Assembly (NCBI GenBank): GCA_016938675.1
Contig: JAFGUF010000032.1
Span: forward strand, 1-64,000
Source of the DNA: Clostridia bacterium
GTDB taxonomy: Bacteria > Bacillota > Clostridia > Christensenellales > UMGS416
Direction: 5' to 3'
Length of the DNA: 64,000 bases
Numbering within the stretch: the stretch's first letter is position 1; each line of letters opens with the position of its first letter. Positions 1-64,000 of the stretch are shown here, piece after piece. The translations under genes and the position numbers were made by a program. Under the pieces are notes generated by a model that had not been told where the DNA came from, did no database searches, and saw only the letters and a program-made list of their open reading frames with translations.

Positions 1-152
1 AGGCTGTAGAAAATGCAGCTGTGCTGGAATACTGCGCTGAGATGGCATACTATACTTTGGATATTAATCCCGATGCTAAAATGAGCAGCTATATCCTTGA
101 TAAGCATTACTTAAGGAAGCATGGTAAGGATGCTTATTATGGGCAGAGGTAA
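1..152 (+). CDS. araD: L-ribulose-5-phosphate 4-epimerase, C-terminal fragment
   Basis: The window opens inside this gene; about 49 codons remain before the TAA at 150-152. The C-terminus ends with LLDKHYLRKHG-type residues (here ILDKHYLRKHG) followed by AYYGQR, the characteristic tail of the AraD/UlaF/SgbE class II aldolase family, which interconverts L-ribulose-5-phosphate and D-xylulose-5-phosphate in pentose catabolism. The metal-binding core lies outside the window, so AraD cannot be separated from UlaF or SgbE by what is visible. It is probably unrelated in function to the nif genes that follow after a 356-bp AT-rich gap. Confidence 0.8.
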   Translation, partial: AVENAAVLEYCAEMAYYTLDINPDAKMSSYILDKHYLRKHGKDAYYGQR

Positions 153-1327
<1,175 letters not shown>

Positions 1328-1352
1328 GCGTAAGTAGAAAGGAAAAACAACT

Positions 1353-1679
1353 ATGAAAATGATTAGAGCTATTGTAAGGCCTGAAAAGGTTTCCGGAATA
1401 TTAGATGAATTAAGCGATGCGGGATATGCCGCAGTAACAAAGATAGATGTAGTAGGGCGAGGAAAGCAAAGAGGAATAAAGGTCGGCGACATACATTATG
1501 ATGAATTGCCCAAAGAAATACTTCTGATGGTCGTTCAGGATGCGGTTGTAGACGAGGTTGTACATTTAGTAATAAAAAATGCTCGCACCGGCGAAAAGGG
1601 AACATTTGGCGACGGTAAGATATTTGTAAGTGATGTCGAAAGAGCGTTCACAGTGAGCTCCGGCGAAGAGAAGCTTTAG
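1353..1679 (+). CDS. nifI1: Nitrogenase regulatory PII-like protein NifI1
   Basis: GlnB/PII-superfamily protein of 108 residues. It starts with the PII pattern MKMIRAIVRPEK and carries VVGRGKQRGI in the T-loop region and a TGEKGTFGDGKIFV B-loop-type segment. In methanogens and clostridia, NifI1 and NifI2 sit between nifH and nifD, form a hetero-oligomer, and inhibit nitrogenase directly in response to 2-oxoglutarate and ATP/ADP when fixed nitrogen is available. The position here (26 bp after nifH, 12 bp before the partner) matches that arrangement. The start has an AGAAAGGAAAAA ribosome site. The functional assignment rests on family and synteny. Confidence 0.94.
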   Translation: MKMIRAIVRPEKVSGILDELSDAGYAAVTKIDVVGRGKQRGIKVGDIHYDELPKEILLMVVQDAVVDEVVHLVIKNARTGEKGTFGDGKIFVSDVERAFTVSSGEEKL

Positions 1680-1690
1680 GCGGTGGCATC

Positions 1691-2080
1691 ATGAAAGAAG
1701 TCTTAGCAGTAATAAGAATCAATAAAATTAATGAAACAAAAAGGCATTTATCGGAAAACGGATTCCCCGTTGCAACATGCAGAAAGGTATATGGCAGAGG
1801 CGCAAAAAAGGCCGACTATACGCTCATTGAGGAAATACTGGAAAACAGCGTAGAGGCTATACAGTCAAGGGAGACGCTTGAGAGCATATCGGAGGCTCAC
1901 AGGCTTGTTGCTAAGAGGCTGCTTATGCTGGTTGTACACGATGAAGAAGTTGATAAGGTTGTGGAGCTGATAATAGAAAAAAATCAGACAGGCAACATGG
2001 GCGACGGCAAGATATTCGTAATGCCGGTACTGGATGCGATAAGGGTGCGCACGGGTGAAACCGGCGCAGACGCTCTGTAG
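1691..2080 (+). CDS. nifI2: Nitrogenase regulatory PII-like protein NifI2
   Basis: Second PII-like protein, 129 residues, longer than NifI1 because of an extended T-loop region around residues 35-75 (VYGRGAKKADYT followed by an acidic helical stretch), as usual for NifI2. The C-terminal TGNMGDGKIFV is the conserved PII nucleotide-binding segment. It probably assembles with NifI1 to switch the MoFe protein off. A GGCGGTGGC sequence directly precedes the ATG, and the gene lies 29 bp before nifD. Distinguishing NifI2 from NifI1 is by gene order and length; both are clear members of the family. Confidence 0.94.
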   Translation: MKEVLAVIRINKINETKRHLSENGFPVATCRKVYGRGAKKADYTLIEEILENSVEAIQSRETLESISEAHRLVAKRLLMLVVHDEEVDKVVELIIEKNQTGNMGDGKIFVMPVLDAIRVRTGETGADAL

Positions 2081-2109
2081 ATTCGCAAAAAAGAAAGGAT
2101 GTTTTAAAA

Positions 2110-3711
2110 TTGAGTGAATTCAAGCAATTACAAGATAAAATTTTAGATAAATATCCCGCTCGTGTAATGAAAAACAGAAAACAGCATATCCTGATAAAAG
2201 ATGACAATGAGAAGCAGGAAATTGCGGCGAACACGAGGACTGTTCCGGGAATTATAACAAACAGAGGATGCTGCTACGCGGGATGCAAAGGCGTAGTAAT
2301 AGGCCCTATTGTAGATATGGTGCATATAGTGCACGGGCCGATTGGCTGTTCCTATTATGCATGGGGAACCAGAAGGAATAAGGGAAAGGCAAGAGAAGAC
2401 GGAAAGAACTTTCTGCAGTATTGTTTCTCTACTGATATGCAGGAGAGCGACATAGTTTTCGGCGGAGAGAAGAAGTTAAAGAAAGCAATCCTGGAAGCTT
2501 ACGAGATATTCAAGCCCAATGCTATATCCATATCGGCCACCTGCCCTGTAGGACTAATCGGCGATGATATTCATCAGGTTGCAAAGCAGGCACAAGAGGA
2601 GATAGGCATACCGGTTCTGGCATTCAGCTGCGAAGGATACAAGGGCGTCAGCCAATCGGCAGGGCACCATATAGCCAACAATAAGCTGATGACTGATGTA
2701 ATAGGCAAAACGGATGAGGCAGCAGGCAAATTCTCAATAAACCTGCTTGGCGAGTACAACATCGGTGGAGACGAATGGGAAATATCAAGGGTACTAAGCA
2801 AGATAGGATATAACGTCGTAACAACTATGACAGGCAACTCAACAATTGAAGAGATTGCAAAAGCGCACAATGCGGACTTGAACCTAGTACAGTGCCACAG
2901 GTCAATCAACTATATTGCGGACATGATAGAAACAAAGTACGGAATACCCTGGATAAAGTTAAACTTCATAGGCATTGAAGCAATGAGTAATAGCTTAAGG
3001 GCAATGGCAAAATTCTTTGATGATCCGGAACTTACCGCAAGGACTGAGCAGGTAATTAAGGAAGAAACAGACGACCTGAAAGAAGAAGTCGAAAAGTACT
3101 ATGAGCTTTGCAAGGGAAAAACTGCGATATTGTTTGTCGGTGGCTCAAGAGCGCATCATTATCAGGGGCTTTTAAAGGAAATGGGAATAGAAACGATTGC
3201 AGCAGGATATGAGTTTGCGCATAGGGACGATTATGAAGGCAGAGACATTATACCAGATATCAAGCTTGATGCAGACAGCAGAAACATAGAAGAGATAACA
3301 ATTGAGCAGGATCCGCAAAAGTACAGGCTGCGTATGTCCAAGGAAAAATATGATGAACTGAAGGATGAAATCGGCCTTAGCAGGTACGACGGATTGATCA
3401 AGGAAATGCCGGACGGCACAATACTGATAGACGACCTTAACCATTATGAGACGGAGATGGCCATAAAGATACTTAAGCCTTCATTTTTTGGTTCGGGAAT
3501 CAAGGATAAGTACATCATCCAGAAGATGGGCGTGTATTCAAAGCAGATGCACTCATATGATTACAGCGGACCATACGCGGGATATCTGGGAGCGAAAAAC
3601 TTCATGAGAGATGTTGCCGCGGGTATGTTCACTCCTGCATGGAGCTACATAAAAGCTCCATGGACCACACAGCCGGCACTGAAGGGCAAAATTGCCGAGA
3701 AAGGAGCATAA
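2110..3711 (+). CDS. nifD: Nitrogenase molybdenum-iron protein alpha chain NifD
   Basis: Alpha subunit of the N2-reducing MoFe protein. Visible cofactor residues are P-cluster cysteines C54 (RGCCYAG), C80 (GPIGC) and C145 (SATCPVGL), FeMo-cofactor ligands C262 (LVQCHRS) and H481 (KQMHSYDYSG), and second-sphere Q182 and R88. V62 aligns with the alpha-70 valine of Azotobacter that gates substrate access. A roughly 50-residue insertion around residues 375-430 is a known clostridial NifD feature. The start is TTG at 2110 behind an AGAAAGGATG ribosome site. The overlap with nifK is avoided by only 2 bp, implying coupled translation. The retained FeMo-co ligands argue for a true Mo nitrogenase rather than a NifD-like homologue. 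Confidence 0.96.
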   Translation: MSEFKQLQDKILDKYPARVMKNRKQHILIKDDNEKQEIAANTRTVPGIITNRGCCYAGCKGVVIGPIVDMVHIVHGPIGCSYYAWGTRRNKGKAREDGKNFLQYCFSTDMQESDIVFGGEKKLKKAILEAYEIFKPNAISISATCPVGLIGDDIHQVAKQAQEEIGIPVLAFSCEGYKGVSQSAGHHIANNKLMTDVIGKTDEAAGKFSINLLGEYNIGGDEWEISRVLSKIGYNVVTTMTGNSTIEEIAKAHNADLNLVQCHRSINYIADMIETKYGIPWIKLNFIGIEAMSNSLRAMAKFFDDPELTARTEQVIKEETDDLKEEVEKYYELCKGKTAILFVGGSRAHHYQGLLKEMGIETIAAGYEFAHRDDYEGRDIIPDIKLDADSRNIEEITIEQDPQKYRLRMSKEKYDELKDEIGLSRYDGLIKEMPDGTILIDDLNHYETEMAIKILKPSFFGSGIKDKYIIQKMGVYSKQMHSYDYSGPYAGYLGAKNFMRDVAAGMFTPAWSYIKAPWTTQPALKGKIAEKGA

Positions 3712-3713
3712 CA

Positions 3714-5087
3714 TTGCTTAACTATACAAAGAAAGATTCAGCAGAGCGCAGCGCACTGGTTGTTAACCCGGCGAAGACATGTCAGCCGATTGGGGCTATG
3801 TATGCAGCTCTCGGTATCCATAACTGCCTTCCCCATAGCCACGGCTCACAGGGATGCTGCTCCTATCATAGGATGCACCTTACAAGGCATTACAGAGACC
3901 CGATTATGTCATCGACAAGCTCCTTTACGGAGGGTGCGTGCGTTTTCGGCGGAAAATCAAACCTTAAAAAAGGCCTTGAAAATATTTTCAATATCTATAA
4001 TCCGGATATTGTAGCCGTTAACTCCACATGCCTGAGCGAAACAATAGGCGACGACATGGGCGAAATTATTAAGGATACTATGCCCAGCCTGCCTGAGGGG
4101 AAAATAGTTATACATGCCAATACACCCAGCTATACAGGCTCGCACATAACAGGATTTTCTAATATGACAAAGGCAATGGTCACATACCTTGCTAATGCGA
4201 AGGCAGAGACTAAGAATGAGACCATCAATGTAATTCCGGGCTTTGTAGAGCCTAGCGACATGAAAGAGATAAAAAGGATACTTGATTTACTGGGAGTTAA
4301 ATACATAATGTTCCCCGATACCAGCAATGTAGTAAACGCGCCAATGACTGGGCGGTATCAGATGTATCCTGATGGGGGTACACCGGTTAAGAAGATAAAA
4401 AAATCCGGTGACTCGCAGATAACTTTGGCTCTGGGAGAGTTTTCATCAAAAGACGGAGCCTACGAGCTGGAGAAAAAATGCAATGTGCCATCAAAAGTCA
4501 TTAAGCTGCCTATAGGAGTTAAAGCGACGGATAACTTCATTATGAGTGTGCTGGAATATACAGGGGCGGAGGTGCCAAAGGAACTGGAAATAGAGCGCGG
4601 GCAGCTGGTTGACCTGATGGTAGACATTCACAACCATTATCATGGCAAAAAAGCGGCTATATTTGGCGATCCGGACACTGTGATAGCATTGACTGAAATG
4701 GTCATATCGCTTGGAATGATACCTGTACATGTGCTTACAGGAACACCGGGGAAGGCATTTGACAATAAGGTAAACAAAATTCTTTCAGAGGCAGGCATAG
4801 AAAACTCAAATGTGCAGAATGCAGGTGACCTTATGGCGCTGCATCAATGGATAAAGAATTCACCGGTTGATATATTAATCGGAAACACATACGGGAAATA
4901 CATAGCTAGGGCAGAAAACATTCCGCTTGTAAGGGTTGGCTTCCCAATACTCGACAGAGTAGGACATAGCTATTTCCCGACGGTAGGATACCAGGGCGCT
5001 ATTCGACTGATTGAAAAAATATCTACTGCATTTCTGGATCAATATGACAGGGAATGCGCAGAGGAGGATTTCGAACTGGTTATGTAA
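3714..5087 (+). CDS. nifK: Nitrogenase molybdenum-iron protein beta chain NifK
   Basis: Beta subunit of the MoFe protein. P-cluster cysteines lie in KTCQPIGA, GSQGCCSYHR and NSTCLSETIGDD, and the NTPSYTGSHITGF segment matches the region carrying the P-cluster serine in other NifK proteins. I place the start at TTG 3714, seven bases after AAAGGAG at 3700-3706, giving 457 residues. A longer in-frame reading beginning at 3639 lies inside nifD and is not credible. The short N-terminus, lacking the 50-60 residue extension of proteobacterial NifK, is the C. pasteurianum-type form. No nifE or nifN follows; the operon continues into a transporter. Confidence 0.95.
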   Translation: MLNYTKKDSAERSALVVNPAKTCQPIGAMYAALGIHNCLPHSHGSQGCCSYHRMHLTRHYRDPIMSSTSSFTEGACVFGGKSNLKKGLENIFNIYNPDIVAVNSTCLSETIGDDMGEIIKDTMPSLPEGKIVIHANTPSYTGSHITGFSNMTKAMVTYLANAKAETKNETINVIPGFVEPSDMKEIKRILDLLGVKYIMFPDTSNVVNAPMTGRYQMYPDGGTPVKKIKKSGDSQITLALGEFSSKDGAYELEKKCNVPSKVIKLPIGVKATDNFIMSVLEYTGAEVPKELEIERGQLVDLMVDIHNHYHGKKAAIFGDPDTVIALTEMVISLGMIPVHVLTGTPGKAFDNKVNKILSEAGIENSNVQNAGDLMALHQWIKNSPVDILIGNTYGKYIARAENIPLVRVGFPILDRVGHSYFPTVGYQGAIRLIEKISTAFLDQYDRECAEEDFELVM

Positions 5088-5103
5088 TTTGTCAGAAAGG
5101 AGC

Positions 5104-5124
5104 GGCGGCATCATAAATGCCGCC
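5104..5124 (+). promoter_or_regulatory. Hairpin between the ribosome site and the transporter start
   Basis: A perfect 8-bp GC-rich stem (GGCGGCAT at 5104-5111, ATGCCGCC at 5117-5124) with a five-base loop sits between AAAGGAG (5096-5102) and the ATG at 5135. No T-run follows, so it is not a standard terminator. Folding would hide the ATG at 5117 and leave an effective distance of about 11 bases between the ribosome site and the 5135 ATG. Confidence 0.6.
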
Positions 5125-5134
5125 TCAAAATAAT

Positions 5135-6256
5135 ATGCGGTACTTAAAATTAATAATATTATGCACTGCGCTGTTTATAGTTTTTTTATCAGCAGCATGC
5201 ACACAAGAGGCAGCACCTGTTGAAATGCTGACAACTGAAGAGATAGAAATGCTTGAGAGCGCAAATCCTGTTATTATTGAAGCGTGGGAGATAGAAATAA
5301 CTGATATGGCAGGCAGAAAAGTAATAATTCCATCTGAAATAGAAACGGTTTTCGGCTCAAATAACAATTCTTCAATTCTACTTTATACTCTTGCGCCGGA
5401 AAAGATGGCCGCATGGAATCTTGACTTCAGCGAAACATCAAAAAAATATATGATTCCGGAAACCGCGGCTTTGCCCGTTCTCGGCAACCTCTACGGCAGT
5501 GGTAGCCAAGCAAATATTGAAGAGATAATTGCACTTGATCCCGACATCGTACTGATTACAGATTTAAAAATATCAGACAAGCTTACACAGGCGGCTGACG
5601 AGCTGCAGGACAAGCTTGGGATACCGGTTGTTGTAGTTTCTGCCAACCTTAAAAACTTCGACAAAGCATATACTTTCCTTGGCGAGCTGCTGAGCGCGGA
5701 AGAAAAGGCATCGGAATTAGCTGAATACTACAGAGAGACCTTCGATGAAGCGGCTGCCTTAAGCGCGGAAATTGAGGAGAAAAAAACAATTTACTATGCG
5801 TATCTGGATAATGGATTAACGACTGAATTTGCAGGGTCTGCAAATGCTGAATTAATTGAGCTGGTAGGAGGCATAAACGCAGCAGTGGCCGAGGCAGGGG
5901 GAACCAGCGGCGAGGTAACAATAGAGCAGATTTTGGTTTGGAATCCTGATGTGATATTAGTGGGGCATAAAGGCGCTGCACTAAGCAAGGCTGCTGAACT
6001 GATTAAAACAGATGGCGTATGGGCAGAGGTAAAAGCTGTGAAGGAAGGCAATGTAGTATCTGTGCCTCATTATCCATTCAACTGGTTCGACAGGCCGCCA
6101 TCAGTTAACAGAATACTTGGAATAAAGTGGCTGGGCAATCTGCTTTATCCGGAAGTTTACAATTACGATATGTATGAAGAGACAAAGGAATTTTTCAGAT
6201 TGTTCTATGGCTGCGAGCTGACAGATGAAGAAGCAGGCGAGCTGCTGGGGAAATAG
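5135..6256 (+). CDS. ABC importer substrate-binding lipoprotein (FecB/BtuF-like, nif-linked)
   Basis: Periplasmic-binding-type lipoprotein for a metal-chelate class ABC importer. From the ATG at 5135 it has a basic n-region, a hydrophobic core and a lipobox ending LSAAC with Cys22, so it should be a surface lipoprotein. A TroA/BtuF-type fold is indicated by ITDMAGRKV near the start, repeated IEEIIALDPDIVL and IEQILVWNPDVIL segments, and a C-terminal FNWFDRPPSVNRILGIKWL signature. The 5117 ATG is possible but lies in a hairpin arm. The immediate linkage to nifHDK suggests import of molybdate/tungstate (as in the MolBCA branch of this family) or iron; sequence alone does not settle the ligand. 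Confidence 0.85.
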   Translation: MRYLKLIILCTALFIVFLSAACTQEAAPVEMLTTEEIEMLESANPVIIEAWEIEITDMAGRKVIIPSEIETVFGSNNNSSILLYTLAPEKMAAWNLDFSETSKKYMIPETAALPVLGNLYGSGSQANIEEIIALDPDIVLITDLKISDKLTQAADELQDKLGIPVVVVSANLKNFDKAYTFLGELLSAEEKASELAEYYRETFDEAAALSAEIEEKKTIYYAYLDNGLTTEFAGSANAELIELVGGINAAVAEAGGTSGEVTIEQILVWNPDVILVGHKGAALSKAAELIKTDGVWAEVKAVKEGNVVSVPHYPFNWFDRPPSVNRILGIKWLGNLLYPEVYNYDMYEETKEFFRLFYGCELTDEEAGELLGK

Positions 6257-6257
6257 C

Positions 6258-7268
6258 ATGAGTGACAGCAAGAGCAGACCGAAAATCATATTCATGTACG
6301 CAGTTTTGGGATTTTTGATTTTGACATCTGTAGCCCTTGGCAGGTATAAAATATCATTAAGCGAGGTTTTATTTTCTTTATTTGCAGGCGGCAGAGCCCA
6401 AGAAGAAATACCTGTTGTATATAATATCATATTTAAAGTCAGGCTGCCTAGGATATTGGCCAGCGTGCTGATAGGCAGCGCTCTGTCTGCAGCAGGGGCG
6501 AGCTATCAGGGGATATTCAAAAACCCGATGGTTTCGCCTTCACTGCTGGGTGTTTCTTCCGGTGCAGGCTTCGGCGCGGCAATAGCCATACTACTTGACT
6601 TTAAGGCAGGCATGATTCAGGCGATGGCATTTATTTTCGGAATTGCAGCCGTAACAATAGTTTATTTTGTCAGCAGGTTTGCCGCAAAAAAGATGGACAG
6701 GACGCTGACGCTGATACTGACAGGTGTCGTCATAAGCTCTGCTTTTACTTCATTGATATCGCTCCTTAAATATGTAGGTGACCCATATGACGACCTGCCA
6801 GAAATTACATTTTGGCTCTTAGGCTCAATATCTGATGTAAGTATGAAAGATGCGCTTGTTACGGCAATTCCTGTTGTTCTTGGGCTTGCAGTATTGTTTT
6901 TAATTCGCTGGAAGATCAACATAATGACGCTGGATGAAGATGAAGCAGTGTCCCTTGGCATAGAAACGCACAAATTAAGCAGAGTTATCATATTGGTTTC
7001 CACTGTCATTACGGCATCGGTTGTATCCATAAGCGGAATGATATCATGGGTCGGGCTTGTAATCCCCCATTTAGCAAGAATGATAGTAGGCCCAGACTAC
7101 AAAAGAGTAATTCCGGCGTCATTTGCAATCGGCGCAATATTTATGCTTATACTGGATGACATTTCACGGGTATGCTTCGCGGCTGAGATACCGCTTGGGA
7201 TTCTGACATCAATGATTGGCACACCGTTTTTTCTCTATCTTATGCTAAAGGGAAGAAAAAGCTGGTAG
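6258..7268 (+). CDS. FecCD/BtuC-family ABC importer permease (nif-linked)
   Basis: Membrane subunit of the importer. From the ATG at 6258, one base after the upstream stop, the 336-residue protein has about nine to ten hydrophobic segments and the family's landmark sequences: RLPRILASVLIGSALSAAG, the GIFKNPMVSP loop, LLGVSSGAGFGAA, and a C-terminal GLVIPHLARMIVGPDYK coupling segment. The length is normal for FecCD permeases. An in-frame ATG at 6225 lies inside the preceding gene and is unlikely. It should form a homodimer with the ATPase encoded next and receive substrate from the upstream lipoprotein. Metal or metal-complex import supporting nitrogenase is inferred from context. Confidence 0.9.
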   Translation: MSDSKSRPKIIFMYAVLGFLILTSVALGRYKISLSEVLFSLFAGGRAQEEIPVVYNIIFKVRLPRILASVLIGSALSAAGASYQGIFKNPMVSPSLLGVSSGAGFGAAIAILLDFKAGMIQAMAFIFGIAAVTIVYFVSRFAAKKMDRTLTLILTGVVISSAFTSLISLLKYVGDPYDDLPEITFWLLGSISDVSMKDALVTAIPVVLGLAVLFLIRWKINIMTLDEDEAVSLGIETHKLSRVIILVSTVITASVVSISGMISWVGLVIPHLARMIVGPDYKRVIPASFAIGAIFMLILDDISRVCFAAEIPLGILTSMIGTPFFLYLMLKGRKSW

Positions 7269-7279
7269 AAAGGAAAAGT

Positions 7280-8047
7280 ATGCTGCTTAAATTAGAACAG
7301 CTTGCTGTAAATTATGGCAGTAAGCCTGTATTGAAATCAATAGATTTATCTGTTGCGCAGGGCGAAATATACGCAGTCTTAGGAAGCAACGGTGCAGGAA
7401 AGACAACACTGTTCAGGGCGATTATTGGATTTATTAAGCCGGATAATGGCAGAATAATAATTGACGGGAATGATAGCGAAAAGATGAGCAGAAAAGAACT
7501 GTCAAAACTCATTGCCTATGTTCCACAGTGCCACAACTGCACGTTTTCATACCCCGTGATAGACATTGTAGTAATGGGATGCAACTCTTCAATAGGCGCA
7601 TTCGGAGAGCCAAGTCAAGAGCATTATGCAAGGGCGAGGGAAGCGCTTGGAAAGCTAAATATTGCTCACCTTGAAAAAAGGAAATTCAAGAAGCTTTCTG
7701 GAGGAGAAAAGCAGCTGGTTTTGATAGCAAGGGCTTTAGTTCAGAGGCCAAAGCTTATAATAATGGATGAACCGACAGCCAGCCTGGATTTCAGCAATTC
7801 CATTAACGTACTTACTCAGATAGTTAAATTGAAGTCAGACAACCTTTCCCTTTTGGTAACATGCCATTCACCGTCGCAGGCAAAGGCATTTGCCGACAAA
7901 GTATTGATGATAAAGGACGGTAAAGTATATAAGGACGATAAAGTGCAGATTTTAAGCAATAAGGACGTACTTCACGATTTATACTGCATTGAAATATCAT
8001 CAATAGAGGATTCAAGAATAAGAAACTATATAACAGAAACGGCTTAG
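7280..8047 (+). CDS. FecE/BtuD-family ABC importer ATPase (nif-linked)
   Basis: Nucleotide-binding subunit of the same importer, 255 residues. The Walker A is GSNGAGKTT, the Q-loop lies in AYVPQCHNC, the ABC signature is LSGGEKQL, the Walker B is LIIMDEPTASLD, and the switch histidine is in VTCHSPSQA. AGAAAGGAAAAG precedes the ATG 11 bp after the permease gene. The protein groups by motif with iron-siderophore and cobalamin transporters, and also with the MolA-type molybdate ATPases. Because it is co-oriented with nifHDK and followed 12 bp later by a nitrogenase-type ferredoxin, I infer co-transcription with nif. Confidence 0.9.
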   Translation: MLLKLEQLAVNYGSKPVLKSIDLSVAQGEIYAVLGSNGAGKTTLFRAIIGFIKPDNGRIIIDGNDSEKMSRKELSKLIAYVPQCHNCTFSYPVIDIVVMGCNSSIGAFGEPSQEHYARAREALGKLNIAHLEKRKFKKLSGGEKQLVLIARALVQRPKLIIMDEPTASLDFSNSINVLTQIVKLKSDNLSLLVTCHSPSQAKAFADKVLMIKDGKVYKDDKVQILSNKDVLHDLYCIEISSIEDSRIRNYITETA

Positions 8048-8059
8048 AAAGGAGAGAGA

Positions 8060-8365
8060 ATGGAAAAACCAAAATATCATATTTTTGTATGCAGCAGCGC
8101 AAGACTGCAAGGCGCTGTTCAGGGAGTATGCGAGAAAAAGGATTCTCACGAGATACTGCAGAACATAATAGAGGAAGTAAGCGACAGAGGACTAGACAGC
8201 GAAGTGATGGTGTCTCATATGGGATGCGTAGGACTGTGCTCAATGGGCCCGGTTGTTATGATATACCCTGAGCAGACATGGTACGGCAAAGTGGCTCCAG
8301 ATGACGTTGAGGAGATAATGGATGCATTGGAGGCAGGGGAAACGGTCAAGAGACTAGAGATATAG
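8060..8365 (+). CDS. Thioredoxin-like [2Fe-2S] ferredoxin, C. pasteurianum 2FeFd type
   Basis: A 101-residue ferredoxin of the thioredoxin-like fold. Its cysteines C11, C24, C56 and C60 fall at the same positions I recall for the four cluster ligands of the C. pasteurianum [2Fe-2S] ferredoxin (2FeCpFd), and the ends also match (PKxHIFVC near the start, VVKRLxI at the end). The non-ligand Cys14 of that protein is Ala here. 2FeCpFd has been reported to bind the nitrogenase MoFe protein, so the nif linkage suggests a redox or protective partner of nitrogenase. A strong AGAAAGGAGAGAG ribosome site precedes it. It is the last gene before a clear terminator. The exact role is inferred. Confidence 0.92.
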   Translation: MEKPKYHIFVCSSARLQGAVQGVCEKKDSHEILQNIIEEVSDRGLDSEVMVSHMGCVGLCSMGPVVMIYPEQTWYGKVAPDDVEEIMDALEAGETVKRLEI

Positions 8366-8400
8366 ATTAAGAAGTATGAAATTGGCTGAGTAGATTCAGC

Positions 8401-8438
8401 AGGGCCTGGCAAGCATAGATTTGTTTGCCGGGCCTTTT
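8401..8438 (+). terminator. Terminator of the nif-transporter-ferredoxin unit
   Basis: A 12-bp stem with one or two G-U pairs (8403-8414 with 8423-8434, eight-base loop) is followed by TTTT. It lies 36 bp after the ferredoxin stop and is the first good intrinsic terminator downstream of nifH. Confidence 0.85.
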
Positions 8439-8615
8439 AGTGATATAATTAAATCCATATTTAATTTAAAAACGACTGCCGTAACCAACAGAAATTACAA
8501 CACTTTTTCAACTGATTTTGTGAATACTACACAACACATGACTATTGGTATAACTTCGTGAAAGTTAGGATTTTTCTTAAAGACAAAATTGCTTTAAAAA
8601 GAGGAGATTAAAAGA

Positions 8616-10307
8616 ATGAAAGGATTAAATTTTATAAAAATAGTGTATTTTCTGGTTGCTGTGCTTTTTGTTTTTTCTGTTCCGGCTTTAGCTGCGGATG
8701 ATGGATACGATAAAGAATACCCACAGGAAAATGCATGGTATCAGGCGACACCTTCTGTAGTTTGGCTTAATGACCCTGAGTCAACAACCACAATTGAAGT
8801 ACACATTGAAGGCAGAAACGATGTCAGCCGTGTTTGGATGACTGATCTAGGCTCTGACGAGGCGGAAGGCCGCAGGGAGCTTTTTGATGACGGCACAAAC
8901 GGAGACAAAATTCCGGGAGACAATATTTATACTTTGGCTGATGTGGTTATTCCATGCCATACCAGAAGTGAAACTTATTACACGTGGTGGGGGTTTATCC
9001 GTGTTGAACTGAAGGACGGCACAATGATGGGCAATAACTATGGCCTTGCAATAGGCCAGGTAAACCCTGTTAACAAGGAGGCTTTCAAGGTACAGGACTT
9101 TGGGGACGGAGTAACGGCAACAACATATGCGGTTTTTGTAGAAGACCCTGATTATCAGATTTTCGAAGGCTATCCCGTCTCAGACTTTTACTGCGGCATG
9201 GAGATGCCATATGCATCGCAGCAGATATATCAGTTTTTTCCGGACGAATTTGATTTTATTACAGTAATGCCTGGCATGCAATGCTTCCGCACAGGTGACT
9301 TAGCAGAAAATGTACCATACCATTTACCTGTGTCCAACTATGTAGAGAATATTGGGATGCCTATGATAGATCATACAGAAGAATATGGCTCTGCAGGCAG
9401 GCTTAGATCCTTTGTTTATCATTCATTCGGAAGTATAGCTATTATGGATCACGAGATGGGGCATTCATGGGCAGCATATATCGGACAGGACATGGGAATC
9501 CTAAAGGATGAATGGAGCCCCCATTGGAATAGTATGGTAGATACCCAGGGGCAGATGGGTGCATATTATTTTGATGACGAATCTGTAGGGCATTTCGCTT
9601 ATAATGGCGATGAAACTTGGAGCCTGGTATCAAATTATACTGTTGAACCTTATTCTCCTATTGAACTTTATTTTATGGGGCTTATTCCATCATCTGAAGT
9701 GCCGGATATACATATTCTTAAAAACCCCGATTTATTGGATACAGATAATATAACAGCTGAAAGCTATAAAACAATAACAATGGAGCAGATATTGGAGAGT
9801 GAAGGAGGCGAGAGGATTCCTTCATATCTGGAATCGCAGAAAGAATTCAATATGGCTTTTATAGTTGCGCAGGATTTGCCGTTTAACGATGCAGCTTATG
9901 CGTATTTTTCGCTTATTTCAATGGAATTAATGAGCAAAGAAGAACCGGAGCAATATTCATCTCAGGCACCTTTCTATTGGGCTACAGGTGGCCGCGCGAC
10001 GCTAAACACATATCTTGGAGATTATGGCGTGCTGGATGAAAGCCTTACTGCTACGCCGACAGCAGAGCCTTTGGAGACGCCTGCTGCTGAAACACCTGAG
10101 ATTAATGAGGAAACCGCAGCGATAGAGCAGGAAGCACAGGCAACGCCAGAAGCAGGCGATATAGAAGAAGCGGCAGCAGAGGACGAAGAAACAGATTCGT
10201 TTCCATTAAAGTCACTAATTCTTTTTGGCGGGATTATTTTAGTTGCTGTCATTATTGTGGCTGTATTAATATCTATAGGAGTGAACAGGAAGCAATCAAA
10301 CGAATAA
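8616..10307 (+). CDS. Surface-anchored HExxH metallopeptidase-like protein
   Basis: 563 residues with a signal peptide (cleavage probably after ALA near residue 27), an N-terminal domain around residues 55-145 containing DDGTNGDKIPGDNIYT like the choice-of-anchor X type beta domains, and a central region with HEMGH at residues 279-283. That is an HExxH zinc motif in a membrane-free domain, so a secreted zinc peptidase is likely. A Pro/Glu/Thr-rich linker at about 475-530 leads to a single C-terminal membrane segment (about 536-557) and a basic tail, placing the enzyme outside the cell on a stalk. AGAGGAGA precedes the start. The substrate is unknown; I do not recognise a named peptidase family beyond the zincin motif. 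Confidence 0.75.
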   Translation: MKGLNFIKIVYFLVAVLFVFSVPALAADDGYDKEYPQENAWYQATPSVVWLNDPESTTTIEVHIEGRNDVSRVWMTDLGSDEAEGRRELFDDGTNGDKIPGDNIYTLADVVIPCHTRSETYYTWWGFIRVELKDGTMMGNNYGLAIGQVNPVNKEAFKVQDFGDGVTATTYAVFVEDPDYQIFEGYPVSDFYCGMEMPYASQQIYQFFPDEFDFITVMPGMQCFRTGDLAENVPYHLPVSNYVENIGMPMIDHTEEYGSAGRLRSFVYHSFGSIAIMDHEMGHSWAAYIGQDMGILKDEWSPHWNSMVDTQGQMGAYYFDDESVGHFAYNGDETWSLVSNYTVEPYSPIELYFMGLIPSSEVPDIHILKNPDLLDTDNITAESYKTITMEQILESEGGERIPSYLESQKEFNMAFIVAQDLPFNDAAYAYFSLISMELMSKEEPEQYSSQAPFYWATGGRATLNTYLGDYGVLDESLTATPTAEPLETPAAETPEINEETAAIEQEAQATPEAGDIEEAAAEDEETDSFPLKSLILFGGIILVAVIIVAVLISIGVNRKQSNE

Positions 10308-10324
10308 ATAGAATAAAATTTGTA

Positions 10325-10349
10325 AAGCAGCTGCAAAGCTGCTTTTTTT
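10325..10349 (+). terminator. Intrinsic terminator after the metallopeptidase gene
   Basis: Perfect 8-bp stem AAGCAGCT/AGCTGCTT with a GCAA tetraloop, followed by a run of T (10343-10349). Confidence 0.93.
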
Positions 10350-10428
10350 GCTGCAATTCGCTTTACAAGAATACAGGCATAACGTAAAATAGTGACTATA
10401 AAATTTAAAATTTGGTATCGGAGAGATA

Positions 10429-11955
10429 ATGAACATAAAGGCCAAAATACTTCTGTTTTTCTTTATAGCTGTTTTTTCAGTAATGACTGCTTCCTGCACA
10501 AACTTTGCTGAAAAAATTTTTGAACCAAAATATATTGAAATAAACGGAGAGGAAATATCCAAAGACACTACTGAGCTTAATCTAAAAGGTGAAGGGATAA
10601 TGGATATTGAGCCTCTTTTGCAGCTGGAGCTGCTAAAAAAGTTGGATGTTAGAAATAATCCGCTTACTGAGCTACAGATTGAAAATTTCCGTCAAGCTAT
10701 GCCGGATTGTGAGGTGCTTTGGACTATTGCTATAAACGGCGCTGAATATGACAACATAGTTGATGAAGTTGACTTTACAGGCGAAGGATTGCTTGATTAT
10801 AAGGAATTGAATGAAAAACTAAAGTACTTTGACAAACTGAATGAAGTACGTATTGATAGCGGCCAGATTTCAGCGGACAATTACAAAGAACTAAAAAATG
10901 CATACCCTGATATTAACTTTATCTTAAGCATATCCATATGTGGCTTAGTCATGGATGAATACCAAGACACAATTGATTTAAGCGAATGTGCAGACATTAA
11001 TCAAAATGATATATGTGAAGCACTGGCATATTTTGATAACCCCAAAGAGGTTATATTTGCAGATGCGCTGGGGGATGAGCAGCCCGATGAACAACTGATT
11101 GCATCATTCCCTGACACGGTATTTAATTGGAATATTACCCTTGGAAACAATGTGTACAAATCCACTACGACGGATATAGATTACTCAGAAATTCAAGTAG
11201 AGGACTTTGACCTATTTAAAGAGCAAATAGCCAATTTCCCAAGCCTTGAATACATAGATATGTGCTACTCAGGGCTTGCCAATGAACAGATGGAAGAGCT
11301 TATTGAAATGTATCCGAATACGAAATTCGTATGGATGATTATAGCCGGGCCGTGGACTATGCGCACCGACATCAAGGCATTTGGCACATGCTACAGAGAG
11401 GAATTCGAAGGCGGCAAATGGATTGGCAGAGGATATTACTTTGAAAACGGCGAAGAAGAGAACCTGAAATACTGCACGGACATGGAAGTGCTGGATTTGG
11501 GGCATCAGTGGTGGATAGAGGACTGGAGCTTCCTTACGAACATGCCTAAGCTGACCCACCTAATAATTGCCCTTTCTTATTTCAGGGATTCGTATCTGCT
11601 TGAGAGCCTTGAAAATCTTGAGTATCTTGAAATATTCAATACCAATATATCAGACCTCAGCTTTCTAACGGGCCTTCCAAACCTAAAATATCTTAACGCA
11701 AGCAACATTCTTATTCATTCAACAGAGTATCTTGTGGATATGGACAGCCTTGAGTGGCTGTGGTTTTGTTCGCAGAATTATATTACAGAGGAGGAAATCG
11801 ACCAACTCAAAGAAGCTCTGCCTGACTGCAGGATAGAAAGCGACGCCCACGGCTCAACAAGGAACGGATGGCGAAGCTACGAAAATGAGGGTTATGTTAA
11901 GATGCGTGAGGCCTTGAATATGCCGCTTGCATTTTGGGAGGATGACCAGAACTAA
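10429..11955 (+). CDS. Leucine-rich-repeat-like surface lipoprotein
   Basis: 508-residue lipoprotein: signal peptide with lipobox VMTASC (Cys near residue 23). The body contains irregular repeats with an LRR character, for example LLKKLDVRNNPLTELQI near the start, and a denser run from about residue 340 (MEVLDLGHQW, LTHLIIALSY, LEYLEIFNTN, LKYLNASNIL). Such domains usually bind proteins or glycans at the cell surface. A GGAGAG site precedes the ATG. It sits between a terminator and the sigma gene, so it may have its own promoter at 10350-10428. No catalytic motif was seen. Function unknown. Confidence 0.7.
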   Translation: MNIKAKILLFFFIAVFSVMTASCTNFAEKIFEPKYIEINGEEISKDTTELNLKGEGIMDIEPLLQLELLKKLDVRNNPLTELQIENFRQAMPDCEVLWTIAINGAEYDNIVDEVDFTGEGLLDYKELNEKLKYFDKLNEVRIDSGQISADNYKELKNAYPDINFILSISICGLVMDEYQDTIDLSECADINQNDICEALAYFDNPKEVIFADALGDEQPDEQLIASFPDTVFNWNITLGNNVYKSTTTDIDYSEIQVEDFDLFKEQIANFPSLEYIDMCYSGLANEQMEELIEMYPNTKFVWMIIAGPWTMRTDIKAFGTCYREEFEGGKWIGRGYYFENGEEENLKYCTDMEVLDLGHQWWIEDWSFLTNMPKLTHLIIALSYFRDSYLLESLENLEYLEIFNTNISDLSFLTGLPNLKYLNASNILIHSTEYLVDMDSLEWLWFCSQNYITEEEIDQLKEALPDCRIESDAHGSTRNGWRSYENEGYVKMREALNMPLAFWEDDQN

Positions 11956-12009
11956 TACAACCCTTAAAGTTGATTTTTGACGTAACAAACAACCATAAAG
12001 GAGATTTTT

Positions 12010-12558
12010 TTGCTTTTATTTTTGTTAAGCACTCTAAATGACGAGGAAAAAACCAAACTCGAAAAATTATATAATCATTATAAGAACCTTATGATGTATA
12101 TAGCGCTGGATATCCTTAAAAACAAAGAGCATGCTGAGGAAGTTGTTCACGATGCTATTATATCAATACTTAAGGTAATTAATGATATTGAGGAAATTGA
12201 GAGTCACAAAACCTATGGCTTAGTTGTTTTAATTACTAAGAGGCTTTCTATTAATAAAAATAAATATGAAAAGCGCAGAAATCACTTGCCCGCTGACGTA
12301 TTGGAATATATCGCTGATGAAAAAGAGATTTTTGAGGAATCAGTAGTATGCAATGCGGATATTAAAGATTTGGTTAAGCGGATGAATGAGCTGGGCATTA
12401 ATGATTATGAAATAATAATGCTGAAATATTACTACGGCTATACATATAAAGAAATCGCTGCAAGAATGAGCATAACAGAAAGCGCTGCTAGAAAAAGAAG
12501 CGAAAGAGCAAGAAAGAGCATATTAAATAAAATGGTAAAGAGGGAGGGAGAAAAGTGA
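12010..12558 (+). CDS. ECF-type RNA polymerase sigma factor
   Basis: 182-residue sigma-70 family protein. Region 2 is at about residues 20-90 (YKNLMMYIALDILKNKEHAEEVVHDA, a typical sigma2 helix), and region 4 at about 120-175 contains a helix-turn-helix (YYGYTYKEIAARMSITESAARKRSERAR, cited as a segment). The TTG start at 12010 is chosen because AAAGGAG ends six bases before it. The downstream anti-sigma gene overlaps by 4 bp (GTGA), so the pair is translationally coupled. It probably drives a surface-stress or surface-variation regulon; the adjacent lipoprotein locus is the obvious candidate target, but I could not define a shared promoter motif. Confidence 0.85.
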   Translation: MLLFLLSTLNDEEKTKLEKLYNHYKNLMMYIALDILKNKEHAEEVVHDAIISILKVINDIEEIESHKTYGLVVLITKRLSINKNKYEKRRNHLPADVLEYIADEKEIFEESVVCNADIKDLVKRMNELGINDYEIIMLKYYYGYTYKEIAARMSITESAARKRSERARKSILNKMVKREGEK

Positions 12559-13262
12559 AACAAACAGTCAGAGAAATAAATGATGCATTAATAAGCAAAG
12601 CTGCAGAAAAGTCTCTGGACGAATTGCTTACCAGCCTTCCTGAAATTAGCGAGCTTGAAGATAAATATGAGTTCTCAACTGGGCATCAGAGAAAAATGAA
12701 CAGACTATTTTCAAAAGCAAAAAGGCATAGCGGCACAGAAGGGGATAGCTGGAAGAAATTTCGCAGGTTCAGCTATAATGCCGCGGCAGTAATATGCATG
12801 TTTTTCACAGTGTTTGCCCTTGCCGCCTTTACAATACCTCCGATAAGGACTACGCTTGCCAATTATGTACTGGAATATAGCGAGAAATTTGTGAAGATAG
12901 GTATTTCTTCAGAAGAAAACGAGGCGTCAGTTATTGAATGCGAAGGCGAACCTGGCTATATACCGGAAGGATACGTCGTAAACGATGTTAAAGATTATGA
13001 TTCAGTTTTCATGATTGCATATATAAATAGCGACGGCCAATTCATAAGATTTTCTCGATATATCGGAGATGTGAAAATAACATTGGATAATGAAGACTCA
13101 GATTTCAAAGAAATTGATATTAACGGACTGAAAGGATACAGTACCGAAAAAAAAGGCCTTGTAAATATAGTATTTCACGACGGCACATATACATACACTT
13201 TGTTTTCAGAGGCGAGCTATGAAGAGACCTTTAAAATTGCAGAAAGCATAAAAACAGAATAA
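12555..13262 (+). CDS. Membrane-bound anti-sigma factor-like protein (DUF4179/DUF4367 type)
   Basis: 235 residues with a cytoplasmic N-terminal segment of about 75 residues, one membrane helix near residues 76-96 (AAAVICMFFTVFALAAFTI) and an extracytoplasmic domain of about 140 residues containing GYIPEGYVV and GLKGYSTEKKG, a pattern common in Firmicute anti-sigma proteins that carry a DUF4367-like sensor domain. It starts at GTG 12555, overlapping the sigma gene stop. The expected role is to hold the ECF sigma factor at the membrane until an envelope signal arrives. The partner assignment is from overlap; the signal is unknown. Confidence 0.75.
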   Translation: MKQTVREINDALISKAAEKSLDELLTSLPEISELEDKYEFSTGHQRKMNRLFSKAKRHSGTEGDSWKKFRRFSYNAAAVICMFFTVFALAAFTIPPIRTTLANYVLEYSEKFVKIGISSEENEASVIECEGEPGYIPEGYVVNDVKDYDSVFMIAYINSDGQFIRFSRYIGDVKITLDNEDSDFKEIDINGLKGYSTEKKGLVNIVFHDGTYTYTLFSEASYEETFKIAESIKTE

Positions 13263-13771
13263 AAATATTCTTATATATGTCACATAATTTCCCGCTCGGC
13301 TGTTTGTACTAATGAAGGCAGCCGCAGCGGGTTTAATTATGTTGTCAAACTTTCAGATATTTTATAAAGGTGAAGATAAAAAAATGAAACTTTTAAAGAT
13401 ATCTAGTATTAGCGCAATTACTTTGTTTGATTGAAATAAAATAGGCTGGATTTCTGTTAGAATAATGTAAAAAATCTTAAATTTATAAATTTTATATTGC
13501 ACATATGTTAATAATGTGTTACGATACATAAGATGAAAAACCTAAAATAGGTAATTAAGACAATAATATTGAAATATTGATTGCTTTTTGCCAGTTATAG
13601 GTTAAGACTTAAATATACAAATTCAAGATACGTATATAACTATTTTTAGATGGAATTATTATTTTAGGCTACACCTCAGGCACTATTTAGGCGAAGGCGA
13701 TGCATGCTAATCAAGAACGCTAATACCAAGGCATGAAATATTCTTAGTATAATGAGAACAGGAGAGAGTAT
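13263..13771 (+). other. Intergenic region before the lipoprotein array
   Basis: An imperfect stem (CCCGCT 13291-13296 with AGCGGG 13326-13331 and an inner GCTG/CAGC) may end the sigma operon, though the following T-run is weak. A 16-codon reading frame (ATG 13384, TGA 13432) with a GGTGAAG ribosome site encodes a basic-hydrophobic peptide and could be a leader peptide or a decayed lipoprotein start. A TATAAT-like -10 lies at 13748-13753 ahead of the first lipoprotein gene, without a good -35. The rest is AT-rich with no recognised feature. Confidence 0.4.
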
Positions 13772-15223
13772 ATGAAAAAATTAATATTAATAATTTGTTT
13801 CGTATCTCTTTTTTTTGGAGCGTGTAAGGAAACGCCAAACAAAGAAGTAGTTGTAGGTAAGGGTGAAGAAGGCCTTGAAGAGATGCTTGAGCTTGCAGGA
13901 GTTAATCAAGAAGGTCTTTCAGCGGGCAAAATTGATAAAGATGTAAGTTATTATACAATTCCAAGTACAATGTATAAAGCTCCTGAGATCTACAAAAACT
14001 ATATTGAATATGAAAATTATGGTATGAATATAGAAGCAGATGTAATAGTGCCTGAATATGCTTTACCTATAGTTGAGGTGCAAATTGAGAAACTAAGCTT
14101 TGAAACAATTAGTGAATTTATAAATATGACAACGGGTAGCGAAGATCTGTATTCTATTGATTTAATTAATGAAATTGAAACCAAAGATACAATACAAGCG
14201 AGTATTGATGGTTTGCTTAATGAACTAGAATATTTAAGCCGTCCCTATGAAGAGATTTATAATCCGAGTGATCCTATAACGCAAGAGAATGTAAATGAGC
14301 TGATAAAAAGTATAAATCAGAGAATTTCCGAGCTATCAATTAAATTGGAAACAGCACCTGAGACATTTGAGGAAGCGATTAGCTTGCTAAAAGATAAAGG
14401 CGAATTTGAAACTGAAACCGGAGTTAAAATCTATCCCTCAATGCTGGAACCAAAAGAAATAACATCCTCTAATTATGATAGTATTCCTTGCAGTTTAGGT
14501 GCAATGGATTCATATTGTAATTATACATACTATTACATTGATGCTGAAAATAAATACAATCAGCAATTGCATTTTAAAACACGAAAACTTAACTATTCAG
14601 ACATGCCATTTGGTGATACAACAGCAGATGAAGCAATTACTTTTGCTCAACCATATGTGGAGCTTCTCGGAGATAGATTAGTAGTTGCGGGTGTGGAAGA
14701 AGATGAAGTTAAATATGAAATTACTTATATGAGAATGTATTGTGGAATAAAAAGCGCATTAATGTTTAGTTCTCCGAGTGATATAAGCTATCTTGGAAGT
14801 ACTGAAAGACCATATAAACAAGAGCAGCTAGTCATTCAAGTATCAAAAAAGATACCCATGTATATACAAGGTATAGACTATTATTCCCCATTAGCTGTTT
14901 CGAATGTAGTTACGAGAGATGCTAAACTATTGCCATTTGATGAGATAACAGAAATACAAGAAAGATGCGGCACTATCCATACATTTGATTCGGAAAGCAA
15001 GGTTGAAATCACTATAAATAGAATCCAGCTTGAAGTGATTCGTGTAAGGAAACCTAATGCAGAAGGCGAGTTTATAATTATTCCTGTTTGGAATTTTTAT
15101 GGTACGGAAACAAGAACATGGAATGGACTCGAAAGAACAGCAGAGAATCAAAATGAGTATCAAACTTATTTAACAATAAATGCAATTGACGGCAGCATTA
15201 TTGATATGCATAAGCAATATTAA
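13772..15223 (+). CDS. Array lipoprotein L1 (unknown function)
   Basis: First of seven paralogous lipoproteins. 483 residues; signal peptide with lipobox FFGAC (Cys18) followed by the family pattern TPNKEVVVGK. The C-terminal half carries the family landmarks: KLLPFDEI, a RVRKPNAEGEFIIIPVWNF segment, and a terminal NAIDGSIID. The middle region, about residues 95-215, is predicted coiled/helical and differs most from its paralogues. A strong GGAGAGAG site precedes the ATG. Each member resembles clostridial lipoproteins of unknown function (I believe those grouped as DUF6034; not verified). The IDG ending recalls PepSY-like domains. No catalytic motif is evident. Confidence 0.75.
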   Translation: MKKLILIICFVSLFFGACKETPNKEVVVGKGEEGLEEMLELAGVNQEGLSAGKIDKDVSYYTIPSTMYKAPEIYKNYIEYENYGMNIEADVIVPEYALPIVEVQIEKLSFETISEFINMTTGSEDLYSIDLINEIETKDTIQASIDGLLNELEYLSRPYEEIYNPSDPITQENVNELIKSINQRISELSIKLETAPETFEEAISLLKDKGEFETETGVKIYPSMLEPKEITSSNYDSIPCSLGAMDSYCNYTYYYIDAENKYNQQLHFKTRKLNYSDMPFGDTTADEAITFAQPYVELLGDRLVVAGVEEDEVKYEITYMRMYCGIKSALMFSSPSDISYLGSTERPYKQEQLVIQVSKKIPMYIQGIDYYSPLAVSNVVTRDAKLLPFDEITEIQERCGTIHTFDSESKVEITINRIQLEVIRVRKPNAEGEFIIIPVWNFYGTETRTWNGLERTAENQNEYQTYLTINAIDGSIIDMHKQY

Positions 15224-15346
15224 AAGCGGTTGAAACGAGAATGCAGAACAATTCAATTTCTTCGCCGAACTAGTAGGGAATTAAAAATATTTTGATTGAG
15301 CTTAAAGGTTTACGAATAATTAGAAATCGCATAAAGGATATGTAAA

Positions 15347-16813
15347 ATGAGCACAAATAAAAAATACTTAATAGTATCAATAATTTTATTTTTAATTTTT
15401 ATAACATCTTGCATTAATACACCTGATCAAGAAGTAGTTATTATAAAAAACAATCAGATTGATGGTATCGTGATAGAACAAGCAGAGCATCAATATTATA
15501 TCGCAGAAGATTTTTGGGAAGATACATTTGAATCAGAAAAAGCGAATCTATCAGTAACGATTAGTGCACCTGTTGAAGTACCGGAGTCAGATACGTTTAG
15601 TATCGTATCTGTTAAGCAAACGGCTTTTTCGCAAGAGGATATAGATAATGCTTTAATGGTTTTTCTTAATGGTGAAAACTTATATGAAATAAGTGAAATA
15701 AAGACAAAACAAGAAATAGAAGACGAAATTGTAAATTTAGAAATGCAATTATACAATATTAAGAATACTTCATCTGAAAATACTAGTGAATATGAAGTTG
15801 TATACGAAGGCATGATTGAAGAACTTAAAGAACAGCTTAAGAATGCACCTGAATCGTATGAAAGGAAACTCGTAAATACAGATATAGATACGATTCAGAA
15901 TGTAAATGTACAGCAAAATGTTGTTGTGGCGGATGGATTAACAGGAGAGGAAAAGGAAAGAGCAGAAGAAGATGCTAAAAAACTTGAAGAGTCTCTTAAA
16001 AATCCTAGCTTTATTAGAATAATTGGACAAGCCTATTTAAATTCGCTATTCCCAAGTACAGTAGCTATTACACTTGATGAAAAGAATTCAAGTATTCAAT
16101 TTACTAATGCTCCGGGAGGAGTTAAAAAGAGTGGAGTAAGTTCAAAAAACTTTGCACTTGAGAAAATCGACATGTCTTATGAAGATGCCTCTCAAATTGC
16201 AAAGGAATATATCTACAGCCTGGGTATTGATTATATGGAAATTGCATGTGCTGAGATCGGAATCAAAAATTATGAAATACAAAATAGTGATATTAAAACC
16301 AATGCACCTGAATGTTATATCTTTTATTTTAAAAGGACTGTAAATGGCGTAACGGAAACATATGAAGAAACTGTTGCAAGTGATTCTGGCGGTTTTGCTC
16401 CTTCAAACTTTTATGAATATATCCGGATAGATGTAGATGACAGTGGTATTCTGTTTTTTAAGTGGGTCGCACCTACTATTGTTCTTGACACCCTTTATAA
16501 TAATGTTGAATTAATGCCATTTGAAGATATAAAAGCTATTTTCAAGAGTCAGATAATGATTGCAAATGAATGGATGGCAGAATCTGATATTATAAGTAAA
16601 GAAATAAACATTACGCGTATAGAGTTGGGAATGGTTCGAATAGCTGATGATAATGAATCAGACAAATATATATTGATTCCGGCATGGGATTTCTTTGGAA
16701 ATATAAGCATTGAATATAGTGACTATATAGACGAAAAAATAAATATTGCTACTAGCTTATTAACAGTTAATGCAATAGATGGCTCTATTATTGATAGAAG
16801 ATTAGGATACTAA
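15347..16813 (+). CDS. Array lipoprotein L2 (unknown function)
   Basis: 488 residues; lipobox ITSC with Cys22, then INTPDQEVVIIKN. Family landmarks downstream are ELMPFEDI, the RIADDNESDKYILIPAWDF stretch and a terminal NAIDGSIID. The gene is strongly AT-rich compared with the transporter genes that follow, and L2 is more divergent from L3 and L4 than these are from each other. The ribosome site is AAAGGATATG. It is separated from L1 by 123 bp without an obvious terminator and from L3 by 90 bp, so L1-L4 may be one transcript. Role unknown; presumed exported and lipid-anchored. Confidence 0.75.
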   Translation: MSTNKKYLIVSIILFLIFITSCINTPDQEVVIIKNNQIDGIVIEQAEHQYYIAEDFWEDTFESEKANLSVTISAPVEVPESDTFSIVSVKQTAFSQEDIDNALMVFLNGENLYEISEIKTKQEIEDEIVNLEMQLYNIKNTSSENTSEYEVVYEGMIEELKEQLKNAPESYERKLVNTDIDTIQNVNVQQNVVVADGLTGEEKERAEEDAKKLEESLKNPSFIRIIGQAYLNSLFPSTVAITLDEKNSSIQFTNAPGGVKKSGVSSKNFALEKIDMSYEDASQIAKEYIYSLGIDYMEIACAEIGIKNYEIQNSDIKTNAPECYIFYFKRTVNGVTETYEETVASDSGGFAPSNFYEYIRIDVDDSGILFFKWVAPTIVLDTLYNNVELMPFEDIKAIFKSQIMIANEWMAESDIISKEINITRIELGMVRIADDNESDKYILIPAWDFFGNISIEYSDYIDEKINIATSLLTVNAIDGSIIDRRLGY

Positions 16814-16903
16814 TAATAAATGCAAGAAAACGTAAACATACCGAAAAAGTATGATAGTGAACACAACATTGGCAATCTACACGACAGTAGTAAAGGAGAG
16901 AAT

Positions 16904-18403
16904 ATGAACTTTAATAAGTTTATAAAAATGATGAAATTAATATCAATTATTTGCTTTTCATATTTCTTGGTAGCTTGCCAGCCCACACCAGAAGTAGAAA
17001 CTGTTATACAAAAGGACAACTTCGAATCATTAGTTGAGAATTCAGCCAGTATGGAAGTATCAGATAGTGAACTTGCTTCAAATACTAATATAGAAGGAAG
17101 CCATATTCAATGGAATTATGAAAATGAAATTGTGAAAGAAACTGTTATCGGAGATATAACCCTAAATACTGAAATAAAGGTAGATGCATTAGTAGATTTG
17201 TCTGATAAGAAAGCGGCTGTATTCTTAGTAAAACCAACCAAGTTCAGTTCTGATTTTATACAGAAAGCGGTAACCTATTTTTATGGTAACACTTATTACA
17301 GTGGTATAAGAACAAAAGATGATTATTTGCTTAAAATATTACCAATGGAAGAATTCTTGCCCAAAATCGATATTAGCGATTATCAAGTAGCGGAAAGCTT
17401 GCTGAAAAGATGGAAGAAATCATACAATGACGCTGCGGAAACAAACAAGGCTGTGAATGTTATTGGAGATTATCAGAGTCTGTTTCTTAAAGGATATCCT
17501 TATCAAGGGGCTATTGGCGAATTTTATCTATATAATGGTGATATGAGCAATACTTATTTTTATTATTATGTTGATGATGTCAATAAAAGTTATTGTGAGA
17601 CACCCTTCGAATACACAGGAATTCCTGCTATCGGAATGACAACTCCACAGGAAGAGGCAAAGGAAATTGCATTTAATGCAGTTAGAGAAATATATGGAAA
17701 TGATACACAACTTGTTTATACAACATTAGCTAATATGAGCAAGCTAGACCAAAACTGGCTTGCACCCTTTTCAATGGCATTAGGTAAAGATGGTTATGGC
17801 AATCGTGATCAATGCTATGTTTATTATTTTACGAGAACCTATAATGGTATTCCGCAGTTATATGCACCTGAGGCAAGCAATCATAACAGAAGTGACAGTG
17901 AGCAAGGTGGGTATCTGTATGAGCAAAAGTGGGATTATGCGTATAGTATGAAGTGGCCAGCGGAATATATTATGGTGGCCGTTGACGACACCGGAATTAT
18001 TGAATTTTGGGGATATTCTCCTACAGAAATAGCAAGTGTTATTAATGATAACGTTGAGATGCTTTCATTTGAAGATATATTTGAGCAATTCAAAAAAACT
18101 ATTAATTATACGTCAGTATGGACAACCTCTATCACAGAGCAATTAGATATTGAGATAACAGATATTAATTTCGGAATGGTACGCACACCGAGAAAAGACA
18201 ATCCAAAAGAATACTATATGGTTCCAGCCTGGCAGTTTAGTGGAAGTAAATATACATACACCTCTAAAGTAGCAGGTGGAATGACAGAAGAAGAGACAGG
18301 GAAAACATTTTTAGTCTTAAATGCTATAGATGGCAGCATCATTGATACAAGTTATTATGAGAATGAAAGACCGGGAATAATTAAAATGGTTGGACAGCAT
18401 TAA
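16904..18403 (+). CDS. Array lipoprotein L3 (unknown function)
   Basis: 499 residues from the ATG at 16904, which has AAAGGAGAG at an ideal distance. The frame is open back to an ATG at 16820, but that segment has no ribosome site and resembles a decayed copy of the ABC permease start found at 20080. Lipobox LVAC (Cys25) is followed by QPTPEVETVIQKDN. Family landmarks are EMLSFEDI, MVPAWQFSG and NAIDGSIID. The signal peptide (NKFIK, KLISI, FSYFL) is nearly identical to that of L4, marking a recent duplication. The C-terminal KMVGQH codons are found again, stranded, after L4. Confidence 0.75.
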   Translation: MNFNKFIKMMKLISIICFSYFLVACQPTPEVETVIQKDNFESLVENSASMEVSDSELASNTNIEGSHIQWNYENEIVKETVIGDITLNTEIKVDALVDLSDKKAAVFLVKPTKFSSDFIQKAVTYFYGNTYYSGIRTKDDYLLKILPMEEFLPKIDISDYQVAESLLKRWKKSYNDAAETNKAVNVIGDYQSLFLKGYPYQGAIGEFYLYNGDMSNTYFYYYVDDVNKSYCETPFEYTGIPAIGMTTPQEEAKEIAFNAVREIYGNDTQLVYTTLANMSKLDQNWLAPFSMALGKDGYGNRDQCYVYYFTRTYNGIPQLYAPEASNHNRSDSEQGGYLYEQKWDYAYSMKWPAEYIMVAVDDTGIIEFWGYSPTEIASVINDNVEMLSFEDIFEQFKKTINYTSVWTTSITEQLDIEITDINFGMVRTPRKDNPKEYYMVPAWQFSGSKYTYTSKVAGGMTEEETGKTFLVLNAIDGSIIDTSYYENERPGIIKMVGQH

Positions 18404-18517
18404 TCTAATCTATTTTGATTACTTTAAGCAGCAAAGTGCAATAAAGTAGTGGTAAAGAAATAAAGGATATTAAAATTAAATGCAAGAAACAAAAACAGAC
18501 CTTAAAAGAAGCATAGT
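18373..18517 (+). repeat. Direct repeat A of the 1600-bp duplication
   Basis: 145 bp matching 19973-20117 with three substitutions (at 18404, 18433 and 18476) and no gaps, exactly 1600 bp apart. It covers the last codons of L3, the intergenic region and the first codons of the ABC permease gene. Confidence 0.95.
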
Positions 18518-18527
18518 GGAAGCATAG
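18480..18527 (+). pseudogene. Truncated copy of the ABC-2 permease start
   Basis: The ATG at 18480 begins MQETKTDLKRSIV, identical to the true permease start at 20080, but runs into TAG at 18525 after 15 codons. It retains the AAAGGATATT leader. It is a duplication scar between L3 and L4, not a functional gene. Confidence 0.85.
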
Positions 18528-18573
18528 TAAACACAACGTTGGTAATTTACAAGACAGAATTACAGGAGAAAAG

Positions 18574-19971
18574 ATGAGTTTTAATAAGTTTATAAAAATA
18601 ATGAAATTAATATCAATTTTTTTCTTTTCATATTTCTTGTTAGCATGTCAGCCCACGCCAGAAGAAGAAATCGTAATTTCAAAGGAGAATTTGGATGAGA
18701 AACTTCTAATTACCAGCGCTCCTGTGAACACTGAATTTGATAATATGATAAGCGAAATAAAATGGAATACAACAGTTATTAAAGAACATGATATTTTGGG
18801 TAAAACAGAATTAACAGTAAGGGTTGACTCGAAAATACAACCATCTTTAGTAACGCAGATTATGTTTGTAAAGCCATCAGTGTTTAATATTAATTTCGTT
18901 GATAAAGCATTGGATTATTTTTTTGATGATATTTACTATGATCATATTTTAACAACTGAGGATTGGCAAACAAAAATACTGTATTTAAAACAAGCTGAAA
19001 GTGAAGAAAATGCTGACAAAGAATATATAGATGAAACAGTAGAATATTTTAAAAGTTTGGAAGCAAACGCTCCTCAAACGAATCTAAATGCTCATAAAAA
19101 TTTTCAATCAGATGAAAGTGGTGAATATTTATTATATAAAAATTATCCAAATGAGAGTGGTATAGGTTTTTTGAGTGTTATTAATCGTGGTAAATCATGC
19201 ACTTTGTTCGATTACCATATAGATTTTTACAATAAGGAACTTGTTGAGACAAACTTATTATATGAAGGAACATCAGCGAGAGGAATGAGCATGACTTATT
19301 CAGAGGCGAGTAAAATTGCAGAACAAGCAGTTAAAATATTATGCGATGATAATATGTGCCTTTTATACTCGACATATGTGAATATAGTTGAGCTATCAGA
19401 TTTTAGTCCAGATAGGATTAGCAATATAAAGTATTCACAAGAATGTAATCAATGCTATGAGTTTTATTTTGTTAGAAAATATAACACGATTAATGGCGCT
19501 AAGTTTAATCTAGCATCACGTTATATTGAAAGTATAGATTATAATTTTGCTGAGATTTGGCAGGGAGAAGAAATAAAAATTATAGTGGATGATAGTGGGA
19601 TAGTAAGCTTTTTATGGTATAGTCCTACGGAAGTTCTGGAGAATATTAATTATAATGCTGCAACAATGGATTTTGAAGAGATATTTGAAATATTTAAAAA
19701 AAATATAATTTATAATTATATATGGGCAGAAGATAAAGATCAGAAAATCGAGATAATAATTGATGATATTGAATATGGAATAGTTCGGTTGCCTGATAAA
19801 AATAATATAAATACATATATTACTATACCAGTATGGTATTTTAATGGTAGCAAAGTAATTAATACAGACTATTATACCGAAAATACGACGCCAACTGGAA
19901 AAGAGAGAAATACATTTATTATTATTAGTGCTATTGACGGAACTATCATTGATGCAAATTTAGGCTATTAA
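18574..19971 (+). CDS. Array lipoprotein L4 (unknown function)
   Basis: 465 residues; lipobox LLAC (Cys25) followed by QPTPEEEIVISKEN. Family landmarks: ATMDFEEIFEIFKKN, ITIPVWYFNGS and SAIDGTIID. The base composition is the most AT-rich of the array. The gene lies wholly within a 1600-bp segment bounded by direct repeats and appears to have been inserted between L3 and the permease. Its 5' leader (about 90 bp) aligns with that of L3, and ACAGGAGAAAAG precedes the ATG. Remnants of the L3 tail follow its stop at 19971. Confidence 0.75.
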   Translation: MSFNKFIKIMKLISIFFFSYFLLACQPTPEEEIVISKENLDEKLLITSAPVNTEFDNMISEIKWNTTVIKEHDILGKTELTVRVDSKIQPSLVTQIMFVKPSVFNINFVDKALDYFFDDIYYDHILTTEDWQTKILYLKQAESEENADKEYIDETVEYFKSLEANAPQTNLNAHKNFQSDESGEYLLYKNYPNESGIGFLSVINRGKSCTLFDYHIDFYNKELVETNLLYEGTSARGMSMTYSEASKIAEQAVKILCDDNMCLLYSTYVNIVELSDFSPDRISNIKYSQECNQCYEFYFVRKYNTINGAKFNLASRYIESIDYNFAEIWQGEEIKIIVDDSGIVSFLWYSPTEVLENINYNAATMDFEEIFEIFKKNIIYNYIWAEDKDQKIEIIIDDIEYGIVRLPDKNNINTYITIPVWYFNGSKVINTDYYTENTTPTGKERNTFIIISAIDGTIIDANLGY

Positions 19972-19972
19972 A

Positions 19973-20117
19973 GGGAATAATTAAAATGGTTGGACAGCAT
20001 TAAACTAATCTATTTTGATTACTTTAAGCAGCTAAGTGCAATAAAGTAGTGGTAAAGAAATAAAGGATATTAAAAGTAAATGCAAGAAACAAAAACAGAC
20101 CTTAAAAGAAGCATAGT
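19973..20117 (+). repeat. Direct repeat B of the 1600-bp duplication
   Basis: Second copy of the 145-bp repeat at 18373-18517. Here the copied L3 tail is stranded outside any gene, while the copied permease start is the genuine one. Confidence 0.95.
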
Positions 20118-20832
20118 AAATTTATCATCAGTAATATATATTGGCGTGATGATACTAGTAATAGCGCTTGGCGCAGGAATGAAGCAGCTATTTCCTGAGA
20201 ATGCCATAAGTCTGGGCTTAATGACCTATTACCACGCTCAGATGCTTACCAACTCCCTGCGCTCAGACATTGTGCTTATGGCGCTGCCTATTATCTGCAC
20301 ACTGCCATACACCTCTGCATTCCTTGATGAATACAGCAGCGGCTACATCAAATCATACCTCATGAAATGCGATAAAAGGCAGTATATAAAAGGGAAGATT
20401 CTAGCCCCTGCCATATCCGGAGGTCTTGTGCTGGCGGCCGGGATATTAGCATTTTTCTTCATTGCTAAGCTTATCTATTCACCGATGGAGAACGTCAGCG
20501 AGTATGCTATACCGCCGTTTATGAATGTGCTGATGTATGCCATTAAGTTCTTCTTTGCAGGCGCGTTATGGGCTAGTGTAGGCGCGCTGCTTGCCAATAT
20601 ATCCTTATCAAAATATATGGCATACGCATCGCCATTTGTATTCTTTTACGTGCTGGTTATTTTGCAGGAAAGATACTTCAGAAGCCTTTATGTAATCAAT
20701 CCCAAAGAGTGGCTGATAATCGATCACACATGGCCGCTGGGCAGCTGGGGCGCAATAATACTAATGGTTATTTTGACAGTAATTATATGTACAGTGAATT
20801 TCAATATAATAGAAAGGCGGATAGAAGGATGA
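20080..20832 (+). CDS. ABC-2-type transporter permease, subunit 1
   Basis: 250-residue membrane protein with about six hydrophobic segments (near residues 15-35, 60-80, 105-130, 155-175, 185-205, 220-240). It has the size and layout of ABC-2 permeases such as the LanE/LanG subunits of lantibiotic self-protection exporters or bacitracin exporters. It overlaps the next permease gene by 4 bp (ATGA), and an ATPase follows, giving an A-B-ATPase exporter. GC content rises sharply relative to the upstream lipoprotein genes. A truncated second copy of its start lies at 18480. Substrate unknown; the lipoproteins flanking it on both sides suggest a shared role at the envelope. Confidence 0.8.
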   Translation: MQETKTDLKRSIVNLSSVIYIGVMILVIALGAGMKQLFPENAISLGLMTYYHAQMLTNSLRSDIVLMALPIICTLPYTSAFLDEYSSGYIKSYLMKCDKRQYIKGKILAPAISGGLVLAAGILAFFFIAKLIYSPMENVSEYAIPPFMNVLMYAIKFFFAGALWASVGALLANISLSKYMAYASPFVFFYVLVILQERYFRSLYVINPKEWLIIDHTWPLGSWGAIILMVILTVIICTVNFNIIERRIEG

Positions 20833-21725
20833 ATGCAATGAGCCAAGTTTGGGAAATCTGCCTATACAACTTCCGCAGTTGGAAAAAGAATCCTAGAATA
20901 TTTATAACGTTTGGGCTTGCTTTTGTGCTGTGTTTTTTGCTTACAGACAAGGCGGTTAAATTCAGCTATGAATATAATACTATTATGCAGGTGGCGGAGC
21001 CATTTGTGTGGTCATTTGGGGACAGCAACTCAATATTGCTCGCCTCACTGCTTCTAATACTGTTATTTTCAGACATGCCGTTTTTAGGCGTTGGCATACC
21101 GTATTATCTGATGAGGACAACTCGCTTCAGATGGATGCTAGGGCAGGTATTATATATAGTTCTTGCGACGTTTATCTATATGGTCTTTATCCTGATATCC
21201 AGCATATTGTTGTGTGCTAAGAATGCATTCCCCGGCAATATGTGGTCGGAGACGGGAGCGATATTGGGGTATTCACCTGCAGGAAAGGCAGTAGCTCTGC
21301 CTAGCATGGTGAAAACCATGGAGATGAGCACGCCCTATGAGTGCATGGCTACAATCTTTTTGCTGATGCTTTTGTATGTACTGGTGTGCGTATTCATTAT
21401 GTTTGCAGTAAATATCAAGAAGGGCAAGTTTTGGGGAATAGCCAGCGTATTTGTATTCAGCCTATTCGGATTTCTGCTTAATCCGCAGATGTTCAAGCAA
21501 GCGCTTGACTTGAAGGACGAGCAGATGTACATAGCAAATGTTATTACGGGCTGGCTGTCGCCTTTGAATCACGCGACATACCATATGCATAACTTCGGGT
21601 ATGATTTGCTGCCTAGGATGTGGCATACGTACCTATTCTATGGCGGTGTGATACTGATTTTATTTATTATTTCGTATTTAGGAGTCAGGAAATATAACTT
21701 TAAATTTACCGGAGGGCTGGATTGA
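20829..21725 (+). CDS. ABC-2-type transporter permease, subunit 2
   Basis: 298 residues from the ATG at 20829 (site GAAGG), overlapping the upstream stop by 4 bp. About six membrane segments, with a large extracytoplasmic portion around residues 115-170. It pairs with the 20080 product as the second membrane half. An in-frame upstream extension to 20709 lies inside subunit 1 and is rejected. The downstream ATPase ATG overlaps its stop as TGATG, so translation of all three components is coupled. A family name cannot be fixed by eye. Confidence 0.78.
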   Translation: MNAMSQVWEICLYNFRSWKKNPRIFITFGLAFVLCFLLTDKAVKFSYEYNTIMQVAEPFVWSFGDSNSILLASLLLILLFSDMPFLGVGIPYYLMRTTRFRWMLGQVLYIVLATFIYMVFILISSILLCAKNAFPGNMWSETGAILGYSPAGKAVALPSMVKTMEMSTPYECMATIFLLMLLYVLVCVFIMFAVNIKKGKFWGIASVFVFSLFGFLLNPQMFKQALDLKDEQMYIANVITGWLSPLNHATYHMHNFGYDLLPRMWHTYLFYGGVILILFIISYLGVRKYNFKFTGGLD

Positions 21726-22375
21726 TGAACAAGCAAGACATAGCAATTAGCATACAGAATGTATATAAATCATTCGGCAGTGAAGAGGTACTGCACAACA
21801 TAAACCATGAATTCGAAGAAGGAAAAATTCACGGAATTGTGGGCAATAATGGCAGCGGTAAAACCGTTTTATTTAAGTGCATGTGTGGATTTTTATATCC
21901 TAGCAAAGGCAAGATATTTGTTGACTACCAGCAGGTAGGCAAGGATATGGACTTTCCTGAAGACATGGGAATAATTATCGAAACGCCGGGCTTTCTGCCG
22001 TATCAGTCAGGATTTAAGAATCTGCAGATACTGGCATCATTAAGAAAAAAGATAGACGACAAAACAATAAAGGAAACTATCAAAAGAGTTGGGCTTGACC
22101 CGGACATGAAAAAGCATGTATCTAAGTATTCATTGGGTATGCGGCAAAGGCTGGGAATAGCCCAAGCAATTATGGAAGACCCGCTGATGCTTATTCTGGA
22201 TGAGCCATTCAACGGCCTTGATAAGCACGCAATAAAGGATATGCGAAAGCTCTTTTTAGAGCTAAAGGCAAAAGGCAAGACTATACTCCTTGCTAGCCAT
22301 AATCAAGCGGACATAGATGAGCTATGCGATACTGTGTGCGAGATGGATGCAGGAGTCTTGACAATAATAAGGTAA
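21725..22375 (+). CDS. ABC exporter ATPase (LanF/BcrA-like)
   Basis: 216 residues from the ATG at 21725, which has GGAGG about nine bases upstream; a TTG three bases earlier is the alternative. The Walker A is GNNGSGKT, the signature is YSLGMRQRLGIAQA, typical of drug and antimicrobial-peptide exporters (LGMRQRLGIA), the Walker B is LMLILDEPFNGLD, and the switch His is in ASHNQ. It is slightly shorter than most BcrA/LanF proteins (about 230-300) because it ends soon after the H-loop. It powers the two preceding permeases. Function by homology: export of, or protection against, a peptide or lipid-active compound. Confidence 0.85.
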   Translation: MNKQDIAISIQNVYKSFGSEEVLHNINHEFEEGKIHGIVGNNGSGKTVLFKCMCGFLYPSKGKIFVDYQQVGKDMDFPEDMGIIIETPGFLPYQSGFKNLQILASLRKKIDDKTIKETIKRVGLDPDMKKHVSKYSLGMRQRLGIAQAIMEDPLMLILDEPFNGLDKHAIKDMRKLFLELKAKGKTILLASHNQADIDELCDTVCEMDAGVLTIIR

Positions 22376-22405
22376 ATAAGAAAATGAGAAAGGTAAAAAG
22401 AGAGA

Positions 22406-23866
22406 ATGACTAAAAGAAGTAAATTAATTTTATTTGCAGCAGTGATATTGATAATAGCGTCTATAGCCACTGCATGCCAGCCAACTCCGGATAACGGAAC
22501 AGTGATTTCAAAAAACAATACTGAGAAGGAAATTGAGGAGTCTGCAGAGCAGTATAAAGACGTGGATTCAATTGAATTTGACTATGAAGTACCGGCGCAT
22601 GTAACAGAAAGGTATCCCATTGTGGAAGGAAACCTGGATATGGTGATTGACGCAGATGTCATAATGCCTGAACTTGACAGAGTGCCCGTTGCTAAAGTTG
22701 GGTCTGATCCATTTACGCAGGAGAGAGCGGATGAGCTTATAGAATACTTCATGGAGGACGGAATCCTTGTAAGCTCCTGGACACCCACAAAGGAATACTT
22801 TGATGAACTGATAGTGGAAGCGAAAAAAGGCCACCTTGTAGACGGCGAATATGTCTTCGATGAGGATAGCCAGATGTGGTTGGATGAGTTGCTTCAAATG
22901 CGGGAAGATGCGCCTGATAAGGATATTCAAGAGCTTATTACCGATTACTCAATTTCAAATGGTCAAAGACTTAACGGAAGAATCGTAATAGACGGCGAAG
23001 TGAAGGGAAGCGTTTCCGCTTCAGAGAAAGCTTTTTACTTTAACGCGGAAAAATCATTCAGGAGTGCGGACAGAAAAAACTATGATGAGATGACAGGTGA
23101 AGAGATTGAGATGCCTCAAAGAGAGTTTGACTTTACTTGTGAGCAGGCAGAAGCAAAAGCTCAAGCATTACTGTCGGAACTTAGCATAGAGGGCATGAAA
23201 GTGGTTGAAACCGAAAAAATATACTACTTTGAGGGCAGCTATACCAGTGATGTAGATTATGGCGGATACCTGCTGACATTCATGCGCGAATTCGGAGGAC
23301 TGACTCCGGCCAAGGAAGTAGGCTTCGGAATGGGCCCTAATGATTCATTTGATGTATCACCCCCAATTGAAACCGAGATGATAACAGTTGCAGTGAATGA
23401 ATATGGCGAGATAACAATGTTCACATGGAGAAACCCGGTAAAGATATTAGGAACAATGACAGAGCATGTAGATATACTCCCCTTTGAGGACATACTTGCC
23501 AGGCTTGAGGAGTGGTCCAAAATACAATTTGCTTTTATGGGCGGCTATAGTATGGAAACAATGATGATTAAAGATGTATATGAAATACGTTTAGGATTAA
23601 ATTATTTGCCTATTCAAAACAATCCTGATGAGTATATGTACGCTCCATGTTGGTTCTTCGTCTATAAGGATTGGCAGGAATTCACCGAAGAACAGCTTGA
23701 AAGTATAAACAGCATGGGCGGGTATTTTGCTCACTGGGATGAAATGGGAGATGAATACTTTATCTTCTCCGCTATTGACGGCGCAAGTGTATCAGTATAT
23801 TCGCAGGCACTGAAGGACGAAGTGATGAGCGAATATGAAATGCCTACGCCGATGCCCGAGGATTAA
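22406..23866 (+). CDS. Array lipoprotein L5 (unknown function)
   Basis: 486 residues; lipobox ATAC (Cys24) then QPTPDNGTVISKNN. Landmarks are FTWRNPVKI, DILPFEDI, YAPCWFFVYK and FSAIDGASVSVYS. L5, L6 and L7 form a second subfamily, differing from L1-L4 by the ASVS ending and by a shared LVDGEYVFDE-type central segment (L5 and L7). Their GC content is higher than that of L2-L4. The C-terminal codons encoding LKDEVMSE and PED recur as a stranded fragment after L6, evidence of duplication. The start has an AAAGAGAG site 31 bp after the ATPase gene. Confidence 0.77.
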   Translation: MTKRSKLILFAAVILIIASIATACQPTPDNGTVISKNNTEKEIEESAEQYKDVDSIEFDYEVPAHVTERYPIVEGNLDMVIDADVIMPELDRVPVAKVGSDPFTQERADELIEYFMEDGILVSSWTPTKEYFDELIVEAKKGHLVDGEYVFDEDSQMWLDELLQMREDAPDKDIQELITDYSISNGQRLNGRIVIDGEVKGSVSASEKAFYFNAEKSFRSADRKNYDEMTGEEIEMPQREFDFTCEQAEAKAQALLSELSIEGMKVVETEKIYYFEGSYTSDVDYGGYLLTFMREFGGLTPAKEVGFGMGPNDSFDVSPPIETEMITVAVNEYGEITMFTWRNPVKILGTMTEHVDILPFEDILARLEEWSKIQFAFMGGYSMETMMIKDVYEIRLGLNYLPIQNNPDEYMYAPCWFFVYKDWQEFTEEQLESINSMGGYFAHWDEMGDEYFIFSAIDGASVSVYSQALKDEVMSEYEMPTPMPED

Positions 23867-24076
23867 GCCTCGATAAAAACCACAAAAACAACTAAGTTAA
23901 ATATGTTTACAACTTGCAGGAAGGAGGGCCCAACTATTAAAAAGAGAAACTTTACTATGTTATCAGTATTTTTATTTGCACTCGGGCTCTCCGCCTGCTT
24001 GGCTACACCTGATAATCAGGTAGTAATACCAAAGAGCAATACAGAGCAGGAAATAATTAAGTCGGCAGAAGAATAC
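23811..24076 (+). repeat. Direct repeat 1 of the L5-L6-L7 duplication
   Basis: About 265 bp spanning the L5 C-terminal codons, the intergenic leader and the first 45 or so codons of L6. It matches 25377-25641 at an offset of about 1566, with scattered substitutions and one single-base indel near 23906. Confidence 0.9.
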
Positions 24077-25360
24077 AACGATGCAAACTTAATAGAATTC
24101 GAATATAGCGTCCCTGAACATGTTGAGGATAGATACGTACTGGCCCAAGATAAGCTGGAGATGGTAATTGATGCAGATGTCATAATGCCGGATATTAGCA
24201 GGATACCTGTTGCCAAAGTTGCGCCTGATACAATCACACAGGAGATGGCCGACAGGATAAGAAACTATTTTACTCAAGACGGAGTATTAATGAATGATTC
24301 TGTATACACAAAATCAGATTTTGACAAGATGATTATTGCAGCTGAGTTGGAATACCAGCAAAGTGAAAGCGATGAACCTATATACATGGATGGTATCGAA
24401 ATAATTGAGTTTTATATGCAGGAGCGAGAAAAAGCGCCCGAAGAATGTATTCAGGAAGCAATAACAGATTATTCAATATTTACTGAATCAGGTCTAAGTG
24501 GAACTGTAGTAGTTGACGGAGAAGAGAAGGCGCATCTTACAATGAAGGAAACCTATATTTTCTACCAAACATTCTCTTACTATTGGCTTGCTGAAAGGAA
24601 ACAGTATGATATTTTGGACAACGAGATGATATTCACTCAGAAAGAGATTGACTTTACACAAGAGCAGGCAATGGAAATAGCAGAGGATTTTTTCGGGCAA
24701 ATTGGCATAGAAAACATGGGACTAAACGGAAGCGATAAAATATATTATGACGGCGAAGGCGAAGGGTTAGACATTGAATGCGGAGGATACGTTTTGTACT
24801 TCTCGTGCATGTTCGGAGGCCTGCTGCCGCCTAGAGAGGCCGGGATGTCAATGAGTCCTAACGACAACTTTGACGTATCTCCTCCTGTAGATATTGAAAG
24901 CGTGGAAATTGCTATAAACGAATACGGAGAAATAACACAGTTCACATGGAGAAATCCGATTAAGATAGTTGATACATTGACAGAGCATGTTGAGATTCTT
25001 CCTTTTGACGAAATCATGGAAAGGCTTAAGGAATGGTCCCAAATACAATTTGCTTATATGAGCAACTTTTATACCGAAGGATTGATGATAAAGGATGTAT
25101 ACGAAATAAGGCTGGGGCTTTACTATATGCCGATTAGAAACAATCCAAATGAGTTTATGTATGCACCATGCTGGTTCTTTGTATATAAGGAAACACTTGA
25201 GTATACAGATGAACAGATTGTAAGAATGAATGAATTAGGAATCCATATGCAGAGCTGGGATGAAGAACTTGATTATTATTTTATATTTTCCGCTGTTGAC
25301 GGAGCAAGTGTATCTGTATATTCGCAAGAGACGATAGATAAATTTAGTCAGTTAGATTAA
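23936..25360 (+). CDS. Array lipoprotein L6, probable ATT start
   Basis: I place the start at ATT 23936, seven bases after AAGGAGGG (23921-23928). This gives 474 residues with an n-region KKRNF ahead of the hydrophobic core and lipobox LSAC (Cys21), then LATPDNQVVIPKSN. The next ATG (23957) is 28 bases from the ribosome site and would remove every positive charge from the signal peptide. An in-frame ATG at 23903 lies upstream of the ribosome site. Family landmarks are FTWRNPIKI, EILPFDEI, YAPCWFFVYK and FSAVDGASVSVYS. Exported lipoprotein of unknown role. The gene is certain; the unusual start is inferred. Confidence 0.75.
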   Translation: MKKRNFTMLSVFLFALGLSACLATPDNQVVIPKSNTEQEIIKSAEEYNDANLIEFEYSVPEHVEDRYVLAQDKLEMVIDADVIMPDISRIPVAKVAPDTITQEMADRIRNYFTQDGVLMNDSVYTKSDFDKMIIAAELEYQQSESDEPIYMDGIEIIEFYMQEREKAPEECIQEAITDYSIFTESGLSGTVVVDGEEKAHLTMKETYIFYQTFSYYWLAERKQYDILDNEMIFTQKEIDFTQEQAMEIAEDFFGQIGIENMGLNGSDKIYYDGEGEGLDIECGGYVLYFSCMFGGLLPPREAGMSMSPNDNFDVSPPVDIESVEIAINEYGEITQFTWRNPIKIVDTLTEHVEILPFDEIMERLKEWSQIQFAYMSNFYTEGLMIKDVYEIRLGLYYMPIRNNPNEFMYAPCWFFVYKETLEYTDEQIVRMNELGIHMQSWDEELDYYFIFSAVDGASVSVYSQETIDKFSQLD

Positions 25361-25376
25361 ATGCTTGCATACAAGC

Positions 25377-25641
25377 TGAAGGACGAAGTGATGAGCGAAT
25401 GAGAAATGGGTACGAAGATTCCGGAGGATTAAGCCTCGATAAAAACCACAAAAACAACTAAGTTAAATATGTAACAACTTGTAGAAAGGAGAGCCCAATT
25501 ATTAAAAAGAGAAACTTTACTATGTTATCAGTATTTTTATTTGCACTCGGGCTCTCAGCCTGCATGGCTACACCTGATAATCAGGTAGTAATACCAAAGA
25601 GCAATACAGAGCAGGAAATTATTAAGTCAGCAGAAGAAAAT
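25377..25641 (+). repeat. Direct repeat 2 of the L5-L6-L7 duplication
   Basis: Second copy of the repeat at 23811. Its first 60 bp are a stranded fragment of the L5 3' end, now interrupted by TGA, lying between L6 and L7. Confidence 0.9.
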
Positions 25642-26946
25642 AAGGATACAGACAGAGATTTCATTTATGAAGCACCAAATCATATTGCTGAAACTTTCGT
25701 TATAGTACAGGGGCATTTGGATATAAAAGTAGATGCAGATGTTAATGTGCCGGACATTGACCATGTGCCTGTGGCTAAAATCACAACAGACCCTTTTAAA
25801 CAGGAGAGAGTAGAGGAGCTTATAGAATATTTTTTAGAAGACGGAATATTAATCAACGGCTATGTTCCTACAAAAGAATACTATGATGAAAGGATTTTGG
25901 ATGCAAGACGCGGCTATTTAGTTGATGGAGAGTATGTTTTTGATGAAAGCAGCGAGGAATGGTTAGCACAATTATTGGAAGAAAGAGATAAAGCGCCTGC
26001 GGAAGACATTAAAGAGCCTATCGACTTCTATATGCCTATAGAAGATGAATATTTTTCTTGCAGAATACAAAAGGACGAGCAGATAATAGGCAATTTTAGA
26101 GTAAATGGAGATTGGAGGTTTTTGTACTACAATGAAGCTAACTATAGAGAAGCTGACAGGAACTATTATAACTATGAAACAGCAGAGCAGATAATTTTAT
26201 CTGAAAAGGAAATAAATATGACTGAAAAGGAAGCGATTAAAGCGGCACAGAAAATATTTATTGACCTAGGGATTGAAGGCATGGAAGTATCTGAGATTAA
26301 AAAGATATACTATACGGAAAACGAAGATATTTACGGTGAGATAAAATATGGCGGATATTCCTTGACTTTTATGAGAGGATTCAGCGGAATGATGCCGCTT
26401 AATATCAAAAATTGTGGAATGAGTCAGTGGGATGCGTTTGAAGTTTCTCCTCCTGTGGAAGTTGAAATAATGAAAGTAGATGTTGATGAGAACGGAAACG
26501 TTACAAGTTTCCTTTGGCAAAATCCGATAAGAATTGTTGATATATTTACAGACCATGTAGATATTTTGCCATTTGATGACATTATGGAAAGATTCCGTGA
26601 ATTCTCCAAGCTTCAGTTTGGATATACTGGCAGCATGGACGATATGCAAAGTATTTATGAGTTTTATAAAATAGACCTGAAGCTTGTATATCTTCCACTT
26701 AAAAATAATCCTGTTGAATTTATGTATGCGCCTTGCTGGGTGTTTACATATAAACAAAGGGTAGAGTATACACAAGAACAGATAGACTGGTATGAATCTA
26801 ATGGAGGATATATTCCGCAGAATTGGGATGATTTGCGTGACAGCTACTTGATTTTTTCTGCAGTTGATGGAGCAAGCGTATCATCTTATTCAACCAGTTT
26901 CGCAGAAAAAGCAGAAAAAACTAGAAAAGAGTTGGGATATGATTGA
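25501..26946 (+). CDS. Array lipoprotein L7, probable ATT start
   Basis: 481 residues if started at ATT 25501, behind AAAGGAGAG, by the same reasoning as for L6; the first ATG is 25522. The upstream ATG that would extend L6 is out of frame here because of a one-base deletion, which strengthens the internal ATT start. The first 45 or so residues are almost identical to L6 (LSACMATPDNQVV), while the remainder is closer in layout to L5 (LVDGEYVFDE), so the gene looks mosaic. Landmarks are DILPFDDI, YAPCWVFTYK and FSAVDGASVSSYS. It overlaps the next ATPase gene by 8 bp, tying the array to the MacB-like system. Confidence 0.75.
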   Translation: MKKRNFTMLSVFLFALGLSACMATPDNQVVIPKSNTEQEIIKSAEENKDTDRDFIYEAPNHIAETFVIVQGHLDIKVDADVNVPDIDHVPVAKITTDPFKQERVEELIEYFLEDGILINGYVPTKEYYDERILDARRGYLVDGEYVFDESSEEWLAQLLEERDKAPAEDIKEPIDFYMPIEDEYFSCRIQKDEQIIGNFRVNGDWRFLYYNEANYREADRNYYNYETAEQIILSEKEINMTEKEAIKAAQKIFIDLGIEGMEVSEIKKIYYTENEDIYGEIKYGGYSLTFMRGFSGMMPLNIKNCGMSQWDAFEVSPPVEVEIMKVDVDENGNVTSFLWQNPIRIVDIFTDHVDILPFDDIMERFREFSKLQFGYTGSMDDMQSIYEFYKIDLKLVYLPLKNNPVEFMYAPCWVFTYKQRVEYTQEQIDWYESNGGYIPQNWDDLRDSYLIFSAVDGASVSSYSTSFAEKAEKTRKELGYD

Positions 26947-27637
26947 GAACAAACACGAACCACTAATAATAGCCCGCAATGTAACAAAAATATATAAAAC
27001 GGATAAAACTAGGCTTAAAGCACTGGCAAATGTCCATCTGGATGTTATGCAGGGCGAATTTGCCGCAATTGTAGGCACATCCGGCAGCGGCAAATCGACA
27101 CTGCTGTCCTTGCTGGCGGGGCTAGAAAAGCCAAGCGCTGGCAGGATAATGATAGGCGGTAGGGGAATACACAGACTAAATGAAGAGCAGCTGGTTGATT
27201 TCCGGCTTAAAAACACAGGATTTGTGTTCCAATCATTTAATCTCTTCGAGGTATTGACTGCCCAGGAAAATGTTGCATTTCCGCTGATGGCGCAGGGCGT
27301 AGGCAAAGCAGAGCGAATGGAAAGGGCAAAACTGATACTGAATGAATATGGCCTTGGCAGGCATCTGCACCATAAGCCAAATGAACTATCAGGCGGTGAG
27401 CAGCAGAGGGTATCCATAGCAAGGGCTATTATCGCAGAGCCGAAAATAATATTCGCAGACGAGCCGACGGGAAACCTAGACAGCCAGACAGCGGACATTA
27501 TTATAAAAAGCCTTGCTGATATAAACAAACAAAAAGGAACAACAATATTAATGGTTACACACGATATGGAACGTGTGAAATACACCGATAGAATAATAAA
27601 AATTGCCGACGGAATGATATCGGAGCAGGAAGCGTGA
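26939..27637 (+). CDS. MacB/LolD-type ABC transporter ATPase
   Basis: 232 residues from the ATG at 26939, inside the end of L7; an in-frame ATG at 26864 is within L7 and has no ribosome site. The Walker A is GTSGSGKST, the Q-loop lies in FVFQSFNLF, the signature is LSGGEQQRVSIARA, the Walker B is IIFADEPTGNLDSQT, and the H-loop is VTHDMERV. These are hallmarks of the MacB/LolD/FtsE group, which works with an FtsX-fold permease. It is followed in frame-overlap by a surface protein and then the permease, so the three form one mechanotransmission-type ABC system. Confidence 0.9.
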   Translation: MIENKHEPLIIARNVTKIYKTDKTRLKALANVHLDVMQGEFAAIVGTSGSGKSTLLSLLAGLEKPSAGRIMIGGRGIHRLNEEQLVDFRLKNTGFVFQSFNLFEVLTAQENVAFPLMAQGVGKAERMERAKLILNEYGLGRHLHHKPNELSGGEQQRVSIARAIIAEPKIIFADEPTGNLDSQTADIIIKSLADINKQKGTTILMVTHDMERVKYTDRIIKIADGMISEQEA

Positions 27638-27645
27638 GGTTGAAA

Positions 27646-29070
27646 ATGAAGAAGAAAGTAAAAATTATTTTAGCTTTTGTGATAATGGTGCTGCCCATTG
27701 TATTTACAGCAGAGGCAGACACAGATGCATTATCCGTAGATTTACTGAACACATACGATAATATGGAACTTTCATATATGGACGGATATTCGCCCCAAGT
27801 TGCAGGCAACAACGTGCGAATACTTCTGCCGCTTATCAGTGAATCAGAAAAGCTAATTGATAATGAGAGAATAAAGGTGACTTTTGATATAGGCACTACA
27901 GGCTATACTGCCTTTTACAGAGGCAACTATATGAAATATTTCCGCCCTAGCGAATATGCAATAAACGGCACTGACACAACTCAAAATGCCTATCTTATTG
28001 ATTACAGTTTGCCTCTTCTTTGGAACAAAGTAAACGGTAGCTATCCTGTGGAAGTTAAGGTGGAATATTCAGTTGACGGCGAGGAGCAAAGCCAGCAATT
28101 CGTAGTTTATGTTGATATAACAACAGGAACTGATAAATATGAATATAAATCTGATATTGAGCCAAAGAGCAGGGACAAGCACTCAGCTCCGGATATTATT
28201 ATCTCTGAATATTCATACAGCCAGGATATTATTCAGGCAGGGGATGAATTTCAGCTGTTTTTGACACTTGAAAACACCAGCGATATTTGGCATGCACATA
28301 ATATCAGGATGGATTGGGAATCGGAAAAAGCCGACTTGATTTCCACAGACAGTATGGGCTCAATATTTATAGATGAACTTGAGAACAAGGAGAAAACAGG
28401 AGTTGTCCTAAACTTCAGAGCAAGGCAGGATGCGGAGGCAGGCACACAGAAGATAACAATAAAGCTAAGCTATGAGGACAATATGAACACAGCCTGCACA
28501 TCGGAGGATTCGATAATCGCTGAAATACAGCAGCCCATACGGCTTGTACACGATGATATAAGCATTCCTTCATCCGTTAATGCTGGCGACAGCATGCCAA
28601 TATCCATGCAGGTATTCAACATGGGCAAGTCAACTGTATACAATGTACTGGTTTCTGTAGCGATGCCAGGGGTTATCCCTGATGGCGCAAGTTATCTTGG
28701 CAACATGGAAAGCGGGGATAAAGGCACTGCTGAAATATACGCATTCTTCGGTACACTGGATATGGGCGAATATGGGCTTGAAACTGACTACAAATACGGA
28801 ATGTCAGCAGGTACAGTAACGGTGTATTACGAGGACGAGTTCGGAGAGGCATACACAGAAATTATTGACGTAAAGACATACATTGAGCGCCCGGTGTTTG
28901 ATGATCTATATAATAAAGATGAAGAAAAGGAAGAAGAGCCTGACAAAATGGGCACATGGTGGCTTTCTATTGGAATACTTATTGTAATAGCTGCGTTTGT
29001 AATTGGAATTACTTCATACAGAAGGAAAATTAATCAGCTCAAAAGAGAATACGGGCATTTAGATGACTAA
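27646..29070 (+). CDS. Extracytoplasmic CARDB-like protein of the MacB-type system
   Basis: 474 residues from the ATG at 27646 (GAGG six bases upstream). GTG 27634, overlapping the ATPase stop, is an equally possible start. A signal peptide ends near TAEA. Two or more immunoglobulin-like/CARDB-type beta domains are suggested by QAGDEFQLFLTLENTS and VNAGDSMPISMQVFNMGKS, each an adhesion-type strand pattern. A C-terminal membrane helix (about residues 443-464) and a basic tail anchor it with the bulk outside. Located between ATPase and permease, it probably occupies the place of a MacA-like or NEAT-like partner. Confidence 0.72.
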   Translation: MKKKVKIILAFVIMVLPIVFTAEADTDALSVDLLNTYDNMELSYMDGYSPQVAGNNVRILLPLISESEKLIDNERIKVTFDIGTTGYTAFYRGNYMKYFRPSEYAINGTDTTQNAYLIDYSLPLLWNKVNGSYPVEVKVEYSVDGEEQSQQFVVYVDITTGTDKYEYKSDIEPKSRDKHSAPDIIISEYSYSQDIIQAGDEFQLFLTLENTSDIWHAHNIRMDWESEKADLISTDSMGSIFIDELENKEKTGVVLNFRARQDAEAGTQKITIKLSYEDNMNTACTSEDSIIAEIQQPIRLVHDDISIPSSVNAGDSMPISMQVFNMGKSTVYNVLVSVAMPGVIPDGASYLGNMESGDKGTAEIYAFFGTLDMGEYGLETDYKYGMSAGTVTVYYEDEFGEAYTEIIDVKTYIERPVFDDLYNKDEEKEEEPDKMGTWWLSIGILIVIAAFVIGITSYRRKINQLKREYGHLDD

Positions 29071-29085
29071 GCAGGGATATAAACT

Positions 29086-30369
29086 ATGAAAATATTAGAC
29101 TTAATAAAATTATCCGTGCTCAATTTATACAGGAGAAAATCGCGTACTGCCCTGACGGTTGTAGGCGTGGTAATAGGCACTGCCTGCATTGTTATTATGA
29201 TATCTTTGGGATTGACCAATCTGGTTCAATTCAACAAAATGCTGGAAAATTCAGACCTTGAAAAAATCGAAGTTTTCGCCGATGAGAATAATGGAATGAA
29301 CAAAGTGAAATTAAATGACGCGGCAGTAAATGCATTTCTAAATGTAGAAAATGTTGAATATGTAATTCCGCAAAAGCGTATAACATTTTACGGAGAATTT
29401 CGTGAATACTATGCATCTTATTTTTCAGCTATTGCGGTCCCTTCGGAGTATCTTTATAAATTTGCTGAAGTTGAAGAAGGGCAATTGATAAATCCGGACA
29501 GCTCAATGATGCAGATAGTGATGGGTGAGGGGGCATTCAGCTACTTCGTTAAAAATGATGATGAATACACGCGGAATTATACCGGACCCAATGTGGAATT
29601 CCTCGCAGCCTCTATTGATCTTTACCTAGGGGGTATTCGGGCGATAGAGAACGAAGAGATACCCATATCCAAATTGTATAAAGCGCAAGTGACTGGTATA
29701 CTTAAAAATGAGGAAGAGGAGTACAAAACCTCGGATGTATATATGAGCCTTGATATGGCACAGAAGGTTTTGAGCGAAAACTACAAAACAGCAAACGCAC
29801 TGAATATGGACATAAACGGATATGATACGATTTATGTGTACGCAGACAATATGGACAATGTTCAGGAGATACTGAATACAATACGTTCATATGGATTTGA
29901 AGCCTACTCCAACACCGAGTGGATAACCGAACTGAAGGCTCAGCAGAAAGCGCAACAGGGGCAGTTATTGGCAATTGGGCTTATTGCGCTGGTGGTTTCT
30001 GCGATAGGCATAGCAAACACTATGATGACAAGTATAATTGAACGCAAAAAGGAAATTGGCGTAATGAAGGTGATAGGAGTATCCATTCTTAAAATACGCG
30101 CACTGTTTTTAATAGAATCTGCAATAATCGGAGCGGTAGGCGGCATTGCAGGCTGTATGCTGGCTCACGTATTCGGATATGTGGTTGTTTCATACGGTGA
30201 TGCTGTCAATTTTCTCGGCATGTACTTCCAGTCGGGTATGAAGTTTATTATGCCGCTGTGGCTGGATTTGTCTGCGATTGGCATTGCAGTATTTGTTGGC
30301 GTAACTGCTGGGTTCTTTCCGGCGAGGAGTGCAACTATGCTTAGTGCACTTGAGGCCGTAAGAGGATAG
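29086..30369 (+). CDS. MacB/FtsX-fold ABC transporter permease
   Basis: 427 residues with the MacB layout: an N-terminal cytoplasmic helix (NLYRRKSRTALTVVGVVIGTA), TM1 at about residues 22-45, a large extracytoplasmic domain of some 230 residues (MacB_PCD-like), then TM2-TM4 in the last 140 residues. The cytoplasmic loop IIERKKEIGVMKVIG is diagnostic of FtsX-type permeases, as is the C-terminal GFFPARSATMLSALEAVRG. It pairs with the 26939 ATPase. The lipoprotein array and this permease are linked by overlapping genes, so transport or extraction of a lipid-anchored or peptide substrate is plausible but unproven. Confidence 0.88.
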   Translation: MKILDLIKLSVLNLYRRKSRTALTVVGVVIGTACIVIMISLGLTNLVQFNKMLENSDLEKIEVFADENNGMNKVKLNDAAVNAFLNVENVEYVIPQKRITFYGEFREYYASYFSAIAVPSEYLYKFAEVEEGQLINPDSSMMQIVMGEGAFSYFVKNDDEYTRNYTGPNVEFLAASIDLYLGGIRAIENEEIPISKLYKAQVTGILKNEEEEYKTSDVYMSLDMAQKVLSENYKTANALNMDINGYDTIYVYADNMDNVQEILNTIRSYGFEAYSNTEWITELKAQQKAQQGQLLAIGLIALVVSAIGIANTMMTSIIERKKEIGVMKVIGVSILKIRALFLIESAIIGAVGGIAGCMLAHVFGYVVVSYGDAVNFLGMYFQSGMKFIMPLWLDLSAIGIAVFVGVTAGFFPARSATMLSALEAVRG

Positions 30370-30374
30370 GAGAA

Positions 30375-30797
30375 ATGATGAAAATAGAAAATAATTATTT
30401 AGTAAAAAGCGCAGTGTTTTTGATATTTGCCTTAGTAATGATACTGGCAGGCTGTGAAAAAAGTGATGCAGATATTGCACAAATTGACGAGCTTGCAAAA
30501 ATAGTAAATAAGAACATTGTTCAGGTGGGAAAAGAGGATTTATCTGATAAATCTAATGATGCAGATATTGACTGGATTGAGCAGCAGCTCCAAGCAAGTA
30601 AGTTGTGCGAAAGGCCGGATGAGATTATAGCGCTGGATTCGGGGATTGCTTTATTATATGATGACGGCACTATGTCTGTACTAAGGCTGCTAAACCCGGA
30701 TGACGGTATATTCTCAATACGATACGGTACTAAATTGTACTGCTTAAAAAATGATAATATAGCCCAATGGATGCTAAAGATAGCCAATAGAGAATAG
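30375..30797 (+). CDS. Small lipoprotein at the end of the surface locus
   Basis: 140 residues with a signal peptide and lipobox ILAGC (Cys near residue 27). The remaining 110 residues are hydrophilic with no recognised domain. Two adjacent ATG codons (30375 and 30378) follow AGGAG at 30368-30372; the second has slightly better spacing. It starts 5 bp after the MacB-like permease stop and is thus the last gene of that operon. It is not a member of the seven-copy family, lacking the TPD-VVI, LPFEDI and IDG landmarks. Confidence 0.7.
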   Translation: MMKIENNYLVKSAVFLIFALVMILAGCEKSDADIAQIDELAKIVNKNIVQVGKEDLSDKSNDADIDWIEQQLQASKLCERPDEIIALDSGIALLYDDGTMSVLRLLNPDDGIFSIRYGTKLYCLKNDNIAQWMLKIANRE

Positions 30798-30825
30798 AAA
30801 AGAACTAACTCCATTTAATAATTAC

Positions 30826-30926
30826 TTTTACACTTGCACCGTTATTTGTTGATTCCTTGCTTCGCAAGACCGGAGAACTTCGTTTCCTAATCAACTATCG
30901 CTGGGCTTTCGCGTGTAAAAATAAAA
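30826..30926. repeat. Structured about-100-bp repeat, copy 1
   Basis: It begins TTTTACACTTGCACCG and ends GCGTGTAAAA, giving 8-bp terminal inverted repeats. Inside, GTTGATT (30848-30854) pairs with AATCAAC (30889-30895) around two hairpins. Copy 2 is at 31092-31193. Confidence 0.75.
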
Positions 30927-31024
30927 TCAGTCCCTTTTCGCCGCATTTTGCAATGCAGCTTTCTTCGGGCGTCGCTGTTTCTATAAGAAAAAGCTTGGGC
31001 TACGATATGCTGTGCATATCTTGT

Positions 31025-31058
31025 CAAACAAAAAAAGCCCATCGGGCTTTTTTGTTTG
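31025..31058. terminator. Bidirectional terminator
   Basis: Inverted repeat of 15-16 bp per arm around ATC, with A-rich left and T-rich right flanks and a GGGC core, so it should act in both directions. Directly next to it at 31057-31078 the minus strand reads as a degenerate tRNA 3' end finishing CGCCA. Confidence 0.75.
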
Positions 31059-31091
31059 GCGGAGAGACGGTATTAATGCCGAGATAATTTT

Positions 31092-31193
31092 TTTTACACT
31101 TGCACCGCTATATGTTGATTTTTTGCTTCGCAAAATCGGAAAGCTATGCTTCCTAATCAACTATCGCTGGGCTTTCGCGTTGAAAAATAAAAT
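31092..31193. repeat. Structured about-100-bp repeat, copy 2
   Basis: Similar in order and spacing to copy 1, with paired substitutions that keep both internal hairpins. The right terminal repeat is degraded (TTGAAAA instead of GTGTAAAA). Confidence 0.75.
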
Positions 31194-31220
31194 AGCGACG
31201 TTTCTTTTAGAAACATCGCT
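31181..31220 (-). terminator. Terminator of tRNA-Ser
   Basis: Read on the minus strand, AGCGATGTTTCT pairs with AGAAACGTCGCT (12 bp, one G-U) and is followed by a T-rich tract. Confidence 0.85.
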
Positions 31221-31221
31221 T

Positions 31222-31311
31222 TGGCGGAAGAAGGGGGATTTGAACCCCCGGTACGTTTCCGTACACATGATTTCCAATCATGCACCTTCGGCCGCTCGGT
31301 CATCCTTCCGC
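31222..31311 (-). tRNA. tRNA-Ser (GGA)
   Basis: 90 nt including encoded CCA. Acceptor arms GCGGAAG and CTTCCGC, anticodon loop TTGGAAA with anticodon GGA, a long class II variable arm (TACGGAAACGTA) and a T-arm GGGGGTTCAAATCCCCC. A T-rich terminator follows. Confidence 0.96.
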
Positions 31312-31383
31312 GATTTTTTTCGCGTAGCAGTGTTCATTATAAACATATCTCGCACAATTGTCAACCGCTCTCAAATGATTATT

Positions 31384-32166
31384 TTATTCACTTATAATTT
31401 CCGGAGTAATGATAGTAGTTTCATTGTAATTTATGATGTTTATGGGTGTATCGTAGACATATTCCAGATTTTCTTTTGTCATCATTTCAGCGGGCGTACC
31501 CGATTTATAAATTCTTCCTTCCTTCAGAAGAATAATACGGTCACTATAATTATTCGCAAGGTTCAAATCGTGCAGAACACACACTACGGATATATTGTTT
31601 TCTCTTGATAGCTTTGCGGTAATACTCATCAGATTGATCTGGTGCTTTATGTCAAGCCCTGATACAGGCTCATCCAGAAGCATAATCGCTGACTGCTGGC
31701 ATAGAGCCCTTGCTAATATCATCCTCTGCCATTCTCCGCCGGATAGTGAAGTGATGCTCCTGTTTTTAAGATGGAATATGCCGGCTTTTTTTAATGAGTC
31801 GTTTGCAATGTCGTAGTCCTGCTGTGTTTCACCTTGCATCCTCTTTATATGCGGGTTTCTTCCCATTAGGACTATCTGCATTACAGTGAAATCATAGTCC
31901 AGCGAAAAGTGCTGCTGCATCAACGCCATAGTCTGGGCTATTTCCTTGGCGCTGTATTCACGGATACTTTTGTTGTTCACTGAAATTTCGCCTATCTGCG
32001 GCTTAAGATAGCCAGATATGCATTTGAGTATAGTTGATTTTCCTGATCCGTTCGGCCCGATAATGGTTACGATTTCTCCTTTTTCAACAGCCAGGCTAAT
32101 ATTATCAATAGCATTTGTATTGCCGCCATAGGAGTATGTAATGTTTTTTACATCTATAATATTCAT
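31384..32166 (-). CDS. btuD: Vitamin B12 ABC importer ATPase
   Basis: 260 residues. The Walker A is GPNGSGKST, the Q-loop is in MALMQQHFS, the signature is LSGGEWQRMILARA, the Walker B is IMLLDEPVSGLD and the switch His is in VLHDLNLA; FecE/BtuD family. Its gene overlaps the permease gene by 4 bp. The operon lies behind a cobalamin riboswitch, which is the main ground for calling it a corrinoid importer rather than a siderophore importer. It is distinct from the nif-linked importer at 5-8 kb, being only a distant relative. Confidence 0.9.
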   Translation of the reverse strand: MNIIDVKNITYSYGGNTNAIDNISLAVEKGEIVTIIGPNGSGKSTILKCISGYLKPQIGEISVNNKSIREYSAKEIAQTMALMQQHFSLDYDFTVMQIVLMGRNPHIKRMQGETQQDYDIANDSLKKAGIFHLKNRSITSLSGGEWQRMILARALCQQSAIMLLDEPVSGLDIKHQINLMSITAKLSRENNISVVCVLHDLNLANNYSDRIILLKEGRIYKSGTPAEMMTKENLEYVYDTPINIINYNETTIITPEIISE

Positions 32167-33176
32167 GCCGTTTTCCTTCCGTTTCTAAGTAAATACAGAA
32201 AGAATGGCACGCCTATGAATGCCGTTATTACGCCTACAGGTATTTCATGCTTGTATATCAATACCCTTGAAATAGTATCTGATATTAGCAGGAAAACACT
32301 TCCCGAAAAAAACGATGCAACCAGCAGTTTTCTGTGGTCAGGGCCAATAATCAGCCTTACAACGTGAGGAATAATTAGCCCGACAAACCCGATAATGCCG
32401 CTTATGGCTATTGCTGCGGATGATGCTATAGTTGTAAGGATTATAAGGTTGCGCCTTGTGGAGTTTGGATTTACGCCCAGATGCCTTGCGGCTTCATCTC
32501 CTTGCAGCATTATATTTAAATCTCTTGCATATATCAGGCATAATGCGCTGGCTATTATCATTACAGGAGCGCCAACATAGAGCTTATCCCATGTTGCTGT
32601 TGTAAAGCTGCCCATTGACCACATTATTATGTTTTCCATTTTATCTCTTGATGCCACCATTATGGCATACATAAAGGCAGAGCATAGGGAGCTTATTGCG
32701 ATACCTGACAAAAGAAGCGTAAAAGTAGACATTGTTCCATTGATTTTGGAAATTCTGTATACAGCGATAATAACAAAAGAAGCGAATATAAAGGCTAAAA
32801 TTGTGACTGAACTGAAACCAAGAAAAGCGATGTCAACGCCGAATGCTATGGCTATTGTAGCGCCAAGTGCCGCGCCTGAGCTGACACCTAATACATATGA
32901 ATCCGCCATTGGATTTCTGAATATTCCCTGCAGGCATGCGCCGGATATGGCCAGTGCTCCGCCCGCTATGTAGCTCAAAAGTGCGCGCGGGAGCCTGATA
33001 TTGAAAAATATAATATGTGTGCTCTTTGGCGCAGTATTATTAAATATTAAAATAAGTTCTTTAAAGCTCACTCTTGAGCTGCCAAATAAAAAGGCAGCTA
33101 AGAATGAGAAAACTGTGAGAATAAATAATACTATAAGAAAATTAATGAATCTCTTTTTTTTATTATTTTCTTCCAA
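32163..33176 (-). CDS. btuC: Vitamin B12 ABC importer permease
   Basis: 337-residue FecCD/BtuC permease with about ten hydrophobic segments. Family marks are RLPRALLSYIAGGALAISGA, GIFRNPMADSYVLGVSSGAALGA, and the C-terminal GLIIPHVVRLIIGPDHRK. The gene is translated just after the binding protein (4 bp gap) and overlaps the ATPase, so the three subunits are made together. Riboswitch control supports cobalamin or cobinamide as substrate. The importer is functionally consistent with the methyl-transfer operon at 43-49 kb, whose MetH core needs a corrinoid carrier. Confidence 0.9.
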   Translation of the reverse strand: MEENNKKKRFINFLIVLFILTVFSFLAAFLFGSSRVSFKELILIFNNTAPKSTHIIFFNIRLPRALLSYIAGGALAISGACLQGIFRNPMADSYVLGVSSGAALGATIAIAFGVDIAFLGFSSVTILAFIFASFVIIAVYRISKINGTMSTFTLLLSGIAISSLCSAFMYAIMVASRDKMENIIMWSMGSFTTATWDKLYVGAPVMIIASALCLIYARDLNIMLQGDEAARHLGVNPNSTRRNLIILTTIASSAAIAISGIIGFVGLIIPHVVRLIIGPDHRKLLVASFFSGSVFLLISDTISRVLIYKHEIPVGVITAFIGVPFFLYLLRNGRKTA

Positions 33177-33180
33177 AGCT

Positions 33181-34095
33181 TTATTCTCCTAAAATGTTGG
33201 CCTGCAAATATTCCAGAGCTTCTGTTATTCTTGGGCCCGGACGTTCAATCAGGTCGGGGTTTATAAAGAAATAATTTCCTTCTTTGACCGCAGTAAGCTC
33301 TGCATAGGTGGCATCAGCCAGCAGATCAGCTTCGGTGATATAGCCGGAGACAATCAAAATATCGGGATCAGCAAGGATTAAATCTTCCAAAGGGTAGTCC
33401 ATCCATGGAACAGGTGAACCTGCAGTCACGCATATGCCGCCTGCTAATTCCATAGCGTCATTTATGAAGCTGCCTTCGCCGGATGTCCAGTTACCGTATT
33501 CGCCTATGCCCATCACATAATAGACTGTCGGACGGTAGGATGACAACAATGTTTTCTGCTCGGTTGCTTCAATAACGGAGTTTATGTTGTCAGTTATTTC
33601 TTTTGCTTCTGCCTGCTTGCCAAGCACTTCTCCGATTTCTGTGATACTGGATGTGATATCATTAAGCCCGTTTGGTTCTGTTTCTATTACATTAATGCCA
33701 AGGTCAGCCAAGGCGTCAATTTCTTCCCTTTGCAGCTTGTTGCCCGCAAAAACAAAATCCGGCTCCAGAGAAATTACTTTCTCAATGTCGAATCCGCTGT
33801 AGTCGCCGACTTTTTCAATATCCAGAGCTTCCTCAGGGTAATTGGAATAAAGGTCAACACCCACGATTTCATCGCCGCTGCCTAATAAAAAAAGGATTTC
33901 TGTTACACTGGGTACGGTTGAAACAATTCTGTAAACCTCATCTAAGGGTTCAGCAGTAGGTTGGTCTGCAATTGCCTGTGTAACTTGGTCAGAAACAATA
34001 GGGGATTCAATGGGTTCTGGCTTCTCGCAGCCTGAAAGTGCCGAAATAATTAGCACCAATACCAATAAGAGTAAACTTGTCTTTTTCACATTCAT
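33181..34095 (-). CDS. btuF: Vitamin B12-binding lipoprotein
   Basis: Start chosen at 34095 because AAAGGAGGT lies four bases upstream; an ATG 45 bases earlier has no ribosome site and would spoil the signal peptide. The 304-residue product has lipobox LSGC (Cys23) and a TroA-like binding fold: YRIVSTVPSVTEILFLLG, SGFDIEKVISLEPDFVFA, GSPVPWMDYPLEDLILADPD. The strand pattern is that of BtuF. First gene of the riboswitch-controlled operon. Possible ligands are cobalamin, cobinamide or another corrinoid. Confidence 0.9.
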   Translation of the reverse strand: MNVKKTSLLLLVLVLIISALSGCEKPEPIESPIVSDQVTQAIADQPTAEPLDEVYRIVSTVPSVTEILFLLGSGDEIVGVDLYSNYPEEALDIEKVGDYSGFDIEKVISLEPDFVFAGNKLQREEIDALADLGINVIETEPNGLNDITSSITEIGEVLGKQAEAKEITDNINSVIEATEQKTLLSSYRPTVYYVMGIGEYGNWTSGEGSFINDAMELAGGICVTAGSPVPWMDYPLEDLILADPDILIVSGYITEADLLADATYAELTAVKEGNYFFINPDLIERPGPRITEALEYLQANILGE

Positions 34096-34194
34096 ACCTC
34101 CTTTGATGCATTTCGGATGAGAAGGTGAAAAAGCTAACAAATAAAATATGCTAAATCACTTAAATCTTCCATCCGAAGAAATAAGACATAAACA

Positions 34195-34348
34195 AATTGG
34201 CAGGTTTCCCGGCTTAGCTTCAGCCCTGCACTGCGCCTTCCCAAACATAGTTCAGTGGCATATGCAATGCAAGTCGGCCTTACGGTAGCGGAGGCTGCAA
34301 CGGATTTTAACCGTTTTCCCTTTTACCCCTCATTTGAAGGCACCAATA
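34195..34348 (-). promoter_or_regulatory. Cobalamin riboswitch
   Basis: Read on the minus strand, this segment contains, in order, GGTGCC, AAAAGGGAAAACGG, AATCCG followed by GCAGCCTCCGCTACCGTAA (the conserved B12-box region), then GCCGGGAAACCTGCC. This is the consensus order for cobalamin riboswitches. Downstream, TTCGGATG and CATCCGAA (minus strand, ending near the btuF ribosome site) can pair, suggesting that translation start is the controlled step; no T-run terminator is evident. It controls btuFCD. Confidence 0.93.
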
Positions 34349-34402
34349 TGCAAATTCAGTTCTGATTGATTGTAACACTTTAAATTTTGGGTGTCAATCG
34401 TA

Positions 34403-35647
34403 TTATTCAAAGTGCCGTATAAGATCTTCCAATGCTTCTCTTCTGCGGATTAGGCGAGTAGTGCCGCTCTTTTCAATAATTACTTCCGCAGGACGAAGCC
34501 TGTTATTATAATTTGAAGCCATGGAGAATCCGTATGCGCCGGCATCCATTACGCCAATTATATCGCCGATTTCAATATTAGGAAGTGTTCTGCCTATCGC
34601 AATCTGGTCACCGGACTCGCAGATATTTCCTACAATATTTACCGTTTCCATGCCGTCAAAGGTAATCTTGCCGTTTCTATATACTTCAATGTCATGATGA
34701 GCATCGTACATTACAGGCCGCTGAAGCACGTTGAAGCCAAGGTCTGTGCCGACGTATTCTATACCCGCATGTTGTTTTAGTGCCATAACTGTGCCAAGAA
34801 GTACGCTGCATTCTGCAACAAGGTATCTGCCCGGTTCAATTTTGAAGGTTACTTCCTTATGATATTCAGCCACAAACTCATCTATTACTTCATCCAGCCT
34901 TCTGCCGACGGAAGATAAATCCAGACGTCCCTGGCCGTCCTGCTTCATGTACGGTATGCCGAAACCGCCGCCGAAGTCTATGAATTCAATGTCCTCAAAC
35001 TGGCCAGCAAATCTGCACAATAGCCTTGCGCTTGCTATGTATGCGGTCTCCTCAAGAAATAGTGACCCGATGTGCTGGTTCACGCCCGCAAGCTTCATGT
35101 TGTATTTTTCTAGGATTTTCTTTATTTCGTCTATTCTGTCGTCATTTATGCCGAATTTCGTCTTTTTACCTGCTGTTATCACCTTTTCATGGTGCCCTGC
35201 GCCGTATCCGGTATTTATTCTTACGGCTACTTTTGAGCCTGGGAAATTAGATGAAAATAATTCTAACTGAGAGAGAGAATCAACACTTACTGTAATGCCT
35301 AAATCAACGGCGTACTTAATTTCTTCCAAAGATACATTGTTGCACACGTAGAAGATATCTTCTGCTGTATATCCGGCCTTCATCAGAACAAATATTTCAC
35401 CTGGGCTCATGGCGTCAACACTGATTCCCTCATCTCTGATGATTTTCAGGATTTCAAGGCTGGCATTGGCTTTGGTGGAGTAGTGGGGTTTGAAGTTTTT
35501 ATACTTTACCAGGTTTTTCATTTCCTTGCATCTGGTTCTAAGTATTTCTTCACTGTAAACATAAAGTGGAGAGCCATATTGATTAACTAGCTCTTCAGGA
35601 TTTGTCGACTTGTAGTAATTAACTGCTGGGGTGAAATACTGTTTCAT
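34403..35647 (-). CDS. lysA: Diaminopimelate decarboxylase
   Basis: PLP-dependent fold III decarboxylase of 414 residues converting meso-diaminopimelate to L-lysine. The Schiff-base Lys is in HYSTKANASLEIL, the glycine-rich phosphate loop is DFGGGFGIPY, the substrate-binding residues appear in EPGRYLVAE, and CESGDQIA contains the active-site Cys contributed across the dimer. Length and motif order fit LysA rather than arginine/ornithine decarboxylases. The gene follows the AI-2E-like gene on the minus strand with a 41-bp gap and an AGGAGATTAAG site. Confidence 0.93.
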   Translation of the reverse strand: MKQYFTPAVNYYKSTNPEELVNQYGSPLYVYSEEILRTRCKEMKNLVKYKNFKPHYSTKANASLEILKIIRDEGISVDAMSPGEIFVLMKAGYTAEDIFYVCNNVSLEEIKYAVDLGITVSVDSLSQLELFSSNFPGSKVAVRINTGYGAGHHEKVITAGKKTKFGINDDRIDEIKKILEKYNMKLAGVNQHIGSLFLEETAYIASARLLCRFAGQFEDIEFIDFGGGFGIPYMKQDGQGRLDLSSVGRRLDEVIDEFVAEYHKEVTFKIEPGRYLVAECSVLLGTVMALKQHAGIEYVGTDLGFNVLQRPVMYDAHHDIEVYRNGKITFDGMETVNIVGNICESGDQIAIGRTLPNIEIGDIIGVMDAGAYGFSMASNYNNRLRPAEVIIEKSGTTRLIRRREALEDLIRHFE

Positions 35648-35688
35648 TTCTTAATCTCCTGATTAAAATTAAAATTTATTTAACAAAC

Positions 35689-36255
35689 CTAGCTTTCTGG
35701 TTTGTCATCTTCATCAATATTATTTATATCCACAGTCTGCTGCTTATCATGCTCTTTCTCGCGCCTTAAAAAAACCATATAGAAAGCGCGAACCATGCCT
35801 GCAATAGGCACTGCCAGTATTATGCCCACAGGCCCCCATATCAGGCTGCCTGCGATAAGCGAAAGAATTATTATAATTGAAGGCAGGTTTACTGACTTGC
35901 CGACTATAAGCGGAGTAAGTACCCATTGATCCAATTGCTGCAGCACTAAAATTGTGATAACCACGTATAATGCGCTAAGAGGTGACTGAAAGACTGCAAT
36001 TATTCCGCAGATGATAGAGGCAATAAGCCCTCCGGCAGCAGGCACAAGATTGAATACACCTATTATAATTCCGATTATACCTGCGTGCTCAATTTTAATC
36101 AGCGATAGAAATCCGTATCCTATGAGTCCAAGCACGACAGATGCCAGTGTTTTTGACCAGAAATATTTAAAGGTTGTTTGGATTGATTGTTTTACAAAAT
36201 CAATGATTTTATTAAAAAAAGATTTATCTTCATTATTTACAGGCATATTACTCAT
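35689..36255 (-). CDS. Short AI-2E-family membrane protein (C-terminal half only)
   Basis: 188 residues with four to five hydrophobic segments. The second half of the AI-2E/PerM family (usually about 350 residues) is recognisable in GVFNLVPAAGGLIAS, VLQQLDQWVLTPLIVGKSVNLP and IWGPVGIILAVPIAGMVRAF. The N-terminal half, including the first membrane helices, is missing, and no such sequence is found upstream because the start overlaps rnc by 8 bp. It may be a naturally short form or a 5'-truncated gene that acquired the rnc-coupled start. The tail is hydrophilic and acidic. Transport substrate unknown. Confidence 0.7.
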   Translation of the reverse strand: MSNMPVNNEDKSFFNKIIDFVKQSIQTTFKYFWSKTLASVVLGLIGYGFLSLIKIEHAGIIGIIIGVFNLVPAAGGLIASIICGIIAVFQSPLSALYVVITILVLQQLDQWVLTPLIVGKSVNLPSIIIILSLIAGSLIWGPVGIILAVPIAGMVRAFYMVFLRREKEHDKQQTVDINNIDEDDKPES

Positions 36256-36943
36256 GGTTTATTTCCTCTAGTGCTTTTCTCGCGGCGTTCTGCTGCGAGA
36301 TTTTTTTGCTTTTTCCCTGTCCCTTGCCCATTTCTTTGCCGTCTACCAGCACCTGAGTTGTGAATACTCTGTCATGGGGAGGGCCTTCTTCCTTTAGCAG
36401 CTCGTATTTTATTGAAATGTTGCCGTTCTGCTGAAGAAGCTCTTGCAGAGATGTTTTATAGTCGAAATACTTGCCCTGTTTAATAGACTCAGCAAGTTTT
36501 TTTGCCATAAAGGGTATTATGAATTTCTCGGCGACAGCTATGCCGCCGTCAATATATAGCGCGCCTATTATAGCCTCAATACTATCTGATAATATGGAAT
36601 GCAGCTCTCTTCCGCCTGCGTTCTCGGTGCCTTTTCCCAGTATGAGGCACTGCCCGAGGTCAAGTTCCTTTGCTATCTGCGCAAGAGGAGATTCAGATAC
36701 TATTGAAGCCCGCACTTTTGTCATCCAGCCTTCACTTTTATCAGTATATGTTTTGTATAAAAGGGTGGTGACTAAAAGGTCAAGCACAGCGTCACCTAGG
36801 TATTCCAGCCTTTCGTAGGATAACAGTTCCGGGTTATCCATAATTGCGGAAGAATGAGTTAAGGCACGTTTTAACAGTGCCTTATCCTTAAACTTATATC
36901 CAATAATAGTTTCAACTTTTTTAGTGTTAAAGCTGTGATTCAA
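36248..36943 (-). CDS. rnc: Ribonuclease III
   Basis: 231 residues: N-terminal RNase III domain with the signature ERLEYLGDAVLDLL, catalytic acidic residues in that block and in DSIEAIIGALYIDGG, and a C-terminal double-stranded RNA-binding domain from about residue 155 (YKTSLQELLQQNG to KKISQQNAARKALEEI). It processes rRNA precursors and structured RNAs. It overlaps acpP by 17 bp, in the common Firmicute arrangement plsX-acpP-rnc. Confidence 0.96.
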   Translation of the reverse strand: MNHSFNTKKVETIIGYKFKDKALLKRALTHSSAIMDNPELLSYERLEYLGDAVLDLLVTTLLYKTYTDKSEGWMTKVRASIVSESPLAQIAKELDLGQCLILGKGTENAGGRELHSILSDSIEAIIGALYIDGGIAVAEKFIIPFMAKKLAESIKQGKYFDYKTSLQELLQQNGNISIKYELLKEEGPPHDRVFTTQVLVDGKEMGKGQGKSKKISQQNAARKALEEINHE

Positions 36944-37154
36944 TATACTTCACCGCGTCGCCCACTGTTGAAATGCTGTCAATATCATCATAGGGGAATT
37001 CTATTCCATACTCTTCTTCGAGAGCCATTATTACGCCTACAACATCCACTGAGTTTGCCTTTAAATCATCAATTAATGATGATTCCATTGTGATACTATC
37101 AGCATCAAGTTCTAATTGCTCAGCAATTACTTCTTTTACTTTATCAAATACCAT
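36927..37154 (-). CDS. acpP: Acyl carrier protein
   Basis: 75-residue acidic four-helix protein carrying acyl chains during fatty acid synthesis. The phosphopantetheine attachment Ser is in DLKANSVDVV, where DSVD or DSLD is usual; here the residue before Ser is Asn (ANSVD), a mild variation. Normal length. The start follows TAGGAGGACTC. It is encoded between plsX and rnc on the minus strand, as in many clostridia. Confidence 0.94.
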   Translation of the reverse strand: MVFDKVKEVIAEQLELDADSITMESSLIDDLKANSVDVVGVIMALEEEYGIEFPYDDIDSISTVGDAVKYIESQL

Positions 37155-37253
37155 ATGAGTCCTCCTAGCTTTATTTAGTTTATTATATCAATTATTCAGA
37201 ATATTTCAATAATTTGTTCCGATAATTAAAAATAGCTTTATAAGCAAATTTAT

Positions 37254-38258
37254 CTAGCCAGCCGCTTCCGATACAGCTTCTATTTTCTGTCTGATGACGT
37301 TTGTAACGTCGCCTTCAAGATACTTTAGTGCCTGGGTTATAGCTCCGTTGAAGGCAAATGCGTCCGATGAACCGTGGGCCTTTATTACGCATCCTTGTAT
37401 CCCAAGCAGCGGCGCGCCGCCGTATGCCTTATGGTCCAGTTTGTCGCGTACCTTGCGGAAACCGCTTTTCATAAGCAGGTATCCTAATTTGCGGATGCCG
37501 TTTTGCATTATCTGCTCTTTAATTAATGAGAATAGGTAAGTTGCCATGCCCTCTAGTGTCTTCAGTACGATATTCCCCGTGAAGCCATCGCATACCAGCA
37601 CATCAGCTTCGCCGTCAGTCGTATCTCTTGCTTCAATATTTCCTACGAAATTAATTCCGTTAAGCACTCCAAGGGCCTTGAATGTTTCTTTGTAGAGCTT
37701 GTTGCCTTTTTCTTCTTCTACGCCTATGTTGATTAAGCCAACGCGGGGGTTTTTGACATCTTCAACCAGCTCCATATATGCGCTGCCCATCAGTGCAAAC
37801 TGCTCCAAAAACTTGACATCACAGTCTGCGTTTGCGCCGCAGTCTATAAGCAGAGCTTTGCCTTGCTTCGTAGGCAGTACGGGGGCTAAGGCCGGCCTGT
37901 CTATGCCCTTTATGCGTCCTACTTTAAACAGCGCTCCAGCCATTACGGCGCCAGTACTTCCCGCTGATATAAAAGCGTCAGCTTCGCCTGATTTTACAGC
38001 CAGCAGTCCCTTTATAAGTGACGAGTCAACCTTTTTTCTAATAGCTATAAGGGGAGGCTCGCATGTCTCAATCACCTCAGAGCAGTTGATTATGGTCATT
38101 CGTTCTGGGACTATTGGAAGGTACTTTTTTATTTCTTCTTCAATTCCGTATAAAAGAACCTTTATATCTTTGTTTTTTTCAAGGGCATTTACCGTACCGT
38201 CGATTATTTCCTTCGGCGCATTGTCTCCGCCCATAGCGTCAATTGCCAGTGTCCACAT
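37254..38258 (-). CDS. plsX: Phosphate acyltransferase PlsX
   Basis: 334 residues; converts acyl-ACP and phosphate to acyl-phosphate, the acyl donor for PlsY in phospholipid synthesis. Motifs MWTLAIDAMGGDNAPKEI, SAGSTGAVMAGALFKVGRIKG, DCGANADC, DGFTGNIVLKTLEG and HGSSDAFAF are characteristic and in order. AAAGGAGAAC precedes the ATG. No FapR repressor or ribosomal rpmF gene lies upstream, where they often occur; the next gene in that direction is leuA. Confidence 0.96.
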   Translation of the reverse strand: MWTLAIDAMGGDNAPKEIIDGTVNALEKNKDIKVLLYGIEEEIKKYLPIVPERMTIINCSEVIETCEPPLIAIRKKVDSSLIKGLLAVKSGEADAFISAGSTGAVMAGALFKVGRIKGIDRPALAPVLPTKQGKALLIDCGANADCDVKFLEQFALMGSAYMELVEDVKNPRVGLINIGVEEEKGNKLYKETFKALGVLNGINFVGNIEARDTTDGEADVLVCDGFTGNIVLKTLEGMATYLFSLIKEQIMQNGIRKLGYLLMKSGFRKVRDKLDHKAYGGAPLLGIQGCVIKAHGSSDAFAFNGAITQALKYLEGDVTNVIRQKIEAVSEAAG

Positions 38259-38358
38259 ATTGTTCTCCTTTTATAAATAATAAAATATTAATGAATTATT
38301 GCTATGAATATACTTTATCACTTATGCTCTGGTGTTGCAATAGTTTCTGATTACGTTA

Positions 38359-38393
38359 CAATGTATTTACACAGTGGCTGCGTAAATACATTG
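38359..38393. repeat. Perfect 12-bp inverted repeat between leuA and plsX
   Basis: CAATGTATTTAC (38359-38370) and GTAAATACATTG (38382-38393) flank an 11-base loop. It lies just past the leuA stop and upstream of plsX. No T-run follows on the minus strand, so it may be a weak terminator, an RNA-stabilising stem or a protein-binding site for plsX control. Confidence 0.6.
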
Positions 38394-38411
38394 CATTGTT
38401 ATATATATTTA

Positions 38412-40067
38412 TTAGGCATCGAAAAAGCTTAAGCTGGACAATATTGCTTTCATTGATGCGCTGTCTATGTTGCTGTCCACTCCTGTACCGAAATGCTTGT
38501 TTCCTTTGCCGTCTGATACCTGAACGTATGCTATTGCTTCCGCATCAGCGCCTAAGCTCAAGGCATGTTCACTGTATTCCTCTATTGAAAAATCATTGTA
38601 TCCCAAAGCCTTGATTCCATGGAAGAATGCTGAAATTGGGCCGTTGCCGTGTGCCTTCATAGTGTATTGCTTACCTTTAAGCGTGATATCGGCCTTTATG
38701 TCTACTTCTCCGCTTTTGCCGGATGATATTGAGTATTTACCCAATCTGTAGCGATCATTTGCGGATAAATATACTGCATGGAATAAGTTGTATATTTCAT
38801 CAGGGCTTAGCTCTTTGCCTGTTTCATCGGTCTTTTTCTGGACGAATCTCGCAAACTCAGGATGCATGGCTTTGGGCAGCTTGTATCCTTTGAATGTTTC
38901 AAGCACATATGCTACGCCGCCCTTGCCGGATTGCGAGTTGATCCTGATAATTGGCTCATAGCTTCTGCCGATATCCTGAGGGTCAATAGGCAAATACGGC
39001 ACTTCCCATATTTCATCAGACTGTGCTTCATAGGCTTTCAAACCTTTATTAATAGCGTCCTGATGAGAGCCTGAAAATGCAGTGAATACCAATTCGCCGA
39101 CATAAGGGTGGCGCTGGTTTATATCCATCAATGTGCATTCTTTATAGATATCGGCTATTTCATCAATGTTGTTGATCTTCACGCCCGGGTCAATTCCCTG
39201 TGAATAAAGATTCATAGCGATTGCAAGGATATCTGCGTTTCCTGTTCTTTCGCCGTTGCCAAAGAGCGTACCTTCCACTCTGTCAGCGCCTGCCAGCATT
39301 GCAAGCTCTGATGTAGCTATAGCGCAGCCTCTGTCATTGTGCGGGTGTACTGAAATAACTATGCTTTCTCTGTCTTTTAAGTTTTTGCAGAACCACTCCA
39401 CCTGGTCGGCGAATACATTTGGAGTTGCAACCTCAACTGTAGTAGGCAGGTTGATTATCATTTTTTTCTGCGGAGTAGGCTGGAATACTTCAATTACCGC
39501 TTCGCATATTTCCAGAGCGTAGTCTATTTCGGTGGCATGGAAGCTTTCAGGCGAATACTCATAGAAGAATTCTGTCTGCGGATATTCTTTTTCAAGTTCT
39601 ACTATTAATTTTGCACCCGTAACAGCGATATCGATTATTTCCTGCTTGGTCATCTTGAAGACGACTTCTCGCTGCTGCACAGATGTTGAATTATAAAGGT
39701 GGATAATAGCCTGCTTTGCGCCTGCAACGGCTTCAAATGTCTTTCTAATCAGGTGTTCTCTGGATTGCGTTAATACCTGAATCCTTACACCGTCAGGTAT
39801 CAGGCTTTCATCTATTAATTTTCTCGCGAAGGAAAACTCAGTTTCAGAGGCTGAAGGGAAGCCAATTTCAATATCCTTGTATCCCATATCAACTAATGTA
39901 TTCCAAAAAGTTAGCTTTTTCTCTACACTCATTGGTACAGGAAGTGCCTGGTTGCCGTCGCGTAGGTCTACGCTGCACCATATTGGTGCTTTGCTTAGAG
40001 TATTGCCCGGCCATGTTCTGTCCTTAAGACCTGTAAAAATGTGAGGGACGTACTTTTTGTAATTCAT
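38412..40067 (-). CDS. leuA: 2-isopropylmalate synthase
   Basis: 551 residues; first committed step of leucine biosynthesis, condensing acetyl-CoA with 2-oxoisovalerate. The HMGL-like TIM barrel shows WCSVDLRDGNQAL with the metal-binding Asp, EIGFPSASETEF, and HPHNDRGCA with metal-binding His. The C-terminal allosteric domain, about residues 430-551, includes HGNGPISAF and a DGKGNKHFGTGVDSNI segment. This is the longer form typical of actinobacteria and some clostridia rather than the B. subtilis form. Regulation is by the leucine T-box leader immediately upstream. Confidence 0.95.
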   Translation of the reverse strand: MNYKKYVPHIFTGLKDRTWPGNTLSKAPIWCSVDLRDGNQALPVPMSVEKKLTFWNTLVDMGYKDIEIGFPSASETEFSFARKLIDESLIPDGVRIQVLTQSREHLIRKTFEAVAGAKQAIIHLYNSTSVQQREVVFKMTKQEIIDIAVTGAKLIVELEKEYPQTEFFYEYSPESFHATEIDYALEICEAVIEVFQPTPQKKMIINLPTTVEVATPNVFADQVEWFCKNLKDRESIVISVHPHNDRGCAIATSELAMLAGADRVEGTLFGNGERTGNADILAIAMNLYSQGIDPGVKINNIDEIADIYKECTLMDINQRHPYVGELVFTAFSGSHQDAINKGLKAYEAQSDEIWEVPYLPIDPQDIGRSYEPIIRINSQSGKGGVAYVLETFKGYKLPKAMHPEFARFVQKKTDETGKELSPDEIYNLFHAVYLSANDRYRLGKYSISSGKSGEVDIKADITLKGKQYTMKAHGNGPISAFFHGIKALGYNDFSIEEYSEHALSLGADAEAIAYVQVSDGKGNKHFGTGVDSNIDSASMKAILSSLSFFDA

Positions 40068-40115
40068 TTTTCTTTCTCCTTTTGTCTGTTTTTGTATTTA
40101 AAATTATAATTTTTA

Positions 40116-40385
40116 GTACTAAAAAAGCCCTTCAATCCCATATAAGAGACGAAAGGCTGCTTCCGCGGTACCACTCTAATTTGCCTGCTGTGCAGACACA
40201 CTTTATTGATACGTATGTAAAGTACATAGATATCTATTCTCATTAACGGGAGAAACCCGGCTCAGCCTACTGCTATTTCGGTGAGCGACTCCGATGCTAG
40301 TTCACTGCCTGTCAAATGCTGTTTTTCACCAAACAACAGCTCTCTGCGATTCAACCTAAGCGGCTAATACTCATCTTCATTGTCT
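40116..40385 (-). promoter_or_regulatory. T-box leader, leucine (specifier CTA)
   Basis: On the minus strand: a stem I with AGAGAGC and a TTTGGTG distal loop, specifier region GTGAACTAGCATCGGAG with codon CTA (Leu) at plus positions 40298-40300, then the T-box core TGGTACCGCGGAAGC (plus 40167-40173 marks TGGTACC). A terminator follows, AGCCTTTC pairing with GAAGGGCT and then TTTTTT. Uncharged tRNA-Leu would stabilise the antiterminator and permit leuA transcription. Confidence 0.93.
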
Positions 40386-40452
40386 TTTGCTTTAATTTTT
40401 TTAAATAATACACTAATATAAATACATTGTCAAGCAATAATATGCATTTATT

Positions 40453-41277
40453 TTATAGTTTCTTATAGTGGCAGAATTCATCGAACACTTCATATCCCAG
40501 CTTCTCATATACATGGTTTGAAATGGGATTATTAATATCCGCATAGAGAAAAGCGCAGTCATTATCTTTAAGTATGGCCTCAGTCAGCTGCTTTACGCAG
40601 CATAAGGAATATCCCTTGCCTCTGTGCTCAGGCGGAGTGTAGACGAAGTTCACCGCTCTCGCGTTGTGTGTTTTTCTGCTGGTTGCGGCCATAGTTACGA
40701 CACTGCCATTATCGACAAGGGCGAATAAATTGCCGCTTAATTTAAGCGCTGCCGCTTTTTCTCTAGCCGTATCAGGGTCGCAGTCAAGGCTGCAGTCATC
40801 TGCGAAATTTATGTAAAAATCAGTGAAATCAAAGTCTATTGTTTCAGCATTCATAAGCTTGAGATCAAGAACCGGAACACCGGCTAAAGTTTCACATTTT
40901 CTTTTTAGCATATCAAAATGCAGCGCATATTCTATTCCATGCTTTTTAAATGCATTAACAAGAGACTCCATTGTTTTTTTATCTCCGCTTATATCATCAG
41001 GCACATTGTTTTGTTCGATATAACTTTCAACCAGAGCATCTGTAAATGGCTCGGGATTTTTACAATCTGAAAAATGCACTCGGGCGTATGGCAGTATCTG
41101 AATGCTTAGCAGTGATTCGCCGTTATCTTTGACGGACGCTCCGAAAAATCTATCTTCTTTGCCTAGTGAAGAGTGGGCGTTTCCGTACATTAAATCGGCT
41201 TTCAGTGAATTGCTTTCAATTATTTTTTTGTTGTCCTTCAGGAAGTCATCTGCGTGGTCGTAGAGTGTTATCTTCAT
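40453..41277 (-). CDS. GNAT-family N-acetyltransferase
   Basis: 274-residue two-part protein. The C-terminal half, about residues 140-274, is a GNAT domain: FALVDNGSVVTMAATSRK, VYTPPEHRGKGYSLCCVKQL (the acetyl-CoA pyrophosphate loop, R-G-K-G) and FLYADINNPISNHVYEKLGYE. The N-terminal half resembles the degenerate GNAT halves of other tandem acetyltransferases. AAGGGGGAC lies before the ATG. The gene stands alone behind an attenuator-like leader (41291-41460). The substrate, whether amino acid, tRNA-linked or drug, cannot be told from sequence. Confidence 0.82.
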   Translation of the reverse strand: MKITLYDHADDFLKDNKKIIESNSLKADLMYGNAHSSLGKEDRFFGASVKDNGESLLSIQILPYARVHFSDCKNPEPFTDALVESYIEQNNVPDDISGDKKTMESLVNAFKKHGIEYALHFDMLKRKCETLAGVPVLDLKLMNAETIDFDFTDFYINFADDCSLDCDPDTAREKAAALKLSGNLFALVDNGSVVTMAATSRKTHNARAVNFVYTPPEHRGKGYSLCCVKQLTEAILKDNDCAFLYADINNPISNHVYEKLGYEVFDEFCHYKKL

Positions 41278-41290
41278 ATAAAGTCCCCCT

Positions 41291-41460
41291 TAAAATAAAA
41301 ACGAACTATCAGTACATTAGCTGATAGTTCGTCGAAGTTCATTCTGTTAAAAAACTCATTACAACAACACAGCTAAAGCCTCTGCTTATTTGATGCACAG
41401 ACCGATAGTAACATTAGTTGCTGCACTAACTTTCTCATTAATTCTCCAATATATGTAATG
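41291..41460 (-). promoter_or_regulatory. Attenuator-like structured leader of the acetyltransferase gene
   Basis: Minus-strand leader. A possible closing stem (plus 41357-41363 with 41454-41460) surrounds about 90 bases. A perfect 12-bp terminator stem follows (plus 41301-41312 with 41321-41332) and then a T-rich tract (plus 41291-41300). A second segment, plus 41402-41409 (ACTATCGG on the minus strand), can pair eight bases with the 3' arm of the terminator (CTGATAGT), giving two mutually exclusive folds. No T-box core or known riboswitch consensus was recognised. Confidence 0.6.
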
Positions 41461-41580
41461 TTTTGGAGTATTATAAGGTTACAGATAAAAAAAGTCAAGC
41501 ACATGTCTTACCTAAATATATGGATAATTGATTTCTTTCGTGCTAAAATATTTAATAAATCTATTTTAATAAGGATTAAC

Positions 41581-42273
41581 ATGGAAAGCTACGGAATTTT
41601 TGATGTCATAGGCCCAATTATGATAGGGCCCTCCAGCTCACACACAGCCGGAGCAAATAGAATTGGGTATATGGCGCGTGCAATATACGGAAAGAAGCCC
41701 CATAGGGTTGAGTTCCATTTGCATGGTTCTTTCTATAAAACCAGAAAAGGCCACGGTACGGACAGAGCGCTGCTGGCAGGTGTAATGGGAATAGCGCATG
41801 ATGACTCAAGAATCCGCGATGCATTTGAAATTGCAAAACAGCGAGGAATAGAATATGCTTTTTTGAAAGCGGATTTGGGCGATGTGCACCCTAATACTGT
41901 AAAAATCTGCATGTATGATGCGGAAGGCGCAAGGACAAAGGTGGTCGGGTCCTCTGTGGGCGGCGGGAAAATAGTTATAACAAAAATTGACGCTACTGAC
42001 GTCGAAATTGACGGTGAATACTCAGCACTTATTACAAAGCATATTGACCGCCCCGGTATAATATCAAAGATTACAAAAATACTTGCCGACTACGAGATAA
42101 ACATTGCCTTTATGAAGGTGTTCAGGCACAGCAAAAGGGACACAGCAAGGCTTGTTATTCAGGTTGACGAAATTATAAGTGAGCATGCGCAAAAGAGCAT
42201 AGAAAGCCTTGAGGATGTGCTGGAAGTCAAGTTCATAAAAAGCATGAAGGAGAGCAGTCTGGATGAATATTAA
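41581..42273 (+). CDS. sdaAB: L-serine dehydratase, beta subunit
   Basis: 230 residues from the ATG at 41581 (AAGGATTAAC upstream). An open in-frame extension to 41458 crosses the divergent leader and is not supported. The protein has the IGPSSSHTAGA serine-binding motif near the N-terminus and a C-terminal ACT domain from about residue 155 (DRPGIISKITKILADYEIN). With the alpha subunit it forms the oxygen-labile [4Fe-4S] enzyme that deaminates L-serine to pyruvate and ammonia. It overlaps sdaAA by 11 bp. Confidence 0.95.
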   Translation: MESYGIFDVIGPIMIGPSSSHTAGANRIGYMARAIYGKKPHRVEFHLHGSFYKTRKGHGTDRALLAGVMGIAHDDSRIRDAFEIAKQRGIEYAFLKADLGDVHPNTVKICMYDAEGARTKVVGSSVGGGKIVITKIDATDVEIDGEYSALITKHIDRPGIISKITKILADYEINIAFMKVFRHSKRDTARLVIQVDEIISEHAQKSIESLEDVLEVKFIKSMKESSLDEY

Positions 42274-43156
42274 ATCAGGTGAGGATCTCCTGCGTTTATG
42301 CGCGGAAGAGGGTTTATCACTAAGCGAAGCAGCATGCAAATATGAAATGAAGAAAAATGACGTAACAAAAGAAGAAGTCTATGAAAAAATGCTCTTCACG
42401 TACGCACAGATGAAAAAGTCCATACAGGAGGGCATGAAAAAGAAAGACAGCGGTTACGAAATCCGTGGCAAGATGTTCAAGGACTACGGAATGCTGATGG
42501 ATGAATATATTGCAACAAAAAATGCATTTTTGGGCGAACGTGCTGCAAGGGCAGTTGCCTATGCGGTGAGCGTGATGGAAGTGAACTGCTCAATGGGTAG
42601 GGTGGTCGCTTCTCCAACTGCAGGCTCATGCGGAGTGCTTCCCGCTGCAATACTCTCAGCGTGTGAAACATATGAGCTAGATGATAAAAAGGCTGTGGAA
42701 GGCCTGCTGGCTGCGGGGATTGTGGGCGCAATCATTGCGCGCAACGCATCGCTATCCGGTGCCAGAGGAGGGTGCCAGGCAGAGATAGGCTCAGCCTCTG
42801 CTATGGCTGCCGCAGCGGTTGTGCATATGGCTGAAGGAACGCCGAAGATGTCGCTGGATGCTGCCTCTATAACATTTAAAAACATTATGGGGCTTGTATG
42901 TGACCCTGTTGCAGGGCTGGTGGAAATACCCTGCGTAAAAAGGAACGGACTTGGGGTATTAAATGCCCTGATGAGTGCCGATATGGTGCTTGCAGGTATA
43001 GAAAGCATCATACCATTTGATGAAGTTGTCAGCGCGATGGACAAAGTGGGCAGGCAGATGCCGGAATCACTGCGGGAGACATCAGGTGGAGGAATAGCAG
43101 ATACACCTACTGCAAGGAAAATAGAAAAAGAGATATATAAAAAAGACTGGGATTAA
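42263..43156 (+). CDS. sdaAA: L-serine dehydratase, alpha subunit
   Basis: 297 residues; the iron-sulfur subunit. Cluster-ligand cysteines appear in AGSCGVLPAA, RGGCQAEIGSASAMAAAA and LVCDPVAGLVEIPCVKRN. Length and motif order match the clostridial two-subunit type. It is translated from an ATG within the end of sdaAB. A bidirectional terminator overlaps its stop codon, separating it from the convergent methyl-transfer operon. Confidence 0.95.
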   Translation: MNIKSGEDLLRLCAEEGLSLSEAACKYEMKKNDVTKEEVYEKMLFTYAQMKKSIQEGMKKKDSGYEIRGKMFKDYGMLMDEYIATKNAFLGERAARAVAYAVSVMEVNCSMGRVVASPTAGSCGVLPAAILSACETYELDDKKAVEGLLAAGIVGAIIARNASLSGARGGCQAEIGSASAMAAAAVVHMAEGTPKMSLDAASITFKNIMGLVCDPVAGLVEIPCVKRNGLGVLNALMSADMVLAGIESIIPFDEVVSAMDKVGRQMPESLRETSGGGIADTPTARKIEKEIYKKDWD

Positions 43157-43168
43157 CCAGTCTTATTT
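43143..43168. terminator. Bidirectional terminator between sdaAA and the convergent operon
   Basis: AAGACTGG (43143-43150) and CCAGTCTT (43157-43164) enclose GATTAA, which contains the sdaAA stop codon. The plus side is followed by ATTTTA, the minus side by TTTTTTAT. Confidence 0.8.
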
Positions 43169-43174
43169 TACATA

Positions 43175-45433
43175 TTAGTTCTTGCCTTTGTAATAATTGA
43201 TCAGGCAGCCTTTAAGCAGGATATCCCGCTCAGGCTCTGTAATATCCTTAAGATAGAGCTCAATTTCACTTACTTTTCCGTTTGAGTATAATTTTCCTAT
43301 AATAGACTTATCAAGATTTTGTATGGCCTTTCTAATGCCTTCTAGATAAATCATATCGCCTCTTTCAAGCTGCAGTTCCTTTTTTACGGTGAAAGGAATC
43401 ATTCCCCAGTTGATGCAGTTACTTCTGTAGCGCTTTGTGGCGTACTCCAATGCGACGTTTGCGCAGCCGCCAAGGACTTTCTGGCATGAGGCGGCCTGCT
43501 CCCTTGCGGAGCCGTCGCCCGGCTTATTGGCATATATAAATGAGCCAATCATGGTGTTATTCATGTCAGTAGCGCCCAATGCCGTGATTGCGGTTTTGAA
43601 TTCACTATCGTTTACATCATCTGCGTTTTGCCTTTGCTCTTCCCACTTGAATACCTTTTTAGCAAATGGAACATAGTCCGGGTCTTTTCTGCTCAAAGTA
43701 AATTCAGCAAGCTTTAAGGGGTTTGAGCGGTAAGAGGAGGTATCGCCGGAGGGAATAAGCTCATCAGTTGTAGTCACTTCATCGTGTATTACGCTGGCAG
43801 CGGACATAAGAAGATTATCCTGCAGATTAATCATCTGCGGCCAATCCTTTATATTAGGACCGAGTATCAGCTCCACGTTATTATCAGGATACATAATTCC
43901 GCTGTATACTCTGTTTTCATATATTTTGCTGTTGTATTCGTATATTGCATCAGATACAAAAGGCTGAAGCTCAGTTGCCGGCGTTAATATTCCGCCGTTT
44001 GCCGCAGTGGCCGCTATGGAGCGTGCGTCCATCAGTGCAACTGCAGCCAGCTGCCCGTCGCCGGGCTTGCTGCCTTCTCGGTTTGGGAAGTTCCTTGTAT
44101 TGTGGCGGATAGAGAGCCCGCCGTTTCTCGGCACGTCGCCTGCGCCGAAGCATGGGCCGCAGAATGCTGTCTTTACAAGGCTTCCTGACTCAAACAATGT
44201 GTTGACAGCTCCTGATTTAACAAGAGCTGAATATATAGGCTGGCTTGAGGGGAATACTGACAGGGTAAATTCATCCACACCTATGGATTTGCCGTCAAGT
44301 ACGGATGCAGCAAATTCAATATTTTCATACATTCCGCCGCTGCAGCCGCCGATAATTCCCTGCTGCACTAAAACGCCTTGATCATTCAAAAATGTTGAAC
44401 TGTCGTATTTGAGATGCGCGCCTTTGTATCTTTCTTCAGCGTCTCTCTGCACTTTGTCGAATATCTCTTTGCGGTTTGCAATAACCTCTGCAACCGTATA
44501 GGTATTGCTTGGATGGAAGGGCAGCGCAATCATAGGCTCGATTTCGGATAAATCAATCTGAATCAGCTTATCATAGGCAACTACCTTTTCAAGCAGCATT
44601 TCTTTGTATGCTTCGCCGCGTCCGTGTATTTCGAGGTATTCCTTTACCTTTTTATCAGTAATCCATACAGAAGACAGGCACGTTGTTTCAGTTGTCATTA
44701 CGTCTATGCCGAACCTGTAGTCCATAGAGAGGCCTTCTATACCATCGCCGAAGAACTCCAGAACACAGTTTTTTACGAATCCATTTTTGAAGGTAGCTCC
44801 GATCAATGCCAACGCGACATCCTGCGGGCCTACTCCGAATTTTGGCTTACCTGTAAGCTGAACGCCTACCACACTGCATCTAGGCGCATCCCATGTCTTT
44901 TTAAGCAGCTGCTTTACAAGCTCCGGGCCGCCTTCGCCCACACCCATGCAGCCCAGTGCGCCGTAGCGTGTATGGCTGTCACTTCCCAGTATCATTTTTC
45001 CGGGAGCGGCCATCATTTCACGCATATATTGGTGGATTACCGCCTGATGGGGGGGAACAAAAACGCCGCCGTATTTTTTTGCGGCTGATAGGCCGAATAC
45101 GTGGTCGTCTTCGTTTATTGTTCCGCCGACTGCACACAATGAATTGTGGCAGCAAGTCAAAACATAGGGCAGGGGGAACGATTGAAGCCCGCTGGCACGT
45201 GCAGTTTGAATTATTCCAACAAAGGTTATATCGTGGGAAGCCATCGCGTCGAATGAAAGCATAAGGTGCTTGTCATTGTCTGATTTATTATGGCTGCTCA
45301 TTATTTTCCATGCGAGTGTATTATCTCTGGCTGATTCATTAAGAGCTAAACCATCAGCAGGAGAGTAGTCATTGTTCAAGAGTGGCTGTCCGTCTATGCA
45401 GTATGTAAGTTGATCTATTAATTTTACGCTCAT
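43175..45433 (-). CDS. Aconitase-family hydratase (YbhJ-like)
   Basis: 752 residues from the ATG at 45433, which overlaps the preceding stop as TAATG; a start 33 bases upstream is less likely. Aconitase superfamily: SHDITFVGIIQTARASG, GSDSHTRYGALG, VMTTETTCLSS, [4Fe-4S] ligand cysteines in IGGCSGG (about residue 364) and FCGPCFGAGD (about 425 and 428), and SIRHNTRNFPNREGS. It belongs to the less-studied hydratase branch that includes E. coli YbhJ rather than to citrate-cycle AcnA/AcnB. The reaction is unknown. Its place in an operon with homocysteine and folate methyltransferases is notable. Confidence 0.85.
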   Translation of the reverse strand: MSVKLIDQLTYCIDGQPLLNNDYSPADGLALNESARDNTLAWKIMSSHNKSDNDKHLMLSFDAMASHDITFVGIIQTARASGLQSFPLPYVLTCCHNSLCAVGGTINEDDHVFGLSAAKKYGGVFVPPHQAVIHQYMREMMAAPGKMILGSDSHTRYGALGCMGVGEGGPELVKQLLKKTWDAPRCSVVGVQLTGKPKFGVGPQDVALALIGATFKNGFVKNCVLEFFGDGIEGLSMDYRFGIDVMTTETTCLSSVWITDKKVKEYLEIHGRGEAYKEMLLEKVVAYDKLIQIDLSEIEPMIALPFHPSNTYTVAEVIANRKEIFDKVQRDAEERYKGAHLKYDSSTFLNDQGVLVQQGIIGGCSGGMYENIEFAASVLDGKSIGVDEFTLSVFPSSQPIYSALVKSGAVNTLFESGSLVKTAFCGPCFGAGDVPRNGGLSIRHNTRNFPNREGSKPGDGQLAAVALMDARSIAATAANGGILTPATELQPFVSDAIYEYNSKIYENRVYSGIMYPDNNVELILGPNIKDWPQMINLQDNLLMSAASVIHDEVTTTDELIPSGDTSSYRSNPLKLAEFTLSRKDPDYVPFAKKVFKWEEQRQNADDVNDSEFKTAITALGATDMNNTMIGSFIYANKPGDGSAREQAASCQKVLGGCANVALEYATKRYRSNCINWGMIPFTVKKELQLERGDMIYLEGIRKAIQNLDKSIIGKLYSNGKVSEIELYLKDITEPERDILLKGCLINYYKGKN

Positions 45434-47163
45434 TATCCCATTTCCTCTATCCAGTTCATGCACCATTCATCCTTGCCCGAAAGCAGGTACGATGCATTGA
45501 TTATTGCTTTTGTTTCTTTATTTACATGTACTATTCCTGTTGTAAGCCCCGCTGAAATCATCTGAGTTAAGAAAACCTCGTTAATTTTTGATTTTTCAGG
45601 CAGCCCGAAGGATATGTTTGATACACCGCCTGTTGTAAGGTATCCGTTATCCGTGCACCATCTGATGAATTCCAGCGTATTCAGCGCAGAGACTGTATTT
45701 GTAGAGATTGCCATTACGACGCCGTCAACCAACATTCTGTCTTTTTTTACGCCGTATTTTTCGCAGCAGTCTGTCAGCCTTTTGAGTCCTTCTTTTCTAT
45801 CGTCAGCTGTTAGTTCAGCCTTTCCTGTGAAGGGCAGAAGGATTATTACTGCGCCATACTTTGCTGCCAGCTTTATCATGTCTTCCATTCTATCAGAGTC
45901 TGCACTGGCGGAGTTAATTATCGCTCGGCCGCAGTATGTGCGCAGCGCTTTTTCCATTACTTCTGTGTTTGGTGAATCAAAGCACAGCGGAGCAGGGCAG
46001 AAGACTGGAAGTTCTGATGCTATTTTTGCCATTATGTTTTTTTCATCCACTTTTGCCGCTGAAATATTAATGTCAACTATATCTGCGCCTGCCATGTCCT
46101 GCTCAATTGCCAGGTCAATAACAGGTTGAATATTTCCGGCTACTAAATCCACAGCCAAGGCTTTTTTGCTTGTTGGGTTTATTCTCTCTCCGATTGAAAT
46201 AAACTTATCTGAATTTAATTTCACTGCTTTTGTGGGTGAAGAAACATACGTATCGGTGACCTTCTGGCGCTTTATTGGTGCCATAGGCCTTACGAACTCA
46301 TTTAATAGCTTGATATGTTCCGGCAGTGTGCCGCAGCAGCCGCCAATAAGTGTTACCCCTGCCTCAATCAGATGTTTGCATTCTTCTGCGAATTCAGCAG
46401 GCCCCATCGGAAAAACAGTTTTCCCGTCAATAATTTTGGGCAGGCCGGCATTGGGCTTTGCAAAAAGCGGCAGGTTGGTGACTGTCGACATTTTCTTTAT
46501 TACTTCTGCTATCTCAATTGGCCCAGTTGAGCAGTTCGCTCCTACTGCGTCAGCTCCTGCAGCTTCCAGTGCAATAGCAACGCATTCAGGGCTGTTGCCA
46601 GAGAGAGTCATTGAATTTGAGAAGGTCATAGATGCAATGATCGGCAGGTCGCAAAGCTCCCTAATCGCGATTACTGCGCATCTTGCTTCCTGCAGATCTA
46701 TAAATGTTTCTAATATAAATAAATCAACATTTTCTCTAAGGCTGTATGATACCTGCTCCTTGAAAATATCAACCATTTCATCGAAAGATAAATCACCCAT
46801 CGGAGAAAGGAATTTCCCTGTCGGGCCAAGCTCGCCTGCGACATAGGCATTTTCTTTTGCCGCCTGTTTGCTCAGGCTGCAGAGTGTCGTTGTTATCTTC
46901 TCTGCGTCCGTCAATCCGTGAGCTAAGAGCATCGGTGCAGTTGAGCCTAAAGTAGGCGTAAGAATAATTTCACTGCCGTTTTCAATGTATTCTGATTGCA
47001 GTGAAATAATGCTTTCCGGATTTTCCATTATAAATTTTTCAGGCACGTCAGAGCCGCTCATTCCCTTTGTGAGGGCGAGAGCCACGCCCGTGGAGCCGTC
47101 AAGCAGGCGGATATATTCCAGTGCCCATTCTCTAAATTCTTTTCTATTCATCTTAATCCTCAC
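45433..47163 (-). CDS. MetH-like homocysteine/folate methyltransferase core lacking the cobalamin domain
   Basis: 576 residues carrying only the first two modules of cobalamin-dependent methionine synthase. The homocysteine S-methyltransferase barrel (about residues 1-290) has zinc-ligand cysteines in GANCSTGP and IGGCCGT, and the pterin-binding (methyl-THF) domain (about 315-570) has SIGERINPTSKKAL and ADIVDINISAA. The B12-binding and reactivation modules are absent, so a separate corrinoid protein must carry the methyl group. The start needs confirmation; it shares one base with the stop of the upstream gene. Confidence 0.87.
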   Translation of the reverse strand: MRIKMNRKEFREWALEYIRLLDGSTGVALALTKGMSGSDVPEKFIMENPESIISLQSEYIENGSEIILTPTLGSTAPMLLAHGLTDAEKITTTLCSLSKQAAKENAYVAGELGPTGKFLSPMGDLSFDEMVDIFKEQVSYSLRENVDLFILETFIDLQEARCAVIAIRELCDLPIIASMTFSNSMTLSGNSPECVAIALEAAGADAVGANCSTGPIEIAEVIKKMSTVTNLPLFAKPNAGLPKIIDGKTVFPMGPAEFAEECKHLIEAGVTLIGGCCGTLPEHIKLLNEFVRPMAPIKRQKVTDTYVSSPTKAVKLNSDKFISIGERINPTSKKALAVDLVAGNIQPVIDLAIEQDMAGADIVDINISAAKVDEKNIMAKIASELPVFCPAPLCFDSPNTEVMEKALRTYCGRAIINSASADSDRMEDMIKLAAKYGAVIILLPFTGKAELTADDRKEGLKRLTDCCEKYGVKKDRMLVDGVVMAISTNTVSALNTLEFIRWCTDNGYLTTGGVSNISFGLPEKSKINEVFLTQMISAGLTTGIVHVNKETKAIINASYLLSGKDEWCMNWIEEMG

Positions 47164-48944
47164 TAAGAATTATTATTAATATAGTCAATTATCCTTCTGA
47201 CACAGGAAATTCTGCCGAAAGGTGGCATGATATAGAGCCCGTCGGCATACTGAAGGGATTTAACGGCGATTTCGCCGACAACATTGCAGCCGTATTCCTC
47301 CGCGGCGTTAGCATCAGTAATCTTAGAAAAGCCTTCAATTATGTCATTAGGTATATTAATATCCGGCACTTCATTGCTTAAAAACAAAGCGTTTTTGTAT
47401 GTAACAGGCGGCATTATGCCTACATATAATTTTGCGTTGAATTTCTCTTTGAATTCCTTTACTCTTTCAATATCGCTTTCTGAAAAAATAGGCTGGGATA
47501 GAAATCCAGTTGCTCCGGCGTCGACTTTGCTCTGTGTTCTTTTTAAAACAGCGTCAAAATTCTTGGCTGCTAAATTAACAGCGCCATATATTTTGATAGG
47601 AGCATCGCAGAAAATCTCGTTGTTCATGTGCGAGACCAGCTGCATCAGATTGATTGAAGAAATATTAAAGACGCTCTTTATGTCATCCCGCCCGCCTGCC
47701 GCAACGGGGTCGCCTGTTACGCAGAGAAGGCTTCTTAATCCCAGCGCCCATCCGGCGAGGATATCAGACTGCATGGCTATTATATTTCTGTCCCTGCAGC
47801 ACATATGAACTAATGTATTAAGCTTTGCCTTGCTCCTTATTTCAGATGAAATAATAAGCGGATTCATTCTTGTTCGTGCAAGAGGAGAGTCTGGGAGAGT
47901 CACCTGATCTATTCCGAGATCGCTGACTAAATGACACTTATTCAGCAGGCTGGGAAGCTTGCTTGTAGTAGGCGGCGAAAGCTCCACGAATATATCGACG
48001 TTGGTTTTTGCAATTTCCTTTGTATATTCATCCGCCTCTTCATATGCTGATTCTTCAACTTTATTCAAGCCTTTATTTTTATAGGAATCAACCAGAGCAA
48101 ATATATGAGCCGGTGTAGTGCCGCAGCATCCACCGACAAAAGTAACGCCTGTTTTTATTACATCCAGCATTATCTGGACGAAATAGCCTTCGGCCTCATT
48201 GTATATCTGCCTGCCTTCGTATAGAGAAGGAAAGCTGGCGTTAGGCAATGCCGAAAGAGGTTTGCTTGTCAGCTTCACTGCCTTTTTAACATGAGACAGT
48301 ATGTGAGCTGGGCCGCTGGCGCAGTTGAAGCCTATAGAGTCGCAGGGCAGGCTGTTGAATGCCTCGACGACGCTTTCAATGCCTAGTGCACTTTTTGTGA
48401 AACCGTCGGGACGAAAAGCAAACTGGCATATGATGTATGCGTCGCTTTTGCTGCGAAGGTATTCAACCGCTTTATCAAGAGGAGAAATATCAGACATTGT
48501 TTCGAAAACGAAAACTTCTGCGCCCTCATCTAAAAATATGTCTATAATTCTTTTATATTCTTCCAAAATTGCAGAGGAGTCTATATTTTCATTCTCATAT
48601 GGGTTGAAGTTAACAGGGCCGATATCTGCGCAAGGAAAGCATAAATCAAATTGAGAAGCTGTATTTGCTGCTATCTTAAAGCCGCTTCTGATTATTTTTT
48701 CGCTTTCTGCTTCGTCCATATATTCATTAAACCGATTTGCTGAATATGTGTTTGTACGGAGTAGGTTTGCACCGGCCTCAGCGTATTGTTTATGTATTTT
48801 TTCAGTGCGTTCGGGGGAGCTAATGTTGGCTGCTTCACAGTTCTCCTCATTAAAAAGCAGCGAAAAATAGGTGCCGAAGGCACCATCAAAGAAAAGAACA
48901 TTGTCTTTAGCAAGACTTCTTATTTTTTCCGCCGTTTTTGACAT
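47163..48944 (-). CDS. Bifunctional homocysteine S-methyltransferase / methylenetetrahydrofolate reductase (YitJ type)
   Basis: 593 residues. The N-terminal homocysteine methyltransferase domain, about 1-290, has FFDGAFGTY, FNCASGPAH and GGCCGTTPAH (zinc cysteines). The C-terminal domain, about 305-593, is a MetF-type methylene-THF reductase with VTGDPVAAGG, FLSQPIF and GIMPPV. It fits the B. subtilis YitJ/BhmT-MTHFR fusion. It starts the minus-strand operon; no SAM riboswitch (S-box) was recognised in the 220 bp upstream, although such enzymes are often S-box controlled. AATAAGGAATAAACGG precedes the ATG. Role: methyl supply for methionine. Confidence 0.9.
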   Translation of the reverse strand: MSKTAEKIRSLAKDNVLFFDGAFGTYFSLLFNEENCEAANISSPERTEKIHKQYAEAGANLLRTNTYSANRFNEYMDEAESEKIIRSGFKIAANTASQFDLCFPCADIGPVNFNPYENENIDSSAILEEYKRIIDIFLDEGAEVFVFETMSDISPLDKAVEYLRSKSDAYIICQFAFRPDGFTKSALGIESVVEAFNSLPCDSIGFNCASGPAHILSHVKKAVKLTSKPLSALPNASFPSLYEGRQIYNEAEGYFVQIMLDVIKTGVTFVGGCCGTTPAHIFALVDSYKNKGLNKVEESAYEEADEYTKEIAKTNVDIFVELSPPTTSKLPSLLNKCHLVSDLGIDQVTLPDSPLARTRMNPLIISSEIRSKAKLNTLVHMCCRDRNIIAMQSDILAGWALGLRSLLCVTGDPVAAGGRDDIKSVFNISSINLMQLVSHMNNEIFCDAPIKIYGAVNLAAKNFDAVLKRTQSKVDAGATGFLSQPIFSESDIERVKEFKEKFNAKLYVGIMPPVTYKNALFLSNEVPDINIPNDIIEGFSKITDANAAEEYGCNVVGEIAVKSLQYADGLYIMPPFGRISCVRRIIDYINNNS

Positions 48945-49183
48945 CCGTTTATTCCTTATCCCTGAAAAAATGCTTTAAATAAATATATATTAAAAGTGTT
49001 TATATGTCAATTATTAATGAGAAATATACATACAGATGTTAAATTATGCACAAGGCGTTCGAAAAACCAGAATCCAAAGTAATTATAGCAATTATATATA
49101 AATATAGGCTGCTTTAGCTTGTTTCTATGCCTGAATAATGCTAATATAATATTAATAGAAAAATGCTTAATGCGGGGGATAAT

Positions 49184-49630
49184 TTGAACAGCACAGAAAT
49201 TAATCAAATGACGAATGAAATACTAAAGGAACTATTTCATCAGATTATGAATATTCAGGAGAAGTTTGTTGACAGCTCTTCTGATATTAAATTGAGCAGA
49301 ACAGAGATCCATATTATAGAAATAATAGGTGACTGCCCCGGCTCAATACTTACCGATATCGCGAGCAAAATGTATATTACCAAAGCAACGGCAAGCGTAA
49401 GCATAAATAGGCTGATAGCAAAAGGCCTGCTTAAAAGGATGCAGTTGGAAAATGATAAAAGAAAGCAAGGCCTTGCTCTGACTGACGAGGGAAGAAAATG
49501 CTATGATGCACATGGAGAATTCCACAATCAGCTTATTGAGGCACTGACCAGAGACTTCAATCTCAACGAAAGGCAGGAGCTCGTAAAAGGCCTTAAGCAG
49601 ATGCTTGATTTTTTCAAGGAGTTTTATTGA
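49184..49630 (+). CDS. MarR-family transcriptional regulator
   Basis: Winged-helix regulator of 148 residues. The start at TTG 49184 is preferred because GGGGG lies six bases upstream; an in-frame ATG at 49163 has no ribosome site. The DNA-binding region spans about residues 45-105: ILTDIASKMYITKATASVSINRLIAKGLLKR (recognition helix TKATASVSINRL) with a wing QLENDKRKQGLALTDEG. It sits divergently from the methyl-transfer operon and upstream of purR. Target and ligand are unknown. Confidence 0.85.
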   Translation: MNSTEINQMTNEILKELFHQIMNIQEKFVDSSSDIKLSRTEIHIIEIIGDCPGSILTDIASKMYITKATASVSINRLIAKGLLKRMQLENDKRKQGLALTDEGRKCYDAHGEFHNQLIEALTRDFNLNERQELVKGLKQMLDFFKEFY

Positions 49631-49742
49631 GATGAGAATTAAAAACTAAGATTTGCTAAAAAATACTGGTAAATCAATAAAAAACGAATTATAATAGAGA
49701 AAAAGATAATAATATTCGTCTGTTGTGAAAGGGATTAGCTTA

Positions 49743-50555
49743 ATGGAGAAAGTAAAAAGAAACGAGAGGGTCAGCGCAATTGTAGAAATGCTTTCTGACA
49801 ATCCGAATAAGATTTTCACATTATCATATTTTTCTGACTTGTTCGGCTCCGCCAAATCCACGATTTCTGAAGATGTAGCCATAGCGCAGGATTCCATTGA
49901 AAAATACAGCCTGGGGAAAATAGAGACAGTACCTGGGGCAGCAGGCGGAGTGAAATACATCCCATACAAAAAAAATGACTGCAAAAAGTTCGTTGAGGAG
50001 ATATGCTCTACTTTGAGAGACGGAGACAGAATCCTTCCCGGCGGCTTTCTTTATATGCTTGACGTTTTGTCCCATCCGGCAACCGTATCAAAAATGGGCG
50101 AAATGCTGGCAATGGAATTTTATAAAGCAAATCCCGATTTCGTGATGACTATTGAGACAAAGGGCATACCTGTGGCGCTGATGGCTGCAAAAAGCCTGAA
50201 TATTCCGTTGCTAATAGCCAGAAGAGATGCTAAAATAAGTGACGGCTCGGCCGTTTCTATAAATTACGTAACCGGAACCACAGGAAGAATACAGACTATG
50301 TCGCTGCCCAAAAGAGCAGTAAGTAACGGACAGAGAGCCCTAATTATAGATGATTTCATGAAAGGCGGCGGCAGCGCGAAAGGCCTCGCCGACATGATGA
50401 AAGAATTTGCAATTAGCGTTGTGGGTGTGGGCGTAGTTATGGCGACAAAACATCCGGAAGTAAAGCGCGTGAAAGAATATAAATCCCTGATGGAGCTTGT
50501 AAACGTTGACGAAATAAACAGAGCGGTCGACGTAAGGCCATCTGAATGGGTATAA
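49743..50555 (+). CDS. purR: Pur operon repressor PurR
   Basis: 270 residues from the ATG at 49743 (AAAGGGA eight bases upstream). Gram-positive PurR: N-terminal winged helix (about 1-72; FTLSYFSDLFGSAKSTISEDV) and a C-terminal phosphoribosyltransferase-like PRPP-binding domain (ALIIDDFMKGGGSAKGL). It represses purine genes and is antagonised by PRPP. It lies directly upstream of glmU and prs, the PRPP synthetase gene, as in many Firmicutes, though yabJ and spoVG, often found between them, are absent here. Confidence 0.93.
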   Translation: MEKVKRNERVSAIVEMLSDNPNKIFTLSYFSDLFGSAKSTISEDVAIAQDSIEKYSLGKIETVPGAAGGVKYIPYKKNDCKKFVEEICSTLRDGDRILPGGFLYMLDVLSHPATVSKMGEMLAMEFYKANPDFVMTIETKGIPVALMAAKSLNIPLLIARRDAKISDGSAVSINYVTGTTGRIQTMSLPKRAVSNGQRALIIDDFMKGGGSAKGLADMMKEFAISVVGVGVVMATKHPEVKRVKEYKSLMELVNVDEINRAVDVRPSEWV

Positions 50556-50571
50556 AGCAATTGAGGAGCAT

Positions 50572-51918
50572 ATGAAAGTAAAAGGTATAATATTAGCAGC
50601 GGGTAAGGGAACGAGAATGAAATCCGATATCCCGAAGGTATTGCATAGGGCAGCGGGCAGGACAATGGCTGAATGGGCTGTCAACTCCGCATTATCAGTG
50701 GATGAAAAACCAACTGTGGTTGTTGGCCATTCCAAGGAAGAAGTGATGCAGATACTTGAAGGTAAGGCGGATTTTGTATTCCAGTTGGAGCAAAAAGGCA
50801 CTGGCCATGCTGTAATGATGGCAAAAGAAAATATAAAGGGCAGTGACTATACAGTCATAACATACGGCGATATGATACTGCTTAGAAAAGAAAGCATTGA
50901 AGGCCTTGTTGATTTGACGATCAATGAAAATCTTGACGCTGCAGTTTTAACTGCCTTTGCTGATGACCCAACCGGGCTTGGAAGAATAATAAACAATTCT
51001 GAAGGCTATGTAGAAAAAATAGTAGAGCATAGAGACGCAAATGAAGAGCAGCTAAAAATAAATGAGATAAATACCGGTGTGTTCTGCTTCAAATCGGATG
51101 CTTTGCTTGATGCACTTGGAAAAATTGGCTGCGACAATTCGCAGGGCGAGTATTACCTGACTGATGCGGTGGAAATAATCAATAAATCAGGCGGCAGAAT
51201 AAAAAGCGCTCACTGCGATGCTTTGGAAGCATTGGGCACAAATGACAGGGCCCAGCTTGCACTTTCTGCTAAAGAACTCAGAAGAAGAATAAACAACGAG
51301 CACATGATAAACGGAGTAACCCTGATAGATCCTGACAATACATATATAGATGCGGATGTGAAAATAGGCAATGATACTATAATATATCCAGGGTGCGTAA
51401 TTGAAGGGAAAACAGAAATCGGATCAGGGTGCGTAATATATGGCGCAACAAATATAAAAGACTCAAAGATTGCTGAGAATGTAACAATAAAGGCGTCTAA
51501 CATATTGCATAGCAGCGTAGGAAGCGGAACGAATGTTGGCCCGAATGCGTACCTGCGCCCGAAATCAAAAATAGGGAAAAACTGCAAGATAGGCGATTTC
51601 GTTGAAATTAAAAATTCTGATATTGGGGACGATACAAAAATCTCACATCTCACCTATGTGGGAGATGCCGATATAGGGAAGGATGTAAACCTAGGCTGCG
51701 GTGTTGTGGTTGTAAACTATGACGGCAAAAACAAAAACCGCACTGTAGTAGAGGACAATGCTTTCGTAGGCTGCAATACCAATCTTGTATCCCCGGTGAG
51801 GGTAGGCAAGGGTGCCTATACTGCCGCTGGTTCAACTATTACTGAAGACGTGCCGGAAGGTGCGCTTGCAATTGCGAGAAGCAGACAGATCAATAAAGAA
51901 GACTGGAAAAAGAAATAA
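50572..51918 (+). CDS. glmU: Bifunctional N-acetylglucosamine-1-phosphate uridyltransferase / glucosamine-1-phosphate acetyltransferase
   Basis: 448 residues. The N-terminal nucleotidyltransferase domain (LAAGKGTRMKSDIPKVLH, TYGDMILL) occupies about 1-230. The C-terminal left-handed beta-helix of hexapeptide repeats runs from about 250 (TYIDADVKIGNDTIIYPG) and includes the acetyltransferase active-site region YLRPKSKIG and VNYDGKNKNRT. It makes UDP-GlcNAc for cell wall synthesis. It starts 16 bp after purR with a GAGGAGC site. Confidence 0.96.
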   Translation: MKVKGIILAAGKGTRMKSDIPKVLHRAAGRTMAEWAVNSALSVDEKPTVVVGHSKEEVMQILEGKADFVFQLEQKGTGHAVMMAKENIKGSDYTVITYGDMILLRKESIEGLVDLTINENLDAAVLTAFADDPTGLGRIINNSEGYVEKIVEHRDANEEQLKINEINTGVFCFKSDALLDALGKIGCDNSQGEYYLTDAVEIINKSGGRIKSAHCDALEALGTNDRAQLALSAKELRRRINNEHMINGVTLIDPDNTYIDADVKIGNDTIIYPGCVIEGKTEIGSGCVIYGATNIKDSKIAENVTIKASNILHSSVGSGTNVGPNAYLRPKSKIGKNCKIGDFVEIKNSDIGDDTKISHLTYVGDADIGKDVNLGCGVVVVNYDGKNKNRTVVEDNAFVGCNTNLVSPVRVGKGAYTAAGSTITEDVPEGALAIARSRQINKEDWKKK

Positions 51919-51951
51919 AATAAGCACAAAGGAGTGCAGGAGACATTAATT

Positions 51952-52953
51952 ATGGGCAGAAATGGCGCAATAAAGCTATTCGATGTAGGTTCTAACACAA
52001 AATTAACAACTGAAATTGCTAAACTTTTGGAGATACCTGTCGGCCTTAATAAGGTTGAAAAGTTCAGTGACGGTGAAACATCTGTGCAGATATTAGAGAC
52101 CGTTAGAGGATGCGACGTATTCCTTATACAGAGCACCAGCTGCCCGACAAATGACCACCTGATGGAACTGCTCATCATGATAGACGGAGCAAAAAGAGCC
52201 TCAGCCAGAAGAATAACGGCAGTAATACCGTATTTCGGATATGCTAGGCAGGACAGAAAGACCAGGGCAAGAGACCCGATTACAGCAAAGCTTGTAGCAA
52301 ACCTTTTGACATCAGCCGGCGCGGACAGAGTGCTTACGATGGATTTGCATGCGCCGCAGATACAAGGATTTTTCGATATACCGACAGACAACCTTTTGGG
52401 TATGCCAATACTTATTGCTCATTACCTGCAAAGGCTATTTATAGGCGACGACCTAGTAATAGTAGGGCCTGATTTAGGATCAGTAAATAGGTCAAGGAAC
52501 TTCGCAAGTACAGTAAACTGTCCGCTTGCAATAATCGAAAAAAGGCGCCCAAAGGCCAATCAATCAGAAGTAATGAATGTAATAGGCTCGGTTGAAGGCA
52601 AGAGAGTGCTGCTGGTTGACGACATGATAGACACAGCCGGAACAATAGTTAAGAGCGCGCAGGCGCTGAGGGAGCATGGAGCAACGGAAGTATATGCATG
52701 CTGCACGCATGGAGTGCTCTCAGGGGAAGCTGTTGATAAAATAAACGAATCATGCATTAAAGAGCTGGTAATGACAAACACAATTGAACTACCGGAGGAA
52801 AAGAACATAGATAAGATAAGGGTGCTCTCAGTTGCGCCAATGTTCGCAGAAGCCATTGAGAGAATATACGAAGATATGCCTGTTAGCTCACTATTTACAA
52901 AGGCGCCGACTAACATACGCCCGATAGGAGTACAGCAGTCTATAAATTTATAA
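51952..52953 (+). CDS. prs: Ribose-phosphate pyrophosphokinase
   Basis: 333 residues from the ATG at 51952 (GCAGGAGA nine bases upstream). PRPP synthetase: FSDGETSVQ, PYFGYARQDRKTRARDPITAKLVA (ATP-binding flexible loop), TMDLHAPQIQGFFDIP and the PRPP-binding loop VLLVDDMIDTAGTI. It supplies PRPP for nucleotide, histidine and tryptophan synthesis. The 55-residue gap region between the PRPP loop and the C-terminus is normal. Placed after glmU in the standard Firmicute order. Confidence 0.95.
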   Translation: MGRNGAIKLFDVGSNTKLTTEIAKLLEIPVGLNKVEKFSDGETSVQILETVRGCDVFLIQSTSCPTNDHLMELLIMIDGAKRASARRITAVIPYFGYARQDRKTRARDPITAKLVANLLTSAGADRVLTMDLHAPQIQGFFDIPTDNLLGMPILIAHYLQRLFIGDDLVIVGPDLGSVNRSRNFASTVNCPLAIIEKRRPKANQSEVMNVIGSVEGKRVLLVDDMIDTAGTIVKSAQALREHGATEVYACCTHGVLSGEAVDKINESCIKELVMTNTIELPEEKNIDKIRVLSVAPMFAEAIERIYEDMPVSSLFTKAPTNIRPIGVQQSINL

Positions 52954-52966
52954 GATTATTTTTTAG

Positions 52967-53905
<939 letters not shown>

Positions 53906-53927
53906 AAAAGCTATAAATTAGAATATA

Positions 53928-53964
53928 AATACCCGGAGAAAGAATATATTTCCCCGGGTATTTT
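53928..53964 (+). terminator. Terminator after fba
   Basis: AATACCCGG (53928-53936) pairs with CCGGGTATT (53954-53962) and is followed by TTAT; A-rich on the left, so it may also work in reverse. Confidence 0.8.
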
Positions 53965-54213
53965 ATATTTTTAATCATAAAACTATTCTTAATTATTCTG
54001 ATGTAATGATTTTTTCTCAAGTTTAAAAAAAATTCATAATTTACCCACAGAATCAACATAATTAAAAGCGATAATACTTTTGAACGAAACATCTAAGTTT
54101 CTTCATTCTTAATCTACCTCTTCCCCTCTTCTTGATAAACAAGAAGTTTGCCGAACAACGAGTTCGGCCTTTTTTTATTTAAAAACGAAGTTTCGATAGA
54201 TTAACTTTAAATA
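53965..54213 (+). other. Intergenic region with a second tandem hairpin terminator
   Basis: No protein gene is supported. There is a 5-bp hairpin GAAAC/GTTTC near 54088, then CTTCTTG/CAAGAAG (54128-54146) and GCCGAAC/GTTCGGC (54150-54168) with a TTTTTTT tract at 54170-54176. Because fba already has its own terminator 190 bp upstream, this may end a small RNA encoded at about 53970-54176, or be a backup terminator. Confidence 0.4.
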
Positions 54214-54711
54214 TTACATATTGGTAAAGTCGCAGCTTTGGGAAATTAGCTTGCATATTTCAATAAGATTTTTTTTGTCAGATTCGTCGAACCTCTTAAC
54301 AATAGGGCTATCAATATCCAAAACAGCTGCTACTGCACCATTGACAAGTATAGGCACTACAATTTCAGAACGTGATTCCGCATCGCATGCTATATGCCCA
54401 GGGAACTCATGAACGTCGTCAACCAGCTGAACCTGCGCTGTCTGATAAGCGGTTCCGCATACGCCTTTCCCCATTTCAATCCTTATGCAGGCTGCCTTGC
54501 CCTGAAATGGTCCGAGAACCAGCTGGCCCTCCCTTGCTATATAGAATCCCACCCAGTTGATATGATCAAGGGCTTGATTAAGCAGGGCGGAGATATTGGC
54601 CATATTGGCGATGGAATCCCTTTCGCCATCCATAAGCATCTTTGCATATTCAAATATTTCAGCATACATCTCGTTTTTGTCAGCGCTTAGATTATCAGAT
54701 ATGTTAAACAT
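54214..54711 (-). CDS. msrC: Free methionine-(R)-sulfoxide reductase (GAF domain)
   Basis: 165-residue single GAF domain. The three conserved cysteines of fRMsr enzymes are present: C75 (KAACIRI), C85 (GKGVCGTAYQT) and C109 (HIACDAESRSEIVVPI), the last being catalytic in the family. It reduces free L-methionine-(R)-S-oxide using thioredoxin, repairing oxidative damage. It is a monocistronic minus-strand gene between fba and a flavodoxin-like gene. The ATG at 54711 lacks a perfect ribosome site. Confidence 0.88.
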   Translation of the reverse strand: MFNISDNLSADKNEMYAEIFEYAKMLMDGERDSIANMANISALLNQALDHINWVGFYIAREGQLVLGPFQGKAACIRIEMGKGVCGTAYQTAQVQLVDDVHEFPGHIACDAESRSEIVVPILVNGAVAAVLDIDSPIVKRFDESDKKNLIEICKLISQSCDFTNM

Positions 54712-54912
54712 ATTTGCCTGCTTTCTAAATAAGTAATTTTATGTTTGAAAAGTGGTATGGCTATTCTATCATATTATAATATTACATTCAATAAAGCGAT
54801 TATCCAATTAGCGCCAATAACAAACTAATTTCTTTTTGATTATTTAAAAATATGGTAAACTACTATCATATAGAAAAAGTAAACTGAGACGAATAAGAAA
54901 GGCAGATAAAAA

Positions 54913-55386
54913 ATGAAGACATTGATAGTATACGGAAGTAAATATGGCTATACAGAAAGCTGCGCTGGCAAGCTAAAGGATATGATTAAGGGAGAGGTAA
55001 CGGTTGCGAATGCTAAAGATAAAATCCGCAATGTGGAAGAATACGACAATGTCCTTATAGGTGGGTCAATATATATGACCATGCCTAATAAACATGTAAA
55101 AGCTTTTGCTCAGAAGAAGACAAAAGTGCTTCTCGGTAAAAAGGTTGGGCTTTTCCTGTGCTGCGGCGGTGTAGACAAGTTCGATGAATTCCTCGCAAAA
55201 ACCTTCCCTGCTGAAATAATTGAAAGCGCGCATGCCAAGGAATGCTTCGGTGGCAAAATGAACAAAGAAAACATGAGCGGGTTCCACAAGAAAATAGTCG
55301 AGATGGTGGAGCAGGACAAAAGCCAGCCGCCCATGCAGTGTTTGGAGGAGAATATTGAAAAGCTTGCGGCGAAGTTCAATTTGTAA
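54913..55386 (+). CDS. Flavodoxin-domain protein (HemG-like)
   Basis: 157 residues with an N-terminal FMN phosphate-binding loop TLIVYGSKYGYTE and an LIGGSIYMTMPN segment like the second flavodoxin loop, ending in a helix. Similar small flavodoxins are annotated as menaquinone-dependent protoporphyrinogen oxidase-like, but clostridia mostly lack haem synthesis, so an electron carrier or redox role is as likely. AAGAAAGGCAG precedes the ATG. Single gene with its own promoter region. Confidence 0.8.
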   Translation: MKTLIVYGSKYGYTESCAGKLKDMIKGEVTVANAKDKIRNVEEYDNVLIGGSIYMTMPNKHVKAFAQKKTKVLLGKKVGLFLCCGGVDKFDEFLAKTFPAEIIESAHAKECFGGKMNKENMSGFHKKIVEMVEQDKSQPPMQCLEENIEKLAAKFNL

Positions 55387-55434
55387 TTGGACTAATGAGT
55401 CTATAAAGACATAGCATTAAGAAAAAGAGTGATT

Positions 55435-56397
55435 ATGAAACCTATTAAAATAATATTCGCATTTGTAATATTTTACTTTGCAGCAACATCGGTAGGCAGT
55501 GTTATGACGCTGGCGGATAAGATAAGCGCAGGCAACATCTATATTGAGTATGCATTCTACGCAATGATTGCATTGCTTTTATTAATATTTGTTGTTTTTC
55601 CTCTGATAATGTATTCATTTACGCCATCTGTTGCCACGCTGACATTGGTGGGGGAGCGAAATGAACGCGCCGTCAGAAGATACAGAAGGCATCTTTTGAA
55701 TACAATTGATGCTGAGAAAAAAGCTGCGCTAAAAAAAATCCCTGCAAAAGATATTGAGGCCAACTGCGAGTTTATGCTGCAGCACCTGCGCGATGTAACT
55801 ATGGATAAACGAAAACTCGTAAGAAACACTGCGATGAAGCTGACAACAACAGTAATAATTTCACCTAATTCTTTCATTGACGGACTGGCTGTTATAATTG
55901 GAAATAGCCATATGATATATCAGCTATCCAAGGGAATAGGTGTCAGGTATTCATGGAAGGATATTATCAATTTTTATTTTAACACTTTTACCATTGCTTC
56001 AGTAACAGGAATAATACAAGAATTCGATGAGGAGATAGAGGAAATTATAACGTCCATTGCGCAGGAGTTTTCGGAATTCCTTGGCGCTGAATCGGGCCGA
56101 TCAATAACGGAATCTGTACCCTTTGCAAATATACTATCAAAGGCTATGGTACCCATATTCGAGGCCGCAGGCAACTATGCCTATGTGGTATACAATGGCA
56201 ACAAATTCCTGAGTACTGTTGTAAACCAGCTGAATGAGCATCCGCTGAAGCAAAGTCAGGTGAACAGGGCGGCCAGAAAGCTGGCAAGACGGGAAAAATA
56301 CAAATACTTAGCTGAGATGACTGCAAAGATAAGCTGGAGCGGGCCCAGCAACATAATAAAGAAGGTATTTACAAAGAAGAAGAAAGATGCAGAATAG
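55435..56397 (+). CDS. Two-TM membrane protein with DUF697-like cytoplasmic part
   Basis: 320 residues from the ATG at 55435; a GTG six bases earlier is an alternative. Two N-terminal membrane helices (about 5-25 and 38-60) are followed by a mostly helical cytoplasmic region. SPNSFIDGLAVIIGNSHMIYQLSKGIGVRYSW resembles the DUF697/YcjF-type segment, which is hydrophobic and may contact the membrane. The C-terminus is very basic (KVFTKKKKD). Such proteins are associated with stress or GTPase partners in other bacteria. No function is assigned. Confidence 0.65.
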   Translation: MKPIKIIFAFVIFYFAATSVGSVMTLADKISAGNIYIEYAFYAMIALLLLIFVVFPLIMYSFTPSVATLTLVGERNERAVRRYRRHLLNTIDAEKKAALKKIPAKDIEANCEFMLQHLRDVTMDKRKLVRNTAMKLTTTVIISPNSFIDGLAVIIGNSHMIYQLSKGIGVRYSWKDIINFYFNTFTIASVTGIIQEFDEEIEEIITSIAQEFSEFLGAESGRSITESVPFANILSKAMVPIFEAAGNYAYVVYNGNKFLSTVVNQLNEHPLKQSQVNRAARKLARREKYKYLAEMTAKISWSGPSNIIKKVFTKKKKDAE

Positions 56398-56438
56398 GTC
56401 AACTAGTAAAATACATAAAAAGAAAGGTGCATTAAGAA

Positions 56439-57446
56439 GTGGACATAAATAAAATATGGGGAGGCTGGAATGATGCTGAAAAGTTTTCGGGAGTATTTTC
56501 AGTCACGGATGAGAATGGCATAGTTTTTAAAAAGTGCACAGGGTTTAGAAACAGAGCAGAGGCGTTGCCTAATGACTATGACACAGCCTTTGGCATAGCT
56601 TCCGGCACGAAGCTGTTTACCGGTTTAGCGGCCTGCAAATTAATCGATGCCGGGAATCTCTCACCTGAAGATAAGCTATGGGATATACTTCCGTATGATT
56701 TAGGCAGAATAAATAGAGATGTAACGATATACCACTTGCTTACGCATACCTCTGGAATAGGTGACTATTTGGACGAGGAAGCGCCGAACTCCAGTAATCA
56801 AGAAGAAGAACTATGCAATAAATACCCTGTTTATTTGTGGGAAAAGCTTGAATACTATCTGCAAATGATTGCACCTCTGCCGCAAAAATTTGATCCAGGT
56901 GCGCGCTTTGGGTACTCAAATGCCGGGTTTATAATGCTTGGTCTCGCCATTGAGGCAGCAAGCGGAAAGACATACCAGCAATATGTTACAGATGAAATTA
57001 TTAATCCCCTTGGACTTAAACATACCGGCTTCTACCGTATGGACTCACTTCCTAAAAATACTGCTCTTGGCTATACTGGTGAATCGAAAATGCATACTAA
57101 TATATTCAGACTTCCGATTATAGGCGGGTCGGACGGCGGTCTTTTTACCTGCGCAGCGGATTTGGATACTTTGTGGCGCTCATTGTTTGCTGGGAAGATA
57201 CTATCTGAAAAAATGCTCAGTAATTTTATCAAAGCGCAAGTGAAGATAAGAGAGGGCAGAAGCTATGGGCTTGGTGTATATAGATATGATAGCAGCGATA
57301 CATACTACGCAGTGGGCGGCGACTTCGGTGTGGATTTCTTCACTGTCTACAATCCTAAGCATAAGCTAGTTTTTTCAGCTTTGGGTAACTCCGAAGTGGA
57401 TACCTATCCTTTGCTAAATGCAATTTTTGCGGAAATGCAGTTGTAG
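56439..57446 (+). CDS. Serine hydrolase of the class C beta-lactamase/esterase family
   Basis: 335 residues beginning at GTG 56439 (AAAGAAAGG upstream). The catalytic motifs of the beta-lactamase/DD-peptidase fold are present: SxxK as ASGTKLFTG, YxN as FGYSNAGF, and HTSGIGDY. No signal peptide or membrane helix is visible, so it is probably cytoplasmic and may act as an esterase or peptidase rather than as a resistance beta-lactamase. It is 41 bp after the membrane-protein gene. Confidence 0.83.
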   Translation: MDINKIWGGWNDAEKFSGVFSVTDENGIVFKKCTGFRNRAEALPNDYDTAFGIASGTKLFTGLAACKLIDAGNLSPEDKLWDILPYDLGRINRDVTIYHLLTHTSGIGDYLDEEAPNSSNQEEELCNKYPVYLWEKLEYYLQMIAPLPQKFDPGARFGYSNAGFIMLGLAIEAASGKTYQQYVTDEIINPLGLKHTGFYRMDSLPKNTALGYTGESKMHTNIFRLPIIGGSDGGLFTCAADLDTLWRSLFAGKILSEKMLSNFIKAQVKIREGRSYGLGVYRYDSSDTYYAVGGDFGVDFFTVYNPKHKLVFSALGNSEVDTYPLLNAIFAEMQL

Positions 57447-57475
57447 AACAGATTAATTAATTTTTACATAAAATA

Positions 57476-58153
57476 TTATATGATCATCCCGCCGTTAAAA
57501 TAGCATTCAAATACCTTGATTCCTTCGTAAAATATTTCTTCATGTCCTGTAAACCAATCAAATTCTCCTATGTATTTACAATGATAGGTGTATTGATTAA
57601 ACCTGAAGAGTAATGGGCCGCGCGGCAGCATTTCGCTGCATCCTGCGGTGAGCGCTGCTTTAAGCACGTCGCCCCGGAACATATCATTTAATGTTCTGCC
57701 GCGGTAATTCATTGCCCATACGGGATTTTCTTCAATCCAAAGAGCCTCTTCTCCGGAAAATGATTCGCCGCCAAGGTAAGTATCTATATACAAATAATTG
57801 CCTTTTTTATACGTCAGGTCGTGTGAATTGGGTCTGCATGATTCTTTATCCAAGGGTGCATTGGCTGCGTAAGTGTTTTTCTTTGCCTCGTAGAGAAAAC
57901 CTTTTATGGACTCTTCCTCATATGGTACATATTTTTTTGCCTGTTGACAAAAATCCGTTTCAGGTCTGATAAGACGGTCTAAGCTAACTGAAAAAATATT
58001 GGATATTGAAATCAGGTTAGTTATGTCAGGAAGATTTGTGCCTGACTCCCACTTTGCTACGGCCTGTCTGGAAACACCTAATTTCTCAGCCAGTTCTTCC
58101 TGAGATAAATTATTCTCTTTCCTTAATGCTGGAAGGTTTCTGTAAAATTCCAT
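57476..58153 (-). CDS. XRE-family regulator with C-terminal DUF5680-like domain
   Basis: 225 residues. The N-terminal HTH_XRE domain (about 5-62) reads LSQEELAEKLGVSRQAVAKWESG. The C-terminal part (about 80-220) is a DUF5680-type module, with IKGFLYEAKKNTYAA and YKKGNYLYIDTYLGGESFSGEEALW. Such single-gene regulators are common in clostridia with unknown ligands. AAGGAGCTGC precedes the ATG on the minus strand. It is convergent with the serine hydrolase. Confidence 0.83.
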   Translation of the reverse strand: MEFYRNLPALRKENNLSQEELAEKLGVSRQAVAKWESGTNLPDITNLISISNIFSVSLDRLIRPETDFCQQAKKYVPYEEESIKGFLYEAKKNTYAANAPLDKESCRPNSHDLTYKKGNYLYIDTYLGGESFSGEEALWIEENPVWAMNYRGRTLNDMFRGDVLKAALTAGCSEMLPRGPLLFRFNQYTYHCKYIGEFDWFTGHEEIFYEGIKVFECYFNGGMII

Positions 58154-58278
58154 ATTCGCAGCTCCTTGATTATATTATAATTAAGTATATACAAGATACT
58201 TCAGATTTACCAGCACCTATTAAGTGCAGTTTTGTATATCAGTGGTTGCGTAATAACTAAAAGTCTAGTAAAAATACA

Positions 58279-58365
58279 ATCGGTTCAAGAATAAAAATAA
58301 TACCGCCAACAAAAAAAACGCACCTTGCGGTGCGTCTTTAGTTGGAGCCGCTAATCGGATTTGAA
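58279..58365 (-). repeat. Partial duplicate of the tRNA-Thr 3' end with its terminator
   Basis: The segment repeats 58459-58544 at an offset of about 180, including TCGGTTCAA, the terminator stem (ACGCACC/GGTGCGT) and 23 bases of tRNA-Thr 3' end (58343-58365), after which it diverges. No full tRNA can be folded here. Confidence 0.88.
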
Positions 58366-58491
58366 GACGGAGGCCGTCAGCCTTAATATGAATCAAGGGT
58401 CTGTTCTTAAATAGCAACAGTATCAAATCTGCTTTTGCTTTTACGCAGCCTTTATCAAATCGGTTCAAATATACAATCAATAACTCCAACA

Positions 58492-58518
58492 AAAAAACGC
58501 ACCTTGTGGTGCGTCTTT
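58492..58518 (-). terminator. Terminator of tRNA-Thr
   Basis: On the minus strand, ACGCACC and GGTGCGT surround ACAA and are followed by TTTTTTT. Confidence 0.88.
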
Positions 58519-58521
58519 AGT

Positions 58522-58597
58522 TGGAGCCGCTAATCGGATTTGAACCGATGACCCCATCCTTACCATGGATGTGCTCTACCTACTGAGCTATAGCGGC
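58522..58597 (-). tRNA. tRNA-Thr (GGT)
   Basis: 76 nt with encoded CCA. Acceptor GCCGCTA/TAGCGGC, D-arm GCTCAGTAGGTAGAGC, anticodon stem CATCC/GGATG around ATGGTAA (anticodon GGT), T-arm CATCGGTTCAAATCCGATT region. Confidence 0.96.
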
Positions 58598-58720
58598 TTG
58601 ATTTGATACGAAGGATATTATATGATATATTAATGAAAAATGCAATACAAAATTAAAAGCCGCTTTTTAGGCATATAAGAATTATATGTAAAAAAATAAA
58701 TATTTGTTTGTCAGAATCTA

Positions 58721-58749
58721 TTGACACGGGTGCGTCATTGTGCTAGTAT
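58721..58749 (+). promoter_or_regulatory. Promoter of the dcw cluster
   Basis: TTGACA (58721-58726), 17 bases, TAGTAT (58744-58749): a near-consensus sigma-A promoter 222 bp upstream of mraZ. Confidence 0.75.
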
Positions 58750-58849
58750 TTATATATGTAATATAGGGGAGAGTCTAATTAATTATTACATTTGTGATTC
58801 TTTAAAAAAATTGAATATTATCTCCGGCACCATTTTTTTTAAGCAATGG

Positions 58850-58938
58850 TGGGGAAAAATGGGGAATTAGTGGAGATAAAAAACATACTGGTGGAGATGT
58901 ATGGTATCTACAGGGTGATTTAGTGGATATTCCTGGGG
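58850..58938 (+). promoter_or_regulatory. Phased TGG-box array, probable MraZ operator
   Basis: Boxes TGGGG at 58850, TGGGG at 58860, TGGAG at 58871, TGGAG at 58892, TGGTA at 58902, TGGAT at 58924 and TGGGG at 58934 fall on a single helical phase of about 10.5 bp. MraZ proteins are known to bind short TGGG-type direct repeats upstream of their own gene. A hairpin (CACCATT 58829-58835 with AATGGTG 58845-58851) overlaps the first box. Confidence 0.65.
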
Positions 58939-58971
58939 CGACAAGCCTTACCGACAAAACGGAGCAGCGAT

Positions 58972-59424
58972 ATGATATTTGCGGGAACAAAAGAGTATAG
59001 CGTTGACGAAAAGGGCCGTGTTGTGCTGCCTCCGAAGTACAGGGATGACCTCGCCGGAGACATTATGATATTTAAAGATATCGTGTATAACTGCATCAGA
59101 GTGTACCCTTATTCAGAATATGAAAAATACATTGCGGAACTTGATAATGAAATATTATCTGACAGAAACGCAGAAATATTGTTAGACAGGGCGATCAGCA
59201 GAGCGGAAGCAGTTCAGCTTGATAAACAGGGCAGAATAATGATACCCCAGAAAATGAGAGATTCTGTAGGAATAGACAAGGAAGTCCTAGTAATTGGAAA
59301 AAGAACTCGCTTTGAAATATGGACACAGGCAGCATATGACGCAGAATTCAATGACGATAAAGAGGCTGTACGTGCATATGAAGACAGAATAAATACAAAC
59401 AGAGAGATCAAGCTAAGAGGTTAA
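58972..59424 (+). CDS. mraZ: Transcriptional regulator MraZ
   Basis: 150 residues (usually about 142) containing two SpoVT/AbrB-like half-domains: EYSVDEKGRVVLPPKYRDDL near the N-terminus and VQLDKQGRIMIPQKMRDSVG near residue 80. It binds repeated TGGG boxes in front of the dcw operon and represses it. It begins the mraZ-rsmH-ftsL-pbp-murE cluster, and rsmH follows after 2 bp. GGAGCAGCGAT precedes the ATG. Confidence 0.95.
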   Translation: MIFAGTKEYSVDEKGRVVLPPKYRDDLAGDIMIFKDIVYNCIRVYPYSEYEKYIAELDNEILSDRNAEILLDRAISRAEAVQLDKQGRIMIPQKMRDSVGIDKEVLVIGKRTRFEIWTQAAYDAEFNDDKEAVRAYEDRINTNREIKLRG

Positions 59425-59426
59425 AG

Positions 59427-60368
59427 ATGAGCGAAAACACCAGACATGTGCCCATAATGCCGAAAGAAGTGCTGGAAAGTATTATTACAGACCGTAACGG
59501 CGTATATGTGGATGCTACACTGGGCTTTGGCGGACACTCCGAACTGATACTTAATGAACTGTCAGCAAAGGGAAAGCTGATAGGAATAGACAGGGACAAA
59601 GAGGCAATTGAAGCCTCAGAACATAGACTTGAAAAGTACGGCGACCGTTTTCGTGCGATTCACGGAAACTATAAGGACATTGAGGGCTATTTAAGGGACG
59701 AGGGTATTAGAATGGTAGATGGAATTTTGGCCGACCTTGGCATTTCCAGCTACCAGATCGATACCCCCGATAGAGGGTTTTCATACAATAAAAATGCCCC
59801 AATTGACATGAGGATGAACCAACAGGACAAGCTGAGCGCATACGAAGTAGTCAACAACTATTCAGTGGAAGAACTCCAAAGGATAATAAGAATATACGGA
59901 GAAGAAAAATTCGCAAGACAGATTGCGCAGCAGATACAAAGACAACGCGAAAAGAAAGAAATTGAAACTACTTATGAGCTGGTGGAGATAATAAAAAGTG
60001 CCATACCTGCACCGGCAAGAAGAAAAGGAGGGAATCCCGCAAAAAGAACTTTTCAGGCTATCAGGATACATGTTAACGATGAACTTGAGGGATTAAGTGA
60101 GACGATAGAAGGAATGATACGATTATTAAAAAGCGGTGGGAGGCTTTGCGTAATCACATTCCACTCTCTTGAGGACAGGATAGTGAAACAGGTGATGAGG
60201 GAACTGGAAGACCCCTGCACATGCCCGAAGGATATACCTTATTGTGTGTGCGGAAAGATAAGCCTTGGGAGGGCTTATCCTAGAGGGGGAATTGTTCCGA
60301 CAAATGAAGAGATGGAAAACAATTCAAGGTCCAAAAGTGCCAGACTGAGGGTTTTTATTAAGAATTAA
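59427..60368 (+). CDS. rsmH: 16S rRNA (cytosine-1402 N4)-methyltransferase
   Basis: 313 residues, S-adenosylmethionine-dependent. Motifs YVDATLGFGGHSELIL (SAM-binding), DGILADLGISSYQID, RGFSYNKNAPIDMRMNQ, RRKGGNPAKRTFQAIRIHVNDEL and ITFHSLEDRIVK are all present and in order. It methylates C1402 of 16S rRNA and is a standard dcw member. Normal length. Confidence 0.97.
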   Translation: MSENTRHVPIMPKEVLESIITDRNGVYVDATLGFGGHSELILNELSAKGKLIGIDRDKEAIEASEHRLEKYGDRFRAIHGNYKDIEGYLRDEGIRMVDGILADLGISSYQIDTPDRGFSYNKNAPIDMRMNQQDKLSAYEVVNNYSVEELQRIIRIYGEEKFARQIAQQIQRQREKKEIETTYELVEIIKSAIPAPARRKGGNPAKRTFQAIRIHVNDELEGLSETIEGMIRLLKSGGRLCVITFHSLEDRIVKQVMRELEDPCTCPKDIPYCVCGKISLGRAYPRGGIVPTNEEMENNSRSKSARLRVFIKN

Positions 60369-60395
60369 GTAGTAATTAATATTATGGGAGTAAAT

Positions 60396-60875
60396 ATGAT
60401 TATGAATAATGCAGCAAGAAGATTAGATGAAAGAGAATACACACAGCAGTACACATATCCTCAGAGGAAGACAAATCTGCGTGTATTGGAAAATAATCAG
60501 GAAAACAGAAATTTTAATGATAGCAGGACATACACAACTGTACACTATCATTCAAACAGCAATGCTTTTCTGAGCCAATTGATAACAACAGTTATTATAC
60601 TGTTCCTTTTCGTATCATGCATAGGATTTTTGGCTATTCAGGCCCAGATAACTCAGGTTGAAAGAGATATAAGCAGACTTAACAGTGAAATATACGAACT
60701 AAGCACTGAAAATAATATGATGCAAAATATCATAACAAGTGCTACAAATATCGAAACAATCAGAGAAAATGCTGAGAAGCTGGGTATGGGAAAACCTGAT
60801 GCTGAAGATGTGATATATATATCCGAATCCGAGCTTGGCGAGTACACAATGTCATCCGGAAGTCTCGGCAACTAG
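60396..60875 (+). CDS. ftsL: FtsL-like septum protein
   Basis: 159 residues from the ATG at 60396, chosen because GGGAG lies five bases upstream; an ATG at 60384 has no ribosome site. A cytoplasmic head of about 55 residues, one membrane helix (about 62-82; LITTVIILFLFVSCIGFLA), then a heptad-rich coiled coil (ISRLNSEIYELSTENNMM) and a short tail. Architecture and dcw position fit FtsL/DivIC-type divisome proteins; sequence conservation in this family is low. Confidence 0.8.
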   Translation: MIMNNAARRLDEREYTQQYTYPQRKTNLRVLENNQENRNFNDSRTYTTVHYHSNSNAFLSQLITTVIILFLFVSCIGFLAIQAQITQVERDISRLNSEIYELSTENNMMQNIITSATNIETIRENAEKLGMGKPDAEDVIYISESELGEYTMSSGSLGN

Positions 60876-60889
60876 AATAAAAGAGGTGC

Positions 60890-63142
60890 ATGCAAGTGTC
60901 GGTTAGAAGAGCGCACGAGGAGACCTCAAAAAGCGATGCCTTGGTTCGTAAAAGAATTGAGGTTCTCTTTGTTATATTCGCATTGCTCATTATCGCATTG
61001 ATTGCACGTGCAGGATATTGGCAGATATATAAGGCGGACTGGCTGAAATCAAAAGCCCAGGATCAATGGACGAGGGAAATCAGGATATTAGCTGACAGGG
61101 GTGACATATTAGACAGACATGGCAACCCACTTGCGATATCAACAAGTTGTTATACAGTAGTTTTGCAGCCTGGCGTCATAAAAGAGCAGGCTGAAATATT
61201 AAATAAAGACAATACTGACCAGTATATAGATGCTCTGTGTGAGGATCTGGCGGCAGTATTAGGATTATCACCTGATGATGTTAAGGCATATGCCACAAAA
61301 CAGCAGAATCAGGTGATTTTGATGCGCTATATTTCGGATAAGACAGCGGATGCTATCGAAGGAATGCAGTATTCATATACTGTGGAAAAGAGCGGCGTAA
61401 CAGAGACGAAAACAATTTCTTATAACGGAATACTCATAAATTCGGATATGAAAAGAGAATATCCGATGGGTTCATTTCTCACTCAGGTTCTTGGCTTTAT
61501 GGCCGTGGACGGAAACGGCCTTGAGGGCATAGAGGGGAGATTTGATAAATACCTAGCAGGCAAAAATGGCAAATTAACAGTTGAAACAGACAGGGAAGGC
61601 GTAAAAATTGGAGGCTCTCTTGAGGAAAGAGAAGAGCCGGTAAACGGGGATAATCTCCAGCTGACCATTGATGTTACGCTGCAGTCATTTGCGGAAAACG
61701 CTGTTGAGGCGTGCATGAATGAGTGGGACCCGGAAAGCGCGTCAATGATAGTAATGGACCCTGAGACCGGTGCAGTTCTCGCAATGGTTACAAAGCCTGA
61801 CTATGACAATAATAATCCGCCCAGAAGCGACTATGAAATGCTGCGCAGCCTGACAGCAAATAAGAATGTATCCGGGCTTTACTCACCGGGAAGTGCATTC
61901 GAAATAATTACGGCAGCAGCGGCTATAGACACGGATTCTATAAATACAAATACATTCTTCAATTGTGAAGGTGAAAAAACAATTGACGGACAGAAGCTGA
62001 ACTGTTCAACTGATGAAGCGCACGGAAGCATCAGCCTGAATCAAGCCTTTCTAAATAGCTGCTCAGTAGCATTTATGGAGATGGCAGAGGAAATGGGCGT
62101 TGACACATTCTATCGGTATATTGAAGGTTTCGGATTTGGCTCAAAAAGCGGTATTGAACTGTATAACGAATTAGCCGGGGAATTAACTCCCGAAAAATAT
62201 GTACGCGATGTTGAACTTGCAAGGATAGGTTTTGGTGATTCCATTATGATTACGCCGCTTCAATATGCAGCAGCATTAAGCACTATTGCTAACGGCGGAG
62301 AAAGGATGAAGCCATATATCGCACAAAAAGTTATTTCAAATGAAGGCAAAGTGCTGAAAGAATACAGCCCCGAAAGTGAAGGAACAATCATAAGCGACTA
62401 TACATCTGACACTATTCTGGAGTATCTATTCAACATTGTTGATAACGGGGCAGGCAGGTACTGCCAAGTGCCGGGATATGAAATAGGTGGGATTTCAGGC
62501 AATACAGCAAAATATGATGATGAAGGGTTAATAATTCACGATGCATATACGGCTTCCTTTGCGGCAGTAGCGCCAATAGGCGACCCGAAGCTGGTTGTTG
62601 TGCTTTTAGTAGATGAGCCAAAGGCTGGATCAAATTACGGATCAAAGGTGGCTGCGCCATATATAGGTGATTTCCTTGAGGAAGCGCTGCCATACCTAAA
62701 TATCATGCCGGATAGCGCGACAAATGAAAACGGAACAAAAAAAGAAGTACCCAATGTTGTAAACATGACCTTGGAAGATGCTGTAAATAAAATTAAACAA
62801 CAAGGTTTTGGTTGCATTATTGAAGGCTTTGATGGTAAAATAGTAACGCAAATTCCGGGAGCAGGAACAATGCTGGAAGCTGGAGACAATGTAGTTATAC
62901 AGCTTGCGCAAGTTTCTGATGAGGGCGAAAGCTACCTCGTTGAAGTCCCGGATTTATTTGGGTTAAAGCCTACCGAGGCACTGAAGCTGCTTACTGAGAA
63001 TAACCTGACTATGAGAATAGTGAGCAGCGGCAATGTAGTGTTGGAGCAATATCCGGATAAAGGCACAGAAGTTTTACGAGGCACTCAGATAGCTGTTGAA
63101 TTTGATTATTACGAAGATGATGACGAAGAAACAGAAGACTAG
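60890..63142 (+). CDS. Class B penicillin-binding protein with degenerate active site and two PASTA domains
   Basis: 750 residues in the FtsI/SpoVD arrangement: cytoplasmic tail, membrane helix (about 24-43), dimerisation domain (about 65-240), transpeptidase-type domain (about 255-600) and two PASTA repeats (about 618-672 and 684-738), ending in an acidic tail. All three catalytic motifs are altered: SxxK is S335-A-F-E338, SxN is S390-C-S392, and KTG is I535-S-G537. The surrounding fold is well conserved, so this looks like an inactive structural paralogue rather than a decaying gene. AGAGG is three bases from the ATG and nine from a GTG at 60896, which could be the real start. Confidence 0.88.
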   Translation: MQVSVRRAHEETSKSDALVRKRIEVLFVIFALLIIALIARAGYWQIYKADWLKSKAQDQWTREIRILADRGDILDRHGNPLAISTSCYTVVLQPGVIKEQAEILNKDNTDQYIDALCEDLAAVLGLSPDDVKAYATKQQNQVILMRYISDKTADAIEGMQYSYTVEKSGVTETKTISYNGILINSDMKREYPMGSFLTQVLGFMAVDGNGLEGIEGRFDKYLAGKNGKLTVETDREGVKIGGSLEEREEPVNGDNLQLTIDVTLQSFAENAVEACMNEWDPESASMIVMDPETGAVLAMVTKPDYDNNNPPRSDYEMLRSLTANKNVSGLYSPGSAFEIITAAAAIDTDSINTNTFFNCEGEKTIDGQKLNCSTDEAHGSISLNQAFLNSCSVAFMEMAEEMGVDTFYRYIEGFGFGSKSGIELYNELAGELTPEKYVRDVELARIGFGDSIMITPLQYAAALSTIANGGERMKPYIAQKVISNEGKVLKEYSPESEGTIISDYTSDTILEYLFNIVDNGAGRYCQVPGYEIGGISGNTAKYDDEGLIIHDAYTASFAAVAPIGDPKLVVVLLVDEPKAGSNYGSKVAAPYIGDFLEEALPYLNIMPDSATNENGTKKEVPNVVNMTLEDAVNKIKQQGFGCIIEGFDGKIVTQIPGAGTMLEAGDNVVIQLAQVSDEGESYLVEVPDLFGLKPTEALKLLTENNLTMRIVSSGNVVLEQYPDKGTEVLRGTQIAVEFDYYEDDDEETED

Positions 63143-63180
63143 GCCTCAAATAAGTTTTTAAATACTTTGGAGGTACTTCA

Positions 63181-64000
63181 ATGTTACTAAGCAGACTGGC
63201 TGAGCGCATAGAATGCGAAAAGATTCATTACAGCGATACAGAGATCACCGGAATTGAGTTCGATTCCAGAAAAGTGCAGAAGGGCAATATATATATCTGC
63301 ATTAACGGATTCAATGTTGACGGACATATATACGCGAAGCCTGCCGTTGAAAACGGCGCAGCGGCAATAATTGCAGAGAAAGTACTCGATGATGTTGATG
63401 CTCCGCAGCTGATAGTTGAAAACAGCCGCAGAGCTTTTGCAATCTGTGCCGCAGAGTGGTATTCAAACCCAGCTGACAGCCTGAAAGTAATAGGAATAAC
63501 AGGAACAAACGGAAAAACCACAACATCCCACATGCTGAAAACGCTGCTGGAAGCTAATGGTATTAAAACGGCAGCCATAGGTACAATAGGTACATATATC
63601 GGCGATGAGATATACTCGCAGAAGCTAACTACGCCAGACCCTATGGAGCTGCAGAAGATATTTGCCTTAGCGAGGGATAACGAATGCAAAGTTGCAGTAA
63701 TGGAAGTATCCGCTCATGCGCTTGAGCTTAACAAAGTAGACGGGATTTCTTTCTATGCTTCTGCCTTCACAAATCTATCACAGGATCACCTTGATGATTT
63801 TGAGATAATGGAGAACTACGAAAACGCGAAAAAGAAACTATTTACGGATATTTCGCATAGCGCGGTAATAAACATTGATGATAACGCTGCAGAAAGAATG
63901 ATGGCTGACTATTCGGGTCAACTGGTGACATATAGCACGAAAGATGCTTCTGCTGATTTTTTCGCAAAGAATATCATACTCTCTGAAGAGGGATTTAGGT
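63181..64000 (+). CDS. murE: UDP-N-acetylmuramyl-tripeptide synthetase, N-terminal part
   Basis: The gene runs off the right edge; 273 codons are present. Motifs are FDSRKVQKGNIYICING, the Mur ligase P-loop VIGITGTNGKTTTSH, TTPDPMELQ and MEVSAHALELNKVDG. It adds the third residue (mDAP or lysine) to UDP-MurNAc-L-Ala-D-Glu; the specificity motif lies beyond the window. lysA at 34.4 kb implies that the cell makes meso-DAP. GGAGGTACTTCA precedes the ATG. Confidence 0.96.
   Translation, partial: MLLSRLAERIECEKIHYSDTEITGIEFDSRKVQKGNIYICINGFNVDGHIYAKPAVENGAAAIIAEKVLDDVDAPQLIVENSRRAFAICAAEWYSNPADSLKVIGITGTNGKTTTSHMLKTLLEANGIKTAAIGTIGTYIGDEIYSQKLTTPDPMELQKIFALARDNECKVAVMEVSAHALELNKVDGISFYASAFTNLSQDHLDDFEIMENYENAKKKLFTDISHSAVINIDDNAAERMMADYSGQLVTYSTKDASADFFAKNIILSEEGFR

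Follow-up and report, generated by a model that had tools for sequence, protein, structure and literature searches.

In the systems that have been studied, SEDS proteins are activated through ECL4 by the pedestal of their partner, a class B penicillin-binding protein (bPBP) (PMC8078798). Catalysis by the C. difficile bPBP SpoVD is needed for the cortex and is largely dispensable for septation. In B. subtilis, a catalytically dead PBP2B is functional when PBP3, which is related to PBP2A, is present (PMC5656894). The ligands of the SpoVD Zn site have also been described, and redox sensing has been proposed for the Zn-PBPs of anaerobes (PMC9334274). Among Firmicutes, the peptidoglycan synthases of the dcw cluster track sporulation, and the genus Christensenella is described as non-spore-forming. 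In the open-access literature, we found no report of a naturally degenerate dcw PBP or of the PBPs of Christensenella.

Here, we analyze a 64,000-nucleotide stretch of DNA (the window; GenBank assembly GCA_016938675.1, contig JAFGUF010000032.1) from a bacterium of the order Christensenellales. The window ends within a dcw cluster that has the following features:

58972 to 59424, plus strand: mraZ
59427 to 60368, plus strand: rsmH (mraW)
60384 to 60875, plus strand: ftsL/DivIC-like gene, from its position and a sub-threshold DivIC match
60890 to 63142, plus strand: SpoVD-type class B PBP, catalytically degenerate (pseudo-transpeptidase), 750 amino acids, from the ORF, Pfam, alignment to SpoVD, and AlphaFold2
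61085 to 61639, plus strand: pedestal (PBP_dimer) region, residues 66 to 250, the conserved part in degenerate lineages
61892 to 61903 (AGT GCA TTC GAA), plus strand: SxxK position, S335-A-F-E338, Lys lost (K338E), from the SpoVD alignment
61964 to 62062, plus strand: predicted Zn site, C359 (61964-61966), C372 (62003-62005), H378 (62021-62023), and C391 (62060-62062), matching the SpoVD Cys/His tetrad
62057 to 62065, plus strand: SxN position, S390-C391-S392, Asn lost (N392S), from the SpoVD alignment
62492 to 62500, plus strand: KTG position, I535-S536-G537, Lys lost (K535I), from the SpoVD alignment
62732 to 63142, plus strand: two PASTA domains, about residues 615 to 750, from Pfam and AlphaFold2
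63181 to 64000, plus strand: murE, continuing past the window end

The gene order mraZ-rsmH-ftsL-PBP-murE is followed by mraY, murD, ftsW, a gene in the ftsQ position, ftsA, and ftsZ; beyond the window, ftsW was checked by Pfam and the other genes were assigned from sequence and order. The PBP reading frame has no internal stop and no frameshift. Pfam recognizes a transpeptidase domain, PBP_dimer, and two PASTA stretches, and in the AlphaFold2 model, residues 3 to 47 form an N-terminal helix and the transpeptidase domain is well folded, at a mean pLDDT of 86. A preliminary description of this DNA had reported a full-length frame with two PASTA domains, membrane helix, and dimerization domain intact, and these analyses agree with it.

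SAFE, SCS, and ISG of the window protein align with STFK, SCN, and KTG of C. difficile SpoVD (7rcz), with no gaps around the motifs. The window protein thus lacks the SxxK/SxN/KTG set of a catalytic class B PBP, while it has a predicted transpeptidase fold with a PBP_dimer pedestal. The substitutions and their positions are exactly as first described. The accompanying statement that all three motifs are lost is right as regards the Asn and the two lysines, but Ser335, the nucleophile, remains, as does the Ser that opens SxN. A sequencing slip is ruled out, because three separate motifs are affected and the neighboring genes are intact; motif loss also recurs in relatives.

Both the nearest solved structure and the best sequence match of the window PBP are C. 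difficile SpoVD (7rcz). The protein scores 538.5 bits against TIGR02214 (SpoVD), below the equivalog cut-off of 688 bits. It has the dcw site of SpoVD, between ftsL and murE, together with the PASTA domains, and the residues of the Zn Cys/His tetrad are present, from which the site itself is predicted. A sporulation role does not fit, as the window genome lacks SpoIVA and SpoIIIAE. The gene had been placed where FtsI/SpoVD normally sits; the dcw position is correct, and the protein is of the SpoVD type, not a vegetative FtsI.

Relatives were found with an alignment-based scan of genome contigs (a single-protein scan gave no matches), and dcw PBPs were read across the order. We find degenerate dcw PBPs in 19 genomes: 3 in the family of the window genome, 3 in family f11, 1 in f21, and 12 in f31, the last including six species of Christensenella, a cultured human gut genus. 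At least seven changes of motif state are needed on a MurE tree, which was built from a gene not involved in the change; its rows are enriched for SpoIVA-negative genomes, and an independent-pairs sign test on it is underpowered. Full-length frames are found for 18 of the 19 degenerate copies, the mildest case being G027, where SxxK alone is affected. The dcw PBP of G186 (G186:C9:9555-11806) is degenerate and split over two frames, either a pseudogene or an assembly error. It is most improbable that these proteins are still enzymes, with Ser335 served by a non-standard base or acting on a different substrate. The window protein keeps Ser335 and Ser390 in a fold that is predicted to be intact, but each catalytic lysine is absent in 17 of the 18 full-length degenerate proteins, and Ser335 is absent in more than half of them.

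Our results link the fate of this division gene to sporulation loss. With SpoIVA and SpoIIIAE as markers, in a sample of public genomes of which many are incomplete, SpoIVA is absent in 66 of 396 genomes, and both markers are absent in all 19 degenerate genomes. Among the 316 SpoIVA-positive genomes with the gene, none has a degenerate copy by KTG pattern or by reading. The DNA pattern, which covers KTG alone (SxxK, SxN, and KTG were all read for a subset of genomes), occurs in all except 7 of the 316; on reading, five of these have KTG, and two end before KTG with SxxK and SxN kept. Degeneracy is thus associated with SpoIVA absence (Fisher test, P about 1e-19, kinship ignored). SpoIVA alone over-calls sporulation loss, as most of the tested SpoIVA-negative genomes with intact motifs have SpoIIIAE (present in ten such genomes). 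Motifs are intact in three genomes without either marker (G011, G208, and G061); thus, sporulation loss permits motif loss but does not force it. Furthermore, f4 genomes without SpoIVA (G010, G063, G083, G178, and G381 among them) gave no dcw-type PBP match, and the gene may have been lost outright there. Since these genomes seem to lack it, the dcw PBP is apparently dispensable somewhere.

Degenerate proteins are under purifying selection in the lineages covered by dN/dS estimates, Christensenella and genus g139 of f11, where low ratios accompany absent catalytic residues. The three closest Christensenella pairs have dN/dS of 0.058 to 0.066, at high dS (1.2 to 1.9), and the g139 pair has 0.139 (dS 0.95), values within the range of neighboring dcw genes (0.03 to 0.16). 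The genus of the window genome is otherwise absent from the genome sets searched, and the window protein itself lies outside these estimates. Constraint has also shifted within the protein. Among intact proteins, divergence is faster in the pedestal than in the transpeptidase (TP) domain (median pedestal/TP distance ratio 1.37, minimum 0.74, 2497 pairs), whereas degenerate pairs show the reverse, with ratios outside the intact range (0.30 to 0.69 in Christensenella and 0.17 in f11). The shift is weaker for the window protein, which has a ratio of 0.99 against its sister G002, compared with 1.30 to 1.73 for intact relatives; both of its parts evolve faster than in relatives (pedestal 1.30-fold, TP 1.67-fold). 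When near-invariant residues of intact proteins are counted as lost if most degenerate proteins lack them, the pedestal has 19 kept and none lost, and the TP domain has 42 kept and 17 lost.

These patterns bear on the possibility that the gene became useless after sporulation was lost and is on its way out. The faster evolution of the TP domain in degenerate lineages, the frame-split G186 copy, and the SpoIVA-negative f4 genomes without such a gene are consistent with relaxed decay, which we nevertheless regard as quite unlikely: 18 of 19 frames are full-length, dN/dS stays at 0.06 to 0.14, the pedestal is under more constraint than the TP domain, and the protein is kept across six Christensenella species. 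In addition, C359, C372, H378, and C391 are retained in all 18 full-length degenerate proteins (72 of 72 ligands), which argues strongly against plain decay and confirms the alignment. The fourth ligand is the middle residue of SxN; the flanking Ser and Asn are often lost, and the Cys is kept.

The absolute conservation of the Zn site despite lost catalysis could also point to a sensor that would control division in response to redox state, zinc, or lipid II, with detection either by the PASTA domains or by the pseudo-transpeptidase domain and its Zn site. PASTA domains are present, and the redox sensing proposed for Zn-PBPs of anaerobes (PMC9334274) would fit; however, PASTA conservation is not unusual, and the predicted zinc may be purely structural. 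We consider a sensor unlikely; compared with sensing of lipid II, a role as scaffold or activator of a SEDS partner is the better fit. The preliminary description proposed selection for a non-enzymatic role, and purifying selection in relatives, the shift of constraint to the pedestal, and the kept Zn ligands support this; the suggestions made there for the type of role, a scaffold or sensor, are supported in part.

With catalysis lost from the dcw PBP, cross-links must come from elsewhere. PF00905 matches in the window genome are the dcw PBP, C3 (a class B PBP of MecA_N type), C42 (a short PBP linked to a SEDS gene), C21, C1, and C4; C4 is a 970-amino acid frame, and motifs were read for C1, C3, C21, and C42. 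A second class B PBP with intact motifs is indeed present, both as the MecA_N-type protein (STFK/SDN/KTG) and as C21 (SIFK/SCN/KTG), a PBP2 of the elongation type whose gene lies next to a SEDS gene. The class A PBP C1 is likewise intact (STIK/SIN/KTG). C42 (G000:C42, L002:1267-2634, minus strand), a second class B PBP by an FtsW/RodA-type gene, is degenerate (SLFY/SCS/GTEG); the short PBPs of degenerate genomes G027, G037, and G059 have intact motifs. A MecA_N PBP was found in 18 of the 19 degenerate genomes, one as a contig-edge fragment recognized by sequence; the exception, G260, is 72% complete. Such PBPs occur in 5 of 23 SpoIVA-negative genomes with motifs intact as far as read, a comparison confounded by kinship. 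In one genus with an intact dcw PBP, the MecA_N-type PBPs (L053 and L055, from G046 and G019) seem to lack KTG in the alignment. The catalytic Asp motif of FtsW is intact in the six degenerate clusters examined (G000, G006, G017, G027, G037, and G059).

We think it probable that catalysis used only for sporulation was lost, and that SpoVD was kept as a partner and activator of FtsW while other PBPs cross-link. On this reading, the gene is the spoVD of the order; sporulating relatives have intact transpeptidase motifs. Once sporulation was lost, cortex synthesis would no longer select for catalysis, and catalysis was lost repeatedly. The retained job would most likely be to bind and switch on the adjacent, intact FtsW through the membrane helix and pedestal, with the pseudo-transpeptidase domain, putatively stabilized by zinc, as a structural part; for the window PBP, gene order and analogy with studied pairs suggest this link. 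The most likely source of cross-links would be the MecA_N-type PBP. More broadly, and with somewhat less assurance, we favor the view that sporulation loss repeatedly makes SpoVD a dedicated, zinc-containing, non-catalytic FtsW activator, a natural split of SEDS activation from transpeptidation in the septal machinery of a common human gut genus. Work on SEDS-bPBP pairs usually relies on engineered dead mutants; in this order, the two functions have come apart by evolution at least seven times. Thus, the surviving residues show what the non-catalytic job would need: the pedestal and the Zn site, not the active site. Our results also suggest that in these bacteria, Christensenella included, beta-lactams do not target the dcw PBP.

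The window protein resembles C. difficile SpoVD (7rcz; TIGR02214) in domain order, dcw position, PASTA domains, Zn tetrad residues, and best fold and sequence match. It differs in lacking the catalytic Lys, Asn, and Lys, in a genome without the two sporulation markers tested, and in scoring below the TIGR02214 cut-off. With FtsI/PBP3 of the FtsWI pair, it shares the class B fold, the pedestal, and a nearby SEDS partner gene; unlike it, FtsI is an active vegetative transpeptidase. The B. subtilis strain with dead PBP2B S309A and PBP3 (PMC5656894) likewise places a non-catalytic division PBP beside an active MecA_N-type PBP, although S309A is a laboratory point mutant, whereas the Christensenellales loss is natural and recurrent. 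In C. difficile with dead SpoVD S311A (PMC12713402), catalysis is again largely dispensable for septation, and SEDS activation has been proposed; that laboratory mutant was made in a spore former, whereas in the degenerate lineages described here the sporulation genes are gone.
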